A stretch of DNA of 64,000 nucleotides from Candidatus Eiseniibacteriota bacterium. GTDB taxonomy: Bacteria > Orphanbacterota > Orphanbacteria > Orphanbacterales > Orphanbacteraceae. The stretch's first letter is position 1. Every line of letters starts with the position of its first letter. The position numbers and the translations under genes were made by a program. Positions 1 through 64,000 of this stretch are shown here, in pieces. The DNA is taken from NCBI GenBank assembly GCA_024276995.1, contig JAJRWB010000012.1, positions 1-64,000 of the forward strand, read 5' to 3'. Below the pieces are notes generated by a model. That model was not told where the DNA came from, searched no databases, and was given only the letters and a program-made list of their open reading frames with translations.

Positions 1-1
1 G

Positions 2-337
2 CTTCTCGACCGGTTCGTCGAATCGTGTCGCCGCGCCGGCGTCCCCGTCCTCCTCGTGTTCGAGAACGCACTGATCGACCGCGAGGGGCTCGCCCGGTAC
101 AACCCGGGCGTGAGGGATCTCGAAGTGGACGAACCGTTCTTATCCCGGTGGCTCGGGGAGTACGCCGCGTCTCGGGAAATCTCGTTCGTCGATATCGGTC
201 CCGATTTCGCCGCCCACCTCGCCCGGGGGGGTGCACCGGTGAGGTGGGCCGACGACGGGCATTGGAACCGGACGGGCCATCGGATCGTGGGAGAGACGAT
301 CCTCCGGCATATCACCGCCGCCGGGCTGCTCCGCTGA
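2..337 (+). CDS. SGNH/AlgX-like hydrolase-fold protein, C-terminal part
   Basis: The frame is open from the window edge, so the N-terminus lies outside. The visible 111 residues end with DDGHWNRTGHRIVGE, which matches the catalytic Asp-x-x-His block of SGNH/GDSL hydrolases and of AlgX/AlgJ-like acetyltransferases. The preceding segment (hydrophobic strand, then VDIGPDFAAHL) fits the last alpha/beta unit of that fold. The nucleophile Ser block cannot be seen. An MBOAT acyltransferase and two other SGNH proteins lie at 5130-8672, so a role in acylation of a surface polymer is plausible, but that is inference from context. Confidence 0.6.
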   Translation, partial: LLDRFVESCRRAGVPVLLVFENALIDREGLARYNPGVRDLEVDEPFLSRWLGEYAASREISFVDIGPDFAAHLARGGAPVRWADDGHWNRTGHRIVGETILRHITAAGLLR

Positions 338-348
338 ACGAGGTCCGC

Positions 349-376
349 TTGACACGCCGTCGCCGCCGCCTATAGC
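349..376 (+). promoter_or_regulatory. Sigma70-type promoter for the acyl-CoA dehydrogenase
   Basis: TTGACA at 349-354 and TATAGC at 371-376 are separated by 16 bases. The start codon lies 64 bases downstream of the -10 element, with the Shine-Dalgarno GAAAGGAG before the ATG at 440. Confidence 0.6.
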
Positions 377-439
377 ATGGAGTGACAACCTCCGCACCGC
401 CCGGCCGTCGCCGCCGGCCGCCGAAAGGAGACCCGTCGA

Positions 440-1609
440 ATGGGCCGTTTCAAGGGAATCGACTATTACCAGGTGGAGGAGCTGTTCTCCGAGGAGGAGA
501 TCCTCGTTCGTGATTCGGTCCGCGCCTTCGTCACCGACCGGATCATGCCCGATATCGAGCGTCACTTCGACGAGTGCACCCTTCCTCTCGAGCTGGTGCC
601 CGAACTCGGCAGGCTCGGCCTGTTCGGCGCGAACCTTCCCGAGGAATACGGGTGCGCCGGCGTGAGCAACGTCGCCTACGGTCTGATCATGCAGGAGCTG
701 GAGCGGGGCGACTCGGGAATCCGGAGTTTCGTCTCGGTCCAGGGCGGTCTCGCCATGACCGGCATCTTCCTTTTCGGTTCGGACGAACAGAAAAAGCGAT
801 GGCTCCCGGCCATGGCGGAGGGGAGAAAGATCGGCTGCTTCGGTTTGACCGAACCGGACCACGGTTCCGATCCCGGCTCGATGGTGACGCGCGCGGAAAA
901 AACCTCCGCCGGCTGGCTTCTCAACGGTGCGAAGATGTGGATCACCAACGGCTCTCTCGCCGACGTGTCGATCGTCTGGGCGAAGGTGGACGGACGCATC
1001 CGCGGCTTCCTCGTGGAAAAGGGGACGAAGGGGTTCACGCCGGTGCAGCAGAAAGGGAAGTACTCGCTTCGTGCGTCCGATACATCGGAGTTGATCCTCG
1101 AGGATTGCGAGATTCCTGCAAAGAATCTTCTTCCCTTGTCCGACGGGCTCGTTTCACCGCTCAAGTGTCTCACGGCGGCTCGCTACGGCATCGCCTGGGG
1201 CGCCATCGGTGCGGCGATGGACTGCTTCGACAGGTCGCTCGCCTACGCGAAGGAAAGGGTGCAGTTCAACCGCCCCATCGGCTCGTTCCAGCTCGTCCAG
1301 GAGAAGCTGGTTTACATGGCGACGGAAATCACGAAGGGACAGCTCCTCGCGCATCGCCTCGGGCGGCTCAAGGATGAAGGGAAGATGACGTTCACCCAGG
1401 TTTCCATGGCGAAGAGGAACAACGTGCAGATCGCCCTGGAGTGCGCGCGCCTCGCGCGGGACCTGTTGGGCGCCAACGGCATCACGTCGGAGTACCACGT
1501 GATCCGTCACATGTTGAACCTCGAAACGGTAAAAACATACGAGGGGACGCACGACATCCACACGCTCATCCTGGGAACCGATCTGACCGGGCTTTCGTCG
1601 TTCCATTAG
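440..1609 (+). CDS. Acyl-CoA dehydrogenase, glutaryl-CoA dehydrogenase-like
   Basis: This is a 389-residue FAD-dependent acyl-CoA dehydrogenase of normal length. Residues 1-130 are the helical N-domain. The flavin-binding block CFGLTEPDHGSDPGSM is at 133-148, the substrate/ETF segment ERVQFNRPIGSFQ at 272-284, and the catalytic base is E368 in KTYEGTHDIH. The TEPDHGSDP block and overall spacing are closest to glutaryl-CoA dehydrogenases, which oxidise and decarboxylate glutaryl-CoA to crotonyl-CoA, although substrate cannot be fixed by eye. Electrons would pass through ETF to the quinone pool, consistent with the men operon in this window. It is convergent with an acyl-CoA synthetase, ends with TAG, and has its own promoter. 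Confidence 0.88.
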   Translation: MGRFKGIDYYQVEELFSEEEILVRDSVRAFVTDRIMPDIERHFDECTLPLELVPELGRLGLFGANLPEEYGCAGVSNVAYGLIMQELERGDSGIRSFVSVQGGLAMTGIFLFGSDEQKKRWLPAMAEGRKIGCFGLTEPDHGSDPGSMVTRAEKTSAGWLLNGAKMWITNGSLADVSIVWAKVDGRIRGFLVEKGTKGFTPVQQKGKYSLRASDTSELILEDCEIPAKNLLPLSDGLVSPLKCLTAARYGIAWGAIGAAMDCFDRSLAYAKERVQFNRPIGSFQLVQEKLVYMATEITKGQLLAHRLGRLKDEGKMTFTQVSMAKRNNVQIALECARLARDLLGANGITSEYHVIRHMLNLETVKTYEGTHDIHTLILGTDLTGLSSFH

Positions 1610-1653
1610 GCCGGGTCGGGCCGTGCGCCGCCACGGTCGAACATCGCTCCTAT

Positions 1654-3480
1654 TCAACGGGCCGGGCGGTTTCCGGCGCGGTCGCGGAGCGACCGGCGCA
1701 TCAGTTTTTGCGACGCCGTGCGAGGGAGTTCGTTCACCACGATCAACTCGGCGGCGTGAAAGAGCGGGTTGAGCCGCTCGGCGAGAAGGCGGTTGGCGCG
1801 CACCCGAAGAGCGCCGGCGTCGATCTTCGCACCGTCGGCGGCGGGAACGACGAAAAGCACCAACTTCTCCGGTCCGCCGCCGCCGGGACGCACCGAAACG
1901 GCGGCGCACTCCCCGATTGACGGATCTTCGACAAGCACCCTTTCGAGCTCGAGGGAACTCACCTTGATCCCACCGAGGTTCATCGTGTCGTCGGCGCGCC
2001 CTTCGGCGCGGTACCGTCCCCCTTCCAGGCACAGGATCCTGTCGCCGTGTCGCCGGAGCATGACGCCGCCGGGACCGGGGGGACAGCCGGCATAGTAGAT
2101 TTCGTGGTGATCGGCGTTCAGCAGTTTCGTGGAGAGGCCGATCGACGGGGGGATGAGGAAGACCTCGCCCGAATCGCCTGGAAGCACCGGCTTCCCATCG
2201 CCGTCGAGAACAACGAAATCGAGGCCGAGGGCGGCGGTGGTGAACTCCGTCGGCACGCTCTCTTGGACCACCGTGCCGGTGATGTATCCGCCGCCGATCT
2301 CCGTGCCTCCGCAATACTCGATCACCGGCGTCTTTCTTCCGGGGAGATCCATGAGCCATCGATAATCGTCCTTTCCCGACGGCTCGCCGGTGGAGCTGAA
2401 CAGGCGAAGGGCGCTCCAGTCGGCGTCTTTCGGAAAGGGAGCCGCACGCCAAGCGCGGACGAGCGAAGGGACGACGCCGAGCATAGTCACTCCGGCGTCG
2501 CCGACGAAGCGGAGAAATTCCTCTCCCGTTGGAGCGCCCTCGTAGAGCGCCATGGCCGCACCGTTGATAAGCGACGCGTAGATGAGCCATGGGCCCATCA
2601 TCCACCCGATGTTCGTCGGCCACGCCACCACGTCGCCCGCGTGGATATCGTGGTGGAAGAAACCGTCCATGGCACACTTGATCGGCGTGAGGTGGGTCCA
2701 CGGTATGGCCTTCGGCGTTCCGGTGGTGCCCGACGAAAAGAGGATGTTCGTCACCTCTTCCGCATCCGCGGGTCGTACGGCCGCGCCCGATCCCGGCGGA
2801 GCGAGGAACTCCTCCCAAGGGACATCCTCTTCACGAAGCGTCGGTTTTTCGCCGTTCGTCCCGACGACTACCGCTTTTCGCGCGCCGGCGGCGACCACCT
2901 TTTCGTAAAGCGGGATTCTTCGTCCGCCGCGAAGATACGACGCCACCGTGACGACGCAAAGGGCGTTCCCGATTTCAAGGCGCCTCGCCGCTTCGTCGGG
3001 GGAGAAGCTGTCGGGAATCGAAACGACGCGGCACCCCGCGCGGATCACGCCGAGATAGGCGGCGACGCACTCGACGTTCATCGGCATGTAGAGCGCGACG
3101 CCGTCGCCGGGCCGGAGGCCGTGCCGGGCGAGACCGCCGGCGAACCTTGCCGCCAGCTCCTCGAGTTCCCCCGCGGTGACGCGCCCCACACCACTTTTCC
3201 CTTCACGGTGAAAGAGAATCGCCGCGCGATCCGGGCCGGCGCGAAAACAGCTCTCGGTGATGTTCATTTCACACCCCGGGAGCCAGCGTGCGTTCTCGGC
3301 GCCGCCGGTGTCGTCGAGGATCTTCTCACCGTTTCGTGCGAACACGATGCCGAGCTTCCCGATCGCCATCTCCCAGAACGCGGCCCTCTCCTTCACCGAC
3401 CACGAATGGAACCGGCGGTAGTCGCTCATCCCCGATTCGGCCATCGCCCGGCCGAGGTTCGTTTCCGCCGCGTTGTGCAT
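1654..3480 (-). CDS. AMP-forming acyl-CoA synthetase, AAE17/18-like
   Basis: An adenylate-forming ligase of 608 residues that activates a carboxylic acid to its CoA thioester through an acyl-AMP. The P-loop-like motif FSSGTTGTPKAIPW is at about 248-261. It is followed by a segment typical of acetyl-CoA-synthetase relatives (DVVAWPTNIGWMMGPW) and by YCGGTEIGGGY. The mobile C-terminal domain ends with the lysine-bearing PRTASQKLMRRSLRD. The closest pattern I recognise is the plant peroxisomal acyl-activating enzyme 17/18 group, whose substrate is uncertain. The frame extends upstream to a GTG at 3561, but a TATACT element sits at 3565-3570, so that GTG would precede the transcript; ATG 3480 is preferred. 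It may supply acyl-CoA to the neighbouring dehydrogenase. Confidence 0.82.
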   Translation of the reverse strand: MHNAAETNLGRAMAESGMSDYRRFHSWSVKERAAFWEMAIGKLGIVFARNGEKILDDTGGAENARWLPGCEMNITESCFRAGPDRAAILFHREGKSGVGRVTAGELEELAARFAGGLARHGLRPGDGVALYMPMNVECVAAYLGVIRAGCRVVSIPDSFSPDEAARRLEIGNALCVVTVASYLRGGRRIPLYEKVVAAGARKAVVVGTNGEKPTLREEDVPWEEFLAPPGSGAAVRPADAEEVTNILFSSGTTGTPKAIPWTHLTPIKCAMDGFFHHDIHAGDVVAWPTNIGWMMGPWLIYASLINGAAMALYEGAPTGEEFLRFVGDAGVTMLGVVPSLVRAWRAAPFPKDADWSALRLFSSTGEPSGKDDYRWLMDLPGRKTPVIEYCGGTEIGGGYITGTVVQESVPTEFTTAALGLDFVVLDGDGKPVLPGDSGEVFLIPPSIGLSTKLLNADHHEIYYAGCPPGPGGVMLRRHGDRILCLEGGRYRAEGRADDTMNLGGIKVSSLELERVLVEDPSIGECAAVSVRPGGGGPEKLVLFVVPAADGAKIDAGALRVRANRLLAERLNPLFHAAELIVVNELPRTASQKLMRRSLRDRAGNRPAR

Positions 3481-3564
3481 GCCTCCGCCCGGTTCGCTCA
3501 CGAAAGATTCCCTTCCGACGGGGGGGACCCCCTTTTCTGTCGATCCCGATGAACGATTCACCGT

Positions 3565-3570
3565 AGTATA
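3565..3570 (-). promoter_or_regulatory. Possible -10 element for the acyl-CoA synthetase
   Basis: TATACT reads on the minus strand 85 bases upstream of the ATG at 3480. A TTGACC lies further upstream at 3584-3589, but its 13-base spacing is too short for a standard pair, so only the -10 is proposed. Confidence 0.3.
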
Positions 3571-3623
3571 GGACTCGAAATCGGGTCAAGGTAACTCCCG
3601 GGGGCATCCGGAAGGGAGGGACG

Positions 3624-4994
3624 TTGAAGAAAGGCGACCGCTTTTTCACACGGACGCTTCTCGTGGTGGCGGCGATCGCCCTCGTTCTGAGGGTGGTCCT
3701 CGTCTTTCTCGCGGCCGGCATGGAACGGGCACCCGACGAAGAGCAGTATGTCTTCGGCGGCCGGGCGATCGCGAGGACGGGCGTTCCCCGTTATCCGAAT
3801 CCGAACTGGGACGAGGCTCACTCGTCGCCGGTCTATCCCTATCTCATGGGCGGGGCATTCCTCCTCTTCGACGGTCCGCGGGCGGTTACGGCGGTGAAAC
3901 TCCTCCAGGCGTTCCTCGGAACGGGCACGGTTCTGCTCGTCTATGCGGTGGGCCGGCGCGCGTTCGATCGAAGGACCGCCCTCGCGGCGGCGGCCGCCGC
4001 CGCGGTCTACCCCGCCCTCGTCGCCTTTACCCACTACATTTATGCGGAAACGATCTACACCTTTCTCCTCATGCTCGTCGCCACGATCCTGATCGGCGGC
4101 CGACCGTCGCCTTCAGCGCGCCGCGTCTTTCTCGCCGGACTCGTCGCCGGCGCGGCGACGCTCACACGATCGGTATTCCTCGCGACCGTTCCTTTCCTCG
4201 CCGCCTGGGTTTTCATCACCGGCGTGGACAGGCGGCGCGACGGTATGAAGCGCGTGGCGATCCTCCTCGCCGGCATTCTCGTGGTGATCGCGCCGTGGAC
4301 CGTCCGGAATGCTCTTCGCTACGATGGATTCCTTCTGATCGACAGCAACACGGGAAACGTTCTCTATAAGAACCTGAACGTGCTTCGCCAGGAGAACCAC
4401 GACATCGGCATGGGAACGAGATGGAGAGAAGACGCGGCCGGTTGGAGGGGAAAGATTCCCCTCCGGCCGAGGGTGGAGATCGAGAACATTCCCTGCAGGA
4501 ATGCAGCCGAGGTGAAAAGGGCGCTCCTCTTCGTCGGTCGTCACCCGGTGATCTACATTCGCAACTGCGCCGTCCGGGCGGCGGAATTGGTGAACCCCAC
4601 ATCGTTCCTCGTCAAGGCGATCCGGAGGGGCTATTATCCCGACCTTCCTCCGGTGGTGGGGGAGGTGCTCGTGATCCTCTCTCTCCTGCTTACCATGACG
4701 GTCCTTCTTGCCGGTTTCGCCGGCATTCTAACGGCGCCGCGCTCCACGGCGGTCCTCCTTGCGATTCTCCTGATAGCGGCGAATCTACTCCTCGGCGTTC
4801 TCGTGGTCTCCATGTCCCGTTACCGTCTTCCGATCATGCCCCTCATGCTCCTTTTCGCGGCGGACTTCCTCCTGCGCGGCCGCCGGCTTCTTTTCTCTCC
4901 CGGGAACGGTCGCCGTAAGGCGGCGATCGTGCTGGTCGCCCTCTTTCTCCTCGCTTCGTGGATCCGCTACGTGCCGTACAGTTTTCCCCGGTAG
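3624..4994 (+). CDS. GT39/ArnT-like integral membrane glycosyltransferase
   Basis: A 456-residue polytopic protein with roughly ten hydrophobic segments. The first periplasmic loop carries the acidic pair of GT-C enzymes (APDEEQYVFGGRAIARTG, D38-E39), followed by the KLLQAFLGTGTVLLVYAVGRR helix region. Such enzymes move a sugar from a polyprenyl-phosphate donor to a protein, lipid or glycan on the outer side of the inner membrane. Start TTG 3624 follows GGAAGGGAGGG. The upstream gene is divergent and the MBOAT gene follows 135 bases later, so it probably belongs to envelope modification. The acceptor is unknown. Confidence 0.75.
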   Translation: MKKGDRFFTRTLLVVAAIALVLRVVLVFLAAGMERAPDEEQYVFGGRAIARTGVPRYPNPNWDEAHSSPVYPYLMGGAFLLFDGPRAVTAVKLLQAFLGTGTVLLVYAVGRRAFDRRTALAAAAAAAVYPALVAFTHYIYAETIYTFLLMLVATILIGGRPSPSARRVFLAGLVAGAATLTRSVFLATVPFLAAWVFITGVDRRRDGMKRVAILLAGILVVIAPWTVRNALRYDGFLLIDSNTGNVLYKNLNVLRQENHDIGMGTRWREDAAGWRGKIPLRPRVEIENIPCRNAAEVKRALLFVGRHPVIYIRNCAVRAAELVNPTSFLVKAIRRGYYPDLPPVVGEVLVILSLLLTMTVLLAGFAGILTAPRSTAVLLAILLIAANLLLGVLVVSMSRYRLPIMPLMLLFAADFLLRGRRLLFSPGNGRRKAAIVLVALFLLASWIRYVPYSFPR

Positions 4995-5129
4995 CCTCCG
5001 GGCTTGTGTGCGGTGGGCCCGCCTCGGGAAAGAACGGTTCCGTCAACCGATCGGGTGATGTAGAATCGTCGTACGCCGCGTGGGACGCCGAAAAGGACGG
5101 GAACCGGCCGAACAGGGAGCGATAGACCG

Positions 5130-6539
5130 ATGCTTTTCAACTCGGCGGTGTTCGGGCTGTTCATTGCCGTATTGATTCCTCTTTACATGTTGATTCGCAC
5201 TTCCCGGTGGCGGAAAGTGCTTCTTCTCGTGGCGAGCTATGTCTTCTACGCCCACTGGGATTACCGGTACGTCTCCCTTCTCGCTCTTTCCACCGTCGTC
5301 GACTACGCAGCCGGGTCGCGCCTGTCGGCGGCACCGGGAAGGAGGAGTCGCCTCTTCTGGCTCCTGGCGAGCCTGGTAACGAACCTCGGGATCCTGGCGG
5401 TGTTCAAATACGGCAACTTCCTCGTCGCCAGCTTCGAACCGCTTTGGAGCGCCGCGCGGATCACGCCGCCGCACTTTCCCGATAACATCCCGGTGGGCAT
5501 CTCGTTCTACACATTCCAAACGATGAGCTACACCATCGACATCTACCGGGGCCGGACGAAGCATTGCGGCAGTGTTCTCGATTTCGCTCTGTACGTCTCC
5601 TTCTTCGCCCAGCTCGTCGCCGGACCGATCGTGCGGAGCACCGACTTCCTTCCGCAGGTGAAGACGATGCCCTCCCTCAGGGCGGACAACATCGCGTCGG
5701 GGGTGCAGCTCTTCCTCCTCGGACTGTTCAAGAAAGTGGTGATCGCCGATAACGTCGGGCTCTACGTGAGCAACATCTTTTCTTCGCCGCAGGAGTACGG
5801 CGCCGTCACCCTTTGGTGCGGCGCCTACGGCTTCGCCCTCCAGATCTTCTGCGACTTTTCCGGCTACTCCGACATGGCGATCGGCATTGGCAGGGCGTTC
5901 GGCATCACCATCCCGGCGAACTTCAACGCGCCCTACCTCGCGCGGTCGATCACCGAGTTCTGGCGCCGGTGGCACATGTCGCTTTCGAGCTGGCTGCGTG
6001 ACTATCTCTACATCCCGCTCGGCGGTAACCGTTCCGGACGGATGAAGACCTACCGGAACCTGATGCTCACCATGCTTCTCGGCGGACTCTGGCACGGCGC
6101 GAGTTGGACGTTCGTCGCGTGGGGCGGTTTCCACGGAGCCCTCCTCTCGCTGGAGCGGTTTTTCAAGAAGGCGACCGGCGTGGAAGCGCAAAAAGGATTC
6201 CACCCCGGCGGAATCATCCGCGCGGTGATCACGTTCCACCTGGTCTGCATCAGCTGGGTGATGTTCCGGGTTGACGGCTTCGACCAGCTATATCTTTATC
6301 TCAAAAGAATGTTTTTCGCCTGGACGTGGGATGGGCGGGGCGAGCTGCGCGGCCTCGCCTGGGCGCTCGTCCTCCTCCTTCTCGTCCTCGGCCAGCATGC
6401 GATCCGAGGAGAGGGAAGAGGCGCGTCGATGTGGGACAGGCTTTCCGCCCCCGCGCAGGGCTTCGCCCTCGCCGTCCTCGTTCTTCTCGTTTCCCTTTTC
6501 CACGTGAGTGAAGTTGCTTTCATCTATTTCCAGTTCTGA
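5130..6539 (+). CDS. MBOAT family O-acyltransferase (AlgI/DltB type)
   Basis: A 469-residue membrane-bound O-acyltransferase of full family length. Diagnostic parts are PVGISFYTFQTMSYTIDIYRG at 121-141, FCDFSGYSDMAIGIGRAFGI at about 240-259, the RRWHMSLSSWLRDYLYIPLGGN block with H282, and LLGGLWHGASW with the invariant H322. AlgI-type proteins pass an acyl group, usually acetyl, across the membrane to a periplasmic partner that acylates a polysaccharide. Two SGNH-like proteins follow directly (6568-8672) and are the obvious partners, parallel to AlgI with AlgJ/AlgX. The start at ATG 5130 follows GGGAGCGATAGACCG. Confidence 0.9.
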   Translation: MLFNSAVFGLFIAVLIPLYMLIRTSRWRKVLLLVASYVFYAHWDYRYVSLLALSTVVDYAAGSRLSAAPGRRSRLFWLLASLVTNLGILAVFKYGNFLVASFEPLWSAARITPPHFPDNIPVGISFYTFQTMSYTIDIYRGRTKHCGSVLDFALYVSFFAQLVAGPIVRSTDFLPQVKTMPSLRADNIASGVQLFLLGLFKKVVIADNVGLYVSNIFSSPQEYGAVTLWCGAYGFALQIFCDFSGYSDMAIGIGRAFGITIPANFNAPYLARSITEFWRRWHMSLSSWLRDYLYIPLGGNRSGRMKTYRNLMLTMLLGGLWHGASWTFVAWGGFHGALLSLERFFKKATGVEAQKGFHPGGIIRAVITFHLVCISWVMFRVDGFDQLYLYLKRMFFAWTWDGRGELRGLAWALVLLLLVLGQHAIRGEGRGASMWDRLSAPAQGFALAVLVLLVSLFHVSEVAFIYFQF

Positions 6540-6567
6540 TCCGATCGTAGCCGCCGGGACCGTACCG

Positions 6568-7611
6568 ATGAACGCCAAGGCGGTGGCGTCCCTTTTTTTC
6601 GCGCTTCTCTTTCTCGCCGCGGCGGAGACGGGGCTTCGCATGCTCGACCCGGGCAAGGGGAGCAGAACCGTGTCGTACACCACCCGCCGTCCGGTGATCG
6701 TCAACCTGGGGACCTCCCGGACGTTTCGGGGACTCTCCCCTGAAGAGATCGCCGACGTCGTGGAAGGGGCGGGAATGGAGCGGCCGTTCGTGGCGAACAT
6801 CTTTGAAAGGGCCGCCACGAACGTAGGGCTGCTGATGATTTACATGGAAACCGTCCGGCCGTGGGCCGCGAGAACCGACAGGCCGGGTATCGTGGCGATC
6901 GAAACGCGGGGATCGGCGATGAACGACAGCTACCTACTAAGAGACGAGGAGGCGTGGCTCGCGGAGCGCCGGCGGGTCGCGCCGTCCTCGCGAAACGAGC
7001 CGTCGGGGTTCCTCCTCTCCCTGCGCGCCGGCCGGTTCGACCTCGCTTCGCGCATCGCCCTGAGGAAGGTCCGCTTCACGCGGGGGTACCGCTACGTGAA
7101 GCGGATGGCGGCGCGCCGCCGCCGCGCGGGACACCGGCAAGAAGAAGTCGCGCCGCTCGAGACGTACCTCGAAACATTCTCCTGGGGAAGAAAGCCGTAC
7201 GGCTGGAAACCGTTCAATGTGGCGGCCGCCGATCTTCGGGTGGACGAATGCAGGGAGATGTACGCGGGGAAACTGCTCAAGAACTACCGTGTCGGCGGTA
7301 TCCAGGCGGATGCGCTCGTGGAATTGGTCCGCGCGGTGAAGGAAGACGGGTGGACCCCGGCGCTCTACCTGATGCCGCTCACCGGGCTGCACCGGACGTT
7401 CTACAAGGAGGGCGAATACGACCTGTTCCTCGACCGGGTGAGGCGGATTTCCGAGGAGGAAGGCGTGGTCGCCGTCGATCTCGACAGGGAAAGAACGTTC
7501 ACCGATTCCGATTTCCGCGATACCCATCATCTTAGGGAGAAGGGATCGATCAAGGTATCGCGTCGTTTCGCCCACCGCCTGGTTCTCCCCCTTCTCCGTT
7601 CCCGACCGTGA
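6568..7611 (+). CDS. SGNH hydrolase-like MBOAT partner, copy 1
   Basis: A 347-residue protein with an N-terminal hydrophobic anchor (residues 4-20). All key SGNH blocks are visible: the nucleophile block NLGTSRTF with S50, GSAMND with N119 and D120, and the catalytic FRDTHHL near 318-321. The GDS of classic families is here GTS. It probably acts in the periplasm as the acyl-transfer partner of the MBOAT protein encoded 28 bases upstream. ATG 6568 is preferred over the earlier in-frame ATG at 6508, which lies inside the MBOAT gene. The next gene is a clear paralog and overlaps it by 4 bases (GTGA). Confidence 0.7.
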   Translation: MNAKAVASLFFALLFLAAAETGLRMLDPGKGSRTVSYTTRRPVIVNLGTSRTFRGLSPEEIADVVEGAGMERPFVANIFERAATNVGLLMIYMETVRPWAARTDRPGIVAIETRGSAMNDSYLLRDEEAWLAERRRVAPSSRNEPSGFLLSLRAGRFDLASRIALRKVRFTRGYRYVKRMAARRRRAGHRQEEVAPLETYLETFSWGRKPYGWKPFNVAAADLRVDECREMYAGKLLKNYRVGGIQADALVELVRAVKEDGWTPALYLMPLTGLHRTFYKEGEYDLFLDRVRRISEEEGVVAVDLDRERTFTDSDFRDTHHLREKGSIKVSRRFAHRLVLPLLRSRP

Positions 7612-8672
7612 TCTCCCTCCCGGGCAAGAAGACCGGTTCGCTCTTCGTATGCGCGGCGGTTCTCCTGGTCGCCGAGGGGACGATGCGGCTAATCGAATCG
7701 GCGGCGCGCCCGGCGGAGGACGCGCGCTGGCGGAACGACCGCCACGTGACGATCAACGTCGGAACGTCGCTGACCCACCGGGGGGTCTCGCCCCACATCG
7801 TGGAGGAGGAGCTCGTTCGTCTGGGCGTACCCGATCCGTGGGTGGCGGACGTCTACGGAAAGGCCGCCACGATGACGGGGGTTCGGCTCGCCTACGAGGA
7901 GTCGGTTCACCGGTGGGCGAAAAGGACCGATCGACCGGGCATCATCGCCATCGAGGTGCGAGGCGGCGGACTGAACGATCACTACATGCTCGAAGGGGAG
8001 GCCGCGCGTTTCGGCGGCGAGGATTCGCCCCCGGCGGGGATCGCGGCTCTTTTCGCCCCCGATGGAGCGGATCTCCTGGCGGGACGCCTCTTAGGTGCGA
8101 TCCGCCTGGTGCGGGGGGCTCCCTACGTCTTCCCGCTCGCCCGCCGCGCCCTGGCGGAGGCGAAGCGCTCCTCCCGGGGGGACGCTCTCACGGAGTATCT
8201 CGGAACGTTTGATTGGGGGCGGGCCGGGCGCGGTTTCGAGGCGTATGTCGGCGGTAGGGCGGGGTGGCGCACGGAACAGTGGCGGGAACGCTACCAGGGC
8301 CGGATCCTCCTCGATTACGCCGTCGGCGGCGTACAGACCGAAGTGCTGCGCGCATTGATCCGCCTCGTGAAGAGCGACGGCTGGAAGCCGGTGCTTTATA
8401 TCATGCCGGTTTCGGATATCCATCTTCGCTTCTACGGCGCCGGTGAGTACGACATGTTTCTTCGCACCGTCCATTCGGTGGCCGACGAGGAAGGTGTGGC
8501 GCTTGTCGATTTTGGACAAGACGGCGACTTCACCCGCGACCTGTTTCGGGATACGCACCACTTGAACAGCGAGGGGGCCGCGATCCTTTCGCGGCGTTTT
8601 GCCCGCCGCGTGATCCTCCCCCTTCTCACGGACCGTTCCCGGGATGTGTATCGGAAGGAAATCGAACACTGA
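7608..8672 (+). CDS. SGNH hydrolase-like MBOAT partner, copy 2
   Basis: A 354-residue paralog of the preceding gene, with the same order of blocks: N-terminal anchor at 10-24, NVGTSLTHRG with S54, GGLND with N123 and D124, and FRDTHHLN near the C-terminus. Both copies share unusual segments such as the AKRTDRPGI(I/V)AIE stretch before the GxND block and the GEYD(L/M)FL segment, so tandem duplication is likely. The GTG start overlaps the TGA of copy 1, indicating translational coupling. Possible jobs are acylation of a second site, esterase activity, or a heteromeric complex; the sequence does not decide between them. Confidence 0.7.
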   Translation: MISLPGKKTGSLFVCAAVLLVAEGTMRLIESAARPAEDARWRNDRHVTINVGTSLTHRGVSPHIVEEELVRLGVPDPWVADVYGKAATMTGVRLAYEESVHRWAKRTDRPGIIAIEVRGGGLNDHYMLEGEAARFGGEDSPPAGIAALFAPDGADLLAGRLLGAIRLVRGAPYVFPLARRALAEAKRSSRGDALTEYLGTFDWGRAGRGFEAYVGGRAGWRTEQWRERYQGRILLDYAVGGVQTEVLRALIRLVKSDGWKPVLYIMPVSDIHLRFYGAGEYDMFLRTVHSVADEEGVALVDFGQDGDFTRDLFRDTHHLNSEGAAILSRRFARRVILPLLTDRSRDVYRKEIEH

Positions 8673-8676
8673 ACCA

Positions 8677-8705
8677 TTGAATCTCCCGCCGCGCGGCGGT
8701 ATGAT
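8677..8705 (+). promoter_or_regulatory. Sigma70-type promoter for the outer-membrane barrel gene
   Basis: TTGAAT at 8677-8682 and TATGAT at 8700-8705 are spaced by exactly 17 bases. The spacer includes a GCCGCGCGGC palindrome. The start codon at 8761 is 55 bases downstream. Confidence 0.6.
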
Positions 8706-8760
8706 TTCCGCGGGTGAACGGAATGGATCGAGGAAAGACACTTTTCATGGGAGGAGTCCG

Positions 8761-9924
8761 ATGCATGGGAATCGATCGTCCGTCACATCACTGCTTGCCC
8801 TTGTTTTCCCGGTTCTGTTCTCTCTTGCAACGCCCGGCGTCTTCGCGGCGACGAACGACGGCGCCCCCGCCAGTCGTGGTCAGCTGATCGTCGGATCGGC
8901 GCGCGCTTCCGGCATGGGATAGATGACCACCCTCCTCGACGACGGTTCCGTCGGGCTCTGGTGGAGTCCCGGCATGGCGGCGCTCGACGGCGACGGCAGG
9001 CTTGACTTCACCCGTTCCGACCTCGGCGGGAGCGTGGGAAAGGATATCGACCTCGACACGTGGACCCTCTTCAGCGGAGCGATCCCGGTGGGACCGGTGG
9101 TGCTGACCACCGGTCTGGGGAGGACGAAGCTCGACTTCGGCGAGAGCGAGGCGATCAACGAACAGGGTAACGTGGTCGGCACCTTCTCGTCGTACGACCG
9201 GCTCTACAACTTCCTTCTCGGTGCATCGTATCGCGGAATGGTGGGCGCCGGCGTCACGCTGGAACAGACGGATTCGAAACTCGCCCCCGAAATCGAGGGG
9301 CTCTATTCGGAAGAGGCGGAGGCTTCCGCCTGGGGCGTTTCGATCGGAATCGCGGCGAGGCCCCGTTTCCGTTTCACCCTGGACGAGAGAAGATGGACCC
9401 TCGAGGACGGCCGCGGTGCCGGCCGTTTCGCGTCTCGCGCCCCGGCGATCACCGTCTCTCCGATGGCGGCGTACGCGAGGCTCCACATGGGAGGCGATCT
9501 CACATACACCGAAAGCTCCGGCCCCCAGCAGCAGCCGAAGCAGAGTCACGCGGCTTGGGGCGGCCGACTTCGCATCGACGCCGGATCGAAGGGGGGAGTC
9601 TTCGATATCCACAGGCTCTTTTCGTGCGAACTTCTCGTCGCAGCGGAGAGCGATCGTTCCCTCGTGGGCCGGGAAAGCGACATCGATCACAACGGTTTCG
9701 AATTGGTCCTCGGGGGGATCTACTCCCTCCGCCGCGGACACGTGACCGATGACGAAGGGGGAATCGACGGTGACACCGAGGGGTGGGGGATCGGCGTGGA
9801 GGGGTTCTTCCCGATCGGATTCCGTTACGACGAGGCGAAAGTGCCCCAGGCGAACGGCGTCCCCCCGGTGACCCGGAAGGAGTTCATGATCTCGGCGGAC
9901 ATGGCGGCGTTGCTCGACTTATGG

Positions 9925-9933
<9 letters not shown>
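8761..9933 (+). CDS. Outer-membrane beta-barrel protein (PorV/UPF0164-like), interrupted by in-frame TAG
   Basis: The start is ATG 8761 after GGGAGGAG. A signal peptide (hydrophobic [19 protein letters not shown], residues about 17-35) is followed by GSARASGMG and then a TAG at 8920-8922, codon 54. The same frame continues with [21 protein letters not shown]. Together the two sides give the family signature in which GMG is followed by a short stretch and then DD-x(5)-WW-x-P-x-G-x-A, so the stop lies inside one conserved motif. The rest is alternating beta-barrel strands to codon 390. The ATG right after the stop has no Shine-Dalgarno and would give no signal peptide. Read through, the protein has about 390 residues. 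Nonsense mutation, sequence error or readthrough are all possible. Family assignment is moderate. Confidence 0.6.
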
Positions 9934-12344
<2,411 letters not shown>

Positions 12345-12348
<4 letters not shown>

Positions 12349-12917
12349 TCAACCACCCTCGCCAGTTGGAGCAGTTTCGAGCTGATCTCGAGGTCCGCCG
12401 TTTTCGCGTTCGTCAGGCTGATTTCGAAGCCGAGTTTTCTTCCGTCCACGGTGAAACCGATCACCCCGCCGTGGCGGACGAAATCGGGAGACTCTCCCAC
12501 GGTGAGCACCGGTGTGCCGGCGAGAAGCGCCGCCGCCCGCCACGCCTTCTCCTTCTCCTCCCCGCCGACGACGACGACGTGGCACGTTGGCGCCTGGATC
12601 TTTTCCGGGCTTTCGACCGTCGAAACGGACAGGCTTCTTCCACGAACCGTCTTGCCGTCCACCGCGCGCACGAGAGAGACGTAAAGGGCGTTGTTTCCGG
12701 CGACGCAGATTTCGAGGGGCGAATCGTCGCCGGAGAAGTGAGCTTCGTCCCAGGTGGTGAACTTGATGAAGTTGAAGATGAAAGCGGCTTTCACGTCGGT
12801 GATGCTTGGAGAGCCCCCCGCCGCGCGCTGCGCGGGGGAGAGGAGGAGGCACGAGATGACGATGGCGCCGGAAAGAAGGCGCCGCCACCGATTCCTCGAC
12901 TCGATCGCGCGAGGCAT
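12345..12917 (-). CDS. YfiR-like (DUF4154) periplasmic protein
   Basis: A 190-residue protein with a signal peptide (hydrophobic 16-33, ending near AAGG) and the YfiR/DUF4154 pattern: [18 protein letters not shown] at about 41-58, a central CHVVVVGG strand, [12 protein letters not shown], and the end block [19 protein letters not shown]. In the YfiBNR system YfiR binds the periplasmic CHASE8 region of the diguanylate cyclase YfiN and holds it inactive. Here it is translationally coupled to a kinase with a CHASE8-like sensor, so it most likely gates that kinase. Start ATG 12917 follows GGGGGAGG at three bases. Confidence 0.82.
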
Positions 12918-13096
12918 GATCCTCCCCCGTTCCGGCGCCGGACGTCTGTCCGCCGCCGGTCAGCTGGTTCCGGGCGGTCCTTCCCCGCGGCGGGACGCCG
13001 GGAAAGGGTCCTTTTTCCCCTATCGGCCGTTTCGAGAGAGATCTTTATTATTGTGAGAGAATCGAAAGGGGGCGTGGGAGCCTTCGTGCGCCTGCC

Positions 13097-13124
13097 CGGC
13101 CGACAGCCCGGGAGTCGTCGGCCG
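13097..13124 (-). terminator. Stem-loop after the TonB receptor gene
   Basis: CGGCCGAC at 13097-13104 pairs perfectly with GTCGGCCG at 13117-13124 across a 12-base loop, 18 bases after the receptor stop. There is no clear U-tract, so it may only be a 3' protective hairpin. Confidence 0.35.
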
Positions 13125-13141
13125 TTGGCGTCGCCGCCGCT

Positions 13142-15415
13142 TCAGATATCGATCTTGATGCCGGCGAAGAACCGCCGCGGCAGGCCCGGTCTCGCCCCGG
13201 CGGGACGTGTGGCGGCGCGGTACACCCTGTCGGCCAGGTTCGTGACCGACACGAAGGCGCGGGAAAATCGATTGAGATTGTATTCGCCCGTAAGGTCGGT
13301 GACGAACCGGACGTCCGTCATACCGGCCGGGGGAACGTTCCCGTGTCCCGCCTCGGTGCGCATGGCGGTCGCGAAAGTTGTGAACAGATCGATACGCCAG
13401 GAGGAACTCTCGACACCGATGCCGGCGCTCGCCTGGTGAACGGGAAGGTAGGGGAGGAAATCCCCCTCTTCCACCCTTCCCCAAGGCGCGTAATCGCTTT
13501 CGAAGGAGTTTCGGAATCGGGCGGCGGAAAGGGTGTAGGCGATGCGCACCGGGACCGACACTCCTCCGGGCGCCGCCTCGCGGCCGGCCCGGAAGGCGAG
13601 GGACGCCTCGAGGCCGTACGAGTCGACCCGGCCGGCATTGTGCAGATCTCCCGACCCATCTCCGCCCGAGGAATAGGTATCTTTTCCGAGAAGATTCTCA
13701 TACCGGTTGAAGAAGAACGTGAGCCTAGCGCTCGTTTCGCGGTGGTCGTAGCGCCCCCCCAGCTCGTAATTGATGCTCGTTTCGGGCCGCGTGTCGTCGG
13801 CCGCTCCGGGGCCGGGGGGGGAGAAGCCGCGATGGACGCCGGCGAACGTGTGAATCTCCTCCGCCCACCGATAGTTTATGCCCATCCCCGGGATCAAAAC
13901 GTCCGTCGTGTTCCGAAAAGACTGCGGCGCAACCTCCCGGTCGGGATCGCCTTCGGCGTATTGTTTCCTTTCCATGCGGATATGCTCGAACCGCAGGCCC
14001 GGCGTGATCGACCAGTTGCCGGCGACGATCCGGTCCTCCACGAAGAACGCGGCGGCACCCGCCCCGTTCACGCGGTTGTCCCCTCCGCCCTTTTCCCCCG
14101 GAATGCCCGGGCGGGTGAGCGTCATCTCGCCCCCCCCTTCCATCCGGTAGAGGTCGGTGTATTGCAGCCGGTCCTCTTCATCGCGGTGCAACCGCACACC
14201 GGCGGTCACGTCGTGCCACGTCCGGCCCGCGAAGAAGTGGGCCGCTCCGATCGTTTCGACTCCCTCGGCATAGTAATCCCTTGCGTTCGCCTTTACCGAA
14301 AGGGCGTCGTCACTCGAGGCGCCGCCCGTGAGAAGATCGTATTCGGCGGCGTACCCTCCCGGGTCGGCGACGATGTCGGCGATCTTCGTCCCGAGCACTT
14401 TGTCGAGCTTGTACCAGTTGCGGCGGAAATCGTTCCTGTAGACGGTGGTGGTGAGGTCGAAGGTTTTCGAAAACGCCGCGTGATGGCGGAGAAGAAGGCT
14501 GCTGTGGTCGGCGTCGAGCACGTCCCGCCCCGACGCCGCGTAACGGCGAAAGGGGGATCGGATGAAATCGTCTTCCGTGAGGCCGAGATATGTTTCGTAT
14601 GAAGTTTCTCCGGTGTATCCCGCCTTGAAGGTGATTTCTTGGTAGACACGGTTGCCGGTGGAAGTGCGCCACTTCACCTTTCCGATATAGTCGGCGAGGT
14701 CGAAGCCGGTGTTTCCGCCGCCGTCGAGCGACTTGAAACCGCTGTTTCCGGCGACGTACGACTCGAACAACCAGGAGAGCCGTCTCGTCCCGTCGCCGTA
14801 CGAACCGTGGATCTTCTTCATGTCGTCGCCGCCGGCGACGGTGCTCAGCCGCAGCGATCTTCGAGGCGGGATCGGTGTGGAGCGGAAATTGAGAGCGCCT
14901 CCGCCGGTGCGCGGGCCGAAACGTATCTGGCTCGAACCTTTCCGCACCTCGATTCCGGCCATCCGTCCGGTGACGGGAAAATAATACGCCGCCGGCGCGG
15001 CGTACGGCGCCGGTGCGGCGAGCACGCCGTCCTCCATGACGGTGATGCCGGCGCTCCGCTCCGTCCCGACGCCCCGCATCCCGATGTTCGGCCGTCTCCC
15101 GAAACCATCCTCCTCGGTGATGTTGATTCCGGCGATGCGCAGGAGGACCCTGTGGATGTCGTCATATGCCTGGTTCTGCCCGTCGAGTTCGGCGCGGCCG
15201 AGGGTATCGAGAGAACCGACGGTGCCCGCGGCCCTTCCGGGTGATCCGACGACGGAAATCGCATCGAGGATCCGCGCCGGGATCGGCAACGAAGACGCCG
15301 GGTCTTCCCGATCCGCCGCCGTCGCGAACGCCGGGATCAGGAGGAGGAAAGGAAGTGATATCACCGAGACGCCTCTCCCCGCCGGGAGGGCCTCGGGCAG
15401 CCGGGGGATTCTCAT
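13142..15415 (-). CDS. TonB-dependent outer-membrane receptor, FecA-like
   Basis: A 757-residue receptor. Signal peptide near 18-34 (SVISLPFLLLIPAFATA), then a plug domain with RRPNIGMRGVGTERSAGITV and GGGALNFRSTPIP, then the 22-strand barrel. The plug pattern and the following NRVYQEITFKAGYTGETSYE segment resemble ferric-citrate receptors (FecA) more than cobalamin receptors. It would import a ferric chelate with energy from TonB-ExbBD, which are not in this window. ATG 15415 is preferred over a frame start at 15475 because AAAGGAG lies about 9 bases before it. A palindrome at 15534-15549 and the DtxR-type gene just upstream on the same strand indicate iron regulation. Confidence 0.9.
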   Translation of the reverse strand: MRIPRLPEALPAGRGVSVISLPFLLLIPAFATAADREDPASSLPIPARILDAISVVGSPGRAAGTVGSLDTLGRAELDGQNQAYDDIHRVLLRIAGINITEEDGFGRRPNIGMRGVGTERSAGITVMEDGVLAAPAPYAAPAAYYFPVTGRMAGIEVRKGSSQIRFGPRTGGGALNFRSTPIPPRRSLRLSTVAGGDDMKKIHGSYGDGTRRLSWLFESYVAGNSGFKSLDGGGNTGFDLADYIGKVKWRTSTGNRVYQEITFKAGYTGETSYETYLGLTEDDFIRSPFRRYAASGRDVLDADHSSLLLRHHAAFSKTFDLTTTVYRNDFRRNWYKLDKVLGTKIADIVADPGGYAAEYDLLTGGASSDDALSVKANARDYYAEGVETIGAAHFFAGRTWHDVTAGVRLHRDEEDRLQYTDLYRMEGGGEMTLTRPGIPGEKGGGDNRVNGAGAAAFFVEDRIVAGNWSITPGLRFEHIRMERKQYAEGDPDREVAPQSFRNTTDVLIPGMGINYRWAEEIHTFAGVHRGFSPPGPGAADDTRPETSINYELGGRYDHRETSARLTFFFNRYENLLGKDTYSSGGDGSGDLHNAGRVDSYGLEASLAFRAGREAAPGGVSVPVRIAYTLSAARFRNSFESDYAPWGRVEEGDFLPYLPVHQASAGIGVESSSWRIDLFTTFATAMRTEAGHGNVPPAGMTDVRFVTDLTGEYNLNRFSRAFVSVTNLADRVYRAATRPAGARPGLPRRFFAGIKIDI

Positions 15416-15533
15416 CGGGAATAGCTCCTTTCGTTTCGCCGGACGGTTTCCCGCCCGGGAATTAGGGATGCACAACAGTCAACTTCCAAAAAACCGTGTG
15501 GTTATGGTATTGCGTCGATGTCGGCCCGGAAAT

Positions 15534-15549
15534 GTTAGGGCAGCCTAAC
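15534..15549. promoter_or_regulatory. DtxR/IdeR-type operator-like palindrome upstream of the TonB receptor
   Basis: GTTAGG GCAG CCTAAC is a perfect inverted repeat with six-base arms. It resembles the DtxR/IdeR core (TTAGG-N4-CCTAA) and lies between the regulator stop and the receptor start, 118 bases upstream of ATG 15415. Confidence 0.65.
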
Positions 15550-15572
15550 TCTCGGGACGAAAAAAAGGGTCT

Positions 15573-16070
15573 TTATAGATCGCAGCGGGGCTCACCTCCT
15601 TCGGCAACGCATCGTTCGCACTTTCCTCCCTTTTCCATATTTCTGGCCCACGTGACGAAATGATCGAGCATCTCCCCCGGTCCGAGGGGGCAAACCCGGA
15701 GAAACTCGAGGAAGAGGCTGAATCGGGCGAGCGTCCTGCGGCTTACCACGTGCTCGAGGGTGCAGGCGTCCCGCCGCGCGGTCGCCTCGGGAAGGCCGAG
15801 CACCTCGTTCAGGAAACGGTAGATCAGATTGTTCCGCTCGAGCACCTTGACGGCGACCGATTCCCCCTCCTCGGTGAGGGCGACCTTGCCGTACGGGTTA
15901 TGGCCGACGAGTCCACGCTTGTGAAGAGTGTCGACGGCGCCGCTCACCGAGGGCATGGTGACGCCGAGGCGCTCGGCGATCATTTTCACCCGTGGCTGCT
16001 TTCCCTCGTCGATGATCTCGAAGATCGTCTTGAGGTACATCTCCATGTTCGGCGTCAGCTCTTCGGGCAT
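15573..16070 (-). CDS. DtxR/IdeR-type metal-dependent transcriptional repressor
   Basis: A 165-residue regulator: winged-helix DNA-binding domain (residues 1-70, recognition part VTMPSVSGAVDTLHKRGLV) and dimerisation domain (72-142). The primary metal site of DtxR is matched by M11, C103, E106 and H107 (DACTLEHVVS); Met and Cys, rather than the Asp and Glu of MntR, point to Fe(II). The ancillary-site residues of DtxR appear to be replaced (N80, Y84, R99). Instead of an SH3-like domain there is a short tail with C151, C154 and C163. ATG 16070 follows GGAG at 7 bases; the longer frame to GTG 16097 would begin at the predicted transcript start. It sits directly upstream of the receptor gene. Confidence 0.87.
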   Translation of the reverse strand: MPEELTPNMEMYLKTIFEIIDEGKQPRVKMIAERLGVTMPSVSGAVDTLHKRGLVGHNPYGKVALTEEGESVAVKVLERNNLIYRFLNEVLGLPEATARRDACTLEHVVSRRTLARFSLFLEFLRVCPLGPGEMLDHFVTWARNMEKGGKCERCVAEGGEPRCDL

Positions 16071-16103
16071 CGTCGATCTCCGTAGAGTGGGTGTCACGTT
16101 TTC

Positions 16104-16132
16104 AGAATAGGCGGTGCATCGCCGTGGAGCAA
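16104..16132 (-). promoter_or_regulatory. Promoter of the DtxR-type regulator
   Basis: On the minus strand TTGCTC (16127-16132) and TATTCT (16104-16109) are spaced by 17 bases. The predicted transcript start is near 16097, which supports ATG 16070 as the translation start. Confidence 0.55.
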
Positions 16133-16140
16133 GGAAGAAA

Positions 16141-16155
16141 TTCGGCTTGCCTAAC
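16141..16155. promoter_or_regulatory. Second DtxR-type operator-like site, upstream of the regulator gene
   Basis: Read on the minus strand this is GTTAGGCAAGCCGAA. It keeps the GTTAGG-NNAG-CC layout of the perfect palindrome at 15534-15549, with a weaker second arm. It lies just upstream of the regulator's -35 element and covers the stop codon of the adjacent glycosyltransferase gene. Autoregulation is the natural reading. Confidence 0.45.
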
Positions 16156-17347
16156 TTTTTTCGGCGATCTTCTCTTCGAGGAGGGAGAGTATCGTTTCCG
16201 CCCGGTTTTGCCAGGAATGGAGGGCTACCGCCGCCGCCCTCCTTCTCGCCAGGTCGAGAGAGTCATTCTCGGCCGCTTCGATCACCCCCTCGGCGAAGGA
16301 ACGCCCGTCCGTGGCGAGGGTGATCAGGCTTGCGAAGGGGCCGGTTCCCGCCACAGGCGTGGCGACCACCGGGCGCCCGGCGGCGAGGTACTCGTAGATC
16401 TTGAGCGGATCGTTCCCCCGGGTATGGGCGTTGTCGGCGTGGGGAAGCGCGCACACGGTGAACCGCCGATACCATGCCGGGAGTTCGTCGTAAGGGACCC
16501 GCGGGAGAAAGGTCACGTTCTTCCGGTGTCCGAGACCGCGTACCGCGGCCTCCTCCCTGTCGCCGAGAGCGACGAATTCCCAGCCGTCGAGCCGATCGAG
16601 CGCGCCGACGAGAAGATCGATGTCGATCCTGGCCGACGTGAAGACGCCGGTGTACGCCAGGATCGGCCTGCGCCCCGCCGCGCGAAGAGGGCCGGGGCAC
16701 GGGAGCTCTTCCCGCCAGGCGCGGCTCATCCCTTCCACGTCCGCCCCGTTCGGCACCACCACCGGGTCGGCGCCGTACTCGCGGGCGATGCGCGCCACGT
16801 TCTCGTTCACCGCGGTGACGGCGCACGACAGACGGACGAGCGAGAGGAGCCGTTTCTCAAGGGCGGCCCGGGCGGCCTTCGAATTCGCGTAGGCGTCGAA
16901 CTGGAAGAAGTCGTCGGTCCAGTCGAAGAGGAGGGGATGCGATCGGGCGAGTCTTTCGAGGAGGGGTGCGGCGGAAGGTGCGATCGCATTTGTCACCACG
17001 GCGAAATCTCCCCCGGCGAGGTGTTCGATCTTCCGTGCGTTCCGTTCCGTTTCATGCCGTCGCAGCGAGGCGATCCTTCCGGAGAAGGGAACGACCCGCA
17101 GGGGCGTGAATCGCCGGGGGGTGCCGGGCGCCTCGCGGTCGCCGGTAGGTCTCCACGATTTCACTGCTTTCACGGGGTGGGCGAGCGACTTCTCCACGGC
17201 GGCGATGACATCCACTTCCGGATCGACGAAGAGTACGCGTTCCACGGACGGGTGCGCGAGGAAGGCGGAGGCGAGGGAGTGCGCGCGCCGGTGGAGGTCG
17301 TCCCACCGATGGAGGGAGACGTGGACGATCCTGCGCACGGCGGTCAT
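16151..17347 (-). CDS. Glycosyltransferase, GT4-like (GT-B fold)
   Basis: A 398-residue cytosolic GT-B protein. The N-terminal domain has FDWTDDFFQFDAYAN near the domain middle, and the nucleotide-sugar domain has RRPILAYTGVF, ALPHADNAHTRGNDPLKIYEYLAAGRPVV and VATPV. The HTRGNDPLKIYEYLAAG stretch is the donor-binding E-x7-E-like region of TuaH-type and related GT4 enzymes. It is the last gene of a three-gene minus-strand block with a flippase and another GT4; its ATG overlaps the flippase TGA. The sugar and acceptor are unknown. It ends with TAG inside an iron-operator-like site. Confidence 0.8.
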   Translation of the reverse strand: MTAVRRIVHVSLHRWDDLHRRAHSLASAFLAHPSVERVLFVDPEVDVIAAVEKSLAHPVKAVKSWRPTGDREAPGTPRRFTPLRVVPFSGRIASLRRHETERNARKIEHLAGGDFAVVTNAIAPSAAPLLERLARSHPLLFDWTDDFFQFDAYANSKAARAALEKRLLSLVRLSCAVTAVNENVARIAREYGADPVVVPNGADVEGMSRAWREELPCPGPLRAAGRRPILAYTGVFTSARIDIDLLVGALDRLDGWEFVALGDREEAAVRGLGHRKNVTFLPRVPYDELPAWYRRFTVCALPHADNAHTRGNDPLKIYEYLAAGRPVVATPVAGTGPFASLITLATDGRSFAEGVIEAAENDSLDLARRRAAAVALHSWQNRAETILSLLEEKIAEKS

Positions 17348-18879
17348 CGGCGTTCGCCCCGTCGCAGGCCGGGCCGGAGCGCCCCGCGGGCGAGATCGGC
17401 GATTTCATTCCAATACTCCCTGTAGATCAGGAAGAACGAAGCGACGTAGACCGCCACCCCCGCGGGGACGAGAGCGGCGAGGTGAACGATGTCGGACACG
17501 CCGGCCGGCAGGAGGAAGAGCCGAATGGATAAAAGGAGGGCGACCATGATCGAAGAGCAGACCGCCGCGGGAACGAGGGCGCCGAGCCAGCGCCGGAAGG
17601 GGAGTTCGATCAGCCGCGTGGCGATCCATGCGGGGAGAAGGGATGCGAAGGAGGCGATCGTAACGCCGGCGGCGATGCCGACCACCCCCCAGCGCGAGAA
17701 GAGATAGACGAAGACGAAGGTGAGCGGCAACCGGACCATGCTCCACTTGAACCCGATGTCGGGCCTCCCCTTGGCGTTGAGCACGGCGCCGTTCGTGGCG
17801 AGGATCGAGCGGGCCAACGCGGAGAAGCAAAGGATCCTCAACGGGAGGATCACCGGCTCCCACCGCTCGCCGTAGAGGGTGCGCACGAAGGGGGCGGCGA
17901 CCACCGCCAGGCCGGTGAGGAACGGGAAGCCGGCGAGGGAGATTACGCGAAGCGCCTTGACGAGCCCCCGCCCGAACCGCTCGTTGTCGTCCTGCACGCG
18001 GCAGTACACCGGGAAGAGAACACGGTTCAGTGATGAAGTAAATCCGGTCTGAACTGTGTGGGGCACGGAATAGGAGAACTGGTAGAATCCGAGACGCGTC
18101 GAATCGAGCAGCTTTCCGATGAGGATGAAATCGATGTGCCTCGAGAAGTAATCGAAAATCGCCGCGCCGGTGAGATTGATTCCGAAGTGAAACAGCTCCT
18201 TGAACTTCGACCACCGGAAGCGAAACGACGGCTTCCACGGGTGCGCGAAGAAGCGCGCCGTCGAGCCGGCGAAGTTCATTGCAAGGTCGCCGGCGACAAG
18301 GGCCCAGACCCCCTTGTGGAAGACCACGGCGAGGGTGATCGCCGTGACGGCCCGGATCGCCACGGTGGAGATCTGGATGATCGCCAGCGTCCGGAAACGG
18401 AGATCCTTCCGGAGGAGGCAGCCGTGGGCCCAGGAGAACGAGTTGATCAGGAAGTTCAGGGAGAGGGCACACGCTACGGGCCTGACCATTTCGTTGTGGA
18501 AAAAGCGCGCGGCGAGGGGCGCGGTGCCGATGGTGATCACCGTGAGCAGCGCGCCCGCCCCCACGTTGAACCAATACGACGTGGCGATATGCTCCTCATC
18601 CACTTCCTTCCTGTAGATGATCGCGGCGCCGAGGCCGAAGTTGCCCAGGAGCGTGACGAGGCCGGTCACAATGGCGACGATACCGACGATGCCGAAATCG
18701 GAGGGCAAGAGAAAACGGGCGAGCACGGCGGTGCCCGCGATGCTGAGGAGTTGGCCGCCCACCAGGGAGGAGGCCGACCATAGGACGCTCCGCGCCGTGG
18801 TGATCTTCAACCCGGCATCGTCCTCCGCCGTCCCCACGTTGCACGGTGCCGGACCGTTCTCTTTTTCCTCGTCAGTCAT
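17344..18879 (-). CDS. Polysaccharide flippase, MOP/Wzx type
   Basis: A 511-residue protein with about 12-14 transmembrane helices. The N-terminal ARSVLWSASSLVGGQLLSIAGTAVLARFL, followed by LLPSDFGIVGIVAIVTGLV, is typical of the RfbX/Wzx and LPS-biosynthesis flippase families that move undecaprenyl-linked glycans across the inner membrane. A 25-residue hydrophilic N-terminus precedes helix 1. The start overlaps the preceding GT4 gene by 8 bases and its stop overlaps the following GT4 by 4 bases, so all three form one unit. A second flippase of the same family lies at 31761-33263. Confidence 0.87.
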   Translation of the reverse strand: MTDEEKENGPAPCNVGTAEDDAGLKITTARSVLWSASSLVGGQLLSIAGTAVLARFLLPSDFGIVGIVAIVTGLVTLLGNFGLGAAIIYRKEVDEEHIATSYWFNVGAGALLTVITIGTAPLAARFFHNEMVRPVACALSLNFLINSFSWAHGCLLRKDLRFRTLAIIQISTVAIRAVTAITLAVVFHKGVWALVAGDLAMNFAGSTARFFAHPWKPSFRFRWSKFKELFHFGINLTGAAIFDYFSRHIDFILIGKLLDSTRLGFYQFSYSVPHTVQTGFTSSLNRVLFPVYCRVQDDNERFGRGLVKALRVISLAGFPFLTGLAVVAAPFVRTLYGERWEPVILPLRILCFSALARSILATNGAVLNAKGRPDIGFKWSMVRLPLTFVFVYLFSRWGVVGIAAGVTIASFASLLPAWIATRLIELPFRRWLGALVPAAVCSSIMVALLLSIRLFLLPAGVSDIVHLAALVPAGVAVYVASFFLIYREYWNEIADLARGALRPGLRRGERR

Positions 18880-20077
18880 GGTCCGGCTCTTCCCCCGCTT
18901 CGCGCGGCCCGAAGAAGATCTCCCTGCGACGCTCGACGATTGCCGGTAGAGAGAACCTTGCGAGAACGCGGTGCCGGGCGGCGGCGCCGAGCTTCGCGCG
19001 GAGCGCCCCGTCGGCGAGAAGAGCGGCGAGCGCCTCCGCGAGGAGGGACGCGCTTTCCGGTTCCACCAAAAGCCCCGTCTCTTCGTGTTCCACCAGTTCC
19101 CCCATTCCGGTGATCCGCGGCGCCACCACCGGAAGGGCGCAGCTCATCGCCTCGAGAACCGCCACGGGAAGACCCTCCGAACGACTCGAGAGGGCGAAGA
19201 TCTCCGCGCTCTTCAGCCGCCGGCTCACCTCTTCGCGGGGAAGATCGCCGGCGAGTTCCACTACGCCGGTGAGACCTTGCCGGTCGATTCTCGCCGCCAG
19301 GGCGTCTCTCTGCGACCCGTCGCCGATGATTTCCGTCCGGAAGGAAACGCCCTTTTCCTTCAGCAGGGCGCAGGCGTCCACGAGATGGTGGAGCGCCTTC
19401 ACCGGCTCGAGCCGGGCCACGGTGAGGATCTTCCCACCCGTCTTCTTCGCCCTCTCCCCCGGAGAGAATCGCGCCGCGTCGACGCCGTTCGGCACGACAT
19501 GGATCTTTCGGGGGGCGATACCGAACTCCCTTGTCATATGATCGGCGTTGAAGCGGCTCGGGGTGAGCACCGCGGAGGCCCGTTCGGCGAGGAAGGAAAG
19601 GTGGGGATGCGGCTCGACGAGCAGGTCGGAGCCGTGGACGGTAAAGGAGAAGGGGATACCGCTCAGGAGTGAGAGGCATACCGCGTGGTCCGCCGCCTCG
19701 TTCGCGAAATGGGCGTGAATGTGAGTCGCGCCGGCGCGAAGGAGCCGGGCGACGCGGGGCATCGACTGTGTGAACGTGTAGTGGAAGCGATCCTTCAAAG
19801 GGCCGTTGAAGAGCCGGTACGCTTCTCCCGTCCGCGACGGCCCCCTCGCCCACAGACCGGTGAGGGCGATCGCCTTGGCCGCCTTTCCCGCGGAGCGATC
19901 CGAAAGGTACGTTACCCGGTCGAGCACCTCTTCCGCACCGGCGCGGGCGGAATCATCTTTCCATCGACCGAGCGCCCAGACGGCGAAGGGGACGCCGGCC
20001 TTTTTCATCTCGATCAGCTCGTCGAGGATGAACGCCTCGGAGAGCTTCGGGAAGAACTTTATGATATAAACGACCAT
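18872..20077 (-). CDS. Glycosyltransferase GT4, WcaL/AmsK-like
   Basis: A 401-residue GT4 enzyme. It begins VVYIIKFFPKLSEAFILDEL, the hallmark start of colanic-acid-type transferases such as WcaL and AmsK (PKLSETFI). The C-terminal domain has KILTVARLEPVKALHHLVDA, and the donor-binding stretch ALSSRSEGLPVAVLEAMSCALPVVAP with E-x7-E. It probably adds a sugar to a lipid-linked repeat unit at the cytosolic membrane face, which the overlapping flippase gene product would then export. A 58-codon ORF ends 21 bases upstream on the same strand. Confidence 0.85.
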   Translation of the reverse strand: MVVYIIKFFPKLSEAFILDELIEMKKAGVPFAVWALGRWKDDSARAGAEEVLDRVTYLSDRSAGKAAKAIALTGLWARGPSRTGEAYRLFNGPLKDRFHYTFTQSMPRVARLLRAGATHIHAHFANEAADHAVCLSLLSGIPFSFTVHGSDLLVEPHPHLSFLAERASAVLTPSRFNADHMTREFGIAPRKIHVVPNGVDAARFSPGERAKKTGGKILTVARLEPVKALHHLVDACALLKEKGVSFRTEIIGDGSQRDALAARIDRQGLTGVVELAGDLPREEVSRRLKSAEIFALSSRSEGLPVAVLEAMSCALPVVAPRITGMGELVEHEETGLLVEPESASLLAEALAALLADGALRAKLGAAARHRVLARFSLPAIVERRREIFFGPREAGEEPDHD

Positions 20078-20098
20078 GAACGCCTCGCGGTGGGAACG

Positions 20099-20275
20099 CT
20101 ACGGTCTGACGGCGGCGCTGAACTCGCGCGGATCGTATTCTCCTTCAGATCGGTCGGCCGGGACGCCCACACCGCCGTCTTCCGTCATGGCGGTCGCCAT
20201 GAGGGGAAAGAGCGCGTCCGCCCGAAGCGGTTCGACCAGCCTGGTCATGAACAACACCTCTTTTCCCGGCGGCAT
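20099..20275 (-). CDS. Small hypothetical protein, 58 aa
   Basis: A 58-codon frame starts at ATG 20275 with GAGG five bases upstream and ends with TAG 20099-20101, 21 bases before the GT4 gene on the same strand. The protein begins MPPGKEVLFMTRLVEPLRAD and ends EYDPREFSAAVRP. It has no membrane helix and no motif I recognise. Most third positions are G or C, as in the neighbouring genes, which favours real coding. It could be a small conserved protein, a leader peptide or a gene remnant. The rest of the 20078-20421 gap holds only a possible TATGAT element (20291-20296) and short GC-rich inverted repeats. Confidence 0.35.
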   Translation of the reverse strand: MPPGKEVLFMTRLVEPLRADALFPLMATAMTEDGGVGVPADRSEGEYDPREFSAAVRP

Positions 20276-20421
20276 TACGCCTCATTACGGTATGATTCAC
20301 GTGACGAAGGGTACATTCACGGGATACACCGGGGCAACCGGAAAGGTTCTTTCCCTTCCGGGAAGTGTTCCGGGCGTACCCGGAAAACCGGATGCCGGAT
20401 CGGCGGGAGGAGGCCTGGGGA

Positions 20422-22230
20422 ATGAAGAAAAGCGCTGTCGAAAAACGCTCCGGCGTACCGGAAGGGGAGAAATGGAATCGGGAAAGCGTCTTTCCCGGCG
20501 GGAAGGAGTGGGAAGAGGAAACGAGGAGGATCGAAGAGTCGATCGGCGGGTGGCCGGCCCGGAAGGGAACTCTTTCGAAAGGGGCGGATGTGCTCGCCTC
20601 TCTTCTCGAAGCGCGGGACGATCTCGTGCGACGACTCGAAGTGGTGTACATGTACGCCGGCATGGAGTTCAACGTCGACACTTCGGACAACAGGGCGTCC
20701 GCCATGCTCGGTCGCGCCCGCGTACTCCACGGCAAGGTGATGAGCGCCTTGGCCTGGATCGAACCGGAGCTGCTCTCCCTCGGGCGGGAAAAGGTGGCCG
20801 AATGGGTTGCCGGAGAACCACGGCTGTCCGTATACGAACATTACTTCCACAACCTCTTCCGTTCGGCGCCCCACGTACGCTCCGACGAGGTGGAGGAGAT
20901 TCTCGCCGCCCTCGCCGATCCGTTCTCCGGTCCGTCGAACACGGCGAGCAGACTGACGAGCGCCGACTTCCGGTTCCCCGCGGCGGTCGGCGAGGACGGT
21001 GTCGAGCGGACGCTCACCCAGGGCACCCTCGACGTGATCCTCGCCGGCGCGGATCGCGAGGCGAGGCGCACGGCGTGGGAAAACTACATGGACAGGTACG
21101 TGGAGCACCAAAACACTCTGGCGAGCAACCTGGAGACATCGGTCGGGCAGAACGTGTTTCTGTCGCGCGCACGGCGCCATGGCGATACTCTTTCCGCGTC
21201 ACTTTTCGAGAACAACATACCGGTGGAAGTGTTTCACAACCTGATCGAAACGTTTCGGCGGAGTCTTCCCACGTGGCATCGTTACTGGGTCGTGCGCACG
21301 AAGGCGCTCGGCGTCGAAAAACTTCACCCCTATGATATCTGGGCGCCGCTGGCGAAGAAGAAACCGGTGATTCCCTTCGAACGGGCGGTGGAATGGATCT
21401 GCGAAGGGATCGCCCCGCTCGGCGAAGAGTACGTGAGCGCCGTTCGGCGCGGATGTTTCGAAGAGCGGTGGGTCGACCGCGCGCCGAACGAGGGAAAGAC
21501 GGCGGGCGCGTTTTCATGGGGCGCGCACGGCACGCATCCGTTCATCGTCATGAGCTACGGCGACGACATGGGTGCGCTCAGCACACTCGCCCATGAGCTG
21601 GGGCACTCGATGCACTCCCGCCTGACGTGGGCGAATCAGCCGCCGGTGTACGGTGACTACTCTCTTTTCGTCGCCGAGGTGGCATCCAATTTCCACCAGG
21701 CCATGGTGCGGGCCCATCTCTTCGAAACGAACGATGACGTCGATTTCCGGATCAGCCTGATCGAAGAGGCGATGGACAATTTCCACAGGTATTTCTTCAT
21801 CATGCCGACGCTCGCGCTGTTCGAGCAGGAGATTCACCGGATCGTGGAGAAGGGAGAGGGTCTAACCGCCGACGGGATGATCGACCTGATGACGGCTCTT
21901 CTCGAAGAGGGGTACGGCGGGAAGGTGGAGATCGACCGTGAACGTTCCGGCATGACATGGGCTACGTTCGGCCATCTCTATTCCGACTACTACGTCTACC
22001 AGTACGCCACCGGGATTTCGGGCGCCCACGCCCTTTCGAAAAGGATTCTCGCCGGCGAAGAGGGCGCGGCGGAGGACTATCTCGACTTTCTGTCCGCCGG
22101 CGGTTCGAAATACCCCCTCGATGCACTCAAGGAGGCCGGCGTCGATCTCACCAAACCGGATGCGGTGGAGGAGACGTTCGCCGTGCTTGCGGGGATGGTG
22201 GAAAAACTGGAGGAATTGACCGCACGATGA
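20422..22230 (+). CDS. pepF: Oligoendopeptidase F, M3 metallopeptidase
   Basis: A 602-residue M3B peptidase. The zinc site HELGHSMH begins at H391, with E392 as catalytic base and H395 as the second ligand; the third ligand (Glu) lies in the downstream FVAEVASNFHQA segment. The N-terminal helical domain and the C-terminal SDYYVYQYATGISGAHALSKRI are standard for PepF. There is no signal peptide, so it acts in the cytosol on peptides of roughly 7-17 residues. ATG 20422 follows GGGAGGAGG at about nine bases, better than the frame start at 20365. A 65-residue zinc ribbon follows and is probably cotranscribed. Confidence 0.93.
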   Translation: MKKSAVEKRSGVPEGEKWNRESVFPGGKEWEEETRRIEESIGGWPARKGTLSKGADVLASLLEARDDLVRRLEVVYMYAGMEFNVDTSDNRASAMLGRARVLHGKVMSALAWIEPELLSLGREKVAEWVAGEPRLSVYEHYFHNLFRSAPHVRSDEVEEILAALADPFSGPSNTASRLTSADFRFPAAVGEDGVERTLTQGTLDVILAGADREARRTAWENYMDRYVEHQNTLASNLETSVGQNVFLSRARRHGDTLSASLFENNIPVEVFHNLIETFRRSLPTWHRYWVVRTKALGVEKLHPYDIWAPLAKKKPVIPFERAVEWICEGIAPLGEEYVSAVRRGCFEERWVDRAPNEGKTAGAFSWGAHGTHPFIVMSYGDDMGALSTLAHELGHSMHSRLTWANQPPVYGDYSLFVAEVASNFHQAMVRAHLFETNDDVDFRISLIEEAMDNFHRYFFIMPTLALFEQEIHRIVEKGEGLTADGMIDLMTALLEEGYGGKVEIDRERSGMTWATFGHLYSDYYVYQYATGISGAHALSKRILAGEEGAAEDYLDFLSAGGSKYPLDALKEAGVDLTKPDAVEETFAVLAGMVEKLEELTAR

Positions 22231-22276
22231 GGAGGTTCGGGTACGTGAACGACGCGAATGCGATCAAGGAGGAAAA

Positions 22277-22474
22277 ATGAGTTCAAAGGAATTCGAGGGA
22301 ATCGCGCTGGAAGATGCTCCCGAAAATGTGGTGCCGAAATGTCCCGCCTGCGAACGGGAGCTTACGAAAGTGTGGATCAAGAAGAGAGGATTCGGGCTGC
22401 TGGAGCAAAAGCAGATCATCATGTGTCCCCACTGCCGGGCTTTTCTCGGATACGGCGTTTTCGGCGGCCGGTAA
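22277..22474 (+). CDS. Small zinc-ribbon protein
   Basis: A 65-residue protein with two CxxC knuckles, C22/C25 (KCPACERELTK) and C50/C53 (IIMCPHCRAFLGYG), spaced as in small zinc ribbons. It has a strong Shine-Dalgarno (AAGGAGG) before ATG 22277. It begins 46 bases after pepF and is convergent with menE. The function is not known; a nucleic-acid or protein interaction role would be typical. The C-terminal GYGVFGGR is unremarkable. Confidence 0.7.
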   Translation: MSSKEFEGIALEDAPENVVPKCPACERELTKVWIKKRGFGLLEQKQIIMCPHCRAFLGYGVFGGR

Positions 22475-22522
22475 GCCGTTCGTTCGGCGTTCGACCCGCC
22501 GTCGAATGCGCCCCGACCGGTC

Positions 22523-23893
22523 TCACGATGTCGAGCGAAGAGCGCGCCTATCCGGCCCGCCCGAGGGGAGGCGTGGGATCGCGTCGACAATGACGAAGCG
22601 TCGCGGCAATTTATGAGGCGCGAGGCGCAGGCGTGCTTCGGCGGCGAGACGGTCGGCGTCCAACTCCTTCCCGGCGGGAACGATCGCCGCGCACACCGTT
22701 TCCCCCCACTTCGCGCTCGGCAGGGCGAAGACGCACGCCTCCTTCACGCCGGTCATGCCGCGGAGCGCACTTTCCACTTCGGCGATGCTCACATTCTCCC
22801 CGCCGGAGATGATCACGTCGTCGGCGCGGCCGAAGACGTGAAGCCGGCCGCGGTCATCGATCCGCCCCGCGTCGCCCGTCCGGAGCCAGCCGTCATCGGT
22901 GAACGGCGATGCGTGGCGGCCCGGGGGGAAGTAGCCGCTCATCAGAACGTCCCCCCGAATCTCGATCCTCCCTTCACGGATTCGCCCTTCGATCCGATCG
23001 AGGAAGGGAACACCCGTCCGTTCGCGTCGCGGCGCATCGCCGTACCTTTCCGTGGCCGCCTGGGAACACGTCTCGGTCAGGCCGTACGTGGCGAGGATCG
23101 GGACGCCCCGGTCGACCGCCTCGCTTCGCAAGTCGGCGGGAAGGGCATCCCCGCCCGTGAGGACGGCCCGCAGGTGGGCGGGCGGCCTCCACGGCGGCGT
23201 GTGATCGAGAAGGCGGCGAAGCATGACGGGCACGAGGGAGAGAATCGTCACTTTTCGGCGGGCGACCGTCTCGATGACCCGCTCCGCGTCGAACCGTGGT
23301 TCGAGTACCACCGCGCGCCGGGCGATGAGACAGCGGGTGATGATCGAAAGGCCGCCCACGTGGGAAAGGGGCATCGAGAGGAGCCAGCGGTCGTCGTCGT
23401 TCCAGCCGAGATTCGCGGCGCTCGCGGCGGCACTCGCGACGAAAGCCTTCCGGCTGAGAACGACCCCCTTCGGCGAGGATGTGGTTCCCGACGTGTGAAG
23501 GATCACGAGGGGTCGCCCGTCGTCGACCGGCGCGGCACCTTCACGCGCCGGCTCGCGGCGGCGCGGCATCGTGGGATCGCGTAGATCGATCGACACGTCG
23601 ATGTCGCGGAGCGCATCGCGACGTTCCGGAGCGGTCCAGCGGGGGTGAACGATCAGCGCCGGCAGGCCCTGTTCGAACATCGCGTAGAGATGGACGATCA
23701 CCGGGAGGGAGGGTTCGCCGGTGATCGCTGTCGGCACGACCGTTCTTTCGTTTTCGCACGACGCTTTCGGCAATGTCTCCATGGCGCCCGCCACAAGTTC
23801 GGCGAGTTCGGCGAACGTGTACTCCCGGTCGTTCGCGATCAGCGCCGGCCGGTCGGCCGCTTCGGAGGCCGCGTCAAAAAGAGAGAGGTTCAT
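22523..23893 (-). CDS. menE: o-Succinylbenzoate-CoA ligase (MenE)
   Basis: A 456-residue ANL-superfamily ligase that activates o-succinylbenzoate to its CoA thioester in menaquinone synthesis. The adenylate motif LHTSGTTSSPKGVVLS is present, as are TYGLTETCS, the LRTGDAGRID hinge region and the C-terminal LPRLPSGGPDRRAL, in which the usual catalytic Lys (PRTSNGK) seems to be replaced or shifted. ATG 23893 overlaps the menC stop by ATGA; the longer frame to 23989 would run into menC. It is the last gene of the men operon. The C-terminal lysine question deserves an alignment; the annotation itself rests on both sequence and operon context. Confidence 0.88.
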   Translation of the reverse strand: MNLSLFDAASEAADRPALIANDREYTFAELAELVAGAMETLPKASCENERTVVPTAITGEPSLPVIVHLYAMFEQGLPALIVHPRWTAPERRDALRDIDVSIDLRDPTMPRRREPAREGAAPVDDGRPLVILHTSGTTSSPKGVVLSRKAFVASAAASAANLGWNDDDRWLLSMPLSHVGGLSIITRCLIARRAVVLEPRFDAERVIETVARRKVTILSLVPVMLRRLLDHTPPWRPPAHLRAVLTGGDALPADLRSEAVDRGVPILATYGLTETCSQAATERYGDAPRRERTGVPFLDRIEGRIREGRIEIRGDVLMSGYFPPGRHASPFTDDGWLRTGDAGRIDDRGRLHVFGRADDVIISGGENVSIAEVESALRGMTGVKEACVFALPSAKWGETVCAAIVPAGKELDADRLAAEARLRLAPHKLPRRFVIVDAIPRLPSGGPDRRALRSTS

Positions 23894-24987
23894 GGAAGGA
23901 AGACGCTCCTGTCGGACACGCCGAGCCCGGCACCCGGAACGAAGCGGATCTCGCTTTCCCCGAGACCGGCGATATCGGTTTCCGGCCATATCGAAAGACC
24001 GTCATGGCGGTCGAGGCCGCAGGCGAGCGGGGGTTCGGGGAGGGCGCAGACCAGCTCGATCGCGGCCGCCAGCGCGACGGGACCGTCGAACATGTGGGAG
24101 ACCACTACCGACGCCCTTTGCGCGCGGGCGATACGCGCGACACGAAGAGCCCGCGTGACGCCGCCGAGGGCGGCGGGCTTCAGGACGAACACGCGGCACG
24201 CCTTGACGAGAGAGAGTCGCTCCGCCGCGCCGGGAAACTGGAGCGTCTCGTCGGCCGCCACGGTGACGGGAAGATCGCCGGCGTTCGACAGCTTGAGAAG
24301 AAGATAGGGAACGGTGGGCTGCTCGATGAATTCGGGCCGTATCTCGGCGAGGCGCGCCGATTTCTCCGCCACTTCCGGCAGCTTCCATGCGCCGTTGAGA
24401 TCAACCCGGATACGCAGTTCGTCGCCGAACGCATCGCGCAGCGCGTGGAGAAGCTCGAGTTCGTCGTCGAAGGCGCCTTCTCGGCCCGCCTTCACCTTCA
24501 CCGTGCGGATCCCCCGGTCCCAGGCGCGCCGCGTCTCGGAGATCGCATCCCCGGGCGTGGCCGATCGGACGAGGGCGGAGAGGGGAACCGGATCTTCTCT
24601 TACCGAACGGTTCAGGAGACATGCCGGCCTCGTGCCGAGCCGTCGCGACGCGAGATCGAGAAGAGCGGTCTCCACGGCGAAGAGCGCACCCGGATTGTTC
24701 GGGTCGATCCGCGAAGCGCATCGGTCGATCTGTTCCGTCCAGTTCCCGCCGGGATCGAATTCGGGAAAGTCGCCGACCGTCAGTTTCCTCAGGGCCCGCT
24801 CGCATGATTCGAACGTGTCGAGCGTATACCCGTCGAGGGGCGATGCTTCGCCGATGCCGACGGCGCCCTTTTCATCGGTGAGAACGACGATCACGCCACG
24901 GCGTACCGGCCACTCCCGCCGCGCATTCCCCACGGCGCGAGCGGGTCGTCCCTCGTGAACGGCCACATCGATGGCGTCGATTCGCAT
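23890..24987 (-). CDS. menC: o-Succinylbenzoate synthase (MenC)
   Basis: A 365-residue enolase-superfamily dehydratase that turns SHCHC into o-succinylbenzoate. The barrel carries the expected residues: TVKVKAG with K164/K166, metal ligands in RVDLNGAW (D196), FIEQPT (E222) and AADET (D246), and the second lysine K270 in VFVLKPAALGG. ATG 24987 begins 4 bases after the menA stop; the longer frame to 25086 lies inside menA. The family also includes N-acylamino-acid racemases, but the men context settles the role. Confidence 0.9.
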   Translation of the reverse strand: MRIDAIDVAVHEGRPARAVGNARREWPVRRGVIVVLTDEKGAVGIGEASPLDGYTLDTFESCERALRKLTVGDFPEFDPGGNWTEQIDRCASRIDPNNPGALFAVETALLDLASRRLGTRPACLLNRSVREDPVPLSALVRSATPGDAISETRRAWDRGIRTVKVKAGREGAFDDELELLHALRDAFGDELRIRVDLNGAWKLPEVAEKSARLAEIRPEFIEQPTVPYLLLKLSNAGDLPVTVAADETLQFPGAAERLSLVKACRVFVLKPAALGGVTRALRVARIARAQRASVVVSHMFDGPVALAAAIELVCALPEPPLACGLDRHDGLSIWPETDIAGLGESEIRFVPGAGLGVSDRSVFLP

Positions 24988-24991
24988 GACC

Positions 24992-25909
24992 CTAGGAGTT
25001 CCCCGCCGCGAGGCCCGTCGCCAGGAGGACGGAATAGAAGAGGAGAAGTCGCGCCGTGCCGGCGAGCGCCCTGTTGAGCGCCGCACCTTCGGTCGAAGTG
25101 GAAACGGCGCGTATTAGTCGAAAAGCCGGAAGCGTCGTGAGAAGGGGAAGGAAGATCCACGGCGACGCGAGCCCGGCAGCGAGAAACGCCGCCGGGGCGA
25201 GCAGGGCCACGATCACGAGGGCGGCATACTCCGCCCGCCCCGCGTCTCTTCCGAAGCGGACCGGGATCGTCTTCTTGCCGGCGCGGCGGTCGCCGGCGCA
25301 GTCGCGCACATTGTTCACCACGAGAATCGACGTGGCGAGCGCGCCGACCGGAACGGAGGCGAACATCGCCTCGAGGGGAACGCGGCCGGCTTGCACGTAT
25401 GCCGTGCCGCACACGGCGACGAAGCCGAAGAAGATGAAGACGAAAAGATCGCCGAGACCATTGTAGCCGAGCGGGAAGGGGCCGGCGGTATACGCCACTC
25501 CCGCGAGGATCGACGCGATCCCCACAGCGACGATCGCCCAGCCGGCCACCGCGGCGAGGTAGACACCCGCGGCGGCGGCGAGAAGAAAGCTCACCGTCAT
25601 GCCGAGGCGCACCTCGGTAGGCCTGAGAAGTCCCGCCGCGGTGACCCGGACCGGTCCGAGGCGGTCTTCCCGGTCGGCGCCCTTCTCGAAATCGCCGAGA
25701 TCGTTCGCGAAGTTCGTGCCGATCTGAATGAAGAAGGCGCCGATCAGCGCCGCCGCCGCGGGGCCGGCGCGGAAGAGGTCGATCGCCCAGGCGCACGCCG
25801 TTCCCGCGATCACCGGCGCCGCCGCCGCCGTGAGCGTGGCGGGCCTCGCCGCGAGTATCCACGCCCGCGCCGAGCCGGGCGTCACGCCGATCGTGTCGGC
25901 GCGGCTCAT
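24992..25909 (-). CDS. menA: 1,4-dihydroxy-2-naphthoate polyprenyltransferase (MenA)
   Basis: A 305-residue UbiA-family membrane enzyme with about nine helices. It attaches the polyprenyl tail to 1,4-dihydroxy-2-naphthoate. The Mg-diphosphate site is [14 protein letters not shown] (N69, D70, D73, D79), and the second aspartate region is [19 protein letters not shown] 25909 overlaps the menB stop by ATGA; the longer open frame upstream is antisense-like noise in menB. It ends with TAG, followed after 4 bases by menC. Confidence 0.93.
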
Positions 25910-26730
25910 GGGTAGCGCTTGAACCGGCCGAAGTCGGGAGGACGTTTTTCGTTGAAAGCGTTCCGTCCCTCCTGTCCCTCCTCGGTCATGTAGAAGAGAA
26001 GCGTCGCGTTTCCGGCGAGTTCCTGCAACCCCGCCTGGCCGTCGCAGTCGGCGTTGAGCGCCGCCTTGAGACAGCGAAGAGCCATCGGGCTTTGGGCGAG
26101 AATCTCGCGGCACCAGGAGATCGTCTCCTCCTCGAGCCGCTCCAGCGGAACGACGCGGTTCACCAGCCCCATGTCGAGCGCTTCGGCCGCATCGTATTGC
26201 CGGCAGAGGAACCAGATCTCCCTCGCCTTTTTCTGGCCGACGATACGCGCCATGTACGAAGCGCCGTAGCCTCCGTCGAAGCTCCCGACCTTTGGCCCGG
26301 TCTGTCCGAAGCGGGCGTTCTCCGCGGCGATCGTGAGATCGCACACCAGGTGGAGAACATGTCCGCCGCCGATGGCGTAGCCCGCCACCATGGCGATCAC
26401 CGGCTTGGGAAGCGTGCGGATCCGGCGCTGGAGATCGAGCACATTCAGCCGGGGAACGCCGTCTTCGCCCACGTACCCGGCGTCACCCCGGATTCGCTGA
26501 TCCCCCCCCGAACAGAACGCCCTTTCTCCTTCGCCCGTGAGGATCACCACCCCCACCGAACCATCGTCCCTGGCGTCGGCGAAAGCACGAAGCATTTCTT
26601 CAACCGTAAGAGGTCGGAACGCGTTCCTCACCTCCGGTCGGCAGATCGTGATTTTCGCAATACCGTCGGGCGATTTCTCGTAACGGATATCTTCGAATCC
26701 GGACACGGCGGTCCATGCCGCGCTCTTCAT
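25906..26730 (-). CDS. menB: 1,4-dihydroxy-2-naphthoyl-CoA synthase (MenB)
   Basis: A 274-residue crotonase-fold enzyme that closes the naphthoquinone ring of OSB-CoA. The oxyanion-hole segments FCSGGDQ (72-78) and [15 protein letters not shown] are present. The [14 protein letters not shown] block (143-156) has Q143 and G145, the pattern of bicarbonate-dependent type I MenB as in E. coli, and D152. The C-terminal [18 protein letters not shown] is typical. It begins 5 bases after the menH stop. Confidence 0.95.
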
Positions 26731-26734
26731 GGAA

Positions 26735-27544
26735 TCACCTCTTCCTTTTCTTGTCGTCGCAATGTTCGAGAATCGCCTTCGCCAGAAGACCGGGCGCCTC
26801 GAGAACCACGTTGTGTCCCGCCCCGGGGATCATCGTCACGTGTGCCTGCTTCAACCGGCCCGCCATCATCGTGGCCACGGCGGCATACTTCTTGTCTTTC
26901 GCGCCGGCGACGAGGTGGACCGGCAACTCGATCGTGTCGAGGACGGGCCAGTAGTTCGGCATCACCGCCTGGCCGAGAGCGCGCAGCGAGGCGGCGAGCG
27001 CCGCGGGAGAGTGGGCCAGTCTCGTGGCACGTTGCGCCTCAAGCACGGCGGGGTCGAGTTTCTTTTGTGTGGAAAACACCGGGAGCTCTTCCCAGCGGCG
27101 GACGAACTCTTCGATTCCCTCGTTCTCGAGTACTTCGATCCACTTCGCGTCGAAAGCGGCTCGTTCCTTTCGCTCGGCTTTTGTTCGAAGGCCGGCGCCC
27201 GCACCGATCAGTGTTCCCCCCCGCACGAGATCGGGATGGCGGACGATCAGTCCGAGGGCGACGCGGCCGCCGAGGGAGTAGCCGGCGACGTGGCACCCCC
27301 GGAGCCTCGCCTTCCGGATCGCCCGCGCCAGGCGGTCGACCGCCCCCTCGAAACCGCCCTGTTCATCGGAGTGGGGCGTGGCTCCGTCGTGCCCGGGAAG
27401 GTCGACCGACACCACCTTGCGCCCCGTGCCGATCCGCCCCGCCACCTCGCGCCAGCTTGCGCCGTTCCCGGTGAAGCCGTGAATCAGGACGATCGTCGTG
27501 CCTCCCGCTTCGTTCGACCAGTATCGGAATGAGTATGCGCCCAT
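26735..27544 (-). CDS. menH: SHCHC synthase, alpha/beta hydrolase (MenH)
   Basis: A 269-residue alpha/beta hydrolase. [10 protein letters not shown] at 22-31 supplies the oxyanion hole, S90 in AGYSLGGR is the nucleophile, and GAKDKKY and GAGHNVVLE supply the Asp and His. In menaquinone synthesis MenH eliminates pyruvate from SEPHCHC. Identity as MenH rather than a general esterase rests on the position between menD and menB, and the GYSLGGR and [10 protein letters not shown] segments fit. The stop of menD lies 5 bases upstream of ATG 27544. Confidence 0.88.
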
Positions 27545-27548
27545 CGAG

Positions 27549-29348
27549 TCACGCCCCCCGGTTCTCGAGTGATTCGAAAACCGTCTCCCTCAATCTCGCC
27601 TGTTCCGGCACGACGGTCGCCGGGTCGATCCGTGCTTCGATTATAGTGCAACCGTCCTTCTCATGGGCGTCGCGGATCGCCGCCCCGAGTCGGGCGGCGT
27701 CGCCGACCGCCGTGTGACCGGCGCCGTAGAGCCGTGCGGCGTGACGTGGTTCGAATTCGTGCGGCGTGGTCCACCATTCGAGATCCTCGCGGCTCACCCC
27801 GGATGTTTCGGCGATCGGGAGCTGCTCGAAAATCCTCCCTCCCCGGTTGTTCGCCACCACGACGACGAAAGGTCCCTTCGCCGCGCCGGCGAGGGCGAGT
27901 CCCCCGATGTCATGGAAAAACGCGATATCTCCGGTGTAGACTGTCGCGGGACCGTCGAAGACGGAAGCCGCGCCGGCGCCGCTCGAGACGATCCCGTCGA
28001 TACCGCTTACGGGTCGCCGGCTCACGACGACGAGATCGGCGTCCATGCCGGCGGTGAACATGTCGATGTCGCGCACCGGGAGGCTGTTCGAAAGGATGAG
28101 AAGCGATTTCGCCGGGAGCGCAGATACGACGGCGCGCGCGAGCGCTCCGCCGGTCACCGGACCTTCGCCGCGGTACGAGGCGGCGAGCGTCTCCTTCACG
28201 ACGAGCGAAGCGTCGCGAAAGAACTCCTCCGTTTCCGAAAGATTTCGCCGCCGGCCCTTCGCCCGCGCGAAACGCTTCGACAGTCGCTCGAGGAATCGCT
28301 CCGCCGTGGAGCGGGCGAAGAAGGCGTTCGAGTTGAACGGATCGTTCCGATCGTACGGCGAGACGACGAACCGGGGGACGTCGAGCTGTTTCGAGTAGAT
28401 CTCCCAGCCCTTCGATGTGAGCGGCCCGCCGAGACGGATCACCGCCGCCGGGGGGGGGAGCTTCGCGAGGAGAGGCGAGCGGAGGAACGTATCGAAGCCG
28501 TCATGGAAGGAGATCCCGTCCCGGGGGCCGCAGAACCGGCAGGGGGAGGCGGCCTCGGCGAAGATGGGAAAGCCGCTCGTCGCGAGGTTTTGCGCGGCGG
28601 CGTATTTCCGGTCTCCGGAAAGACCGGTCTCGGGGCCCCACGCGATCACCGGCGCGCCGCCGCGCCGCATCGCCCTTTCCAATTCATCGAGGGCGTCCTC
28701 CACGCCCTCCTCGTCCACCGGAATAGGCCGCTCCATCCGGACGGGACGTGCCCGCAGCGCGGCGACCTTCCGTCCGAGAAGCCGCTCGTCGTCCGTCGAA
28801 GGTGCCGCCGGTTCGAGCGGCTTTCGGAAGGGAACATTCAGATGCACCGCGCCCGGCGCCGGGTGAAGCGTGGCGTTCACTGCGCGGATGACCCTCTCCC
28901 GGAGACCCCGCAGCGCTTCGCCATGACCATCGGGCATCGCAACGTCGACAAAGAGATTCACATGTGTACCATATAGGCGCGCTTGGTCGATCGTCTGGGA
29001 TGCGCCGTTTCCTTGAAGCTCGGGCGGTCTGTCCGCACTGAGGACGAGAAGGGGCGTGCGGGAGAGGGAGGCTTCGATCACCGCCGGGAAGTAGTGGGCG
29101 GGGGCGCTCCCCGACGTACAGATCAGCGCCGAGGGCTTCCCCGACGTTTTCGCTTGGCCGAGGGCGAAAAAGGCGGCGCATCTTTCGTCGATCACGCGGT
29201 GAAGGCGGAGTCCCTCGGTGTTGAGCGCCGCGTGAACGAGGGGGGCCGACCGGGAACCGGGACTGATCACCACGTCGGTCACCCCGGCATCGGCGAGGGT
29301 GCCCACCAGGAGGGAAGCCCATTGGGAAGTGAGAACGGCGCCGGTCAC
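27549..29348 (-). CDS. menD: SEPHCHC synthase (MenD)
   Basis: A 599-residue thiamine-diphosphate enzyme that joins isochorismate and 2-oxoglutarate. The conserved glutamate E55 lies in VIDERCAAFF, after SPGSRSAPL. The ThDP/Mg motif is GDIAFFHDIGGL with NNRGG downstream. Domain order (Pyr, TH3-like, PP) and length are normal. The GTG start overlaps the menF stop (GTGA), showing translational coupling. Confidence 0.95.
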   Translation of the reverse strand: MTGAVLTSQWASLLVGTLADAGVTDVVISPGSRSAPLVHAALNTEGLRLHRVIDERCAAFFALGQAKTSGKPSALICTSGSAPAHYFPAVIEASLSRTPLLVLSADRPPELQGNGASQTIDQARLYGTHVNLFVDVAMPDGHGEALRGLRERVIRAVNATLHPAPGAVHLNVPFRKPLEPAAPSTDDERLLGRKVAALRARPVRMERPIPVDEEGVEDALDELERAMRRGGAPVIAWGPETGLSGDRKYAAAQNLATSGFPIFAEAASPCRFCGPRDGISFHDGFDTFLRSPLLAKLPPPAAVIRLGGPLTSKGWEIYSKQLDVPRFVVSPYDRNDPFNSNAFFARSTAERFLERLSKRFARAKGRRRNLSETEEFFRDASLVVKETLAASYRGEGPVTGGALARAVVSALPAKSLLILSNSLPVRDIDMFTAGMDADLVVVSRRPVSGIDGIVSSGAGAASVFDGPATVYTGDIAFFHDIGGLALAGAAKGPFVVVVANNRGGRIFEQLPIAETSGVSREDLEWWTTPHEFEPRHAARLYGAGHTAVGDAARLGAAIRDAHEKDGCTIIEARIDPATVVPEQARLRETVFESLENRGA

Positions 29349-30766
29349 ACGCGGATTCCCAGGGCGCGGAGGAAGGCCTGCTGCTTGATGTCCGTCTCGG
29401 CGAACTCCATCGACGGGTCGGAATCATGGACGATTCCCGCCCCGGCGTAGAGCCAGGTACTCTTGCCTCGAACGAGACCGCACCGGAGGGCGACGGCGAA
29501 CTCCCCGTCGCCCGCACCGTCGAACCATCCCACCGGCCCGGCGTACCACCCACGCGGGTCGGGTTCGTTCCGGACGATCCACTCGATCGCTTTTTCGGTG
29601 GGCACGCCCCCCACCGAAGGGGTCGGGTGGAGCACCGAGAGAAGATCGAGCACGTGCCGTCGTTCGCTTAGCTCGGCGGCGATCGGCGTGTGCAGGTGCA
29701 TCACGTGGCGGAGTTTCACCACGCGCGGCCGGTCGGGGATCTCGAGAGCGGCGGAGAGCGGTGTGAGGCGACGGCGGATCGAGTCGACCACGATGGCATG
29801 CTCGGCGCGATCCTTGGCGCTCCCCATAAGAACGTCGGCCGGTTCCCGGCGTCCCGGTTTGCCGATGTCGTTCTTCACCCCGATCGACCCGGCGAGAGCT
29901 TCGGTGCGTACGATCCGTCCCTCTTTCCGGACGAGCCGTTCCGGCGTGGCGCCGAGAAACGTCGATCGCCCCGGCCTAAAGGCGAAGCGGTAGCACTCGG
30001 GATAGGCGCCGGCGAGGCGGGAGAGGAGCGTGGGGATGTCGATGGGGAAATCGAGCTTCGCCTCGGTGAGCCGGGCAGCCACGATTTTCGTGAACTCTCC
30101 CGATGCGATGGCGTCGCGAATCGTTTCGACCATCTCGATCCATCGCGTCTCTTCCATCTGGCGAAGCGCCGCGTCGCCCGAATCGATTCGTACCGGCGCG
30201 CCGACGCCGCCGGCGCACAGGCGGCAGATCCGTTCGTACTCGGCGAGGAGCCGGGCCCTCGCGTCCCGGTCGTTGCCGTGAAAGGCGCAGCTGAGCGTCG
30301 CGCCCGCGCCGTCTTCGCGGTAGATCCATCGGGGAAGATAGAAGGCGCAATCGCCGAACTCGGTCCATGGCTCGCGCCGCGCGTTCCCCCCGGCGAAGGC
30401 GAGCCCCCCGAAGAGGGCGGGCGAAACCGGCGCCGTACCGGGGAAACAGAACGTTTCGATCGAGCCAAAGAGCCGATCCGCCCGGCGGCGGAGTTCTTCG
30501 ACGCGGTTCTTTCCCGACGTGCGGATCGTCTCCACCGCGCCGTATCCGGCCGCGGTCCCCCCTTCCGGCGGAGTCCAGAAGAATGCAGGCTCCGCCCCCT
30601 CGAGAAGGGCGATGCCGCCGTCCGTTCCCCCTTCCGCCGGAACGGTGATCATCTCGACGCCCCGTCCGGACGTTTCTCCCCGGAGGTGCTCGGCGAGGTA
30701 CCGGGCGACACGGCGGCGTCGATCGCCCCGGGCGGGGGCGGTGCTTGTCGATTCAACACGGCTCAA
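29345..30766 (-). CDS. menF: Isochorismate synthase (MenF)
   Basis: A 473-residue chorismate-utilising enzyme that isomerises chorismate to isochorismate, the first committed step of menaquinone synthesis. Conserved blocks are GEFTKIVAAR, FLGATPERLV, TEALAGS, HPTPSVGGVP and the C-terminal YAGAGIVHDSDP. The frame is open to a TTG at 30820, but the predicted promoter (30833-30862) would start the transcript about there; TTG 30766, seven bases after AGGGGAG, is preferred. It is first in a seven-gene operon, menFDHBACE. The thioesterase MenI and methyltransferase MenG/UbiE are not present here. Confidence 0.92.
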   Translation of the reverse strand: MSRVESTSTAPARGDRRRRVARYLAEHLRGETSGRGVEMITVPAEGGTDGGIALLEGAEPAFFWTPPEGGTAAGYGAVETIRTSGKNRVEELRRRADRLFGSIETFCFPGTAPVSPALFGGLAFAGGNARREPWTEFGDCAFYLPRWIYREDGAGATLSCAFHGNDRDARARLLAEYERICRLCAGGVGAPVRIDSGDAALRQMEETRWIEMVETIRDAIASGEFTKIVAARLTEAKLDFPIDIPTLLSRLAGAYPECYRFAFRPGRSTFLGATPERLVRKEGRIVRTEALAGSIGVKNDIGKPGRREPADVLMGSAKDRAEHAIVVDSIRRRLTPLSAALEIPDRPRVVKLRHVMHLHTPIAAELSERRHVLDLLSVLHPTPSVGGVPTEKAIEWIVRNEPDPRGWYAGPVGWFDGAGDGEFAVALRCGLVRGKSTWLYAGAGIVHDSDPSMEFAETDIKQQAFLRALGIRV

Positions 30767-30832
30767 CTGAGGACTCCCCTGGCGACTCCCGGTCGGTCGC
30801 ACGGCGTAACATACTGTCAACGGCGCGGTTGC

Positions 30833-30862
30833 AGTATATCAAGGCGTCCTTCCCACTGTCTA
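30833..30862 (-). promoter_or_regulatory. Promoter of the men operon
   Basis: On the minus strand TAGACA (30857-30862) and TATACT (30833-30838) are separated by 18 bases. The start TTG 30766 is about 60 bases downstream of the predicted transcript start. Confidence 0.55.
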
Positions 30863-30926
30863 CGGCCGGGAGAAGTCTATCACTTCGCCGCCGCGCATCC
30901 CGGGCGATTTTCCGACGCCGATCGGT

Positions 30927-30932
30927 TATAAT
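30927..30932 (+). promoter_or_regulatory. -10 element upstream of the sulfotransferase gene
   Basis: A consensus TATAAT; the -35 region is weak. The leader before ATG 31013 contains a six-base-pair hairpin, GGGACC (30967-30972) with GGTCCC (30981-30986), ahead of the Shine-Dalgarno GGAGGAG. Confidence 0.45.
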
Positions 30933-31012
30933 CGTGATCTGAATTCGCCGTTGGAGGAACGATTCCGGGACCCCCCGCGCGGTCCCGCCAGCCAGGAAGG
31001 TATGGAGGAGAG

Positions 31013-31633
31013 ATGATTTCGTTTTTCAAGAAGCTGTTCGGCGGCGGCTACGGCATGCCGATCTATGTGATTTCGGGCCTCCCGCGGTCGGGCACGTCGA
31101 TGGCGATGAAAATGCTGGATGCCGGAGGTCTCGGTACCGTCGTCGACGGGCGGCGCACCGCCGACGACGACAACCCGAAGGGGTATTTCGAAGATGAGCG
31201 GGTGAAACATCTCCACGAAGACAAGGACAAGTCGTGGGTGAAAGAGGCGCGGGGGAAGGTGATCAAGGTGATCAGTTTTCTTCTCAAGGAACTGCCCGAC
31301 GAAAACTTCTACAAGGTGGTATTTCTCCGGCGCGATCTCGACGAGGTTCTCGCGTCGCAGAACAAGATGCTCGTGAACCGCGGGGAGAAATCGGAAACCC
31401 CCGACGAACGGATGAAAGAGTTATACGCCACCCACCTCCAGCAGGTGGAGAACCTTCTTTCGGTGAGGCCGAACTACGAGGTTCTCTATCTTCACTATAC
31501 TTCCATCCTGAAGGATCCTCTCGAAAACGCGAAGAAGATGAAGGCCTTTCTCGGGCTCGATCTCGACGTGAACGCCATGGCCGGCGTCGTGGATCCCGAT
31601 CTGTACAGGAACAGGAAAGAAGCGAAGGCCTGA
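31013..31633 (+). CDS. Sulfotransferase-family P-loop protein
   Basis: A 206-residue protein. The 5'-phosphosulfate loop is VISGLPRSGTSMAMKML (about 19-35), and a second element, VFLRRDLDEVLASQ, matches the 3'-phosphate-binding region. These mark PAPS-dependent sulfotransferases. It is shorter than many, but of the length seen in small bacterial members. ATG 31013 follows GGAGGAG. It opens the large glycan locus, so sulfation of a surface glycan is the likely job. PAPS synthesis genes are not visible here. Some proteins of this fold are not sulfotransferases. Confidence 0.72.
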   Translation: MISFFKKLFGGGYGMPIYVISGLPRSGTSMAMKMLDAGGLGTVVDGRRTADDDNPKGYFEDERVKHLHEDKDKSWVKEARGKVIKVISFLLKELPDENFYKVVFLRRDLDEVLASQNKMLVNRGEKSETPDERMKELYATHLQQVENLLSVRPNYEVLYLHYTSILKDPLENAKKMKAFLGLDLDVNAMAGVVDPDLYRNRKEAKA

Positions 31634-31760
31634 GCCGCGCCCGGCGGGGAGTCGCCGTTCCCGGCGGGTGCGGCCTTTCCCCTTTCCGGTCGGCGCGGCG
31701 ATCTTCGTTCGTCGGGATTTTGCCGGCACCGGCGACCCCGCAAGCGAGGAGACCATACAG

Positions 31761-33263
31761 GTGCCGATGACCCGATCGGATTCCCTATGGATACGCAGGA
31801 AGACCGCCGAGGGAACGGCGTGGATCGTGCTTTCCAGCGGGAGCCGCAAGGCGGTCGGGTTTCTCTCGAGCATCGTGCTCGCCCGGGTTCTCTACCCATC
31901 CGACTTCGGCCTGATCGCCATGGCGAACGTCGTGATCGCCCTTTTGGGCGTGTTCGACGGCTTCGGCGTCGCCGCGTTCCTTGTCTACAAGGGGGACGAA
32001 GGACGGGCGCACCACAACACGGCTTTCTGGATGAGCATCGCCCTCGGCACGTTTCTCACGGCGATCACCTGGTTCGCGGCGCCCCTCGCCGCGGCGGCAT
32101 ACGGCAACGCGGAGATCGGACCGATCCTGAGGGCGCTCAGTTTCGTCTTCCTCTTCGGTTCGTTCAGCCCGGTGCACCGTGCGCAGCTGCGCCGCGAAAT
32201 GCGCTTCGCCGAGCTTTCCCGGAGGAATGTCGGCCTCGCCCTCGCCTCGTCGCTCATCACCGTGGCGCTCGCCCTTTCCGGGTTCGGCGTCTGGAGTTTC
32301 GTCGTCCCCGCCCTCATCCGTCCGCTGGCGGGAACGGTGATCTTCTGGAAGCTCTCCCCCTGGCGACCCCGCCTGCGTTTCCACGATCCCCACCTCCGGG
32401 AAATCATCTCGTACGGTCGGTTCGTCGTGGGAACCGACTTGGTCGAAATGGCGCTCCGCTACGCCGATTTCCTGCTCATCGGGCATCTGCTCGGGGCGGC
32501 GGCGCTCGGCGTGTACAGCTTCGCCTACTTCTCCGCCGTGGCGCTCTCCGGTTACGTCGAAGAACTGTGCCGCTTCGTCGCCTTCCCGGTGGTGGCGAGT
32601 CTCCGCGCGGACCGGGAAGAGCTCGAAAACTGGGGGCGCCAGTTCCTCCGCGCCCTTTCGCTTCTCGTCTTCCCGGTACTCGCCGGGCAGTTGGTCGTAG
32701 CGAGAGACTACATTCTCGTTCTCTACGGCGAACGCTGGGCGGAGGCGATCGGCCCGTTCCGTATTCTCCTCCTTCTCGGGCTGTTCACCGCTTTCGCCCG
32801 CCCGGCGGTGCCGATGCTCCGCGCGGCGGGAAGGCCGGAACTTCCTTTCCGGATCACCCTGGTCACCCTTCCTCTTCTCGTCGCCCTCCTCTGGTTCACG
32901 GTGCCGGGCGGCGTCGAGGCGGCGGCGCTCACCGTGGGCCTCGTTCTCGGCGCATCCCGTGTGGGGATGTTGCTCCTGGCGATGAAGACACTCGGGCTGT
33001 CGCTTCGCCGGGTTCTTCGCGAAGGCCTCCCGTCGGCGACGGCGGCCGCCGTCTTCTGCGTGATCCTGGTCGCGGCCGATCGGTCGATCGTGCGCGTGGC
33101 GGCATCCCCGCTCCTTCGACTGCTCTTCGAGGTTCCCGTCGGCGCGGCGATCTATTTCGCGGTGCTGGCGCTCTTCTTCCCCGCGACGCTGCGTTGGGGT
33201 GCGGAGAGGGTCGCTTCCCTCCTGCCCGGAAGATCCGCCGCCGCGGGAGGGTCGCTCCGATGA
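31761..33263 (+). CDS. Polysaccharide flippase, MOP/Wzx type, second copy
   Basis: A 500-residue polytopic protein starting LWIRRKTAEGTAWIVLSSGSRKAVGFL, then LARVLYPSDFGLIAMANVVIALLGVFD, the same family layout as the flippase at 17344-18879. GTG 31761 is chosen because GAGGAG lies about ten bases upstream; ATG 31767 is an alternative. It would export a lipid-linked oligosaccharide made by the transferases encoded downstream. Its TGA overlaps the ATG of the radical SAM gene. Confidence 0.87.
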   Translation: MPMTRSDSLWIRRKTAEGTAWIVLSSGSRKAVGFLSSIVLARVLYPSDFGLIAMANVVIALLGVFDGFGVAAFLVYKGDEGRAHHNTAFWMSIALGTFLTAITWFAAPLAAAAYGNAEIGPILRALSFVFLFGSFSPVHRAQLRREMRFAELSRRNVGLALASSLITVALALSGFGVWSFVVPALIRPLAGTVIFWKLSPWRPRLRFHDPHLREIISYGRFVVGTDLVEMALRYADFLLIGHLLGAAALGVYSFAYFSAVALSGYVEELCRFVAFPVVASLRADREELENWGRQFLRALSLLVFPVLAGQLVVARDYILVLYGERWAEAIGPFRILLLLGLFTAFARPAVPMLRAAGRPELPFRITLVTLPLLVALLWFTVPGGVEAAALTVGLVLGASRVGMLLLAMKTLGLSLRRVLREGLPSATAAAVFCVILVAADRSIVRVAASPLLRLLFEVPVGAAIYFAVLALFFPATLRWGAERVASLLPGRSAAAGGSLR

Positions 33264-34285
33264 TCGGTTTCATAAGGGACTTGCTCGCATGGCGGTGCGT
33301 GGCGCGGGCGTATCGGAAAGGGAGGGTGAACCTTCCCTACCCGCCGCTGGAGCTGTGGATCGAGCCGACGAACCGGTGCAACCTGCGGTGCGGAAAATGT
33401 CCCCACGCGGCGGGGCTCCGCCGGGAGGCGGGAATCATGGAGATCGACCTTTACAGGAAGGTGATCGACGAGATCGCCGGCCGTACGAGGCTCGTCAGTT
33501 TTCATCTCGGCGGCGAATCGCTTCTCGTGAACGATCTACCCGACCGGATCGCCTACGCGGTCCGGCGGGGCTTGAAAACGGTGCTTCACACCAACGCTCT
33601 TTTGCTGAAGGGGGAGCGCGTCGAGGGGGTGATCGATTCGGGGCTTCACCGGCTTTCGATCAGCGTGGACGGCGAAGATGAGGTCTCGTATCGCGACGCC
33701 ATGGGAGGGGGGGATTTCAATGCGCTCAAAGCCAATGTGGACCGTTTTCTCGCGGCCCGCGGGAAGAGGAGAGATCCGGTCGTTACCCTGCGCGTGACCC
33801 GTCCCTCGCCCGATCGGTTCGATCGTCCCGGGGAAACGCCGCTGGCGCGGTGGGGAGCCGACTTTCTCCAGGTGGTGGATCCCCACGTGTGGAGCGGGAC
33901 CGACGCGGCGCGCCGGCGCGGCCTCGGTCTTGGCCTGGGAGGGCCGCTCTCCGCGTGCGCACGGATCTGGTACGGCATGGGAATCCTGTGGGATGGAACG
34001 GCGGTGCCCTGCTGCATGGACATGGAAGGGGAGAAGCCGGTGGGAGACGTGAGGGAGGAGCGTGTGGAGGAGGTTTGGAACAGCGCCGCCATGGTAGAAC
34101 TGAGAAGGCGTCACGTCGAGGGGCGTTTCGACGGCATCGGCATCTGTTCCGGTTGCGACGAGCTTCGTCTTCCCGGCCCGCACGGGGTGGTGGTGGAGGC
34201 GAAGAACCGGGCCAAGGAAAAGGCACGGCGGTTCGCGCCCCGTCTCTTTTCGCGACACGGCGACGTCCGGGGAGGAGGCGATTGA
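33260..34285 (+). CDS. Radical SAM/SPASM protein, glycan-locus copy 1
   Basis: A 341-residue radical SAM enzyme. The [4Fe-4S] cluster motif is C40-x3-C44-x2-C47 in EPTNRCNLRCGKCPHA. Substrate-side features are SFHLGGESLL and LSISVDGEDE. The C-terminal SPASM-like region carries further cysteines: SACARIWYGMG, the AVPCCMDMEG pair and GICSGCDEL, enough for one auxiliary cluster. Members in surface-glycan loci are often annotated as SPASM proteins of unknown substrate; sugar or carrier modification is possible. Coupled to the flippase by ATGA and to the GT2 gene by TTGA. Confidence 0.85.
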   Translation: MIGFIRDLLAWRCVARAYRKGRVNLPYPPLELWIEPTNRCNLRCGKCPHAAGLRREAGIMEIDLYRKVIDEIAGRTRLVSFHLGGESLLVNDLPDRIAYAVRRGLKTVLHTNALLLKGERVEGVIDSGLHRLSISVDGEDEVSYRDAMGGGDFNALKANVDRFLAARGKRRDPVVTLRVTRPSPDRFDRPGETPLARWGADFLQVVDPHVWSGTDAARRRGLGLGLGGPLSACARIWYGMGILWDGTAVPCCMDMEGEKPVGDVREERVEEVWNSAAMVELRRRHVEGRFDGIGICSGCDELRLPGPHGVVVEAKNRAKEKARRFAPRLFSRHGDVRGGGD

Positions 34286-35208
34286 ACTCGGGCCGGCAAG
34301 AAGGGACGCGGCCGTTCATCGCCGTGCTGATCACCACGAGAAACCGGCGGTCGATCCTGGAAAGGACGCTCTCCCGTCTCTTTCGGAACGAGCCCCCCCC
34401 GGGGGGATTCGAGGTGGTGGTGACCGACGACGGGTCGGAGGACGGGACGGCACCGTTCCTCGCGAAGGTTCACCCGCCGGGCCATGTTCGATACCGGTTC
34501 GTATCGATCCCTCGCGCCGGCACCGGAACGGGGTTCAACACGGCGGCCGCCGCGGCCGAGGCCGACCATTTCCTCTTTCTCGGCGACGACGCATTCGTCC
34601 CCCGCGATCTCGTGGCGGCGCACGCGCAAAGGTTGCGCGAACTCGACGACCGACGCACCGCGGTCTCGGGGAGGGTGGAGTGGAGCCGCGACCTTCCGCC
34701 GTCCCGCTTCCGCGATTGGCTCGGGAAGGGGATCATTCACCGCCACCCGCCCGGGAGGCGCGCCCGGTTCGCGCCGGCGCGACATTTCTTCACCCTCAAC
34801 GCCTCGATCCACCGGTGGTTGTGGGAGAGGGCCGGCGGATTCCCGGAAGATGTGCCGTCGTGGATCGATACGCTCTTCGCTTTTCGCGCGTCGTCGCACG
34901 GCATGAGGCTATTCTACGACCCCGCCGTGGTGGTCGAACACCACCACGCCTGGACGAAGGAGGCGTTTTGCGCGCGGCGCTACGAGAAGGGGAGGATCGC
35001 CGCGCGCCTTCTCGATTCGTCGCCCCGGTTCGCCGACTTCGTCGAAATCCCCCGGCCCGGGAGGTGGAGAACCGTCATGAGAACAATGAGCCGGTTCGTC
35101 GCGGGACCGGCGGGCGCGCTCGGCGTTCGGGCGGTGGAGGATTGGTGTTTCGCCCATGAAATCAACGGGGCGTTCGTGAAGGGCTATCTCGAGGCGGGCG
35201 GGAAATAG
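34282..35208 (+). CDS. Glycosyltransferase, GT2 (GT-A fold)
   Basis: A 308-residue GT-A enzyme. Donor-binding VLITTRNRRSILERTL and VVTDDGSEDGT are followed by the DxD-like FLFLGDDAFVPRDL. The acceptor half has FFTLNASIHRWLWERAGGFPED and DTLFAFRASSHG. The start TTG 34282 overlaps the radical SAM stop; GGAGGAGG lies only three bases upstream, which is close. The stop TAG shares one base with the next GTG. Sugar and acceptor are unknown. Confidence 0.82.
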   Translation: MNSGRQEGTRPFIAVLITTRNRRSILERTLSRLFRNEPPPGGFEVVVTDDGSEDGTAPFLAKVHPPGHVRYRFVSIPRAGTGTGFNTAAAAAEADHFLFLGDDAFVPRDLVAAHAQRLRELDDRRTAVSGRVEWSRDLPPSRFRDWLGKGIIHRHPPGRRARFAPARHFFTLNASIHRWLWERAGGFPEDVPSWIDTLFAFRASSHGMRLFYDPAVVVEHHHAWTKEAFCARRYEKGRIAARLLDSSPRFADFVEIPRPGRWRTVMRTMSRFVAGPAGALGVRAVEDWCFAHEINGAFVKGYLEAGGK

Positions 35209-36344
35209 TGCGAAAGCGTATCATCATTCTCAGCGACCAGGAAGAGATCACCGGTGGGATGGAAACGGGCCTGCTCGAGCTCGCCGGGATGATCGACACG
35301 GACCGCTTCGACTTGACGGTCGCCGCGCCCGCCGGGGCATTCCTTGAGGAGGCCTCCGCCGTGGCCCGGACCGTCCGCATTTCCGCGGCGCCCTTCGAGT
35401 CGAAAGGCGCCGTCCGGGCACTGCTCCGGCTTCTCCGGGATGGACGGCGAATCGGTCGCGAATTGGCCTCCTCGCTCGGCGATCCCCCGGTCGACCTCGT
35501 GCACACCGGGTCGTTCGGCGCCCACCTTCTCGGCGCCGTCGCCGTCCGCGACCTTCGCGCTTCCCTCGTGTGGGACGTGGAGGACTTCTACGACCATCCC
35601 TTCGAGCGGTTCCTCTTCTCGGCGCTGTCGCGAACGACGAGGGTGAGCGCCTTCTTCCTCGGCCCGGAGACGGAGGCGCGGTTTCCGGCGGCGAGACTCC
35701 TCCGAAGACGCACCGTGCCCGGCGGCGTCGACGCGGAGCGCTTTTCCCCGGGCGGCGAGGGTTCCACCGTGCGCGCCGAGCTGGAGATCCCCCCCGGCGC
35801 GGAGGTGGTCGGGTTTCTCGGACAGCTGATTCCGAGGAAGCGCCCCGCCGAGCTGATCGAAGCCGCGGCGGACCTGCGCCGGCTTCGCCCGTCGCTCCAC
35901 CTGGTCATCGCGGGGGGCGACTCTCCCCGGTTCGTGCGGTACGCCGCCGACCTGCGGACCCTCGCGGAGCGGGCGGGGCGGTGGGTGCACCTGGCGGGAC
36001 GGCGAGGGGACATGGAGAGGGTGCTGCGCGCCATGGACGTTCTCGTCTTTCCCAGCCGGATCGAGCCTTTCGGGCGCGTGATGCTCGAAGCGCTCGCCGC
36101 CGGCGTCCCGGTGGTCGCGCCTCCCTCGTCGGGCGCCGCGCTCTCCGTGGGAAGGGGGCTGTTCGTGAGCGCCGGCGACCGATCCGTCGCGGGGCTCGTG
36201 GAGGCGATCGCGTCGCTCCTTGCCGATGCCGACAGGCGCCGTCGTCTCGCCGAAGCGGGGCGACGGGTGGTAAGGGAGAAGTTCTCCGCCGTCGCGAGGG
36301 CCCGCAATGTGGAATTGTTTTATGAGGAAGTCATCGATGGCTGA
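35208..36344 (+). CDS. Glycosyltransferase GT4
   Basis: A 378-residue GT-B protein. EITGGMETGLLELA near the N-terminus is the acceptor-side glycine loop, VVGFLGQLIPRKRPAELIEAA starts the donor domain, and FPSRIEPFGRVMLEALAAGVPVVAP is the donor-binding E-x7-E region. GTG 35208 overlaps the previous TAG by one base. The C-terminus overlaps the next GT4 by 8 bases. Confidence 0.83.
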   Translation: MRKRIIILSDQEEITGGMETGLLELAGMIDTDRFDLTVAAPAGAFLEEASAVARTVRISAAPFESKGAVRALLRLLRDGRRIGRELASSLGDPPVDLVHTGSFGAHLLGAVAVRDLRASLVWDVEDFYDHPFERFLFSALSRTTRVSAFFLGPETEARFPAARLLRRRTVPGGVDAERFSPGGEGSTVRAELEIPPGAEVVGFLGQLIPRKRPAELIEAAADLRRLRPSLHLVIAGGDSPRFVRYAADLRTLAERAGRWVHLAGRRGDMERVLRAMDVLVFPSRIEPFGRVMLEALAAGVPVVAPPSSGAALSVGRGLFVSAGDRSVAGLVEAIASLLADADRRRRLAEAGRRVVREKFSAVARARNVELFYEEVIDG

Positions 36345-37521
36345 TTCTCTTCGAATCGCGGTGCACCACAATCTCGCCGAGGGAGGCGCCCTTCGGGCGC
36401 TCCGGCAATTCGTCTCCGCGCTGGAGGCCCGGCACTACGTGACGTGGGCGCTCCTCGACGGGAGGGGGAAGAGGGTTGGGATTCATTCGGATGCGAAGTT
36501 TCTTTCGCTTCCCGGAGACGGCACGCTCCACTACCTTCACAAGGTCGCCGACCTGTGGAATCTCCGCGAGGCGGACCGGGCGGCGCGGCGTCTCGCGCAG
36601 GCGATCGACGCCGGCGGCTTCGACATCGTGTTTCTCCACCCCTGCCGCTTCGGCCAGGCGCCCTCCCTGCTCCGGTACGTGAGAACGCCGTCGATCTACT
36701 ACTGTAATGAACCGCTCCGGCTCTACCGGGAGGCGATTCCCTTCGAGGATGGTGCTTCGCGCGCCCTCGCTTTCCGTGCGGGACGGGCCATCTTCGCGCC
36801 CGTGGGCAGGATGTTGAACCGCCGGGACCGCTTCCTCGCCCGCCGGGCGTCGCTCCTGTTGACGAACAGCACTTTCTCGGCACGTGCCGTCGAGGATGCG
36901 TATCGCCGCGAAGCGGTGGTGGTCTCCCCGGGCGTCGACACAGACTCCTTTCATCCCGGCGGGAAAACCGATCGGCCCCCTTACCTGCTTTCCGTCGGAA
37001 AACTCGTCGAGAGGAAGGGACACTACCTGGCCGTCCGGTTCGTCGCCGCTCTTCCACCGGCGAGGCGCCTTCCGCTCGTGGTGGCCGGCTTCCCCGCGGG
37101 GCGGCCGTTTCGAAAGCGTCTCGCGGCGCTCGCCGCGGATAGGGGCGTCGATTTGAGGATCCGGACGAACGTTGACGACGGGGAGCTGGCCGACCTTTAC
37201 AGGAACGCGCGGCTTACGTTTTCTCTCTCCCGCGGCGAACCGCTCGGCCTGGCGGCGCTCGAATCGCAGGCGTGCGGCACACCCGTCGTCGCCCTCGACG
37301 AAGGAGGACACCGCGAGACGGTGGCCGCCGGCGTCACGGGGGTTCTCGTCGATGCCGACCCGGCGCGGTCCGCCGGCGAAATCGGCGCGCTACTCGGCGA
37401 CCGTTCCCGCCTTTTCGCCATGGGAAAGGCGGGGAGGAGGATGATGGAAGAGAAGTGGAGTGTCGCCGCGGCCGGAAGTCGGCTGCTGGCGGAAGTGGAG
37501 AGGTTCGTCGATGAGAACTGA
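36337..37521 (+). CDS. Glycosyltransferase GT4
   Basis: A 394-residue GT-B enzyme starting at ATG 36337 after GAGGAAG. The N-domain has VHHNLAEGGALRAL, a GGA acceptor loop; the C-domain has LLSVGKLVERKGHYLAVRFV and the donor motif FSLSRGEPLGLAALESQACGTPVVA. An earlier ATG at 36307 has no ribosome-binding site and lies inside the previous gene. The gene overlaps both neighbours. Confidence 0.83.
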   Translation: MADSLRIAVHHNLAEGGALRALRQFVSALEARHYVTWALLDGRGKRVGIHSDAKFLSLPGDGTLHYLHKVADLWNLREADRAARRLAQAIDAGGFDIVFLHPCRFGQAPSLLRYVRTPSIYYCNEPLRLYREAIPFEDGASRALAFRAGRAIFAPVGRMLNRRDRFLARRASLLLTNSTFSARAVEDAYRREAVVVSPGVDTDSFHPGGKTDRPPYLLSVGKLVERKGHYLAVRFVAALPPARRLPLVVAGFPAGRPFRKRLAALAADRGVDLRIRTNVDDGELADLYRNARLTFSLSRGEPLGLAALESQACGTPVVALDEGGHRETVAAGVTGVLVDADPARSAGEIGALLGDRSRLFAMGKAGRRMMEEKWSVAAAGSRLLAEVERFVDEN

Positions 37522-38479
37522 CCCTCGTGTCGAAGTGGTGGTGGTCAATCGGAACGGCCGCCCTCACCTGGCGAAATGCCTGCGCTCTCTCCGGGACCAG
37601 GAGTACGGTCGTTTCGGCGTGGTCGTGGTGGACAACGATTCGAGCGACGGGTCGAGGGAAGAGGTGGCCCGCGACTTTCCCGAATTCAGGCGGATCCACC
37701 TCGGGCGCAACCGCGGTTTCGGTGCGGCGGTGAACGCCGGTTTCGCATCGGTCGACGCGGATTACTACGCCCTCCTCAACAGCGACGCCGAGGCGCCGAG
37801 GAACTGGATCCGTGCGCTGGTCGAAGAAGCGGCGAAGAGGCGCGGCATCGGCATGGTGGCGTGCGACATCGTCGAGGGAGGCGCCGGTGGGGGGCGCGTC
37901 TCATCGGGGCTCACGGTGAGCCGCGACGGCTTCGCCCTTCTTCGGTGGAACGATCTCGAAGACGCGCCCCTCCTCGGGCCGAGCGGCGCGGCGGCCCTCT
38001 ACGCGGCGCCCCTCATCGACGGCACCGGCGGGTTCGAAGAGAACTACTTCCTGTACTACGAAGACGCCGACCTCGCTATGCGCGCCCGTCTTCTCGGCTG
38101 GGAGTGCGCCCACGCCGCGTCCGCGCCCGTTCGCCACGTCCATTCCGCCTCGGCCGGAAAGGATCGACGCGGGAAGAGAAGGCTTCTCCACCGGAATCGT
38201 CTCGAGTTCATCGCCCGATGCTGGCCGCGCCCCCTTCTTCTCGCCCACGCGCACTGGATCGTCCTGGGCGAGGCGGGGGCCCTCGCCTACTCTCTCCTGC
38301 GCGCTCGCCCGGTTGAGTTCGCCCGGAACCTCGCCGATCTCGCCGCCGTCGCGATCCGGCTTCCGGCGCTTCGCCGCCGCGCCGCTTCGATCCCCGTCCG
38401 TGCCGCGCCGCCGCGACTCTGGCCGCGGAGCGGCGGGATTTCCATCCTTCGCCGACGACTCCCGGGGAGGAAACCGTGA
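37511..38479 (+). CDS. Glycosyltransferase GT2, rhamnosyltransferase-like
   Basis: A 322-residue GT-A transferase. VVVNRNGRPHLAKCLRSL, VVVDNDSSDGS, GRNRGFGAAVNAGF and YYALLNSDAE with the DxD position are the pattern of rhamnosyl- and galactofuranosyl-type GT2 proteins. The acceptor motif is ENYFLYYEDADLAMRARLLGW. The C-terminal 60 residues are basic and partly hydrophobic and may contact the membrane. ATG 37511 overlaps the preceding gene by 11 bases. Confidence 0.87.
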   Translation: MRTDPRVEVVVVNRNGRPHLAKCLRSLRDQEYGRFGVVVVDNDSSDGSREEVARDFPEFRRIHLGRNRGFGAAVNAGFASVDADYYALLNSDAEAPRNWIRALVEEAAKRRGIGMVACDIVEGGAGGGRVSSGLTVSRDGFALLRWNDLEDAPLLGPSGAAALYAAPLIDGTGGFEENYFLYYEDADLAMRARLLGWECAHAASAPVRHVHSASAGKDRRGKRRLLHRNRLEFIARCWPRPLLLAHAHWIVLGEAGALAYSLLRARPVEFARNLADLAAVAIRLPALRRRAASIPVRAAPPRLWPRSGGISILRRRLPGRKP

Positions 38480-39444
38480 GGATCCTTTTCGTAACCGCAA
38501 AGGGCCGGCCGATCACCGGGGCATCGATCTATGCGCGACTCGTGATCGAGCATGTCCTTCCCGCGGTGGACGGCGCCGTCTATGCGAAGCCCCGCGACCT
38601 CGACGACAGGTGGGACGCGATCCATGTTCTCGACGGGAAGCGGATCCCCCGCCCGGTTTGGAAAAGAGGCGGGGACAATCTGATCCTCGACGTCCACGAT
38701 CATTACTGGTGCTCCCCACCGGATTTCCCAGCCCCCGACCGGGCGCTCCGGCTCCTCGCGCAGAAGATCCGCAAGCGGCATTTCGAGAAGGTTCTCGGCA
38801 GGGCCGGCCGGGTGATCGTACATTCCGACGCCGTGGCGGCCGCCCTCTCCCATCGGTCGGTGCTGAAGGTGAATCTCGGTGTTCCCATCCCCTCCGGGCG
38901 TCGCGCGGAAGAGAAGAAAAGGCACGCGATCCTGCTCGCCGGGAGAGACCTCTTTCGAAAAGGGGTGGTCCCTCTCTTCGACGCGCTTCGGATCGCCCTC
39001 GACGCGGTTCCCTCGCTCGAACTGCTCCTCGCGGGGAAGGAGTACCCCCACGCTCTCGCCGGGGCGAAGCTCCTTTCGGCGCACCTTCCGGTGCGTTTTC
39101 TCGGCGAACGGACGCCCGAGGAGATGGATACGCTCTACGAAGAGGTGGCCGGCGTGGTTCTCCCATCCTGGATCGAGGCGTTCGGCATGACGATCCTCGA
39201 GGCGATGGCTCGGCGTGTCCCGGTGATCGCCACCGACTGCGGGGGGCCGGCGGAAGTCGTCCGGCACCGCGTGACGGGACAGCTCGTTCCCCCGGGCGAT
39301 TCCCGCGCACTGGCGGAGGCGATGGTCACCCTCTTTCGCGAGAAACGGCTCGTTGCCTCCTGGGCGGAAGCGGGTCGCGATCTTGTCGCCCGCCGCCATT
39401 CGATCGACGCTATGGTCTCCGGCATGATCGAAGCGTATTGCTGA
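38476..39444 (+). CDS. Glycosyltransferase GT4, short
   Basis: A 322-residue GT-B protein, shorter than typical GT4 enzymes because the N-terminal acceptor domain is reduced. It has ILDVHDHYWCSPPDFPAPD, AILLAGRDLFRKGVVPL at the domain joint, and LPSWIEAFGMTILEAMARRVPVIA with the E-x7-E donor motif. The GTG start overlaps the previous stop. The unusual DVHDHYWC segment may be the acceptor pocket. Confidence 0.78.
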   Translation: MRILFVTAKGRPITGASIYARLVIEHVLPAVDGAVYAKPRDLDDRWDAIHVLDGKRIPRPVWKRGGDNLILDVHDHYWCSPPDFPAPDRALRLLAQKIRKRHFEKVLGRAGRVIVHSDAVAAALSHRSVLKVNLGVPIPSGRRAEEKKRHAILLAGRDLFRKGVVPLFDALRIALDAVPSLELLLAGKEYPHALAGAKLLSAHLPVRFLGERTPEEMDTLYEEVAGVVLPSWIEAFGMTILEAMARRVPVIATDCGGPAEVVRHRVTGQLVPPGDSRALAEAMVTLFREKRLVASWAEAGRDLVARRHSIDAMVSGMIEAYC

Positions 39445-39503
39445 CCGCCCGTCGGGATCGGAACGGCGGGAAGAGCGGAAGTGCAATGCGGGGGCTCGTC
39501 GGG

Positions 39504-39509
39504 TATAAT
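39504..39509 (+). promoter_or_regulatory. -10 element inside the glycan locus
   Basis: TATAAT preceded by GGG lies in the 100-base gap between two GT4 genes, the only clear gap between 33260 and 44782. The -35 is poor. It could restart transcription of the downstream half of the locus at 39545. Confidence 0.4.
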
Positions 39510-39544
39510 CCGTCATCCGACCGACCGGCCGGCCCGGAGGGGTT

Positions 39545-40756
39545 ATGAAGATACTCATGGTGGCGCCGACTCCGTTCTTCGCGAACAGGGGGTGCCATAT
39601 CCGCATCTTGAGCGAGATCCGCGCCCTCCAGGGGCTCGGGCATGCCGTGTCGGTGGTGACCTACCATATCGGCGAAACGCCCGACGGCGTCGACGCCTAC
39701 AGGATTCCACCTGTTCCCTGGTACGGGAAGCTCGAAGCGGGGCCCTCCTGGCGAAAGCCCTTTCTCGATATCCTGTTGATTCTCCGAACATGGGCGGTGG
39801 CGCGAAAACTCCGCCCCGACATTCTTTACGGCCATCTCCACGAGGGCGCATTCGTGGCGGACATGGCGCGTCTCCTTCTGCGCCGGCCGATACCGCTCCT
39901 TTTCGATGTGCAAGACAGCCTCACCGCGGAGCTGAGGTCGTACCGGTTCGTCCGGACCGGTTCCTTCGCGGAGCGGATCTTCCTGAAACTCGAGCGGTGG
40001 ATCTGCAGCCGGGCGGATCACCTCGTTTGCAGCTCCCCCTCGAGCGCGGAGCTGATCCGAAACGAATTCAACGCGGACAGATCCCGGGTGGAAACGATGG
40101 AAGACGGCGTCGACCGGAAACATTTCGCCGTGGCGAAAAGGAACGGTCTCCGGAAGAAACTCCGGATTCCGGAAGGCAAGAAGGTGGTGATCTACTCGGG
40201 GGCCCTGCTCAAGGTGAAGGGCGTCGACTTTCTTTTCGATGCCATCGAGCGGGTGTCCGCCAAGCGGGAGGATGTCCACTTCCTGCTCGTCGGTTACCCG
40301 GTGGAAGAGTCGAAGGAGAGGATCGCCGCCCTCGGCCTGCTCGATAAGGTCACCTTCACCGGCGTCGTGCCCTACGGGGATCTTCCGGATTACCTCGCGC
40401 TCGGCGATTTGGCGGTAGACCCGAAGATCGATCTCGCCTCGGAGTCGAGCGCCAAGATCGTCTTCTACATGGCGTCCGGCCTGCCGGTGGTCGGCTTCGA
40501 TACTCCGGTTACACGGTCGTATCTGGGCGATGCCGGCGTCTACGCGCTCTCCGGTTCGCCCGAGGACCTGGCGGCGAAGATTCTCTCCGTCATCGACTCC
40601 CCGCGCCTCGCGGATTCGATGCGGCGTGAAGCGAAAAGAAGGGTGTGGGAGCGCTTCGACTGGGAGCGGAACATCCGGATCGTCGAGAGATCGCTCCGCC
40701 GTCTCGTCGAAGTTCCCGGATCGGCGGAGGGCGATCTTGCGCCGCCCGAGCCTTAA
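39545..40756 (+). CDS. Glycosyltransferase GT4
   Basis: A 403-residue GT-B enzyme. It starts KILMVAPTPFFANRGCHIRIL, where the small loop FFANRGCHIRI is the acceptor-binding segment of a recognised GT4 subgroup. The donor domain has VVIYSGALLKVKGVDFLFDA and DPKIDLASESSAKIVFYMASGLPVVG. ATG 39545 follows GGAGGGGTT. The 3' end overlaps the next gene by 20 bases. Confidence 0.83.
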   Translation: MKILMVAPTPFFANRGCHIRILSEIRALQGLGHAVSVVTYHIGETPDGVDAYRIPPVPWYGKLEAGPSWRKPFLDILLILRTWAVARKLRPDILYGHLHEGAFVADMARLLLRRPIPLLFDVQDSLTAELRSYRFVRTGSFAERIFLKLERWICSRADHLVCSSPSSAELIRNEFNADRSRVETMEDGVDRKHFAVAKRNGLRKKLRIPEGKKVVIYSGALLKVKGVDFLFDAIERVSAKREDVHFLLVGYPVEESKERIAALGLLDKVTFTGVVPYGDLPDYLALGDLAVDPKIDLASESSAKIVFYMASGLPVVGFDTPVTRSYLGDAGVYALSGSPEDLAAKILSVIDSPRLADSMRREAKRRVWERFDWERNIRIVERSLRRLVEVPGSAEGDLAPPEP

Positions 40757-42674
40757 CCGGCGGTTCGCGTTGCCCCTTCTGGTCGTCGCCGCGGTCTTCG
40801 CGGCTCATGGCGTGTCCCTCCGAAACGGTTTCGTCTACGACGATGTCGATCTCGTGGTTCACCGGACGTCCGGTTCCGGGGAGCCGGGCCTGCGCACATT
40901 CGATCCCGACGAACGACCGGTGCGACGGATCACGCTCATCGTCGACAAGGCACTCTGGGGGATGCGCCCGGCGGGATACCACCTGACGAACGTGATTCTC
41001 CATGCGGTGTGCTCCCTTCTCGTATTCCTCGTGGGCGCCCGGATCTCGTCCCGGAGCGCGGGAGCGGTCGGTGCACTGCTCTTCGCCGTGCACCCGATCG
41101 CAACGGAGTCGGTGGCCTGCATCACCCATAGGAAAGAGATGCTCGCCGCCGGGTTTCTCATGGGAGGATATCTCGTATTCTTTCGGAAGCCGGAGCGGTG
41201 GGCGAATCGTGTCGGCGCGGCGGCGCTCTATGCGCTCGGCCTGTTTTCGAAGGCGTCCGCGGGAACGCTGCCTCTCCTCGCGGCCGTCACGGAATGGATT
41301 CGTGGCGAGTGGGATCTGCGACGCCTTATGAAATATGCGCCCCTGCTCCTGCCGGCGGTTCTCTTCCTGGCGGTGAAATCGAGCGCGCTGCACGACTACA
41401 GCCGCTCCCGTGTCGGAGGAAGGTCGTATTACCAGAGATTCAACCCGGAGTTGGGGGGAGAGGCTTCGTACGACGCCGTGCTGGTGAACGCCGCGGCGGC
41501 GCAGGGGATGGCGTTCCGCTACTTCCTTTGGCCGATCCCTCTTTGCGCGGAGCACACGATTCCAGAAAGCCCCGCCGTGCGCGCGGCATGGGCCGTGACG
41601 GCGCTCGCCGGAATCACGTTTCTCCTCTTCCTGGTCGCAAGGTTCCGGCGCCGCCGGCCGGGCGCGGCGATCGCCGCCGCCTGGATGCTGATCACGCCCC
41701 TTCCGACGTCGAACCTCGTCCCGGTGACATTCTTCTTCGCCGAACGATACCTTTATATTCCCCTCGCCGGCTTCTGCTGGCTCGTGGGAATCGGCGTCGC
41801 GGCGGCGGCGGCGCTTCCCATGCCGGAGGGGACGCGCCGCGCCGGCCGGTTCGCGCTTATCTTGCTCCTGCTCGCCGCGACCCTTCTCTCCGCCTCGAGA
41901 ACCGTCCGCTGGAAGGACAATGAAACGCTTCTCGCCGCGACTCTCGAGACGAACCGCGGGGCGCCGAACGCCGGCTATTATATGGCGGGTATCCTCGCCG
42001 AAGAGGGGAGGAGGGACGAAGCGGTTCGTCTTCTCCGTTCCGTGATGAAGCGATGCCCCGAAAGTCCGGTGATCCATGCGAAAATGGGATCGATCTTCTG
42101 GGATGCGGGGGAGCTCGACTCTTCCCTCGTTCATCTCGAGCGGGCGGCGTTGCTCCGCCCCGGATGGGGAAGGGTGCTCGGCGATATCGGAACGCTCTAC
42201 TGCAGGAAAGGGGATTTCCAAACCGGTGTGGCGAAGCTGAAAGAGGCGCTCGCCGCGAAAAACGACCTGACCTCGGCGCGCTATAATTTAGGCTTGGCCT
42301 ATCTTCGCACCGGCAGGGAGGATGAGGCGCGCGAGGAACTTCGCACCGCCTGGAACTCGAAACCGGACGACCCTTCGATCGCCCAGGCATTGGCGGAGGC
42401 GTCTCTTCTTTCGGGACGGCCCGACGCGGCGGCGGTGGTGTTGGACGATCTTCTTCGGCACTCGCCGGACGATAATTCGGCCCTGTGGGGCGCCGCGCGG
42501 GCGCGGCTCGCCATGGGGGACACCGCGGCATGCCAGGAAAGGCTTGGCGCCATGCTTTCCTCCTCCGCCCCCGATACCCTCCTCGCCCGCGAAGCGAGAA
42601 AGCTTCTCACCGCTCTTCGCGAGGCGTCGCCGGCGTCCGGCGGCGCGGGGGCCGAAAGGGAGGTGATGAGATGA
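40737..42674 (+). CDS. TMTC-like GT-C membrane protein with TPR domain
   Basis: A 645-residue two-part protein. Residues 1 to about 400 are a GT-C-type membrane region: NGFVYDDVDLVVHR is the acidic first loop, then RRITLIVDKALWGMRPAGYHLTNVILHAVCSLLVF, the pattern of TMTC/DUF1736 O-mannosyltransferase relatives. The C-terminal 220 residues are tetratricopeptide repeats (for example AKMGSIFWDAGELDSSLVHL and ARYNLGLAYLRTGREDEARE). The start is TTG 40737, with GGAGGG six bases upstream, 20 bases inside the previous gene; the longer open frame is noise. A role in glycan transfer or protein O-glycosylation is plausible. Confidence 0.75.
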   Translation: MRRPSLNRRFALPLLVVAAVFAAHGVSLRNGFVYDDVDLVVHRTSGSGEPGLRTFDPDERPVRRITLIVDKALWGMRPAGYHLTNVILHAVCSLLVFLVGARISSRSAGAVGALLFAVHPIATESVACITHRKEMLAAGFLMGGYLVFFRKPERWANRVGAAALYALGLFSKASAGTLPLLAAVTEWIRGEWDLRRLMKYAPLLLPAVLFLAVKSSALHDYSRSRVGGRSYYQRFNPELGGEASYDAVLVNAAAAQGMAFRYFLWPIPLCAEHTIPESPAVRAAWAVTALAGITFLLFLVARFRRRRPGAAIAAAWMLITPLPTSNLVPVTFFFAERYLYIPLAGFCWLVGIGVAAAAALPMPEGTRRAGRFALILLLLAATLLSASRTVRWKDNETLLAATLETNRGAPNAGYYMAGILAEEGRRDEAVRLLRSVMKRCPESPVIHAKMGSIFWDAGELDSSLVHLERAALLRPGWGRVLGDIGTLYCRKGDFQTGVAKLKEALAAKNDLTSARYNLGLAYLRTGREDEAREELRTAWNSKPDDPSIAQALAEASLLSGRPDAAAVVLDDLLRHSPDDNSALWGAARARLAMGDTAACQERLGAMLSSSAPDTLLAREARKLLTALREASPASGGAGAEREVMR

Positions 42675-44782
42675 ACCTTCCCGTCTCCGAAGAGAGGGGG
42701 GGGTGCCGGAAGAGTTCGGTGCTCCTTTCCGGGGCGTATCTCGGATTCTGCTGGGGACTTTTTTCATGGGCGGCGGTGTCCGCGGTTCAATGTCCGCCCG
42801 TTTTCATGGGAGTGCTCGAAACCCTTCTCACCGTCATCCTCTGGGCGGGCATCGCGCATATTGTCGCGTGCATCGTGGAGGCGATCCGTCTTCCCGGAGA
42901 TCGCGAGACGCTCTCGCTGGCCGCGACGGCGGGGGTCTTCGTTTTCGCCTACACCAACTATCTGCTACATCCATATCTGATCGCCGGCGTCTATCTCCTC
43001 TCTCGCCCCGGTTTTCTGATCAGCGCGGCGATGCTCGTTCTGTTCTTGCCGCCCGCCCTTCTTCTTCGCGGCGGACGGCTGGGGCGCGCGGAGGAGCTTC
43101 GGAAAAGACTCTTCTTTCCGCCCGTCGCCATGGGTTTCCTCTTCGTTTTCGGCCGGTGCATCCTCGCCTCGATGCTTCCCGGGAGCGGGCGGCTGCCGAT
43201 CGCCTTCGCATCGGCGTTCCTCCTCTTCTTTCTCACGGCGATCGTGTTTCGGAAGGGGATGGGGGGCGCGCCGTGGAGCGTCTTGCGCGTCCTCGTTCCG
43301 GCGGTGCTGATCGCCGTCATCATGGGAGGAAGCGTGATCCACGGCTTCGACCGTTTCCTCCGGCGGTCGATGGAGTCGGCGGGGCGTTATCCCGCTTCGC
43401 CGTCCCCGCCGGTGATCTTGATCTCCCTCGACACGGTCCGGCCGGACCATCTCTCCTTGTACGGGTACCGTTTCGACACCACCCCGAGGCTCGTCGAATT
43501 CGCCTCGTCCGCCGTGACGTACGACCAAGCGTACTCCGTTTCGAGCTGGACCCTTCCCGCACACGCGTCGATCTATACGGGTGTCTACCCGCGGGAGCAC
43601 GGGGCCCACTATCCGCCGGGAGCGCGGCCCGGTGTGGTGCCCGGTGAAATCGACCGTACGCTTCCGACTCTTGCGCAGGTGATGAGCGCGCAGGGCTACC
43701 ACACCGCCGCGATCGCCGCGAACCGGCTCGCCGTGTCGCCGGAGTACGGCCTTGAGAGGGGATTCGACGATCTCCTCGTCGCGAGACGGCTGACCGATAA
43801 GCCGATGCCCTTCACCACGCTCAAGGCGCTCGGAAGGCTCGTCCGTATTCCCTCGATCCGCCGCATCATGAGAGAGCACGACGACGCGGCGACCATCACC
43901 GACCGTGCGCTCGCGTGGGTCGAGAGGTGCGGCGGAAAGGACCGGCCTTTTTTCCTCTTCCTGAACTATATCGATCCCCATACTCCATACGCCGCTCCGG
44001 CGCGATACGATGTGTGGGGGGCGAGAAGATCGTGGCGGGAGCGGTTTCGCGAGATCGTGCTTCTCGGGTACGAAACGAAATCGAGCGGTATCGATCTCGA
44101 TGAAACCGATCGGGCGATTCTCGATCGGCACTATGACCGGGAGATTTCGTATCTCGACCATGAACTCGGGAGACTTTTCGCCGGCTTCGAAGAATCGGGC
44201 CTCCTCGACAGGGCGTGGATCGTGATCGTTTCCGATCATGGGGAATTCCTGGGGGAACATCATCGCCGGAATCACGGAAAGGCGTTGTACGAAGAAGTGA
44301 CCCGCGCGGTTCTCATCGTCCGCCCCCCGGGCGGTGTCGAGGGAGGGGGGAGGAGAGAGGTGCGGCTCGCGTCCACGCTCGAAATCCCGAGACTCATCGC
44401 CGAGGCGGTCGGCTTCGCTCCGCCGCGCGGCATGGTCCGGCACCGTCCCGATCAGAGCGGCTTCGTGATCTGCGAGAAGTACCTCACCCATCGATATCGC
44501 CGCTACCTGGACCGCGACGACGTCGGTCGCCTCCGGGCGGTGTTGATGGGAGGGTGGAAGTGGATCGTCGCCGACCCTGGGGGAACGGAAGAACTCTATC
44601 ATCTCGTCGATGACGGCGACGAGTCGGTGAACCGGGCCGAAGGCGAGAGCGGAATCCGGAACGCCATGAGAGCCCGCTATGCCGCGTGGCTCGAGGGAAC
44701 GGTTTCGCCGTTCCCGGACGGCGGCGTAGGAAGAGACCAAGAGAAGAAGGACGCGCTGCGCGCTCTCGGCTATCTCGACTGA
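42671..44782 (+). CDS. Membrane-anchored sulfatase/alkaline-phosphatase-fold protein
   Basis: A 703-residue protein. The N-terminal 240 residues form about six helices. The periplasmic catalytic domain begins VILISLDTVRPDHLSLYGY, with metal-binding Asp, then SSWTLPAHASIYTG, the spot where the formylglycine residue of true sulfatases sits, then FLFLNYIDPHTPYAAP and VIVSDHGEFLGEH. The C/S-x-P-x-R motif is absent; instead it reads S-W-T-L-P-A-H. It may therefore be a phosphatase, phosphotransferase or phosphodiesterase rather than a sulfatase. It is coupled by ATGA to the TPR protein. Acting on a surface glycan is the likely role. Confidence 0.82.
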   Translation: MNLPVSEERGGCRKSSVLLSGAYLGFCWGLFSWAAVSAVQCPPVFMGVLETLLTVILWAGIAHIVACIVEAIRLPGDRETLSLAATAGVFVFAYTNYLLHPYLIAGVYLLSRPGFLISAAMLVLFLPPALLLRGGRLGRAEELRKRLFFPPVAMGFLFVFGRCILASMLPGSGRLPIAFASAFLLFFLTAIVFRKGMGGAPWSVLRVLVPAVLIAVIMGGSVIHGFDRFLRRSMESAGRYPASPSPPVILISLDTVRPDHLSLYGYRFDTTPRLVEFASSAVTYDQAYSVSSWTLPAHASIYTGVYPREHGAHYPPGARPGVVPGEIDRTLPTLAQVMSAQGYHTAAIAANRLAVSPEYGLERGFDDLLVARRLTDKPMPFTTLKALGRLVRIPSIRRIMREHDDAATITDRALAWVERCGGKDRPFFLFLNYIDPHTPYAAPARYDVWGARRSWRERFREIVLLGYETKSSGIDLDETDRAILDRHYDREISYLDHELGRLFAGFEESGLLDRAWIVIVSDHGEFLGEHHRRNHGKALYEEVTRAVLIVRPPGGVEGGGRREVRLASTLEIPRLIAEAVGFAPPRGMVRHRPDQSGFVICEKYLTHRYRRYLDRDDVGRLRAVLMGGWKWIVADPGGTEELYHLVDDGDESVNRAEGESGIRNAMRARYAAWLEGTVSPFPDGGVGRDQEKKDALRALGYLD

Positions 44783-44814
44783 AGGCGCGCACCCGTTCGG
44801 AGGATTCGGCCGGG

Positions 44815-45795
44815 ATGGATATCGCCTATTTCTCAACCGTGCTCTCCCTTCTCGCCGACCGGACGATCGACGTGACGGCGTTGGAGGCGATTCCCGGGGG
44901 ATACGGCTCTCCCCGGGTCGATCGAATCCGCCTCGCGCGACCGTTTTGCGGGCACTCGTCGGTGGTGGCGAAGTATGTGCCCGCGGGGGCGGGGGGGGAA
45001 GTGAGCGCGTACCGGTGGTTCGTCTCTCCTTTCGTCGGCGAGGAGTTCGGGCCGCTGGCCATGGTGCACGCCGAGGAAGGGGGGTGGTGGATCTTCCTCC
45101 CCGATTTCGGCGACGAGACGCTCGATACGACGAGCGCCCCGGCCGCCTGGCGCGAGGCGGCGCGGTGGATCGCTCGTTTCCAGGCCGCCCCTCTCCCCTC
45201 CCTCCCGGCGCGGCTTCCGCGCGGAGAGCGGTTTCTGTCGTGGAGCCGCCGGGGCATTGTCCGCCGCCTTCGCGAGGGAGGACGGCGCCTCGAGCGCTTC
45301 GAGAAGATCGTCGATCTTCCCGGCGGCGAGACGATGGTGAGGAGATGGGGGAATCGCGCCGCCTTCTTGAGGACGGTCCTCCCCCGCGTGCCGGGGGGGT
45401 TCGAGCGTCCGCTCCATGGAGACTACAAGGGGAAGAACCTCCTCGTCGACCGCTCGGCCGGCGATGTCCGGATCCACCCCGTGGATTGGGCGAATGCCGG
45501 GTTCGGCCCGCTCTTTCTGGATATTCACACCCTTGCCCGCGACCTTCCGCCCGGCGAAAGGGAGGACGTGGTGGGCGCCTTTTTCGACGAAAGGACGGAC
45601 GTGGGGTCGACGCTCCTCTCCCGCGACGAAGTCTCCCTCGGAATGGCGATCGTCGCCTTGATGAATAGTCTTCTCAGCATTGTCGTACTCGCCGACTACC
45701 TGGAGCGGGGCGTGGATGAGACGGGTACGCCGTTCACGCTGGCGCGAAGGTTCGAGGAGATGGAGGGCGCCTTTGCGGCGGCTGCGGCCTTATGA
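44815..45795 (+). CDS. APH-fold phosphotransferase (kinase-like)
   Basis: A 326-residue protein of the aminoglycoside-phosphotransferase / choline-kinase fold. The catalytic loop is LHGDYKGKNLLVD (H-x-D-x4-N) and the metal-binding motif is HPVDWANAGFGPLFLD. The N-lobe is diverged: a short glycine-containing segment YGSPRVDRIRLARP precedes VVAKYVP, where the Lys may bind ATP. ATG 44815 follows GGAGG. It lies between the sulfatase-fold gene and a GT4 gene and overlaps the latter by ATGA. Glycan or sugar phosphorylation is more likely than antibiotic resistance. Confidence 0.75.
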   Translation: MDIAYFSTVLSLLADRTIDVTALEAIPGGYGSPRVDRIRLARPFCGHSSVVAKYVPAGAGGEVSAYRWFVSPFVGEEFGPLAMVHAEEGGWWIFLPDFGDETLDTTSAPAAWREAARWIARFQAAPLPSLPARLPRGERFLSWSRRGIVRRLREGGRRLERFEKIVDLPGGETMVRRWGNRAAFLRTVLPRVPGGFERPLHGDYKGKNLLVDRSAGDVRIHPVDWANAGFGPLFLDIHTLARDLPPGEREDVVGAFFDERTDVGSTLLSRDEVSLGMAIVALMNSLLSIVVLADYLERGVDETGTPFTLARRFEEMEGAFAAAAAL

Positions 45796-46985
45796 AGATC
45801 GGTTTCGTGAAGATGACCCCCCTCGACGACGACGGTGCGCCGATCTCCGGTGTCGGATCGGTGGTTCGCGACTGGATCGAAGCGCTCCGCCGCCGGGGTC
45901 ACGACGCGGAAGTTTTTGCCTTCAAGGATCATCTTACCACCGGCGAGAACGCGACGGCGGTCTATCGGAAAAGCCTTTTCGGCGACCGTCGTCTCGGTGC
46001 GACGCTTCGCCGGTGGTCGGAGGATTCGGGCGTGGAGATTCTTCATTTCCATACGTCCCTCCGCCAGACTTTCCGCGCGCTTCGCCGCCCGCTTCCCCGC
46101 CCGGCGATCGCGTCGCTCCACACCTTCGAGGCGGTTTGTCCGCTCTGCACGAAACGTCTCCCGGGCGGGGAGGCGTGCCGCTTTTCCCCGGGGCCGGTCT
46201 GCGTCCGGCAGGGGTGCCGTTCGGTGCGGCGCTATTGCATGCACGATCTTCCCGCTCGTGCGCTCAGGCGTCGTTCGTGGAGGTTTCTCTCCCGCGTGCT
46301 GGTTCATAATCGCGCCCTCGGCGAGGCCCTCGGGGGAATGCTGTCGACGACGGCGGTGACCCGGGTTCCTCTCGGTGTGGATGTCGCGAGGTTCGCCGCG
46401 ACCCGCCGCCCGGGAGACGGGAGAACGGTCGTGTATGCGGGAAGATTCCGGCGGGAGAAAGGGGTTCACCATCTCATCGCGGCGTTCGCGCGGGTGCGAA
46501 GGAAGATCCCCGCCGCGAAACTTCTTCTGATCGGCGCTGGCGAGGAGGAGGCGCCTCTGCTGAATCTATGTGATCGTCTCGGCGTGAGCGGGTCGGTCCG
46601 GTTTACGGGCGCCGCGGCGCGCCGGGAGATTCCGCGACGTCTTTCGGGTGCCTCGGTGGCGGTGCTTCCGTCGATCTGGGAAGAGAACTTCGGTCTCGCC
46701 GGTCTCGAGGCGATGGCCGCCGGGCTCCCCGTCGTGGGATCGGACATGGCCGGGATCCGCGAATGGCTCGAGAACGGACGGAACGGTTATCTCGTTCCTC
46801 CCGGCGATGAAATCGCCCTGGCGTCCGCCGTCGAGAAAATTCTGCGGGACAACGGACGTCGGCGGGAAATGGGACGGGCGGCGCGGATAACCGCGGAGGC
46901 GTTCGATATTCACGCGGTGACGGGCGCATTGGAAAAGGTGTACGAACAGGTCATCGCGGAAGCGGGAAACGAGGTGGGTGGTTGA
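45792..46985 (+). CDS. Glycosyltransferase GT4 with cysteine cluster
   Basis: A 397-residue GT4 enzyme. The acceptor loop is SGVGSVVRDWIEAL, the middle insert has six cysteines (C116, C119, C129, C137, C142, C149), and the donor domain has VVYAGRFRREKGVHHLIAAF and PSIWEENFGLAGLEAMAAGLPVVG. Clustered cysteines occur after the HTFEAVCPLC position in a number of GT4 proteins and may hold zinc or a structural disulfide. It overlaps the kinase-like gene by ATGA and the radical SAM gene by TTGA. Confidence 0.84.
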   Translation: MKIGFVKMTPLDDDGAPISGVGSVVRDWIEALRRRGHDAEVFAFKDHLTTGENATAVYRKSLFGDRRLGATLRRWSEDSGVEILHFHTSLRQTFRALRRPLPRPAIASLHTFEAVCPLCTKRLPGGEACRFSPGPVCVRQGCRSVRRYCMHDLPARALRRRSWRFLSRVLVHNRALGEALGGMLSTTAVTRVPLGVDVARFAATRRPGDGRTVVYAGRFRREKGVHHLIAAFARVRRKIPAAKLLLIGAGEEEAPLLNLCDRLGVSGSVRFTGAAARREIPRRLSGASVAVLPSIWEENFGLAGLEAMAAGLPVVGSDMAGIREWLENGRNGYLVPPGDEIALASAVEKILRDNGRRREMGRAARITAEAFDIHAVTGALEKVYEQVIAEAGNEVGG

Positions 46986-47974
46986 ACGGGAGAATCGTTC
47001 CGCGGAAAGTGCGGCTCGAAGCGACGAGCGTCTGCCAGCTTCGTTGTCCCGCGTGTCCGACCGCGACGCGGGTGATCGCCCCGGTGATCGGCCCCGGTTA
47101 TCTCGCAAAGGAGGATTTCGACCGCTTCATCGACGGCCATCGCTTCGTTCGCCATGTCGAGCTGTCCAATTTCGGGGAGCTGTTCCTGAACCCCGACCTG
47201 GCGGACATCCTGGAAATCGCCTACCGCCGCGGCGTGGCCTTGTCGGCGGACAACGGCGCGAACATGAACCGCGCGCCCGACGAACTTCTCGAAGCACTGG
47301 TCCGTTTTCGTTTCCGAAGTATGGCCGTTTCCATCGACGGGGCGAGCCGGGAAGTGTACACCCGGTATCGCGTCGGGGGCGATTTCGACCGGGTCATCCG
47401 GAATATTCGAACCGTGAACCGGTTCAAGGAGAAGTACCGGTCCCCGTTCCCCCGCCTGGCGTGGCAGTTCATCGTGTTCGATCACAACGCCCACGAGTTC
47501 GAGAGGGCCCGCGCTCTGGCGTCCGGATTGGGCATGGAATTCCGGCCGAAACTCCCATGGAACGAATCGAAAGTTTCCGCATCGATGGAACCTCTTCGCT
47601 CTTCCCTTCCCGGAGGATTCCTTTCGAGAACGGAGTTCGCCTCGGGGAGGGGAAGGCATTATTCCGGGGCGCTCTGTCACCATCTGTGGCACGAACCTCA
47701 AGTGAACTGGGACGGTTCGGTTCTGGGCTGTTGCGTGAATTACTGGGGCGATTTCGGGGGAAACGTCTTCGAGGACGGTCTTCTCGCCTGTGTGAATGGC
47801 GAGGGAATGAAGCACGCCCGCGCCATGCTTCGGGGGAAAGCGCCCGCGAGGAAGGATATTCCGTGCAGCGCCTGCGACGTCTATCGTTTTATGGCGGAAA
47901 GAAAGAGCTGGATCGGTCCCTGCGAAATCCTCCGGGCGCGTTTCGCGGCGCTTTGGGCGGGAAGGAACCCCTGA
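46982..47974 (+). CDS. Radical SAM/SPASM protein, glycan-locus copy 2
   Basis: A 330-residue radical SAM protein with C18-x3-C22-x2-C25 (EATSVCQLRCPACPTA) and the typical NFGELFLNPDLADILE and MAVSIDGASREVYTRYR blocks. The C-terminal SPASM-like part has GALCHHLW, WDGSVLGCCVNYWGDFGG and IPCSACDVYR. TTG 46982 overlaps the previous stop. It is only distantly similar to copy 1 at 33260. It closes the glycan locus and is convergent with the cyclic-nucleotide-binding gene. Both copies may act on glycan precursors, but the substrate is unknown. Confidence 0.84.
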   Translation: MNGRIVPRKVRLEATSVCQLRCPACPTATRVIAPVIGPGYLAKEDFDRFIDGHRFVRHVELSNFGELFLNPDLADILEIAYRRGVALSADNGANMNRAPDELLEALVRFRFRSMAVSIDGASREVYTRYRVGGDFDRVIRNIRTVNRFKEKYRSPFPRLAWQFIVFDHNAHEFERARALASGLGMEFRPKLPWNESKVSASMEPLRSSLPGGFLSRTEFASGRGRHYSGALCHHLWHEPQVNWDGSVLGCCVNYWGDFGGNVFEDGLLACVNGEGMKHARAMLRGKAPARKDIPCSACDVYRFMAERKSWIGPCEILRARFAALWAGRNP

Positions 47975-47993
47975 AAAGGGCCGTCCATCCGTG

Positions 47994-48455
47994 TCATTCC
48001 CCTTTCCTTTCTTTCTCGAGGAAGAGAACTTTCTTCTGAAGCTCCTCGATCTTCTCCGACATCATGCGGATACTGCCGGCGAGTCCCCGGATGAACGCGT
48101 TGGCGAAGGCGGGGTAGTCGGCGACCGCCTCGAGAAACGCCTCCTGGTGGAGCGAGAGGGCGTGCGTATCTCTCGTGATCCTGACTTCGTCGAAGACCGC
48201 TTCTTCGACGCCAAGAAGGCGCAGCAGCCCGAAGGCATATCCCTTCAGCGCCCGCCGAACCACCACGCCCCCGCGGAGCTGCTCGACTTCACCGTCTAGA
48301 ATGAAGAAGAAACTCGTCGCCGACTCGCCGGTGGACGGGATGACTTCCCCCGCTTCGAAGCGAACCTCTTCCGTTCTTGCCGCGATGAGGGCGACTTCAT
48401 CGGTGGGGATCGTCTTGAAGAGATCCTCCTCCATCAGGGCGATCGCCTTTTCCAT
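47994..48455 (-). CDS. Cyclic-nucleotide-binding domain protein
   Basis: A 153-residue protein (from ATG 48455) made of one cNMP-binding beta-barrel. The phosphate-binding-cassette region reads KGYAFGLLRLLGVEEAVFDEVR instead of the FGE...R-x-A consensus, so ligand binding may be altered. The domain is followed by a C-terminal helix with a short coiled coil (MMSEKIEELQKKVLFLEKER). There is no helix-turn-helix, so it is not a CRP-type transcription factor. It overlaps the end of the HEAT-repeat transporter gene and probably works with it. No convincing Shine-Dalgarno precedes the ATG. Confidence 0.68.
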   Translation of the reverse strand: MEKAIALMEEDLFKTIPTDEVALIAARTEEVRFEAGEVIPSTGESATSFFFILDGEVEQLRGGVVVRRALKGYAFGLLRLLGVEEAVFDEVRITRDTHALSLHQEAFLEAVADYPAFANAFIRGLAGSIRMMSEKIEELQKKVLFLEKERKGE

Positions 48456-48460
48456 GATGC

Positions 48461-51064
48461 TCAGTTCATTAATGCGTTGCGTGACGATCCCTCCCCCCCG
48501 GCGACGGTGAGCTTCTCCATGGCCCACCGGGCAGTGTCGCGAATGATCGGATCCGACGATTTCATGTGATCATAGACCAGGTCGAGATGGATATCGAGTT
48601 TCGTCGATCCCACGACGAATAGACCGATCGCTCTCAACCATGCCTCGCGGCTCTCCAGAAGTTCCATGATCGTTCCGTATACCGAAGGAGAACCGCGGTG
48701 CAGCACGAAGCCGGCGCGTCTTACTTTTCCATTGAAGGAAGATTCCTCGAGCACGGGGAGAAGCGTTTTCTTGTGATCCTTTTCGAGGATCGAATCGAGA
48801 TACTCGATCGATTGCGCCCGCAGCCGCCTGTTTCGGCCGAGGTAACCTCGGTGGGCGAGGAGCGTGTCCCGGGTGGGATAAACGAGGGCGAGCCTTCTGA
48901 AGATCCGCTCGAGAGACTGGGCGGTTCGTTCGTTGATCACCCGGCCAAGGAGTCTGCGAACGTCTTCATTTTCGATGGAGAGCACCGCGCGCTGCTGGAC
49001 GAGCCGTTGGCAATAGCGAAGGATCTCGCCGTCCAGCCTTTCACGGACGATTTTCCACGGCAGCGAGACCGCCGGGTTTTTCAGGCGGATCTGGTTGAGC
49101 GATCGGAGCACCTGGTTCATCACGATCCGGTTGGTTCCGAGGTGGCCTGCCCGGAAAAGTGAATATGCCGCATCCTGGCTCCCGATGGCGGCGAGTACCC
49201 GCGCGATCTCTACGCGGGTGGCTGGACTCACCGAGTCGTCGACGAGCCTGTCGCCGAGGAGGCCGACGATACGGTCGCCGTAGAGGGTGAGACTCTCCCT
49301 GGCGTCCTTGCGGTCCTCCCCTTTTTCGAGTCGGTCGATCAGCGCCGGAACGAACCGGCCGTCGCGGGTCAACCCGGCGCTCCTCATCGCGGTGACGCGC
49401 ACATCTCTTTCCGGATCGTCGATCAGTTCGCGGAGCCTGTTTCTCGGTATAGGCGATCCGAGTTCTCTTCCGGCGGCGGCGGCCACCGCCACCCGGTCGG
49501 CGGTCGTCTCCTCGAGGCTCATGTCCGCCATCGCCTCGCCGGATGCACCGTCCCGCTGGAAACCGGTTTCCCACTCGAGTCCCTCCACGTTGGCGCCGCC
49601 CGCGATCAACATGGCAAGTGCTCTCGCCCGCACCGTCGGGGACGGATGGTGGAGGAGGAGCGAGCTTTTCTCCCGAACCGCTCCCATGTTGCCGTTTCGG
49701 AGAACCTCGAGAGCGTAGAGTACGCGACTTTCGTCTTCGCTTTCGAGGAGTGCCACCCAGTCGGTGGAAGGGTCCCACGTGGTGACGGGCGACGGCGCCT
49801 GCGTGCGTATCGACACCGACCGGTGGAGTGGGCGGGAAGCCTGCAGACGATACGATCGACTCACGGCGAACTCGAGGGCGAGCCAGCCGGCGGTGAGGAC
49901 GGTCACCGCCAACGTGATCTCCTTCATCCCGCCGTTTCCCGTCGTGTTGAGGAGGAGGATGAGAAGCCCCGCCCCGGCGTCGGCGCTCCTCGCGACGGCC
50001 ACATCGATCAACCGCTTCGCCAGCCGTCTCGTATGATCGCTCAATGGGAAGTAGAGGAATTCCCACGCCGTCCTGGAAATCGACACACGGAGGGTCGCGT
50101 CGTAGAGACGGGTGGAAAGAACGAGGAGGAAGAAGGGGGAGAAAAGCGTGGCCACCGATCCGGCGAGTATCCCCACGGGGAGCGCCAGTGCGGCGCTTCG
50201 CGGACCGAAACGGGAGAGGACGAAACCGGCGAGACCGAGCTGCGCCGCGAGGGCGATCACATTTTGGGCGCCGTAGAACCCCCCCAGAAGCGAGGTGATC
50301 CGCCCCGATTCGGCGAAGTGTTTCTGGAGAAAAAACTTGAACTCATAATCGAGTACGGTGGAGCAGATGCCGCCCACGAGAAAAAGGGCCACAAGCAGCC
50401 GCACATACGGCTTCGACAGCGCTTCGCGAAAACCTCCGCGCGCCGCTTTCCGGCGATCGGCGAGGAGCGGGGCTTTCTCGCTCTCCTTCACACCGCTCCG
50501 GTTCGACAGGATCGCCGCCGCGGCGTGGAGGGCCGCGGCGATGACTAGAATCCAATCGGTTCCCACCGAACCGCCCAGAAAAGTGGCGGCGCCGCCGCCG
50601 GTGAGACCGCCCGTGATACCGGCGGCGCCGATCATGGCGAAAAGTCGCTTCGCCTCTCTCGGGTTGACCCTCTCGTTCACCAGGATCCAGAACTGAGAAA
50701 TCAGGATGAGGCCGTACGCGCCGCTCCAGAGGTAGAAGGCCACCGCCGCGACGCGCGGCGCCGCCGGGAACCAGAGGGCGAAGAGGATGAGCGAAAAACC
50801 GGTGGAACACAGGGCGAAGGAGAGCGTGTTGTGTGCGGCTCTTTTCGCCGTGAACTTTCCGAAGCCGTAGACCGCGAGTGCCGTCCACCCGGCGACGCCG
50901 AGGTAGACGTAAGGGAGGTTGCTCGCGGGAAGCTCGGCGAGGAAGAGACCGTCCCTCGCGATCCTTGCCAGGGTGAATGAGAGAATGATCAAGAAGTGAA
51001 GCGATCCGAGAGAGACGAGCAGAGGGATTTCCGTTTTTCTGAAATGAAACAGACCGCCGCTCAT
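48461..51064 (-). CDS. Nucleotide-transporter-like membrane protein fused to HEAT repeats
   Basis: An 867-residue protein. The N-terminal 400 residues are about 12 transmembrane helices related to the ATP/ADP translocase and MFS superfamily (starting FHFRKTEIPLLVSLGSLHFLIIL; YGLILISQFWILVNERVNPREAKRLFAMIGAAG is typical of Npt-like proteins). Residues 500-860 are HEAT-like repeats (RNRLRELIDDPERDVRVTAM and ARWAMEKLT are clear units). In related genomes such translocase-HEAT proteins often sit next to cyclic-nucleotide-binding domains, as here. Substrate is unknown; a nucleotide transport role is an inference from fold. ATG 51064 follows GGGAG. Confidence 0.75.
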   Translation of the reverse strand: MSGGLFHFRKTEIPLLVSLGSLHFLIILSFTLARIARDGLFLAELPASNLPYVYLGVAGWTALAVYGFGKFTAKRAAHNTLSFALCSTGFSLILFALWFPAAPRVAAVAFYLWSGAYGLILISQFWILVNERVNPREAKRLFAMIGAAGITGGLTGGGAATFLGGSVGTDWILVIAAALHAAAAILSNRSGVKESEKAPLLADRRKAARGGFREALSKPYVRLLVALFLVGGICSTVLDYEFKFFLQKHFAESGRITSLLGGFYGAQNVIALAAQLGLAGFVLSRFGPRSAALALPVGILAGSVATLFSPFFLLVLSTRLYDATLRVSISRTAWEFLYFPLSDHTRRLAKRLIDVAVARSADAGAGLLILLLNTTGNGGMKEITLAVTVLTAGWLALEFAVSRSYRLQASRPLHRSVSIRTQAPSPVTTWDPSTDWVALLESEDESRVLYALEVLRNGNMGAVREKSSLLLHHPSPTVRARALAMLIAGGANVEGLEWETGFQRDGASGEAMADMSLEETTADRVAVAAAAGRELGSPIPRNRLRELIDDPERDVRVTAMRSAGLTRDGRFVPALIDRLEKGEDRKDARESLTLYGDRIVGLLGDRLVDDSVSPATRVEIARVLAAIGSQDAAYSLFRAGHLGTNRIVMNQVLRSLNQIRLKNPAVSLPWKIVRERLDGEILRYCQRLVQQRAVLSIENEDVRRLLGRVINERTAQSLERIFRRLALVYPTRDTLLAHRGYLGRNRRLRAQSIEYLDSILEKDHKKTLLPVLEESSFNGKVRRAGFVLHRGSPSVYGTIMELLESREAWLRAIGLFVVGSTKLDIHLDLVYDHMKSSDPIIRDTARWAMEKLTVAGGEGSSRNALMN

Positions 51065-51201
51065 GGCAACTCCCGGAAGAAACACGCGCGGGCGGCGGCT
51101 GAAGTGCACGGCGCCCGGAAGAGCGATTGTAACAGACGAAGCGCGCGCACACATCAGAGGCGGCCTTGCCGCGGGGGGCGGTGCTCTGGTAAACCTCTTC
51201 C

Positions 51202-52713
51202 ATGCCAGGGAACCAGACCGGACAGATCGAACCACCCGTTTTCGCCGCCATCGATCTGGGGTCGAACAGTTTTCACATGGTGATCGCCCGGCTCGACGGG
51301 AGAGATCTTTTTGTGATCGACAGGCTTCGCGAACCGGTGCGCCTCGCCGATGGCCTCGACGCCGGAGGGAACCTGGGTTCGGCGGCGGTTCGCCGGGCGA
51401 TACTCTGTCTCGAACGGTTCGGCCAGCGGACCGCCGGCATATCGCCCGGGCGGCTTCGCGCCGTGGGAACGAACGCCTTGAGGCGGGCGGAAAGCCTGAC
51501 CGCCTTCCGCCGTCGCGCCGTGGAGGCGCTCGGCCATGATGTCGAAGTGATTTCGGGCCACGAAGAAGCGCGCCTGATCTACCAGGGTGTGGCGCATACC
51601 CATTCGTACGACGGGAGGAAACGGCTCGTGGTCGACATCGGCGGCGGGAGCACGGAGCTGATTGTCGGCCGCGCCTTTGAAGTGCTTCGCGCCGACAGTC
51701 GGGGCATGGGATGTGTCGACTTTACGAGGAAGTTCTTTCCCGGGGGATCGCTGGCGAGGGAGAACTTCGCCGCAGCCGCCCTGGCGGCGGCGCTCAAGAT
51801 GCGTCCCGACAGGAAGGAGATCCGGAGTGTCGGATGGGAGGCGGTGGTGGGATCTTCGGGCACGATCAACGCGGTGTCGTCGGTGCTCGCGTCGAGCGGC
51901 TACAGCGATGGACGGATCACCCTCGCGGGTATCGAGTGGCTCGTCGAGGAACTGGTCCGCGCCGGCACCGCCGGCGCGATCGACCTTCCCGGGTTGAGCG
52001 AGGAGAGAAAGCCGGTGTTCGCCGCCGGCGTGGCGATCCTCTCGGCCGTCTTCCGGTCGCTCCGCTTCGATTCGATGAGCGTCTCGTCCGGGGCGCTTCG
52101 CGAAGGCGTGCTTTACGATCTCGTTGGCCGGTCCCGCCGTGACGATGTGCGAAGCCGGACGATCCGGCGGCTGATGCGACAGTACAATGTCGACGGAGAA
52201 CAGGCTGTTCGCGTGGAGAAAGCGGCGAGGTTGCTCCTCAAGAAAGCGGCGCCCCGGTGGGCGACCGACGAGCCGCGCGCGGGAACACTTCTCACCCGGG
52301 CCGCCTCGCTCCACGAAATCGGGCTCGCCGTCTCCCACTCGGAGTACAACCGGCACAGCGAGTATCTTCTGGTCCACTCCGACATGCCCGGTTTTTCCCG
52401 GGACGAGCAGGCGCTTCTCGCGATCCTCGTCAGGAGCCACCGCAAGAGGCTCGTCCCCGGCATGTTCGAAGGATTCACCGGCGCCGCGAGAGAGGAGGTG
52501 ATCCGGCTGTGCATCCTCTTTCGGCTCGCCGTTCTTCTTCACAGGAGCCGCCAGGGCGAAGAGCCGCCCCCGGTGGATGTACGCGCCGAAGACCGCTCGC
52601 TCGCCGTTTCCTTCCGCGGAGGATGGCTCGACGGACACCCCCTCACACGGGCGGATCTGGAAAAGGAATCGGCCCGTCTGAAGGCGATCGGCTATCGCCT
52701 CGATCTCGCCTGA
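51202..52713 (+). CDS. ppx: Exopolyphosphatase / pppGpp phosphohydrolase (Ppx/GppA)
   Basis: A 503-residue Ppx/GppA protein. The ASKHA nucleotide-binding fold begins FAAIDLGSNSFHMVIARLDG (about 14-33). DIGGGSTELI is the second phosphate loop, and VGSSGTINAV follows. The C-terminal region after residue 320 is HD-like: AASLHEIGLAVSHSEYNRHSEYLL and LLAILVRSHRK. It removes terminal phosphates from polyphosphate and may act on pppGpp. It is convergent with ppk2, whose product uses the same polymer. ATG 51202 has no Shine-Dalgarno and lies 7 bases after a weak TAAACC element, so a leaderless transcript is possible. Confidence 0.9.
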   Translation: MPGNQTGQIEPPVFAAIDLGSNSFHMVIARLDGRDLFVIDRLREPVRLADGLDAGGNLGSAAVRRAILCLERFGQRTAGISPGRLRAVGTNALRRAESLTAFRRRAVEALGHDVEVISGHEEARLIYQGVAHTHSYDGRKRLVVDIGGGSTELIVGRAFEVLRADSRGMGCVDFTRKFFPGGSLARENFAAAALAAALKMRPDRKEIRSVGWEAVVGSSGTINAVSSVLASSGYSDGRITLAGIEWLVEELVRAGTAGAIDLPGLSEERKPVFAAGVAILSAVFRSLRFDSMSVSSGALREGVLYDLVGRSRRDDVRSRTIRRLMRQYNVDGEQAVRVEKAARLLLKKAAPRWATDEPRAGTLLTRAASLHEIGLAVSHSEYNRHSEYLLVHSDMPGFSRDEQALLAILVRSHRKRLVPGMFEGFTGAAREEVIRLCILFRLAVLLHRSRQGEEPPPVDVRAEDRSLAVSFRGGWLDGHPLTRADLEKESARLKAIGYRLDLA

Positions 52714-52749
52714 TCCGCTCCCGGCGATGCCGCTCTTCCAGCGGGCGGG

Positions 52750-53559
52750 TCAATAGATTTCCGGTATGAACGTCTGATCGGTGATCGGGGGACGGATATA
52801 CCCTTTCCCCTTCTTGCGGGGACGCAGATCGAAGGGGGGGGGCGTGAGATCTTCGTACGGGAAGAGGCTGAGAAGGTGGTGGATGCAGTTGAGCCTCGCC
52901 TTTCGTTTCACGTCGGCGTCCACCACGTACCACGGCGCCTGTTTGATATCGGTGTGGGAGAACATCACGTCCTTCGCCTTCGAGTACTCCACCCACTTGT
53001 CCCGCGATTCCATGTCCATGGGACTCAGTTTCCAGCGCTTCACAGGATCGAGATTTCGCGCCTGGAACCGGCGCTCCTGCTCTTCGTCGCTGATGGAGAA
53101 CCAGTACTTGATCAGCGTGATGCCGGAACGAACGAGCATCCTTTCGAACTGCGGGCACGAGCGGAGAAACTCGAGGTACTGCTCCTCCGTGGCGAACCCC
53201 ATCACCCTCTCCACGCCCGCCCTGTTGTACCAGCTTCTGTCGAAGAGCACCATCTCGCCGCCCGCCGGAAGATGCTGCACGTAGCGCTGGAAGTACCACT
53301 GCGTCTTCTCGCGTTCCGTCGGGATGCCGAGCGCCACGACGCGGCAGATCCTCGGATTGAGACGCTGGGTGATCCGGGTGATCACCCCTCCCTTGCCGGC
53401 GGCGTCCCGACCCTCGAAGATCACCACCACCCTCTTGCCGCGCTGCTTGATCCATTCCTGAAGTTTTACCAGCTCGACCTGGAGCTTGCGCAGCTCCGCC
53501 TCGTAGACCTTGCCGGTGAGGCGCCTCTTCTCTTTTTCATTCTTGTGGCGGCCGGACAC
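52750..53559 (-). CDS. ppk2: Polyphosphate kinase 2 (PPK2)
   Basis: A 269-residue PPK2. The P-loop EGRDAAGKGGVITRI begins at residue 49, the Walker B region is VLFDRSWYNRAGVERVMGF (about 104-122), and the lid helix region has FSISDEEQERRFQAR. It transfers phosphate between polyphosphate and nucleoside diphosphates. The single-domain length fits class I. GTG 53559 follows GGGAGG at about nine bases; the open frame upstream is antisense to cstA and not coding. Convergent with ppx. Confidence 0.92.
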   Translation of the reverse strand: MSGRHKNEKEKRRLTGKVYEAELRKLQVELVKLQEWIKQRGKRVVVIFEGRDAAGKGGVITRITQRLNPRICRVVALGIPTEREKTQWYFQRYVQHLPAGGEMVLFDRSWYNRAGVERVMGFATEEQYLEFLRSCPQFERMLVRSGITLIKYWFSISDEEQERRFQARNLDPVKRWKLSPMDMESRDKWVEYSKAKDVMFSHTDIKQAPWYVVDADVKRKARLNCIHHLLSLFPYEDLTPPPFDLRPRKKGKGYIRPPITDQTFIPEIY

Positions 53560-53588
53560 GGTCTTTTCCCTCCCTCTCGCGAGTGATG

Positions 53589-55259
53589 TCAGCAGAGCGA
53601 TACCGGTTCGTCGCCGAGACGCTTCGGTTCGACTTCCTCCCGCCGCGGCGGGGGACGACGGAAGGCGAGCGCCGCCTGGATGACGAGGACCAGGGCAAGC
53701 ACGAAGAGCACCGCCGATGTCATCCGGACCACGCCGGTGGCACTTTCGGAAAAGATCAGAATCACGAGCGCCCAGAGCGTCATGGCGATCATGAAGACCA
53801 TCGGCACGAAGGTGAAGATTACGGAGCGCCCTTTCTGTCTCAGCCAGAGGGTGATCACCAACAACGCGAGGCCGGCGAGGAGCTGGTTCGTCGCGCCGAA
53901 CACCGGCCAGATGGCACGCCAGGCGGGAACGACATTCCCCTGGGCATCGGTGAGGGTGACGAAAGCGAAAACCGCCGGGAGGGCGAGGGACGCCACGGTT
54001 CCGGCGATGCGCCCCCGGTTCCCCTCGAACCCGAAGATTTCCTGGAAGATGTAACGGGCGAGGCGCGTGCATGTGTCGAGCGTGGTGAGGAGGAACGTCG
54101 ATACCGCCAGGAGCCCGAAGTGCCTGCCCGCTCCGGGAGGAAGCCCGAGCACCGAGAGGAACCGGCCCATGCCGTCGGCGAAGACGAGCGTCGGATGGAT
54201 CCCGGCGAGACTCGTACCGGGCGCGAGCACCATAACCGTGGCGAGGGCGATCACGGCGAGCACCCCCTCGATGAGCATCGACCCATACCCGATCGGTGTG
54301 GCGTCTCGTTCGCACCGGAGCTGTTTCGACGACGTACCGGAAGCGACGATCGAATGGAATCCGGAGCATGCGCCGCACGCCACGGTGATGAAGAGGATCG
54401 GGAAAAGGGGGCCGATCTTCGCGTGAAGCGACGTGAAGGCGGGATACTCCACGGGGAGTCCGCCCAGGAGAATGCCCGCGAATCCGCCCACGATGGAAGC
54501 GTAAAGGAGAAACGAGGAGAGGAAATCGCGGGGCTGGAGAAGCGCCCATACCGGTACGATCGACGCGAGCAGGCAATAGAGGAGGAGAACGATATCCCAG
54601 AACCGCTTCACCTCCCCGGCGACCGGCGGCGGAGAAAGGGGCATCTTCGGTCCCGCCCAGAGGGCGGCGGCGAGGAGGGGAATGAAGACGAGAGTGGTGC
54701 GGCCGAGGGGCGCCCCTCCTCGGTAGAGAAGGAGACCGAGAACGATGGCGAGGAGGATGAAGAGCATCGAGGAGGAGGCGACGCCGCCGTCGGCGGTGAA
54801 CGTACCCGACGTGAGGTCGAGGAAGACGATAAGCACGTAGATCATGGCGAGCCATATGAAAAGGAGGAAGAGGATGTACCCGGTACGGGACATGTGAATG
54901 TTCACCAGTTCCGCCACCGACCGTGCCTTGTGGCGGATCGACGCCACGAGGGAGCCGAAGTCGTGGACGCCGCCGATGAAGATCGAGCCGATCACCACCC
55001 AGATGATCGCCGGCAGCCATCCGAATGCGATGCCGGCGATGATCGGCCCCACGATCGGCCCGGCGCCGGCGATCGACGAGAAATGGTGGCCGAGAAGCAA
55101 CGGCGTCTTCGTGGGCACGTAGTCGACGCCGTCGTACATCGTTTCCGATGGAACCTTATTCCGGTTGTCGAGTTCGAACCTGCGACCGAGGAAGGCTCCA
55201 TAGAAGCGGTAGGCGATAATGAAACAGAGAAGACAGAATGTGAAAATCCCCGCGAGCAT
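53589..55259 (-). CDS. cstA: Carbon starvation protein A, peptide/pyruvate transporter family
   Basis: A 556-residue CstA family protein with about 16 helices. The N-terminal CstA signature includes AYRFYGAFLGRRFELDNRNK, DYVPTKTPLLLGHHFSSIAGAGPIVGPI and GVHDFGSLVASIRHKARS. The family imports peptides in enterobacteria, and some members move pyruvate. It has a promoter TTGACC-N17-TATACT (55336-55364). It is divergent from glgC. Confidence 0.92.
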   Translation of the reverse strand: MLAGIFTFCLLCFIIAYRFYGAFLGRRFELDNRNKVPSETMYDGVDYVPTKTPLLLGHHFSSIAGAGPIVGPIIAGIAFGWLPAIIWVVIGSIFIGGVHDFGSLVASIRHKARSVAELVNIHMSRTGYILFLLFIWLAMIYVLIVFLDLTSGTFTADGGVASSSMLFILLAIVLGLLLYRGGAPLGRTTLVFIPLLAAALWAGPKMPLSPPPVAGEVKRFWDIVLLLYCLLASIVPVWALLQPRDFLSSFLLYASIVGGFAGILLGGLPVEYPAFTSLHAKIGPLFPILFITVACGACSGFHSIVASGTSSKQLRCERDATPIGYGSMLIEGVLAVIALATVMVLAPGTSLAGIHPTLVFADGMGRFLSVLGLPPGAGRHFGLLAVSTFLLTTLDTCTRLARYIFQEIFGFEGNRGRIAGTVASLALPAVFAFVTLTDAQGNVVPAWRAIWPVFGATNQLLAGLALLVITLWLRQKGRSVIFTFVPMVFMIAMTLWALVILIFSESATGVVRMTSAVLFVLALVLVIQAALAFRRPPPRREEVEPKRLGDEPVSLC

Positions 55260-55333
55260 GGTACGGCTCTCCCGCCGGAAGCAAAAAGAACGACCGCGCG
55301 CCTTCAGGTAGAGGGAATACCGGGAGGCGTTTT

Positions 55334-55345
55334 CCAGTATACTGG
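55334..55345. promoter_or_regulatory. Palindrome CCAGTATACTGG between cstA and glgC
   Basis: A 12-base perfect palindrome in the 132-base gap between the divergent genes. It contains a -10-like TATACT on each strand, so both promoters may share one site, or a regulator may bind it. No good -35 is seen on the glgC side. Confidence 0.5.
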
Positions 55346-55364
55346 CGACAGCGGCGACGGTCAA
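55336..55364 (-). promoter_or_regulatory. Promoter of cstA
   Basis: TTGACC (55359-55364, minus strand) and TATACT (55336-55341) are spaced by exactly 17 bases. The predicted start of transcription is about 70 bases before ATG 55259. Confidence 0.6.
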
Positions 55365-55391
55365 AGGGGGAGATGCCGGGAGGGTTCGACG

Positions 55392-56678
55392 ATGGAAAAC
55401 ACGGAACGGATCATCGGCCGGGTGGCCACCGTCATTCTCGGCGGCGGGCGGGGGACGAGACTCTTCCCACTCACCCGGGAGCGCGCCAAGCCGGCGATCA
55501 GTTTCGGCGGCAAGTACCGGCTCATCGATATCCCGATCTCGAACAGCATCAACTCGGGGATCCGGAAGATCTTCGTGCTCACCCAGTTCCTTTCCGCCGG
55601 ACTGCACAGGCATATCACGCGGACATACAGGCTCGACAGTTTCTCCGACGGTTTCGTCGAGATTCTCGCCGCCGAGCAGAGCCATACGCATCTCGAGTGG
55701 TTCCAGGGGACGGCCGACGCGGTACGACAGAACCTCCGGTACCTCCTGCGGGGGAGCGCCGAGAACTTCATCATTCTCGCCGGGGACCAGCTCTACAGGA
55801 TGAGTTTCCGGAATATGCTCGCCTCCCACCTCTATCACGACGCGGATGTCACCATCGCGGCGACGCTCATCCCGGAAGAGGACGTTACGAGGATGGGAAT
55901 CCTGCGATGCGACCCCGACGGCAGGGTGCTCGAGGCGGTGGAGAAACCGGACGACTCGGAGCGCATCGAAGAGCTGAGAATCCCCGAAGGGGTAAGGGTG
56001 CGGTACATGACGGGCACCGACGGGCGGAATCACGTCGGCTCGATGGGTATCTACATCTTCCGGCGCCGGGCGCTCGTCGATCTCCTTTCCGACCTCGAGA
56101 TACAGAGCTTCGCCCACGATCTGCTCCCACGGGCGGTGGAAAAGTACAGAGTGTTCTCCCACCCCTTCGGCGACTACTGGGTCGACGTGGGAACGATCCG
56201 GAGCTACTTCGACGCCAACCTCGATCTCACCGACCCGGTGCCGCGGTTCAACCTCTACCAGTGGCAGTACCCGATCTTCTCGCGGCACCGGAATCTCCCC
56301 GCCGCCCGGATCGTCGGGGGCGACCTGAGGCGGGTGATCGTCGGCGAGGGATCGATTGTCGAGGATGCGCGAATCGAACGGTCGATCGTGGGGCTGCGCT
56401 CGATGATCCGGTCGGGCGCGGTGTTGAAAAACGCGATCGTCCTGGGGAACGATCACATGCCCGGCGAGGAGGATGGGAAGCGGATCCCGGAGATCTGCGG
56501 GAGTGTGTATGTCGAAAACGCGATTATCGACAAGAACGTAACCATCGGCGAGGGAAGTCGTATCGTCTCGTCCGGGGGAGCGGCCGAAAAGGACGAAGAG
56601 CTCTACTGCGTGCGGGACGGGCTCGTGGTGGTGCCTCAGGGTGTGACGATCCCCCCGGGAACGACGATCGAAATCTAA
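55392..56678 (+). CDS. glgC: Glucose-1-phosphate adenylyltransferase (GlgC)
   Basis: A 428-residue ADP-glucose pyrophosphorylase, the first step of glycogen synthesis. The nucleotide loop is ILGGGRGTRLFPLTRERAKP, followed by KYRLIDIPISNSINSGIRKIFVLTQ, FQGTADAVRQN, ILAGDQLYRM and the C-terminal left-handed beta-helix (VGEGSIVEDARIERSIVGL, NAIIDKNVTIGEGS). ATG 55392 follows GGGAGGG; the frame stays open for 1.8 kb upstream, but that is antisense to cstA. The C-terminus is typical. Confidence 0.95.
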   Translation: MENTERIIGRVATVILGGGRGTRLFPLTRERAKPAISFGGKYRLIDIPISNSINSGIRKIFVLTQFLSAGLHRHITRTYRLDSFSDGFVEILAAEQSHTHLEWFQGTADAVRQNLRYLLRGSAENFIILAGDQLYRMSFRNMLASHLYHDADVTIAATLIPEEDVTRMGILRCDPDGRVLEAVEKPDDSERIEELRIPEGVRVRYMTGTDGRNHVGSMGIYIFRRRALVDLLSDLEIQSFAHDLLPRAVEKYRVFSHPFGDYWVDVGTIRSYFDANLDLTDPVPRFNLYQWQYPIFSRHRNLPAARIVGGDLRRVIVGEGSIVEDARIERSIVGLRSMIRSGAVLKNAIVLGNDHMPGEEDGKRIPEICGSVYVENAIIDKNVTIGEGSRIVSSGGAAEKDEELYCVRDGLVVVPQGVTIPPGTTIEI

Positions 56679-56702
56679 AGAAAAAAGGAGAGGGACACAG
56701 CC

Positions 56703-57446
56703 TTGGGATTCACGGGATCACTTCTGGGCGGAGTTATCGGGTGGGCGGTCGCCGGGCCCCTCGGGGGGATCGTCGGCTCCCTCATCGGCGGCGGCGTGTC
56801 GTCGTCGATCGGTTCGCGGACGGAGGGAGCGCCCGGCGCGTCGCGCCCCCGGGCGGTTCGTCGCGGCGGCGAAGGCGCTTCGGCGGCGATCGCCCTCGTG
56901 GTGCTCATGGCGGCGGTGACCCGGGCGGACAAGAAGGTGAGCAAGGGGGAAGTTGCGTATGTAAAGGAGTTTCTCCTGCGATCTTTCGGCAGGGAGAACG
57001 CCGCCGACATGATGAAGGTGTACAAGGAAGCGCTCGACCGCGAACTCGATCTCGCGCCGATCTGCGAGCAGATGCGCGCCGCGCTGCCACGCGCCGCGCT
57101 AAGCCAGTTGATTCATACACTCATCGGTCTCGTGCAGGCGGACAGCGAGGCGGCCGAATCCGAGATCCGCATGGTGCGGGAGATCGCCCGCCGGCTCGGT
57201 CTTCCCGACGAGGAGCTTTCCCGTATCGAGGCGATGTACTGGAACGACACCGACTCCGCCTACAAGGTGCTCGGCGCGACGTCGACCGACTCGATGACCG
57301 ACATCAAGAAGAAGTACAGGGAACTGGCCAAGAAGTACCATCCCGATAAGGTCTCCCATCTCGGCGAGGAGTTTCGGGAGCTGGCGAGAAAGAAGTTCGT
57401 TCAGATCCAAGAAGCGTACGAGACGATCGAAAAGAGCCGCGCTTGA
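56703..57446 (+). CDS. TerB-DnaJ protein (DjlA-like co-chaperone)
   Basis: A 247-residue protein. The first 35 residues form a glycine zipper (GSLLGGVIGWAVAGPLGGIV), likely membrane-associated. A TerB-like helical domain spans about 60-175 (TRADKKVSKGEVAYVKEFLL, LIGLVQADSEAAESEIRMV). The C-terminal J domain begins NDTDSAYKVLGATSTDSMTD and contains the HPD motif in KKYHPDKV, so it can stimulate a DnaK ATPase. TTG 56703 is preceded by GGAGAGGG. It follows glgC by 24 bases on the same strand and is probably cotranscribed. Confidence 0.87.
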   Translation: MGFTGSLLGGVIGWAVAGPLGGIVGSLIGGGVSSSIGSRTEGAPGASRPRAVRRGGEGASAAIALVVLMAAVTRADKKVSKGEVAYVKEFLLRSFGRENAADMMKVYKEALDRELDLAPICEQMRAALPRAALSQLIHTLIGLVQADSEAAESEIRMVREIARRLGLPDEELSRIEAMYWNDTDSAYKVLGATSTDSMTDIKKKYRELAKKYHPDKVSHLGEEFRELARKKFVQIQEAYETIEKSRA

Positions 57447-57485
57447 TTCTCCGCCCCGCCGCGCGACGGCGTGCGGACCGTCGCC

Positions 57486-59493
57486 TCAATCAACCGTTTG
57501 CCCCGCCGCGCGGGCACGCGCCTCCAATCTCCGGATCATCTTCTCAGTTTCGTCCACGTCCATGCCGATCCGTTTCCCCCGGGAGTTCTCCCGGATCCAG
57601 GTAAGGTGGCGGATGGCGGCGGCATACGCTTCTTCGGCGCGGCGTGGTCTTCCCGCGGACATGGCGTCGTCGCCGGACCGCCGGTAGAGATCCACCAGGG
57701 TTTCATGCACCGGTCCTGCGCCGCGTTCTTCGATTCCCGACAGCAACGCTTTCTCGCACGGCGCGATCACTTCTTCCGGCGAAGCGCCGGAACGGTGGCG
57801 CAGCTCGGCGAGCCTGAGAAGAAGGGGCACCTTCGCCGGACCGGAGGCGACGAGCCGCTCGAGTGCTTCCAGGGCGGCGTCCGTTCCCTTCTCTCTCACC
57901 AGCCGGTCCGTCTCGGCAAGCCGATCTTTCCACGGTGCGCGCTCCGTGCGGGAATAGATAGTGATCGTGGGACGGAAGTAACCATAGTCGCTCGGGAGAA
58001 GTTTCCACGTAAACGGGATCGGGCCGAAGCGGATCGGGCGCTCGAAGGTTAAGGTTTTCTTGTAAGACCCGCCCGGGCCGATCTGTTCGAGAAACCGGCT
58101 CCGGGCGATGCGGTCGCCGATCGAATAGTCGGGAATGGCGATTTCCACGTCCGCGATCATCAGTATTTCCGGGTCGTACGCGGCGAGCCGGACCGGTTCG
58201 AATCCGGTGACCACGGTGGGATGGATTTTCGTGTCGATCGGCGGCGTATAGTACGCCCTTCCGTTTCTCGGGCTCGGAACGGCGATCATCGCACCGGCGG
58301 GGACGTTGTCGCGGATCCACCGGGCCGCCTCGTCCCTTACGTCGGTGGTGGAGAAGATCGACGCAATGGTGATCGCGTGAAGGAGGGCGAATGCGCCCAG
58401 GAAGAGCACCGCGGCGACAGCGACCTTTCGCCCGCACCGGACGAGGCGACCGAGGGCGAGTCCCCCGAATAGGGAGGCGAGCACCGACAGCGGCAAGAAG
58501 TGGCGATAGAAGAGCAAAGGGCTTACGACGAAAAGAACGGTGAAGGCCGCCGCCACGGCGAAGAGCACCCATTTCCCCTTCTCCTTACGTTCGGGCGAGG
58601 AGGAAGACACCGAAGGGAAAGAGAATCGCCAGTGGAAAACCGAGGGAGTTGACGATCATGGGAAGAAGCGTCCCCCCCCGGAAGAGGGGGGAGTAGTAGA
58701 AAAGGCCGCCGAGACCGGTGGGGCCGAGGAAGGAGCGGAGATCGACGATGGCGGGAAACCCGACAAGGAGTCCGGCGATGAAACAGGTCGCCGCGCTCCA
58801 TCGTTTCCATGAGCGTCACGATTCGGCGTCCGCGAGGATCGCGTAGAGCGGCGCCGCGATGACGACGATGGAGATATACTTCGTCGCCGTGGCGAGGCCG
58901 GCAAAACCCCATGCGAGGGCAAGTGCCGCCGTGCTTTTCCGCGAGGCGAACCGCAGGGCGAAGTAAACCGCCGCGAGAGACACCGTGCTCGCGGTAAGAT
59001 CCACCGCGGCATAATGGCTCTGGATCACGTGGTTCGGATTGACGGCGAGGAGGAAAGCCGCGCCGTAGCCGGCGCCTCGCCCGAGAGACAATGCGATCAA
59101 CCCGGCGAGGAGCACCGCCACGGCCCCCGCAAGGGCCGAAACGATCCTGCCGCGCAATGTCCACGCGGCATGCAGGGCGGCGGGGGCTTCCCGCCACTCA
59201 TCGAAGGTGAGTCCGAACGGCGCCGGAACCGTGGGATCGGCGGCGATCAACGCGCCGACAAGGCAATAGTAGAACGGCGGGTTGATCATCCAGCCCGGGT
59301 GGAGGTCGAGCCGCCGGGGCTCCATGGGGGAAAGGGCCGAGCTGACCTGCCTTTCGTCGGGGTGAAACGACCGCGCTCTGTCCGCGCCATGGAGCGCCCA
59401 GTCGATTCCCGCCAGGCGAAGGGAGAGAGCGAGGAGGAAGACGGCGACCCACGGAGCCGCGCGGCGGAAATGCCCCCTCCCGTCCCCTGTCAC
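57486..59493 (-). pseudogene. GT39-like membrane glycosyltransferase with C-terminal helical repeats, disrupted
   Basis: The start GTG 59493 overlaps the stop of the PLD-like gene (GTGA). The first 225 codons give a GT-C enzyme (HPDERQVSSALSPM, then helices), then a TGA at 58816-58818 cuts the frame. The same frame continues as RSWKRWSAATCFIAGL and LRSFLGPTGLGGLFYYSPLF, clearly membrane helices of the same protein, until TAA 58585-58587. From there the next frame continues (KEKGKWVLFAVAAAFTVLF). One extra base near 58587-58610 explains the shift; without it the reading frame would be 668 residues. So one gene has two lesions. A GTG at 58610 would give a 374-residue C-terminal piece, which looks like a fragment. 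The function of an intact form would be sugar transfer from a polyprenyl-phosphate donor. Confidence 0.75.
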
Positions 59494-60059
59494 TCGCACT
59501 CCTTCCGAAAGGCGCACGTCTCGCAGAACGAAGCCTCCCACGCCTCGTCGAAAACCGCTTCCACCGCCCGGATCGCCTTCCGGTCGGTGGTGATGAGGCC
59601 GAGCTCGAGATTACGCCGGCTCGCCCCCCGTGCGCCGAGGCCTGCACCGGTGAGATTCGCGCTTCCCGTGTAAAGAAACCGCCCGTCCACTGCGACGATC
59701 TTCATGTGCGATCGCCGGCAGAACATCATTTCGAATCTCTCGGAGCGCGCGAGGGTCGGCCGCGCCGCGAGCGATTCCCTGAACGGTCCCGATGGCCTGC
59801 CGCCGTGAAGGATCGAAATCTTCACGTCCCGCTCGACGAGCTTTTCGAACTCCCCCACGATCGAGCGGTACCACCGCCGCTTTCGCACGTAAATATCCTT
59901 CACGTTCGCCGTGGCGATCTTGACGTATTCCTTCGCCTTCAAGATCCCGTCCCGGAAGACGACGGTGTGGTGTTCCTCGTGGCGGACAATGCGGAAAGGG
60001 CTGACCGGGTCGCTCAGGGGAGCCTCCTGATAACGAGGATCGTGGCGTCGTCGTCCCAT
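59490..60059 (-). CDS. Phospholipase D-like protein, single HKD motif
   Basis: A 189-residue protein (175 residues if the CTG start is used). It has one H-x-K-x4-D motif, RSHMKIVAVDGRFLYTGSANLTGAG, with the following GSAN, so two copies would be needed to form one active site, as in Nuc-type dimers. The end carries CETCAFRKEC, a cysteine cluster. ATG 60059 overlaps the upstream phosphatase gene by 46 bases, whereas CTG 60017 has AGGAGG five bases upstream and forms a CTGA overlap with the phosphatase stop, so CTG is the better biological start. Activity could be phospholipase, nuclease or transphosphatidylase. Confidence 0.7.
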   Translation of the reverse strand: MGRRRHDPRYQEAPLSDPVSPFRIVRHEEHHTVVFRDGILKAKEYVKIATANVKDIYVRKRRWYRSIVGEFEKLVERDVKISILHGGRPSGPFRESLAARPTLARSERFEMMFCRRSHMKIVAVDGRFLYTGSANLTGAGLGARGASRRNLELGLITTDRKAIRAVEAVFDEAWEASFCETCAFRKECE

Positions 60060-61219
60060 TTGCCGCCGCCGAAGTTCTTCGCGGCTTCGAAGATCGCCTC
60101 GAGCAGTTCCTGGGCGGAGGCATTCTTGTGCTTCTCCATCAGTTCGGAAACGGGATCATCCCCGAAGTCTTCACTCGCGGCGTCGTGCCGTTCTAGGATA
60201 CCGTCGGTGAGGATCACCAGCACGCCTCCCCTGTCGAGGTGGACGAAGCCCCGCTTGAAACGGATATGCGGAAGGGGACCGAGAATCGAACCTCCCACGT
60301 CGAGCCGGAAGAATCCACGGTCCATCAGGAGGAACGGGGGGACATGTCCGGCGTTGACGTACATCAAGTTGCCGTTCGCCTCGAGCTCGCCGTAGAAGAG
60401 GGAGACGAACTTCGTGGAGACCGTGCTTCGATGAATCACACGGTTCAGCTTCTCGATGGTAGGGGAGATTTTCGTTTCCTTCTCCACGCCCATGCGAAGC
60501 CCCGTCACCACGTCGCGTACGAGAAGGGCGGCGGGGAGGCCGTGGCCGCTCGCGTCGCCGAGGGCGATACCGAGAATATCCTCGCTCAGCTCGAGGAGGT
60601 CGTAGAAATCGCCCCCCACGTCCTCGGCGGACACCGACCGCGCGGCGATTTCGTAGCCCGGAAAGACGGGGTTCCTCTTCGGAAAGAGGCTTCGCTGGAT
60701 AAGACGAGTCTCCTTCATGTCCGCGCGGATTCCCTCGGTCTCGAACCTATGGTTCAGCGCGTGGCGAATCGTGTTGAGGCATAGTTCGATCTCCTCACGC
60801 TGCCAACCGGGCGCGAGGCCGAAGGCGAGCACCGCGAGCCGCTCCCGCCCGACGAGAATCGCGGCCGAATCGGTGAAGCCGCCGATGACGTTCTCCTCGA
60901 ATTCCTTGTCGATGCCGGGGGTGGTTGAATCGAAGATGTAGCACCTGTTCTTCATCAGGAGCCGGACGGGGGGATAGTCGAGGGGGATCCGCTTGCCCGC
61001 TTCGTCCCGGTTCGCGCTCTTCAGGTTGAGCCGGAGCTTCAGCTCGTCTCCCACCACCTCGTAGAGGCGGCCGTTGGCGATGGAAAGGCTTTCGCCGAAC
61101 TGATCGACCACCTCGTGAATAACATCGGAAAGAAGCTTCGTTCTCTCGCCGGACATCTCGATCCGCGAGAGGAGCGTGTCGAGTTGTCGATAGAATCTTT
61201 TCCCGTCATGCAGCGGCAT
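60014..61219 (-). CDS. RsbU/SpoIIE-type PP2C serine phosphatase
   Basis: A 401-residue protein. The N-terminal 160 residues are GAF-like, and the C-terminal domain is PPM-type: VSAEDVGGDFYDLL, GIALGDASGHGLPAALL, VNAGHVPPFLL, ILTDGILER and WDDDATILVIRR carry the metal-binding aspartates. Such phosphatases act on anti-sigma antagonists or other Ser-phosphoproteins in partner-switching systems. No anti-sigma factor, antagonist or sigma factor is nearby. ATG 61219 follows AGGAAG; the frame open to 61465 has no better start. The PLD-like gene follows. Confidence 0.85.
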   Translation of the reverse strand: MPLHDGKRFYRQLDTLLSRIEMSGERTKLLSDVIHEVVDQFGESLSIANGRLYEVVGDELKLRLNLKSANRDEAGKRIPLDYPPVRLLMKNRCYIFDSTTPGIDKEFEENVIGGFTDSAAILVGRERLAVLAFGLAPGWQREEIELCLNTIRHALNHRFETEGIRADMKETRLIQRSLFPKRNPVFPGYEIAARSVSAEDVGGDFYDLLELSEDILGIALGDASGHGLPAALLVRDVVTGLRMGVEKETKISPTIEKLNRVIHRSTVSTKFVSLFYGELEANGNLMYVNAGHVPPFLLMDRGFFRLDVGGSILGPLPHIRFKRGFVHLDRGGVLVILTDGILERHDAASEDFGDDPVSELMEKHKNASAQELLEAIFEAAKNFGGGKWDDDATILVIRRLP

Positions 61220-61362
61220 AAACTTCCTCTTTCTCCCCGCGAACGGCCCCACAGATGTTCCGTGACGGGCGGTGTGTTGGCAAGGAGAAATCGGCCCGCC
61301 CGCGCCTCGCCGGTGCTCGGTCGTCCCGGAGTTTCGGAGCTCTTCCGAAAGACGATTTCTTG

Positions 61363-61391
61363 TTGCCAAACAGGCAGGAGGCGAATATAAT
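61363..61391 (+). promoter_or_regulatory. Promoter of the atp operon
   Basis: TTGCCA (61363-61368) and the perfect TATAAT (61386-61391) are spaced by 17 bases. It lies in the 180-base gap between the divergent phosphatase gene and the atp operon. The predicted transcript start, about 61398, is only a few bases before TTG 61401. Confidence 0.7.
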
Positions 61392-61400
61392 ATAAATCTT

Positions 61401-61694
61401 TTGAGCAGCGAAAACCGGAAAAAGGAGAAAAACGGTCCCGATCCGGTGCGGAGCGGGTTCGACAAGATCAGGCGGGCGGGGCGAGCCGAGTCGCTTGTGG
61501 GGCGCTATCTCCACCTGGGGCTTACGTTTACGCTCTCCATCCTCCTTTTTCTCTACGTGGGGTATCGGCTCGACGGCCGTCTCGGGACGCTCCCCCTGTT
61601 CACCCTGATCGGGACGTTTCTCGGAGCCGGCGGGGGCTTCCTGTACATCTACAGGGAGCTGATCACCGGGCGGGGACGGAACGGGTCGGAGTGA
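61401..61694 (+). CDS. AtpZ/AtpI-like F0F1-ATPase accessory protein
   Basis: A 97-residue protein with two membrane helices: LTFTLSILLFLYVGYRLDGR and LPLFTLIGTFLGAGGGFLYIY. The pattern YRLDGRLGT...LIGTFLGAGGG fits the small F0F1-ATPase AtpZ/AtpI family. TTG 61401 would be essentially leaderless given the promoter; GTG 61446 (82 residues) is the other choice, with GGAG 18 bases upstream, which is too far. The gene begins the operon, followed four bases later by a second, larger subunit-I-like protein. Confidence 0.65.
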   Translation: MSSENRKKEKNGPDPVRSGFDKIRRAGRAESLVGRYLHLGLTFTLSILLFLYVGYRLDGRLGTLPLFTLIGTFLGAGGGFLYIYRELITGRGRNGSE

Positions 61695-61698
61695 CCGA

Positions 61699-62142
61699 AT
61701 GAGAGCGGGATCGGTTCGGCTTTTCGGGGCAGGCTGCCTGGTTGTGGTGGCGCTGCTCTTCTTCGGCCTCAGACCGCTTTACATGGCGCGGTTCCGGGAA
61801 GAGGGGGTTCTCTCTCTCGCGCTGGGCCTCGCTGCGTGTCTCGGAGTGGTGGGGGCGAGTTTTTTCTTGCTGAGGTGGGCGATCGGGGCGTCGAACGCCG
61901 CATTCCACCTCGCCTTCGCCGGCGGGATCGCCGGGCGCCTGCTTATTCTCGGGGCGCTCGTGGGCATCTCCCGCCTGGCGCCGGGCGTGAACGGGACGGG
62001 TGTCGCGTTCGCGGTGATAACGGCTTTCTTTCCGCTTACCATCCTGGAGCTTTTCTGCGTGCTCCGGGGGAAGAGCGGATCAAATGAGCGGGACCGGCGG
62101 GACGACACTCCGGGGCGGTCTCGAGCGGGACGAATAGAATGA
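61699..62142 (+). CDS. ATP synthase subunit I-like membrane protein
   Basis: A 147-residue protein with four helices, starting VRLFGAGCLVVVALLFFGL and with ILGALVGISRLAPG and FFPLTILELFCVLRGK. Its position between the AtpZ-like gene and atpB, and its size, are as expected for the poorly conserved subunit I that helps assemble the c-ring. Sequence alone does not prove this. The C-terminus is basic and hydrophilic. It overlaps atpB by ATGA. Confidence 0.6.
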   Translation: MRAGSVRLFGAGCLVVVALLFFGLRPLYMARFREEGVLSLALGLAACLGVVGASFFLLRWAIGASNAAFHLAFAGGIAGRLLILGALVGISRLAPGVNGTGVAFAVITAFFPLTILELFCVLRGKSGSNERDRRDDTPGRSRAGRIE

Positions 62143-63017
62143 CGGAGACAACAGTCGGGGAGTTCCTGCTCGCGCAGGTGGGCGGGCACGGTGGCGAAGA
62201 AGCGGTCGGGGGCGCGGTCCACGGAGCGGAGCACGCCGCCGGATCGTTCGAATTCACCGAGATGTTTCACCACATCCAGGACCACGCGCTCATCGCCATT
62301 CCCCCGGTGCATATCGGCGGTGTGACCTTCGATTTCTCGATCACCAAGTTCATCCTCATGATGTGGATCTCCGGGCTTCTCTCCCTTCTCGTCTTTGGTG
62401 CGGTGGGGAGGAGGATCCGGGACGGGCGCGCGCCCCGCGGCGCCTTCGCGAACCTGTTCGAATCTCTCTTCCTCTTCGTCCGGGATGAGATGGTTTACAA
62501 CATGATGGGGAAGGAAGCGGGGCGGCGTTACGCGCCGTATTTTTCGTCCCTTTTCTTCTTCATCCTGTTCTGCAATCTCTTCGGGCTCATCCCATTCATG
62601 AATACGGCCACGGGAAACCTGGCGGTTACCGGCGGGCTCGCCGTGCTGACCTTCCTCATGACCCAGGCGGGGGGGATGCGCGCCATCGGTGTCGTACCCT
62701 AGCTGAAGAACATCGTTCCACCGGGGCTTCCCGTTTTTCTCTTTCCCATCATGTTGCCCATCGAAATCATGGGGCACTTCACGAAGCCCTTCGCCCTCAC
62801 CGTGCGACTCTTCGCCAACATGGTCGGCGGCCACGTGATCATCTTGTCGCTCATCGGCATGATTTTCATGTTTCGCGCACTCTGGGTCGCCCCAATAGCG
62901 ATCGGGTTCATATTGTTCATCGATTTTCTCGAAGTGCTTGTGGCGTTTCTGCAGGCGTATGTTTTCGTTCTTCTGTCGATCCTCTTCGTCAATTCGGCGA
63001 TTCATCCGGAGCATTAG
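62139..63017 (+). CDS. atpB: ATP synthase subunit a (AtpB), interrupted by in-frame TAG
   Basis: The 293-codon frame encodes the proton channel subunit a. The first part has ITKFILMMWISGLLSLL, FVRDEMVYNMMGKEAGRRYAPYF and FFILFCNLFGLIPFMN. At codon 188 (62700-62702) a TAG interrupts IGVVP-stop-LKNIVPPG, where related proteins usually have Tyr (GYF/GYLK). The rest is intact: the essential arginine R223 in FALTVRLFANM, then the final helices. Without readthrough the product lacks that arginine and cannot translocate protons. ATG 62751 has no Shine-Dalgarno. Sequence error, suppressed nonsense or true loss are possible. The frame ends in TAG as well. Confidence 0.85.
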
Positions 63018-63096
63018 ACGGAGGATCAACATTCATGACCGTCCGCGCGGGTGAAAGGAAACCGCCGGAGGGGAGTCATCAAGGAGGAAACAGGAA

Positions 63097-63318
63097 ATGG
63101 ATTTCGGATTTCTCGGTGCTGGTATCGGAGCCGGTCTTGCTGTGATCGGCGCTGGTCTCGGAATCGGCCGGCTCGCCGGCTCCGCACTGGAGAGCATGGG
63201 CCGCCAGCCGGAGGCGATGGGCGATCTCCGGGCGAACATGGTGATCGCCGCCGCCCTCGTCGAGGGGGTCGCGCTGTTCGCGCTCGTTATCTGTATTCTT
63301 CTGGCCACGAAGGCTTGA
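63097..63318 (+). CDS. atpE: ATP synthase subunit c (AtpE)
   Basis: A 73-residue two-helix hairpin. The loop is ESMGRQPEAMGDLR and the ion-binding Glu lies in AAALVEGVALFALVI. The residue after it is Gly rather than the Ser/Thr of sodium enzymes, and the Gln of the sodium motif in helix 1 is replaced by Ile, so protons are the likely ion. AAGGAGG lies upstream of ATG 63097. It forms the c-ring of the F0 rotor. Confidence 0.95.
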   Translation: MDFGFLGAGIGAGLAVIGAGLGIGRLAGSALESMGRQPEAMGDLRANMVIAAALVEGVALFALVICILLATKA

Positions 63319-63348
63319 TCACCGGCGACGCCGAAGGCGGGGGTTTGA

Positions 63349-63852
63349 ATGGATAATCTGTTAGCCATAAACCCGGGGCTCATGATCTGGACCATCGTGA
63401 GCTTCCTGATATTCGTCTTCCTTCTCCGGAAGCTGGCATGGGGACCGATCATGAGCGGTCTCGACATGCGGGAGAAGGGTATCCGCGACTCGATCGAGCA
63501 GGCGGAGCGGAATCGGGAGGAGTCGGAGAAGATTCTCGATGAGCAGAAAGAGGCGCTTCGCCGCACGCACGAGGAAGCGAAGGAAATGATCGCCCGATCG
63601 CGAGATTCCGCGGAGAAAGAGGGGAACCGGATCATCGAAAAGGCCCGGAAAGAGGGCGACGATCTCATCGAAAGGGCGAGGGCGGAGATTCGGTCGGAAG
63701 AGCGGCGTGCCGTGGAGGAAGTTCGTCGCCAAGCGGTCGACATCGCCCTCGACGCGGCGGGCAGACTGATACGGAAATCACTCGAAACCGAGGATCACCG
63801 GCGGATCGTGGAAGATTTCATCGCCCGGCTCGGCTCGGAGCGCGATTCGTGA
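63349..63852 (+). CDS. atpF: ATP synthase subunit b (AtpF)
   Basis: A 167-residue protein with one N-terminal helix (NPGLMIWTIVSFLIFVFLLRKLAW), then a long charged coiled coil from about residue 40 to 150, including the turn at GPIMSGLDMREKGI. It is the peripheral stalk that joins F0 to subunit delta. It overlaps atpH by GTGA. Confidence 0.94.
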   Translation: MDNLLAINPGLMIWTIVSFLIFVFLLRKLAWGPIMSGLDMREKGIRDSIEQAERNREESEKILDEQKEALRRTHEEAKEMIARSRDSAEKEGNRIIEKARKEGDDLIERARAEIRSEERRAVEEVRRQAVDIALDAAGRLIRKSLETEDHRRIVEDFIARLGSERDS

Positions 63853-64000
63853 GCACTTTCGGCGGAGCGATAGGGCGTGTCTACGCCGCGGCGCTTTACG
63901 AACTGGCCCGCGACGGTGGTGCCCTCGAGGAGCGACTCGAGGAAGTGCGCGCCCTGGCGGGGGTGATCGACCGGGAAAAGGGTCTTCGAGAAATCCTCAC
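63849..64000 (+). CDS. atpH: ATP synthase subunit delta (AtpH), N-terminal part
   Basis: The first 50 codons of subunit delta, cut by the window end. It starts at GTG 63849 and carries GRVYAAALYELARDGGALEE, the YAxALYELA signature of the delta/OSCP N-domain, which caps the F1 head. The remaining subunits are expected downstream. Confidence 0.9.
   Translation, partial: MSTFGGAIGRVYAAALYELARDGGALEERLEEVRALAGVIDREKGLREIL

Follow-up and report, generated by a model that had tools for sequence, protein, structure and literature searches.

The atpB locus

The window, the whole stretch of 64,000 nucleotides that was analysed, comes from a metagenome-type draft assembly of 81 contigs (3.76 Mb, 96% complete). 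It carries a run of ATP synthase genes and two frames interrupted by a stop codon. Names of atpE, atpF and atpH were assigned from sequence.

58588..59610, minus strand: PMT_2-type membrane glycosyltransferase, the window's other interrupted frame; a single in-frame TGA lies at 58816-58818
61699..62142, plus strand: small open ORF directly 5' of atpB, putatively atpI-like by position and hydrophobicity
62139..63017, plus strand: atpB, F-type ATP synthase subunit a, with one in-frame TAG and otherwise intact by translation and Pfam
62700..62702, plus strand: the in-frame TAG, codon 188 of atpB, where six of six same-family relatives have Tyr
63015..63017, plus strand: normal terminator of atpB, likewise TAG
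63099..63318, plus strand: putative atpE (c subunit), open
63349..63852, plus strand: putative atpF (b subunit), open
from about 63850, after atpF, plus strand: putative atpH

A first-pass annotation had reported the TAG at codon 188 in a frame otherwise open on both sides, among normal-looking ATP synthase genes. Sequence and translation confirm the stop, and atpE and atpF are open. Proteins were assigned to subunit a by an ATP-synt_A score above the curated cut-off together with the conserved Arg of the RLFANM region. AtpB scores 194.5 bits against a cut-off of 33.9, and R223 is present within FALTVRLFANM. The Pfam match, with one TAG inside, runs through the stop (profile positions 1–216, residues 72–284, E 2.8e-57); the genome has no other match to ATP-synt_A.

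The annotation had also stated that homologs usually have Tyr at this position and had proposed a comparison with close relatives. Intact atpB genes of six same-family genomes share the ATP-synt_A domain, the aromatic position and the RLFANM motif but differ in having Tyr (three TAC, three TAT) and no stop. Among 68 homologues the residue is Tyr in 34, Trp in 21, Phe in 8, Thr in 4 and His in 1. The atpB of Calditrichaeota MAG contig RFIL01000167.1, 62% identical over the C-terminal part, has the same domain, aromatic position and motif; it too differs in having Tyr and no stop. No relevant parallel to the atpB case emerged from a search of the literature. Antisense to atpB lies a 417-codon frame (61779–63032, minus strand), probably a shadow frame of GC-rich coding sequence.

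Genome-wide, PF00006 matches atpA and atpD, which lie beside the window, together with a FliI-type, a SctN/FliI-type and two Rho-like proteins (names partly from inspection), and no V/A-type ATPase pair was seen among them. With a single F-type a subunit and no such pair, a backup ATPase was rejected; a truly dead atpB would therefore cost the organism its ATP synthase, and the annotation's reluctance to accept a dead F-ATPase is reasonable. The two FliI/SctN-type ATPases (L122 and L121) each adjoin a FliH/SctL-like gene. One of them is probably flagellar, and the other is probably flagellar or from an injectisome-like system.

In the glycosyltransferase frame, the PMT_2 match (residues 154–282) crosses the stop at residue 265. 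Alignment with the six family genomes recovered no homologue through the TGA site, which makes this the weakest of the twelve interrupted genes described below.

In-frame stops elsewhere in the genome

Stops like that of atpB occur elsewhere in the genome, beyond what the first-pass annotation could see. A sample of about 758 kb (20% of the genome) was taken in stretches. A three-periodic coding model was trained, and genes were decoded with a gene-finding HMM that allowed in-frame stops and frameshifts. Together with Pfam, this replaced an earlier codon-score screen, which had yielded many gene junctions. For each candidate, the frame was joined with X at the stop, scanned with Pfam and compared by alignment with homologues in the six genomes of the family.

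Twelve single in-frame stops were found inside conserved genes with homology on both sides: eight TAG, three TAA and one TGA. Ten are crossed by one Pfam domain; the batD-like and GT39-like stops are instead spanned by homologues from the same family. Besides atpB and the PMT_2 gene, the interrupted genes are as follows.

L148:18763: htrA, TAG; relatives have Ser or Thr
L141:14448, minus strand: sigma-54 activator, TAG; Glu in the six closest homologues
L139:1869: M28 peptidase, TAG; position variable in relatives
L103:15846: trpD, TAG; Glu in five of five relatives
L099:4369: crtI-like oxidoreductase, TAG; Ser in all matches
L142:14155, minus strand: batD-like gene, TAG; position variable
L149:18691: GT39-like membrane protein, TAG; position variable
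L131:2818, minus strand: ccmA-like gene (C28), TAA; position variable
L135:1388: tolB, TAA; position variable
L107:5606, minus strand: large Ig-domain protein, TAA; relatives have Glu

Only the ccmA-like gene, with its internal TAA, is broken among 41 ABC-transporter (PF00005) matches in this genome, and none is among about 150 matches listed for the six relatives. Of 30 matches to the sigma-54 activator model, one has a TAG inside. The other TGA candidates resolved into boundaries between genes (ileS-dksA, SIS/CBS-lipid A acyltransferase and EutN-Aldedh), leaving only the PMT gene. At the last of these boundaries (L102:3364-4227, minus strand) a EutN/CcmL shell protein adjoins an aldehyde dehydrogenase, which suggests a bacterial microcompartment locus.

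Random substitution on the genome's codon usage would give TAG, TAA and TGA at 56:24:20%, and the observed 8:3:1 fits. Nonsense changes make up 2.9% of random substitutions in coding sequence, and the twelve stops imply a rate of about 6e-4 substitutions per base. By our extrapolation, about 60 or more conserved genes are probably broken genome-wide, a minimum, since weak cases escape the decoder. Essential-type genes are interrupted no less readily than others. The decoder's seven frameshift calls resemble junctions between genes or ends of stretches, so that no convincing frameshift was found in the sample.

As a control, 400 kb of three relatives was run through the same decoder. Seven stops were flagged, six without a domain across the stop and one at a stretch end, and none was counted. 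The contrast of eleven stops here with none in the control (p = 0.02) is consistent but modest, as the control is only half the sample size. Reciprocal tblastn with the 400 kb of relatives recovered only atpB here, too few shared genes being covered, and its matches in the relatives looked like antisense or junction noise. The lesions are spread over unrelated genes in keeping with codon usage and none was counted in relatives, as assembly errors would be. Three mismatches in 731 tRNA stem pairs fit the rate of about 6e-4, a count too weak to decide. One of the three is an odd G-G mismatch atop the anticodon stem of tRNA-Lys(CTT) (L099:9993-10068), possibly another substitution error.

Decoding capacity for UAG

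The annotation had proposed a search for an amber-decoding tRNA. The Rfam tRNA model finds 43 tRNAs, and ARAGORN reads all 43 plus a tRNA-Sec; none has the anticodon CUA in this 96% complete draft. A pattern search for CUA-anticodon tRNAs returned three places: the D-arm region of tRNA-Glu twice and a site that is no tRNA. Neither Ala-TGC nor Ile-GAT turned up among the tRNAs; a few tRNA genes are thus absent from the draft, and a suppressor tRNA gene could likewise be missing. The tRNA-Sec lies at L096:4363-4460, and the organism probably makes selenoproteins at UGA.

RF1 (prfA) is intact and complete, with both PAT and GGQ present, and RF2 carries SPF. In a 409 kb sample 281 genes were called, and 66 of them (about 23%) end in TAG, which is an ordinary stop. 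The best PylS match, at 18.7 bits, falls below the cut-off of 178, and such sub-threshold matches occur in all control genomes except one true carrier. Pyrrolysine insertion resembles the atpB case in placing UAG inside a gene and differs in that no PylS is present here. Subunit a is not known to be a pyrrolysine protein.

No single consensus residue underlies the in-frame TAG sites, which stand at Tyr, Glu, Ser or variable positions. The atpB stop is found in no relative, and the contexts of the twelve stops differ. Mixed residues and unshared context speak against both reassignment and a specific readthrough signal. Stop-codon reassignment, as screened for with Codetta (PMC8629427), likewise shows in-frame stops in conserved genes; unlike it, this genome has an intact release factor, no cognate tRNA found and no single residue at the sites. 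Some apparent stop-to-sense signals were ascribed to pseudogenes in that paper.

Origin of the atpB stop

The atpB TAG is most probably one of many scattered single-base substitutions in the draft assembly, which are probably consensus or sequencing errors (probability roughly 0.7). Single-base substitutions would have entered the assembly consensus at random over coding sequence, and one of them would have turned codon 188, Tyr in relatives, into TAG. We infer that the data, rather than the organism, are the source of the substitutions, because unrelated genes are hit, replaced residues and stop types are mixed, and none was found in relatives. The equal involvement of essential-type genes and the lack of frameshifts or further decay make these lesions look most like consensus errors. 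The rate of about 6e-4 per base tells against this reading, being high for an assembly whose contigs reach 277 kb.

Recent, genuine nonsense mutations in the strain or part of its population, which would make atpB a fresh pseudogene or a minority allele in the consensus, rank second after consensus errors and are unlikely. Each interrupted gene has one lesion and is otherwise intact, as in very recent mutations, and mixed residues and stops fit random mutation equally well. However, this explanation requires some 60 or more conserved genes, by extrapolation, to be broken, including the sole atpB in a genome where no V/A-ATPase was seen. Frameshifts are normal in natural gene decay, yet none here is convincing. 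At each of the six sites whose residue is consistent, the mutation would have to be a transversion, a pattern unusual in natural mutation but weak as evidence (p about 0.04 with transitions taken as three times as frequent, 0.27 with equal rates).

Sequence error, strain variant and translation through UAG were the options offered by the annotation; the error is best supported and the translation is not supported. Translation of UAG into a full-length subunit a, by a suppressor tRNA, pyrrolysine or programmed readthrough, would suit the fully conserved frame 3' of the stop, the sole copy of atpB, the in-frame TAG in other genes and the incomplete tRNA set. Intact release factors, the tRNA and PylS results, the ordinary use of TAG as terminator and the variety of residues it replaces all run against it, and TAA and TGA behave alike. 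A new genetic code or programmed readthrough at this codon is very unlikely. Still less probable is broad, residue-unspecific readthrough of real in-frame UAG and UAA by near-cognate tRNAs in many conserved genes with release factors intact. Equally improbable is an atpB split into two polypeptides, the second made by re-initiation at a downstream in-frame ATG. Such ATG codons lie 3' of the stop, and the decoder at a stricter setting restarts at 62769; however, all relatives conserve the stretch from stop to ATG as coding sequence, the break would cut the conserved domain immediately before the helix of the essential Arg, and no relative has it.

When a lone "recoded" essential gene appears in a draft, the genome-wide background of in-frame stops should be checked before a new code or readthrough is proposed. 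This assembly probably holds about 60 or more false gene breaks, with many silent or missense differences besides. The atpB stop is present in the sequence; the biology it suggested is very unlikely, and the living organism very probably has an uninterrupted atpB that encodes a normal subunit a.
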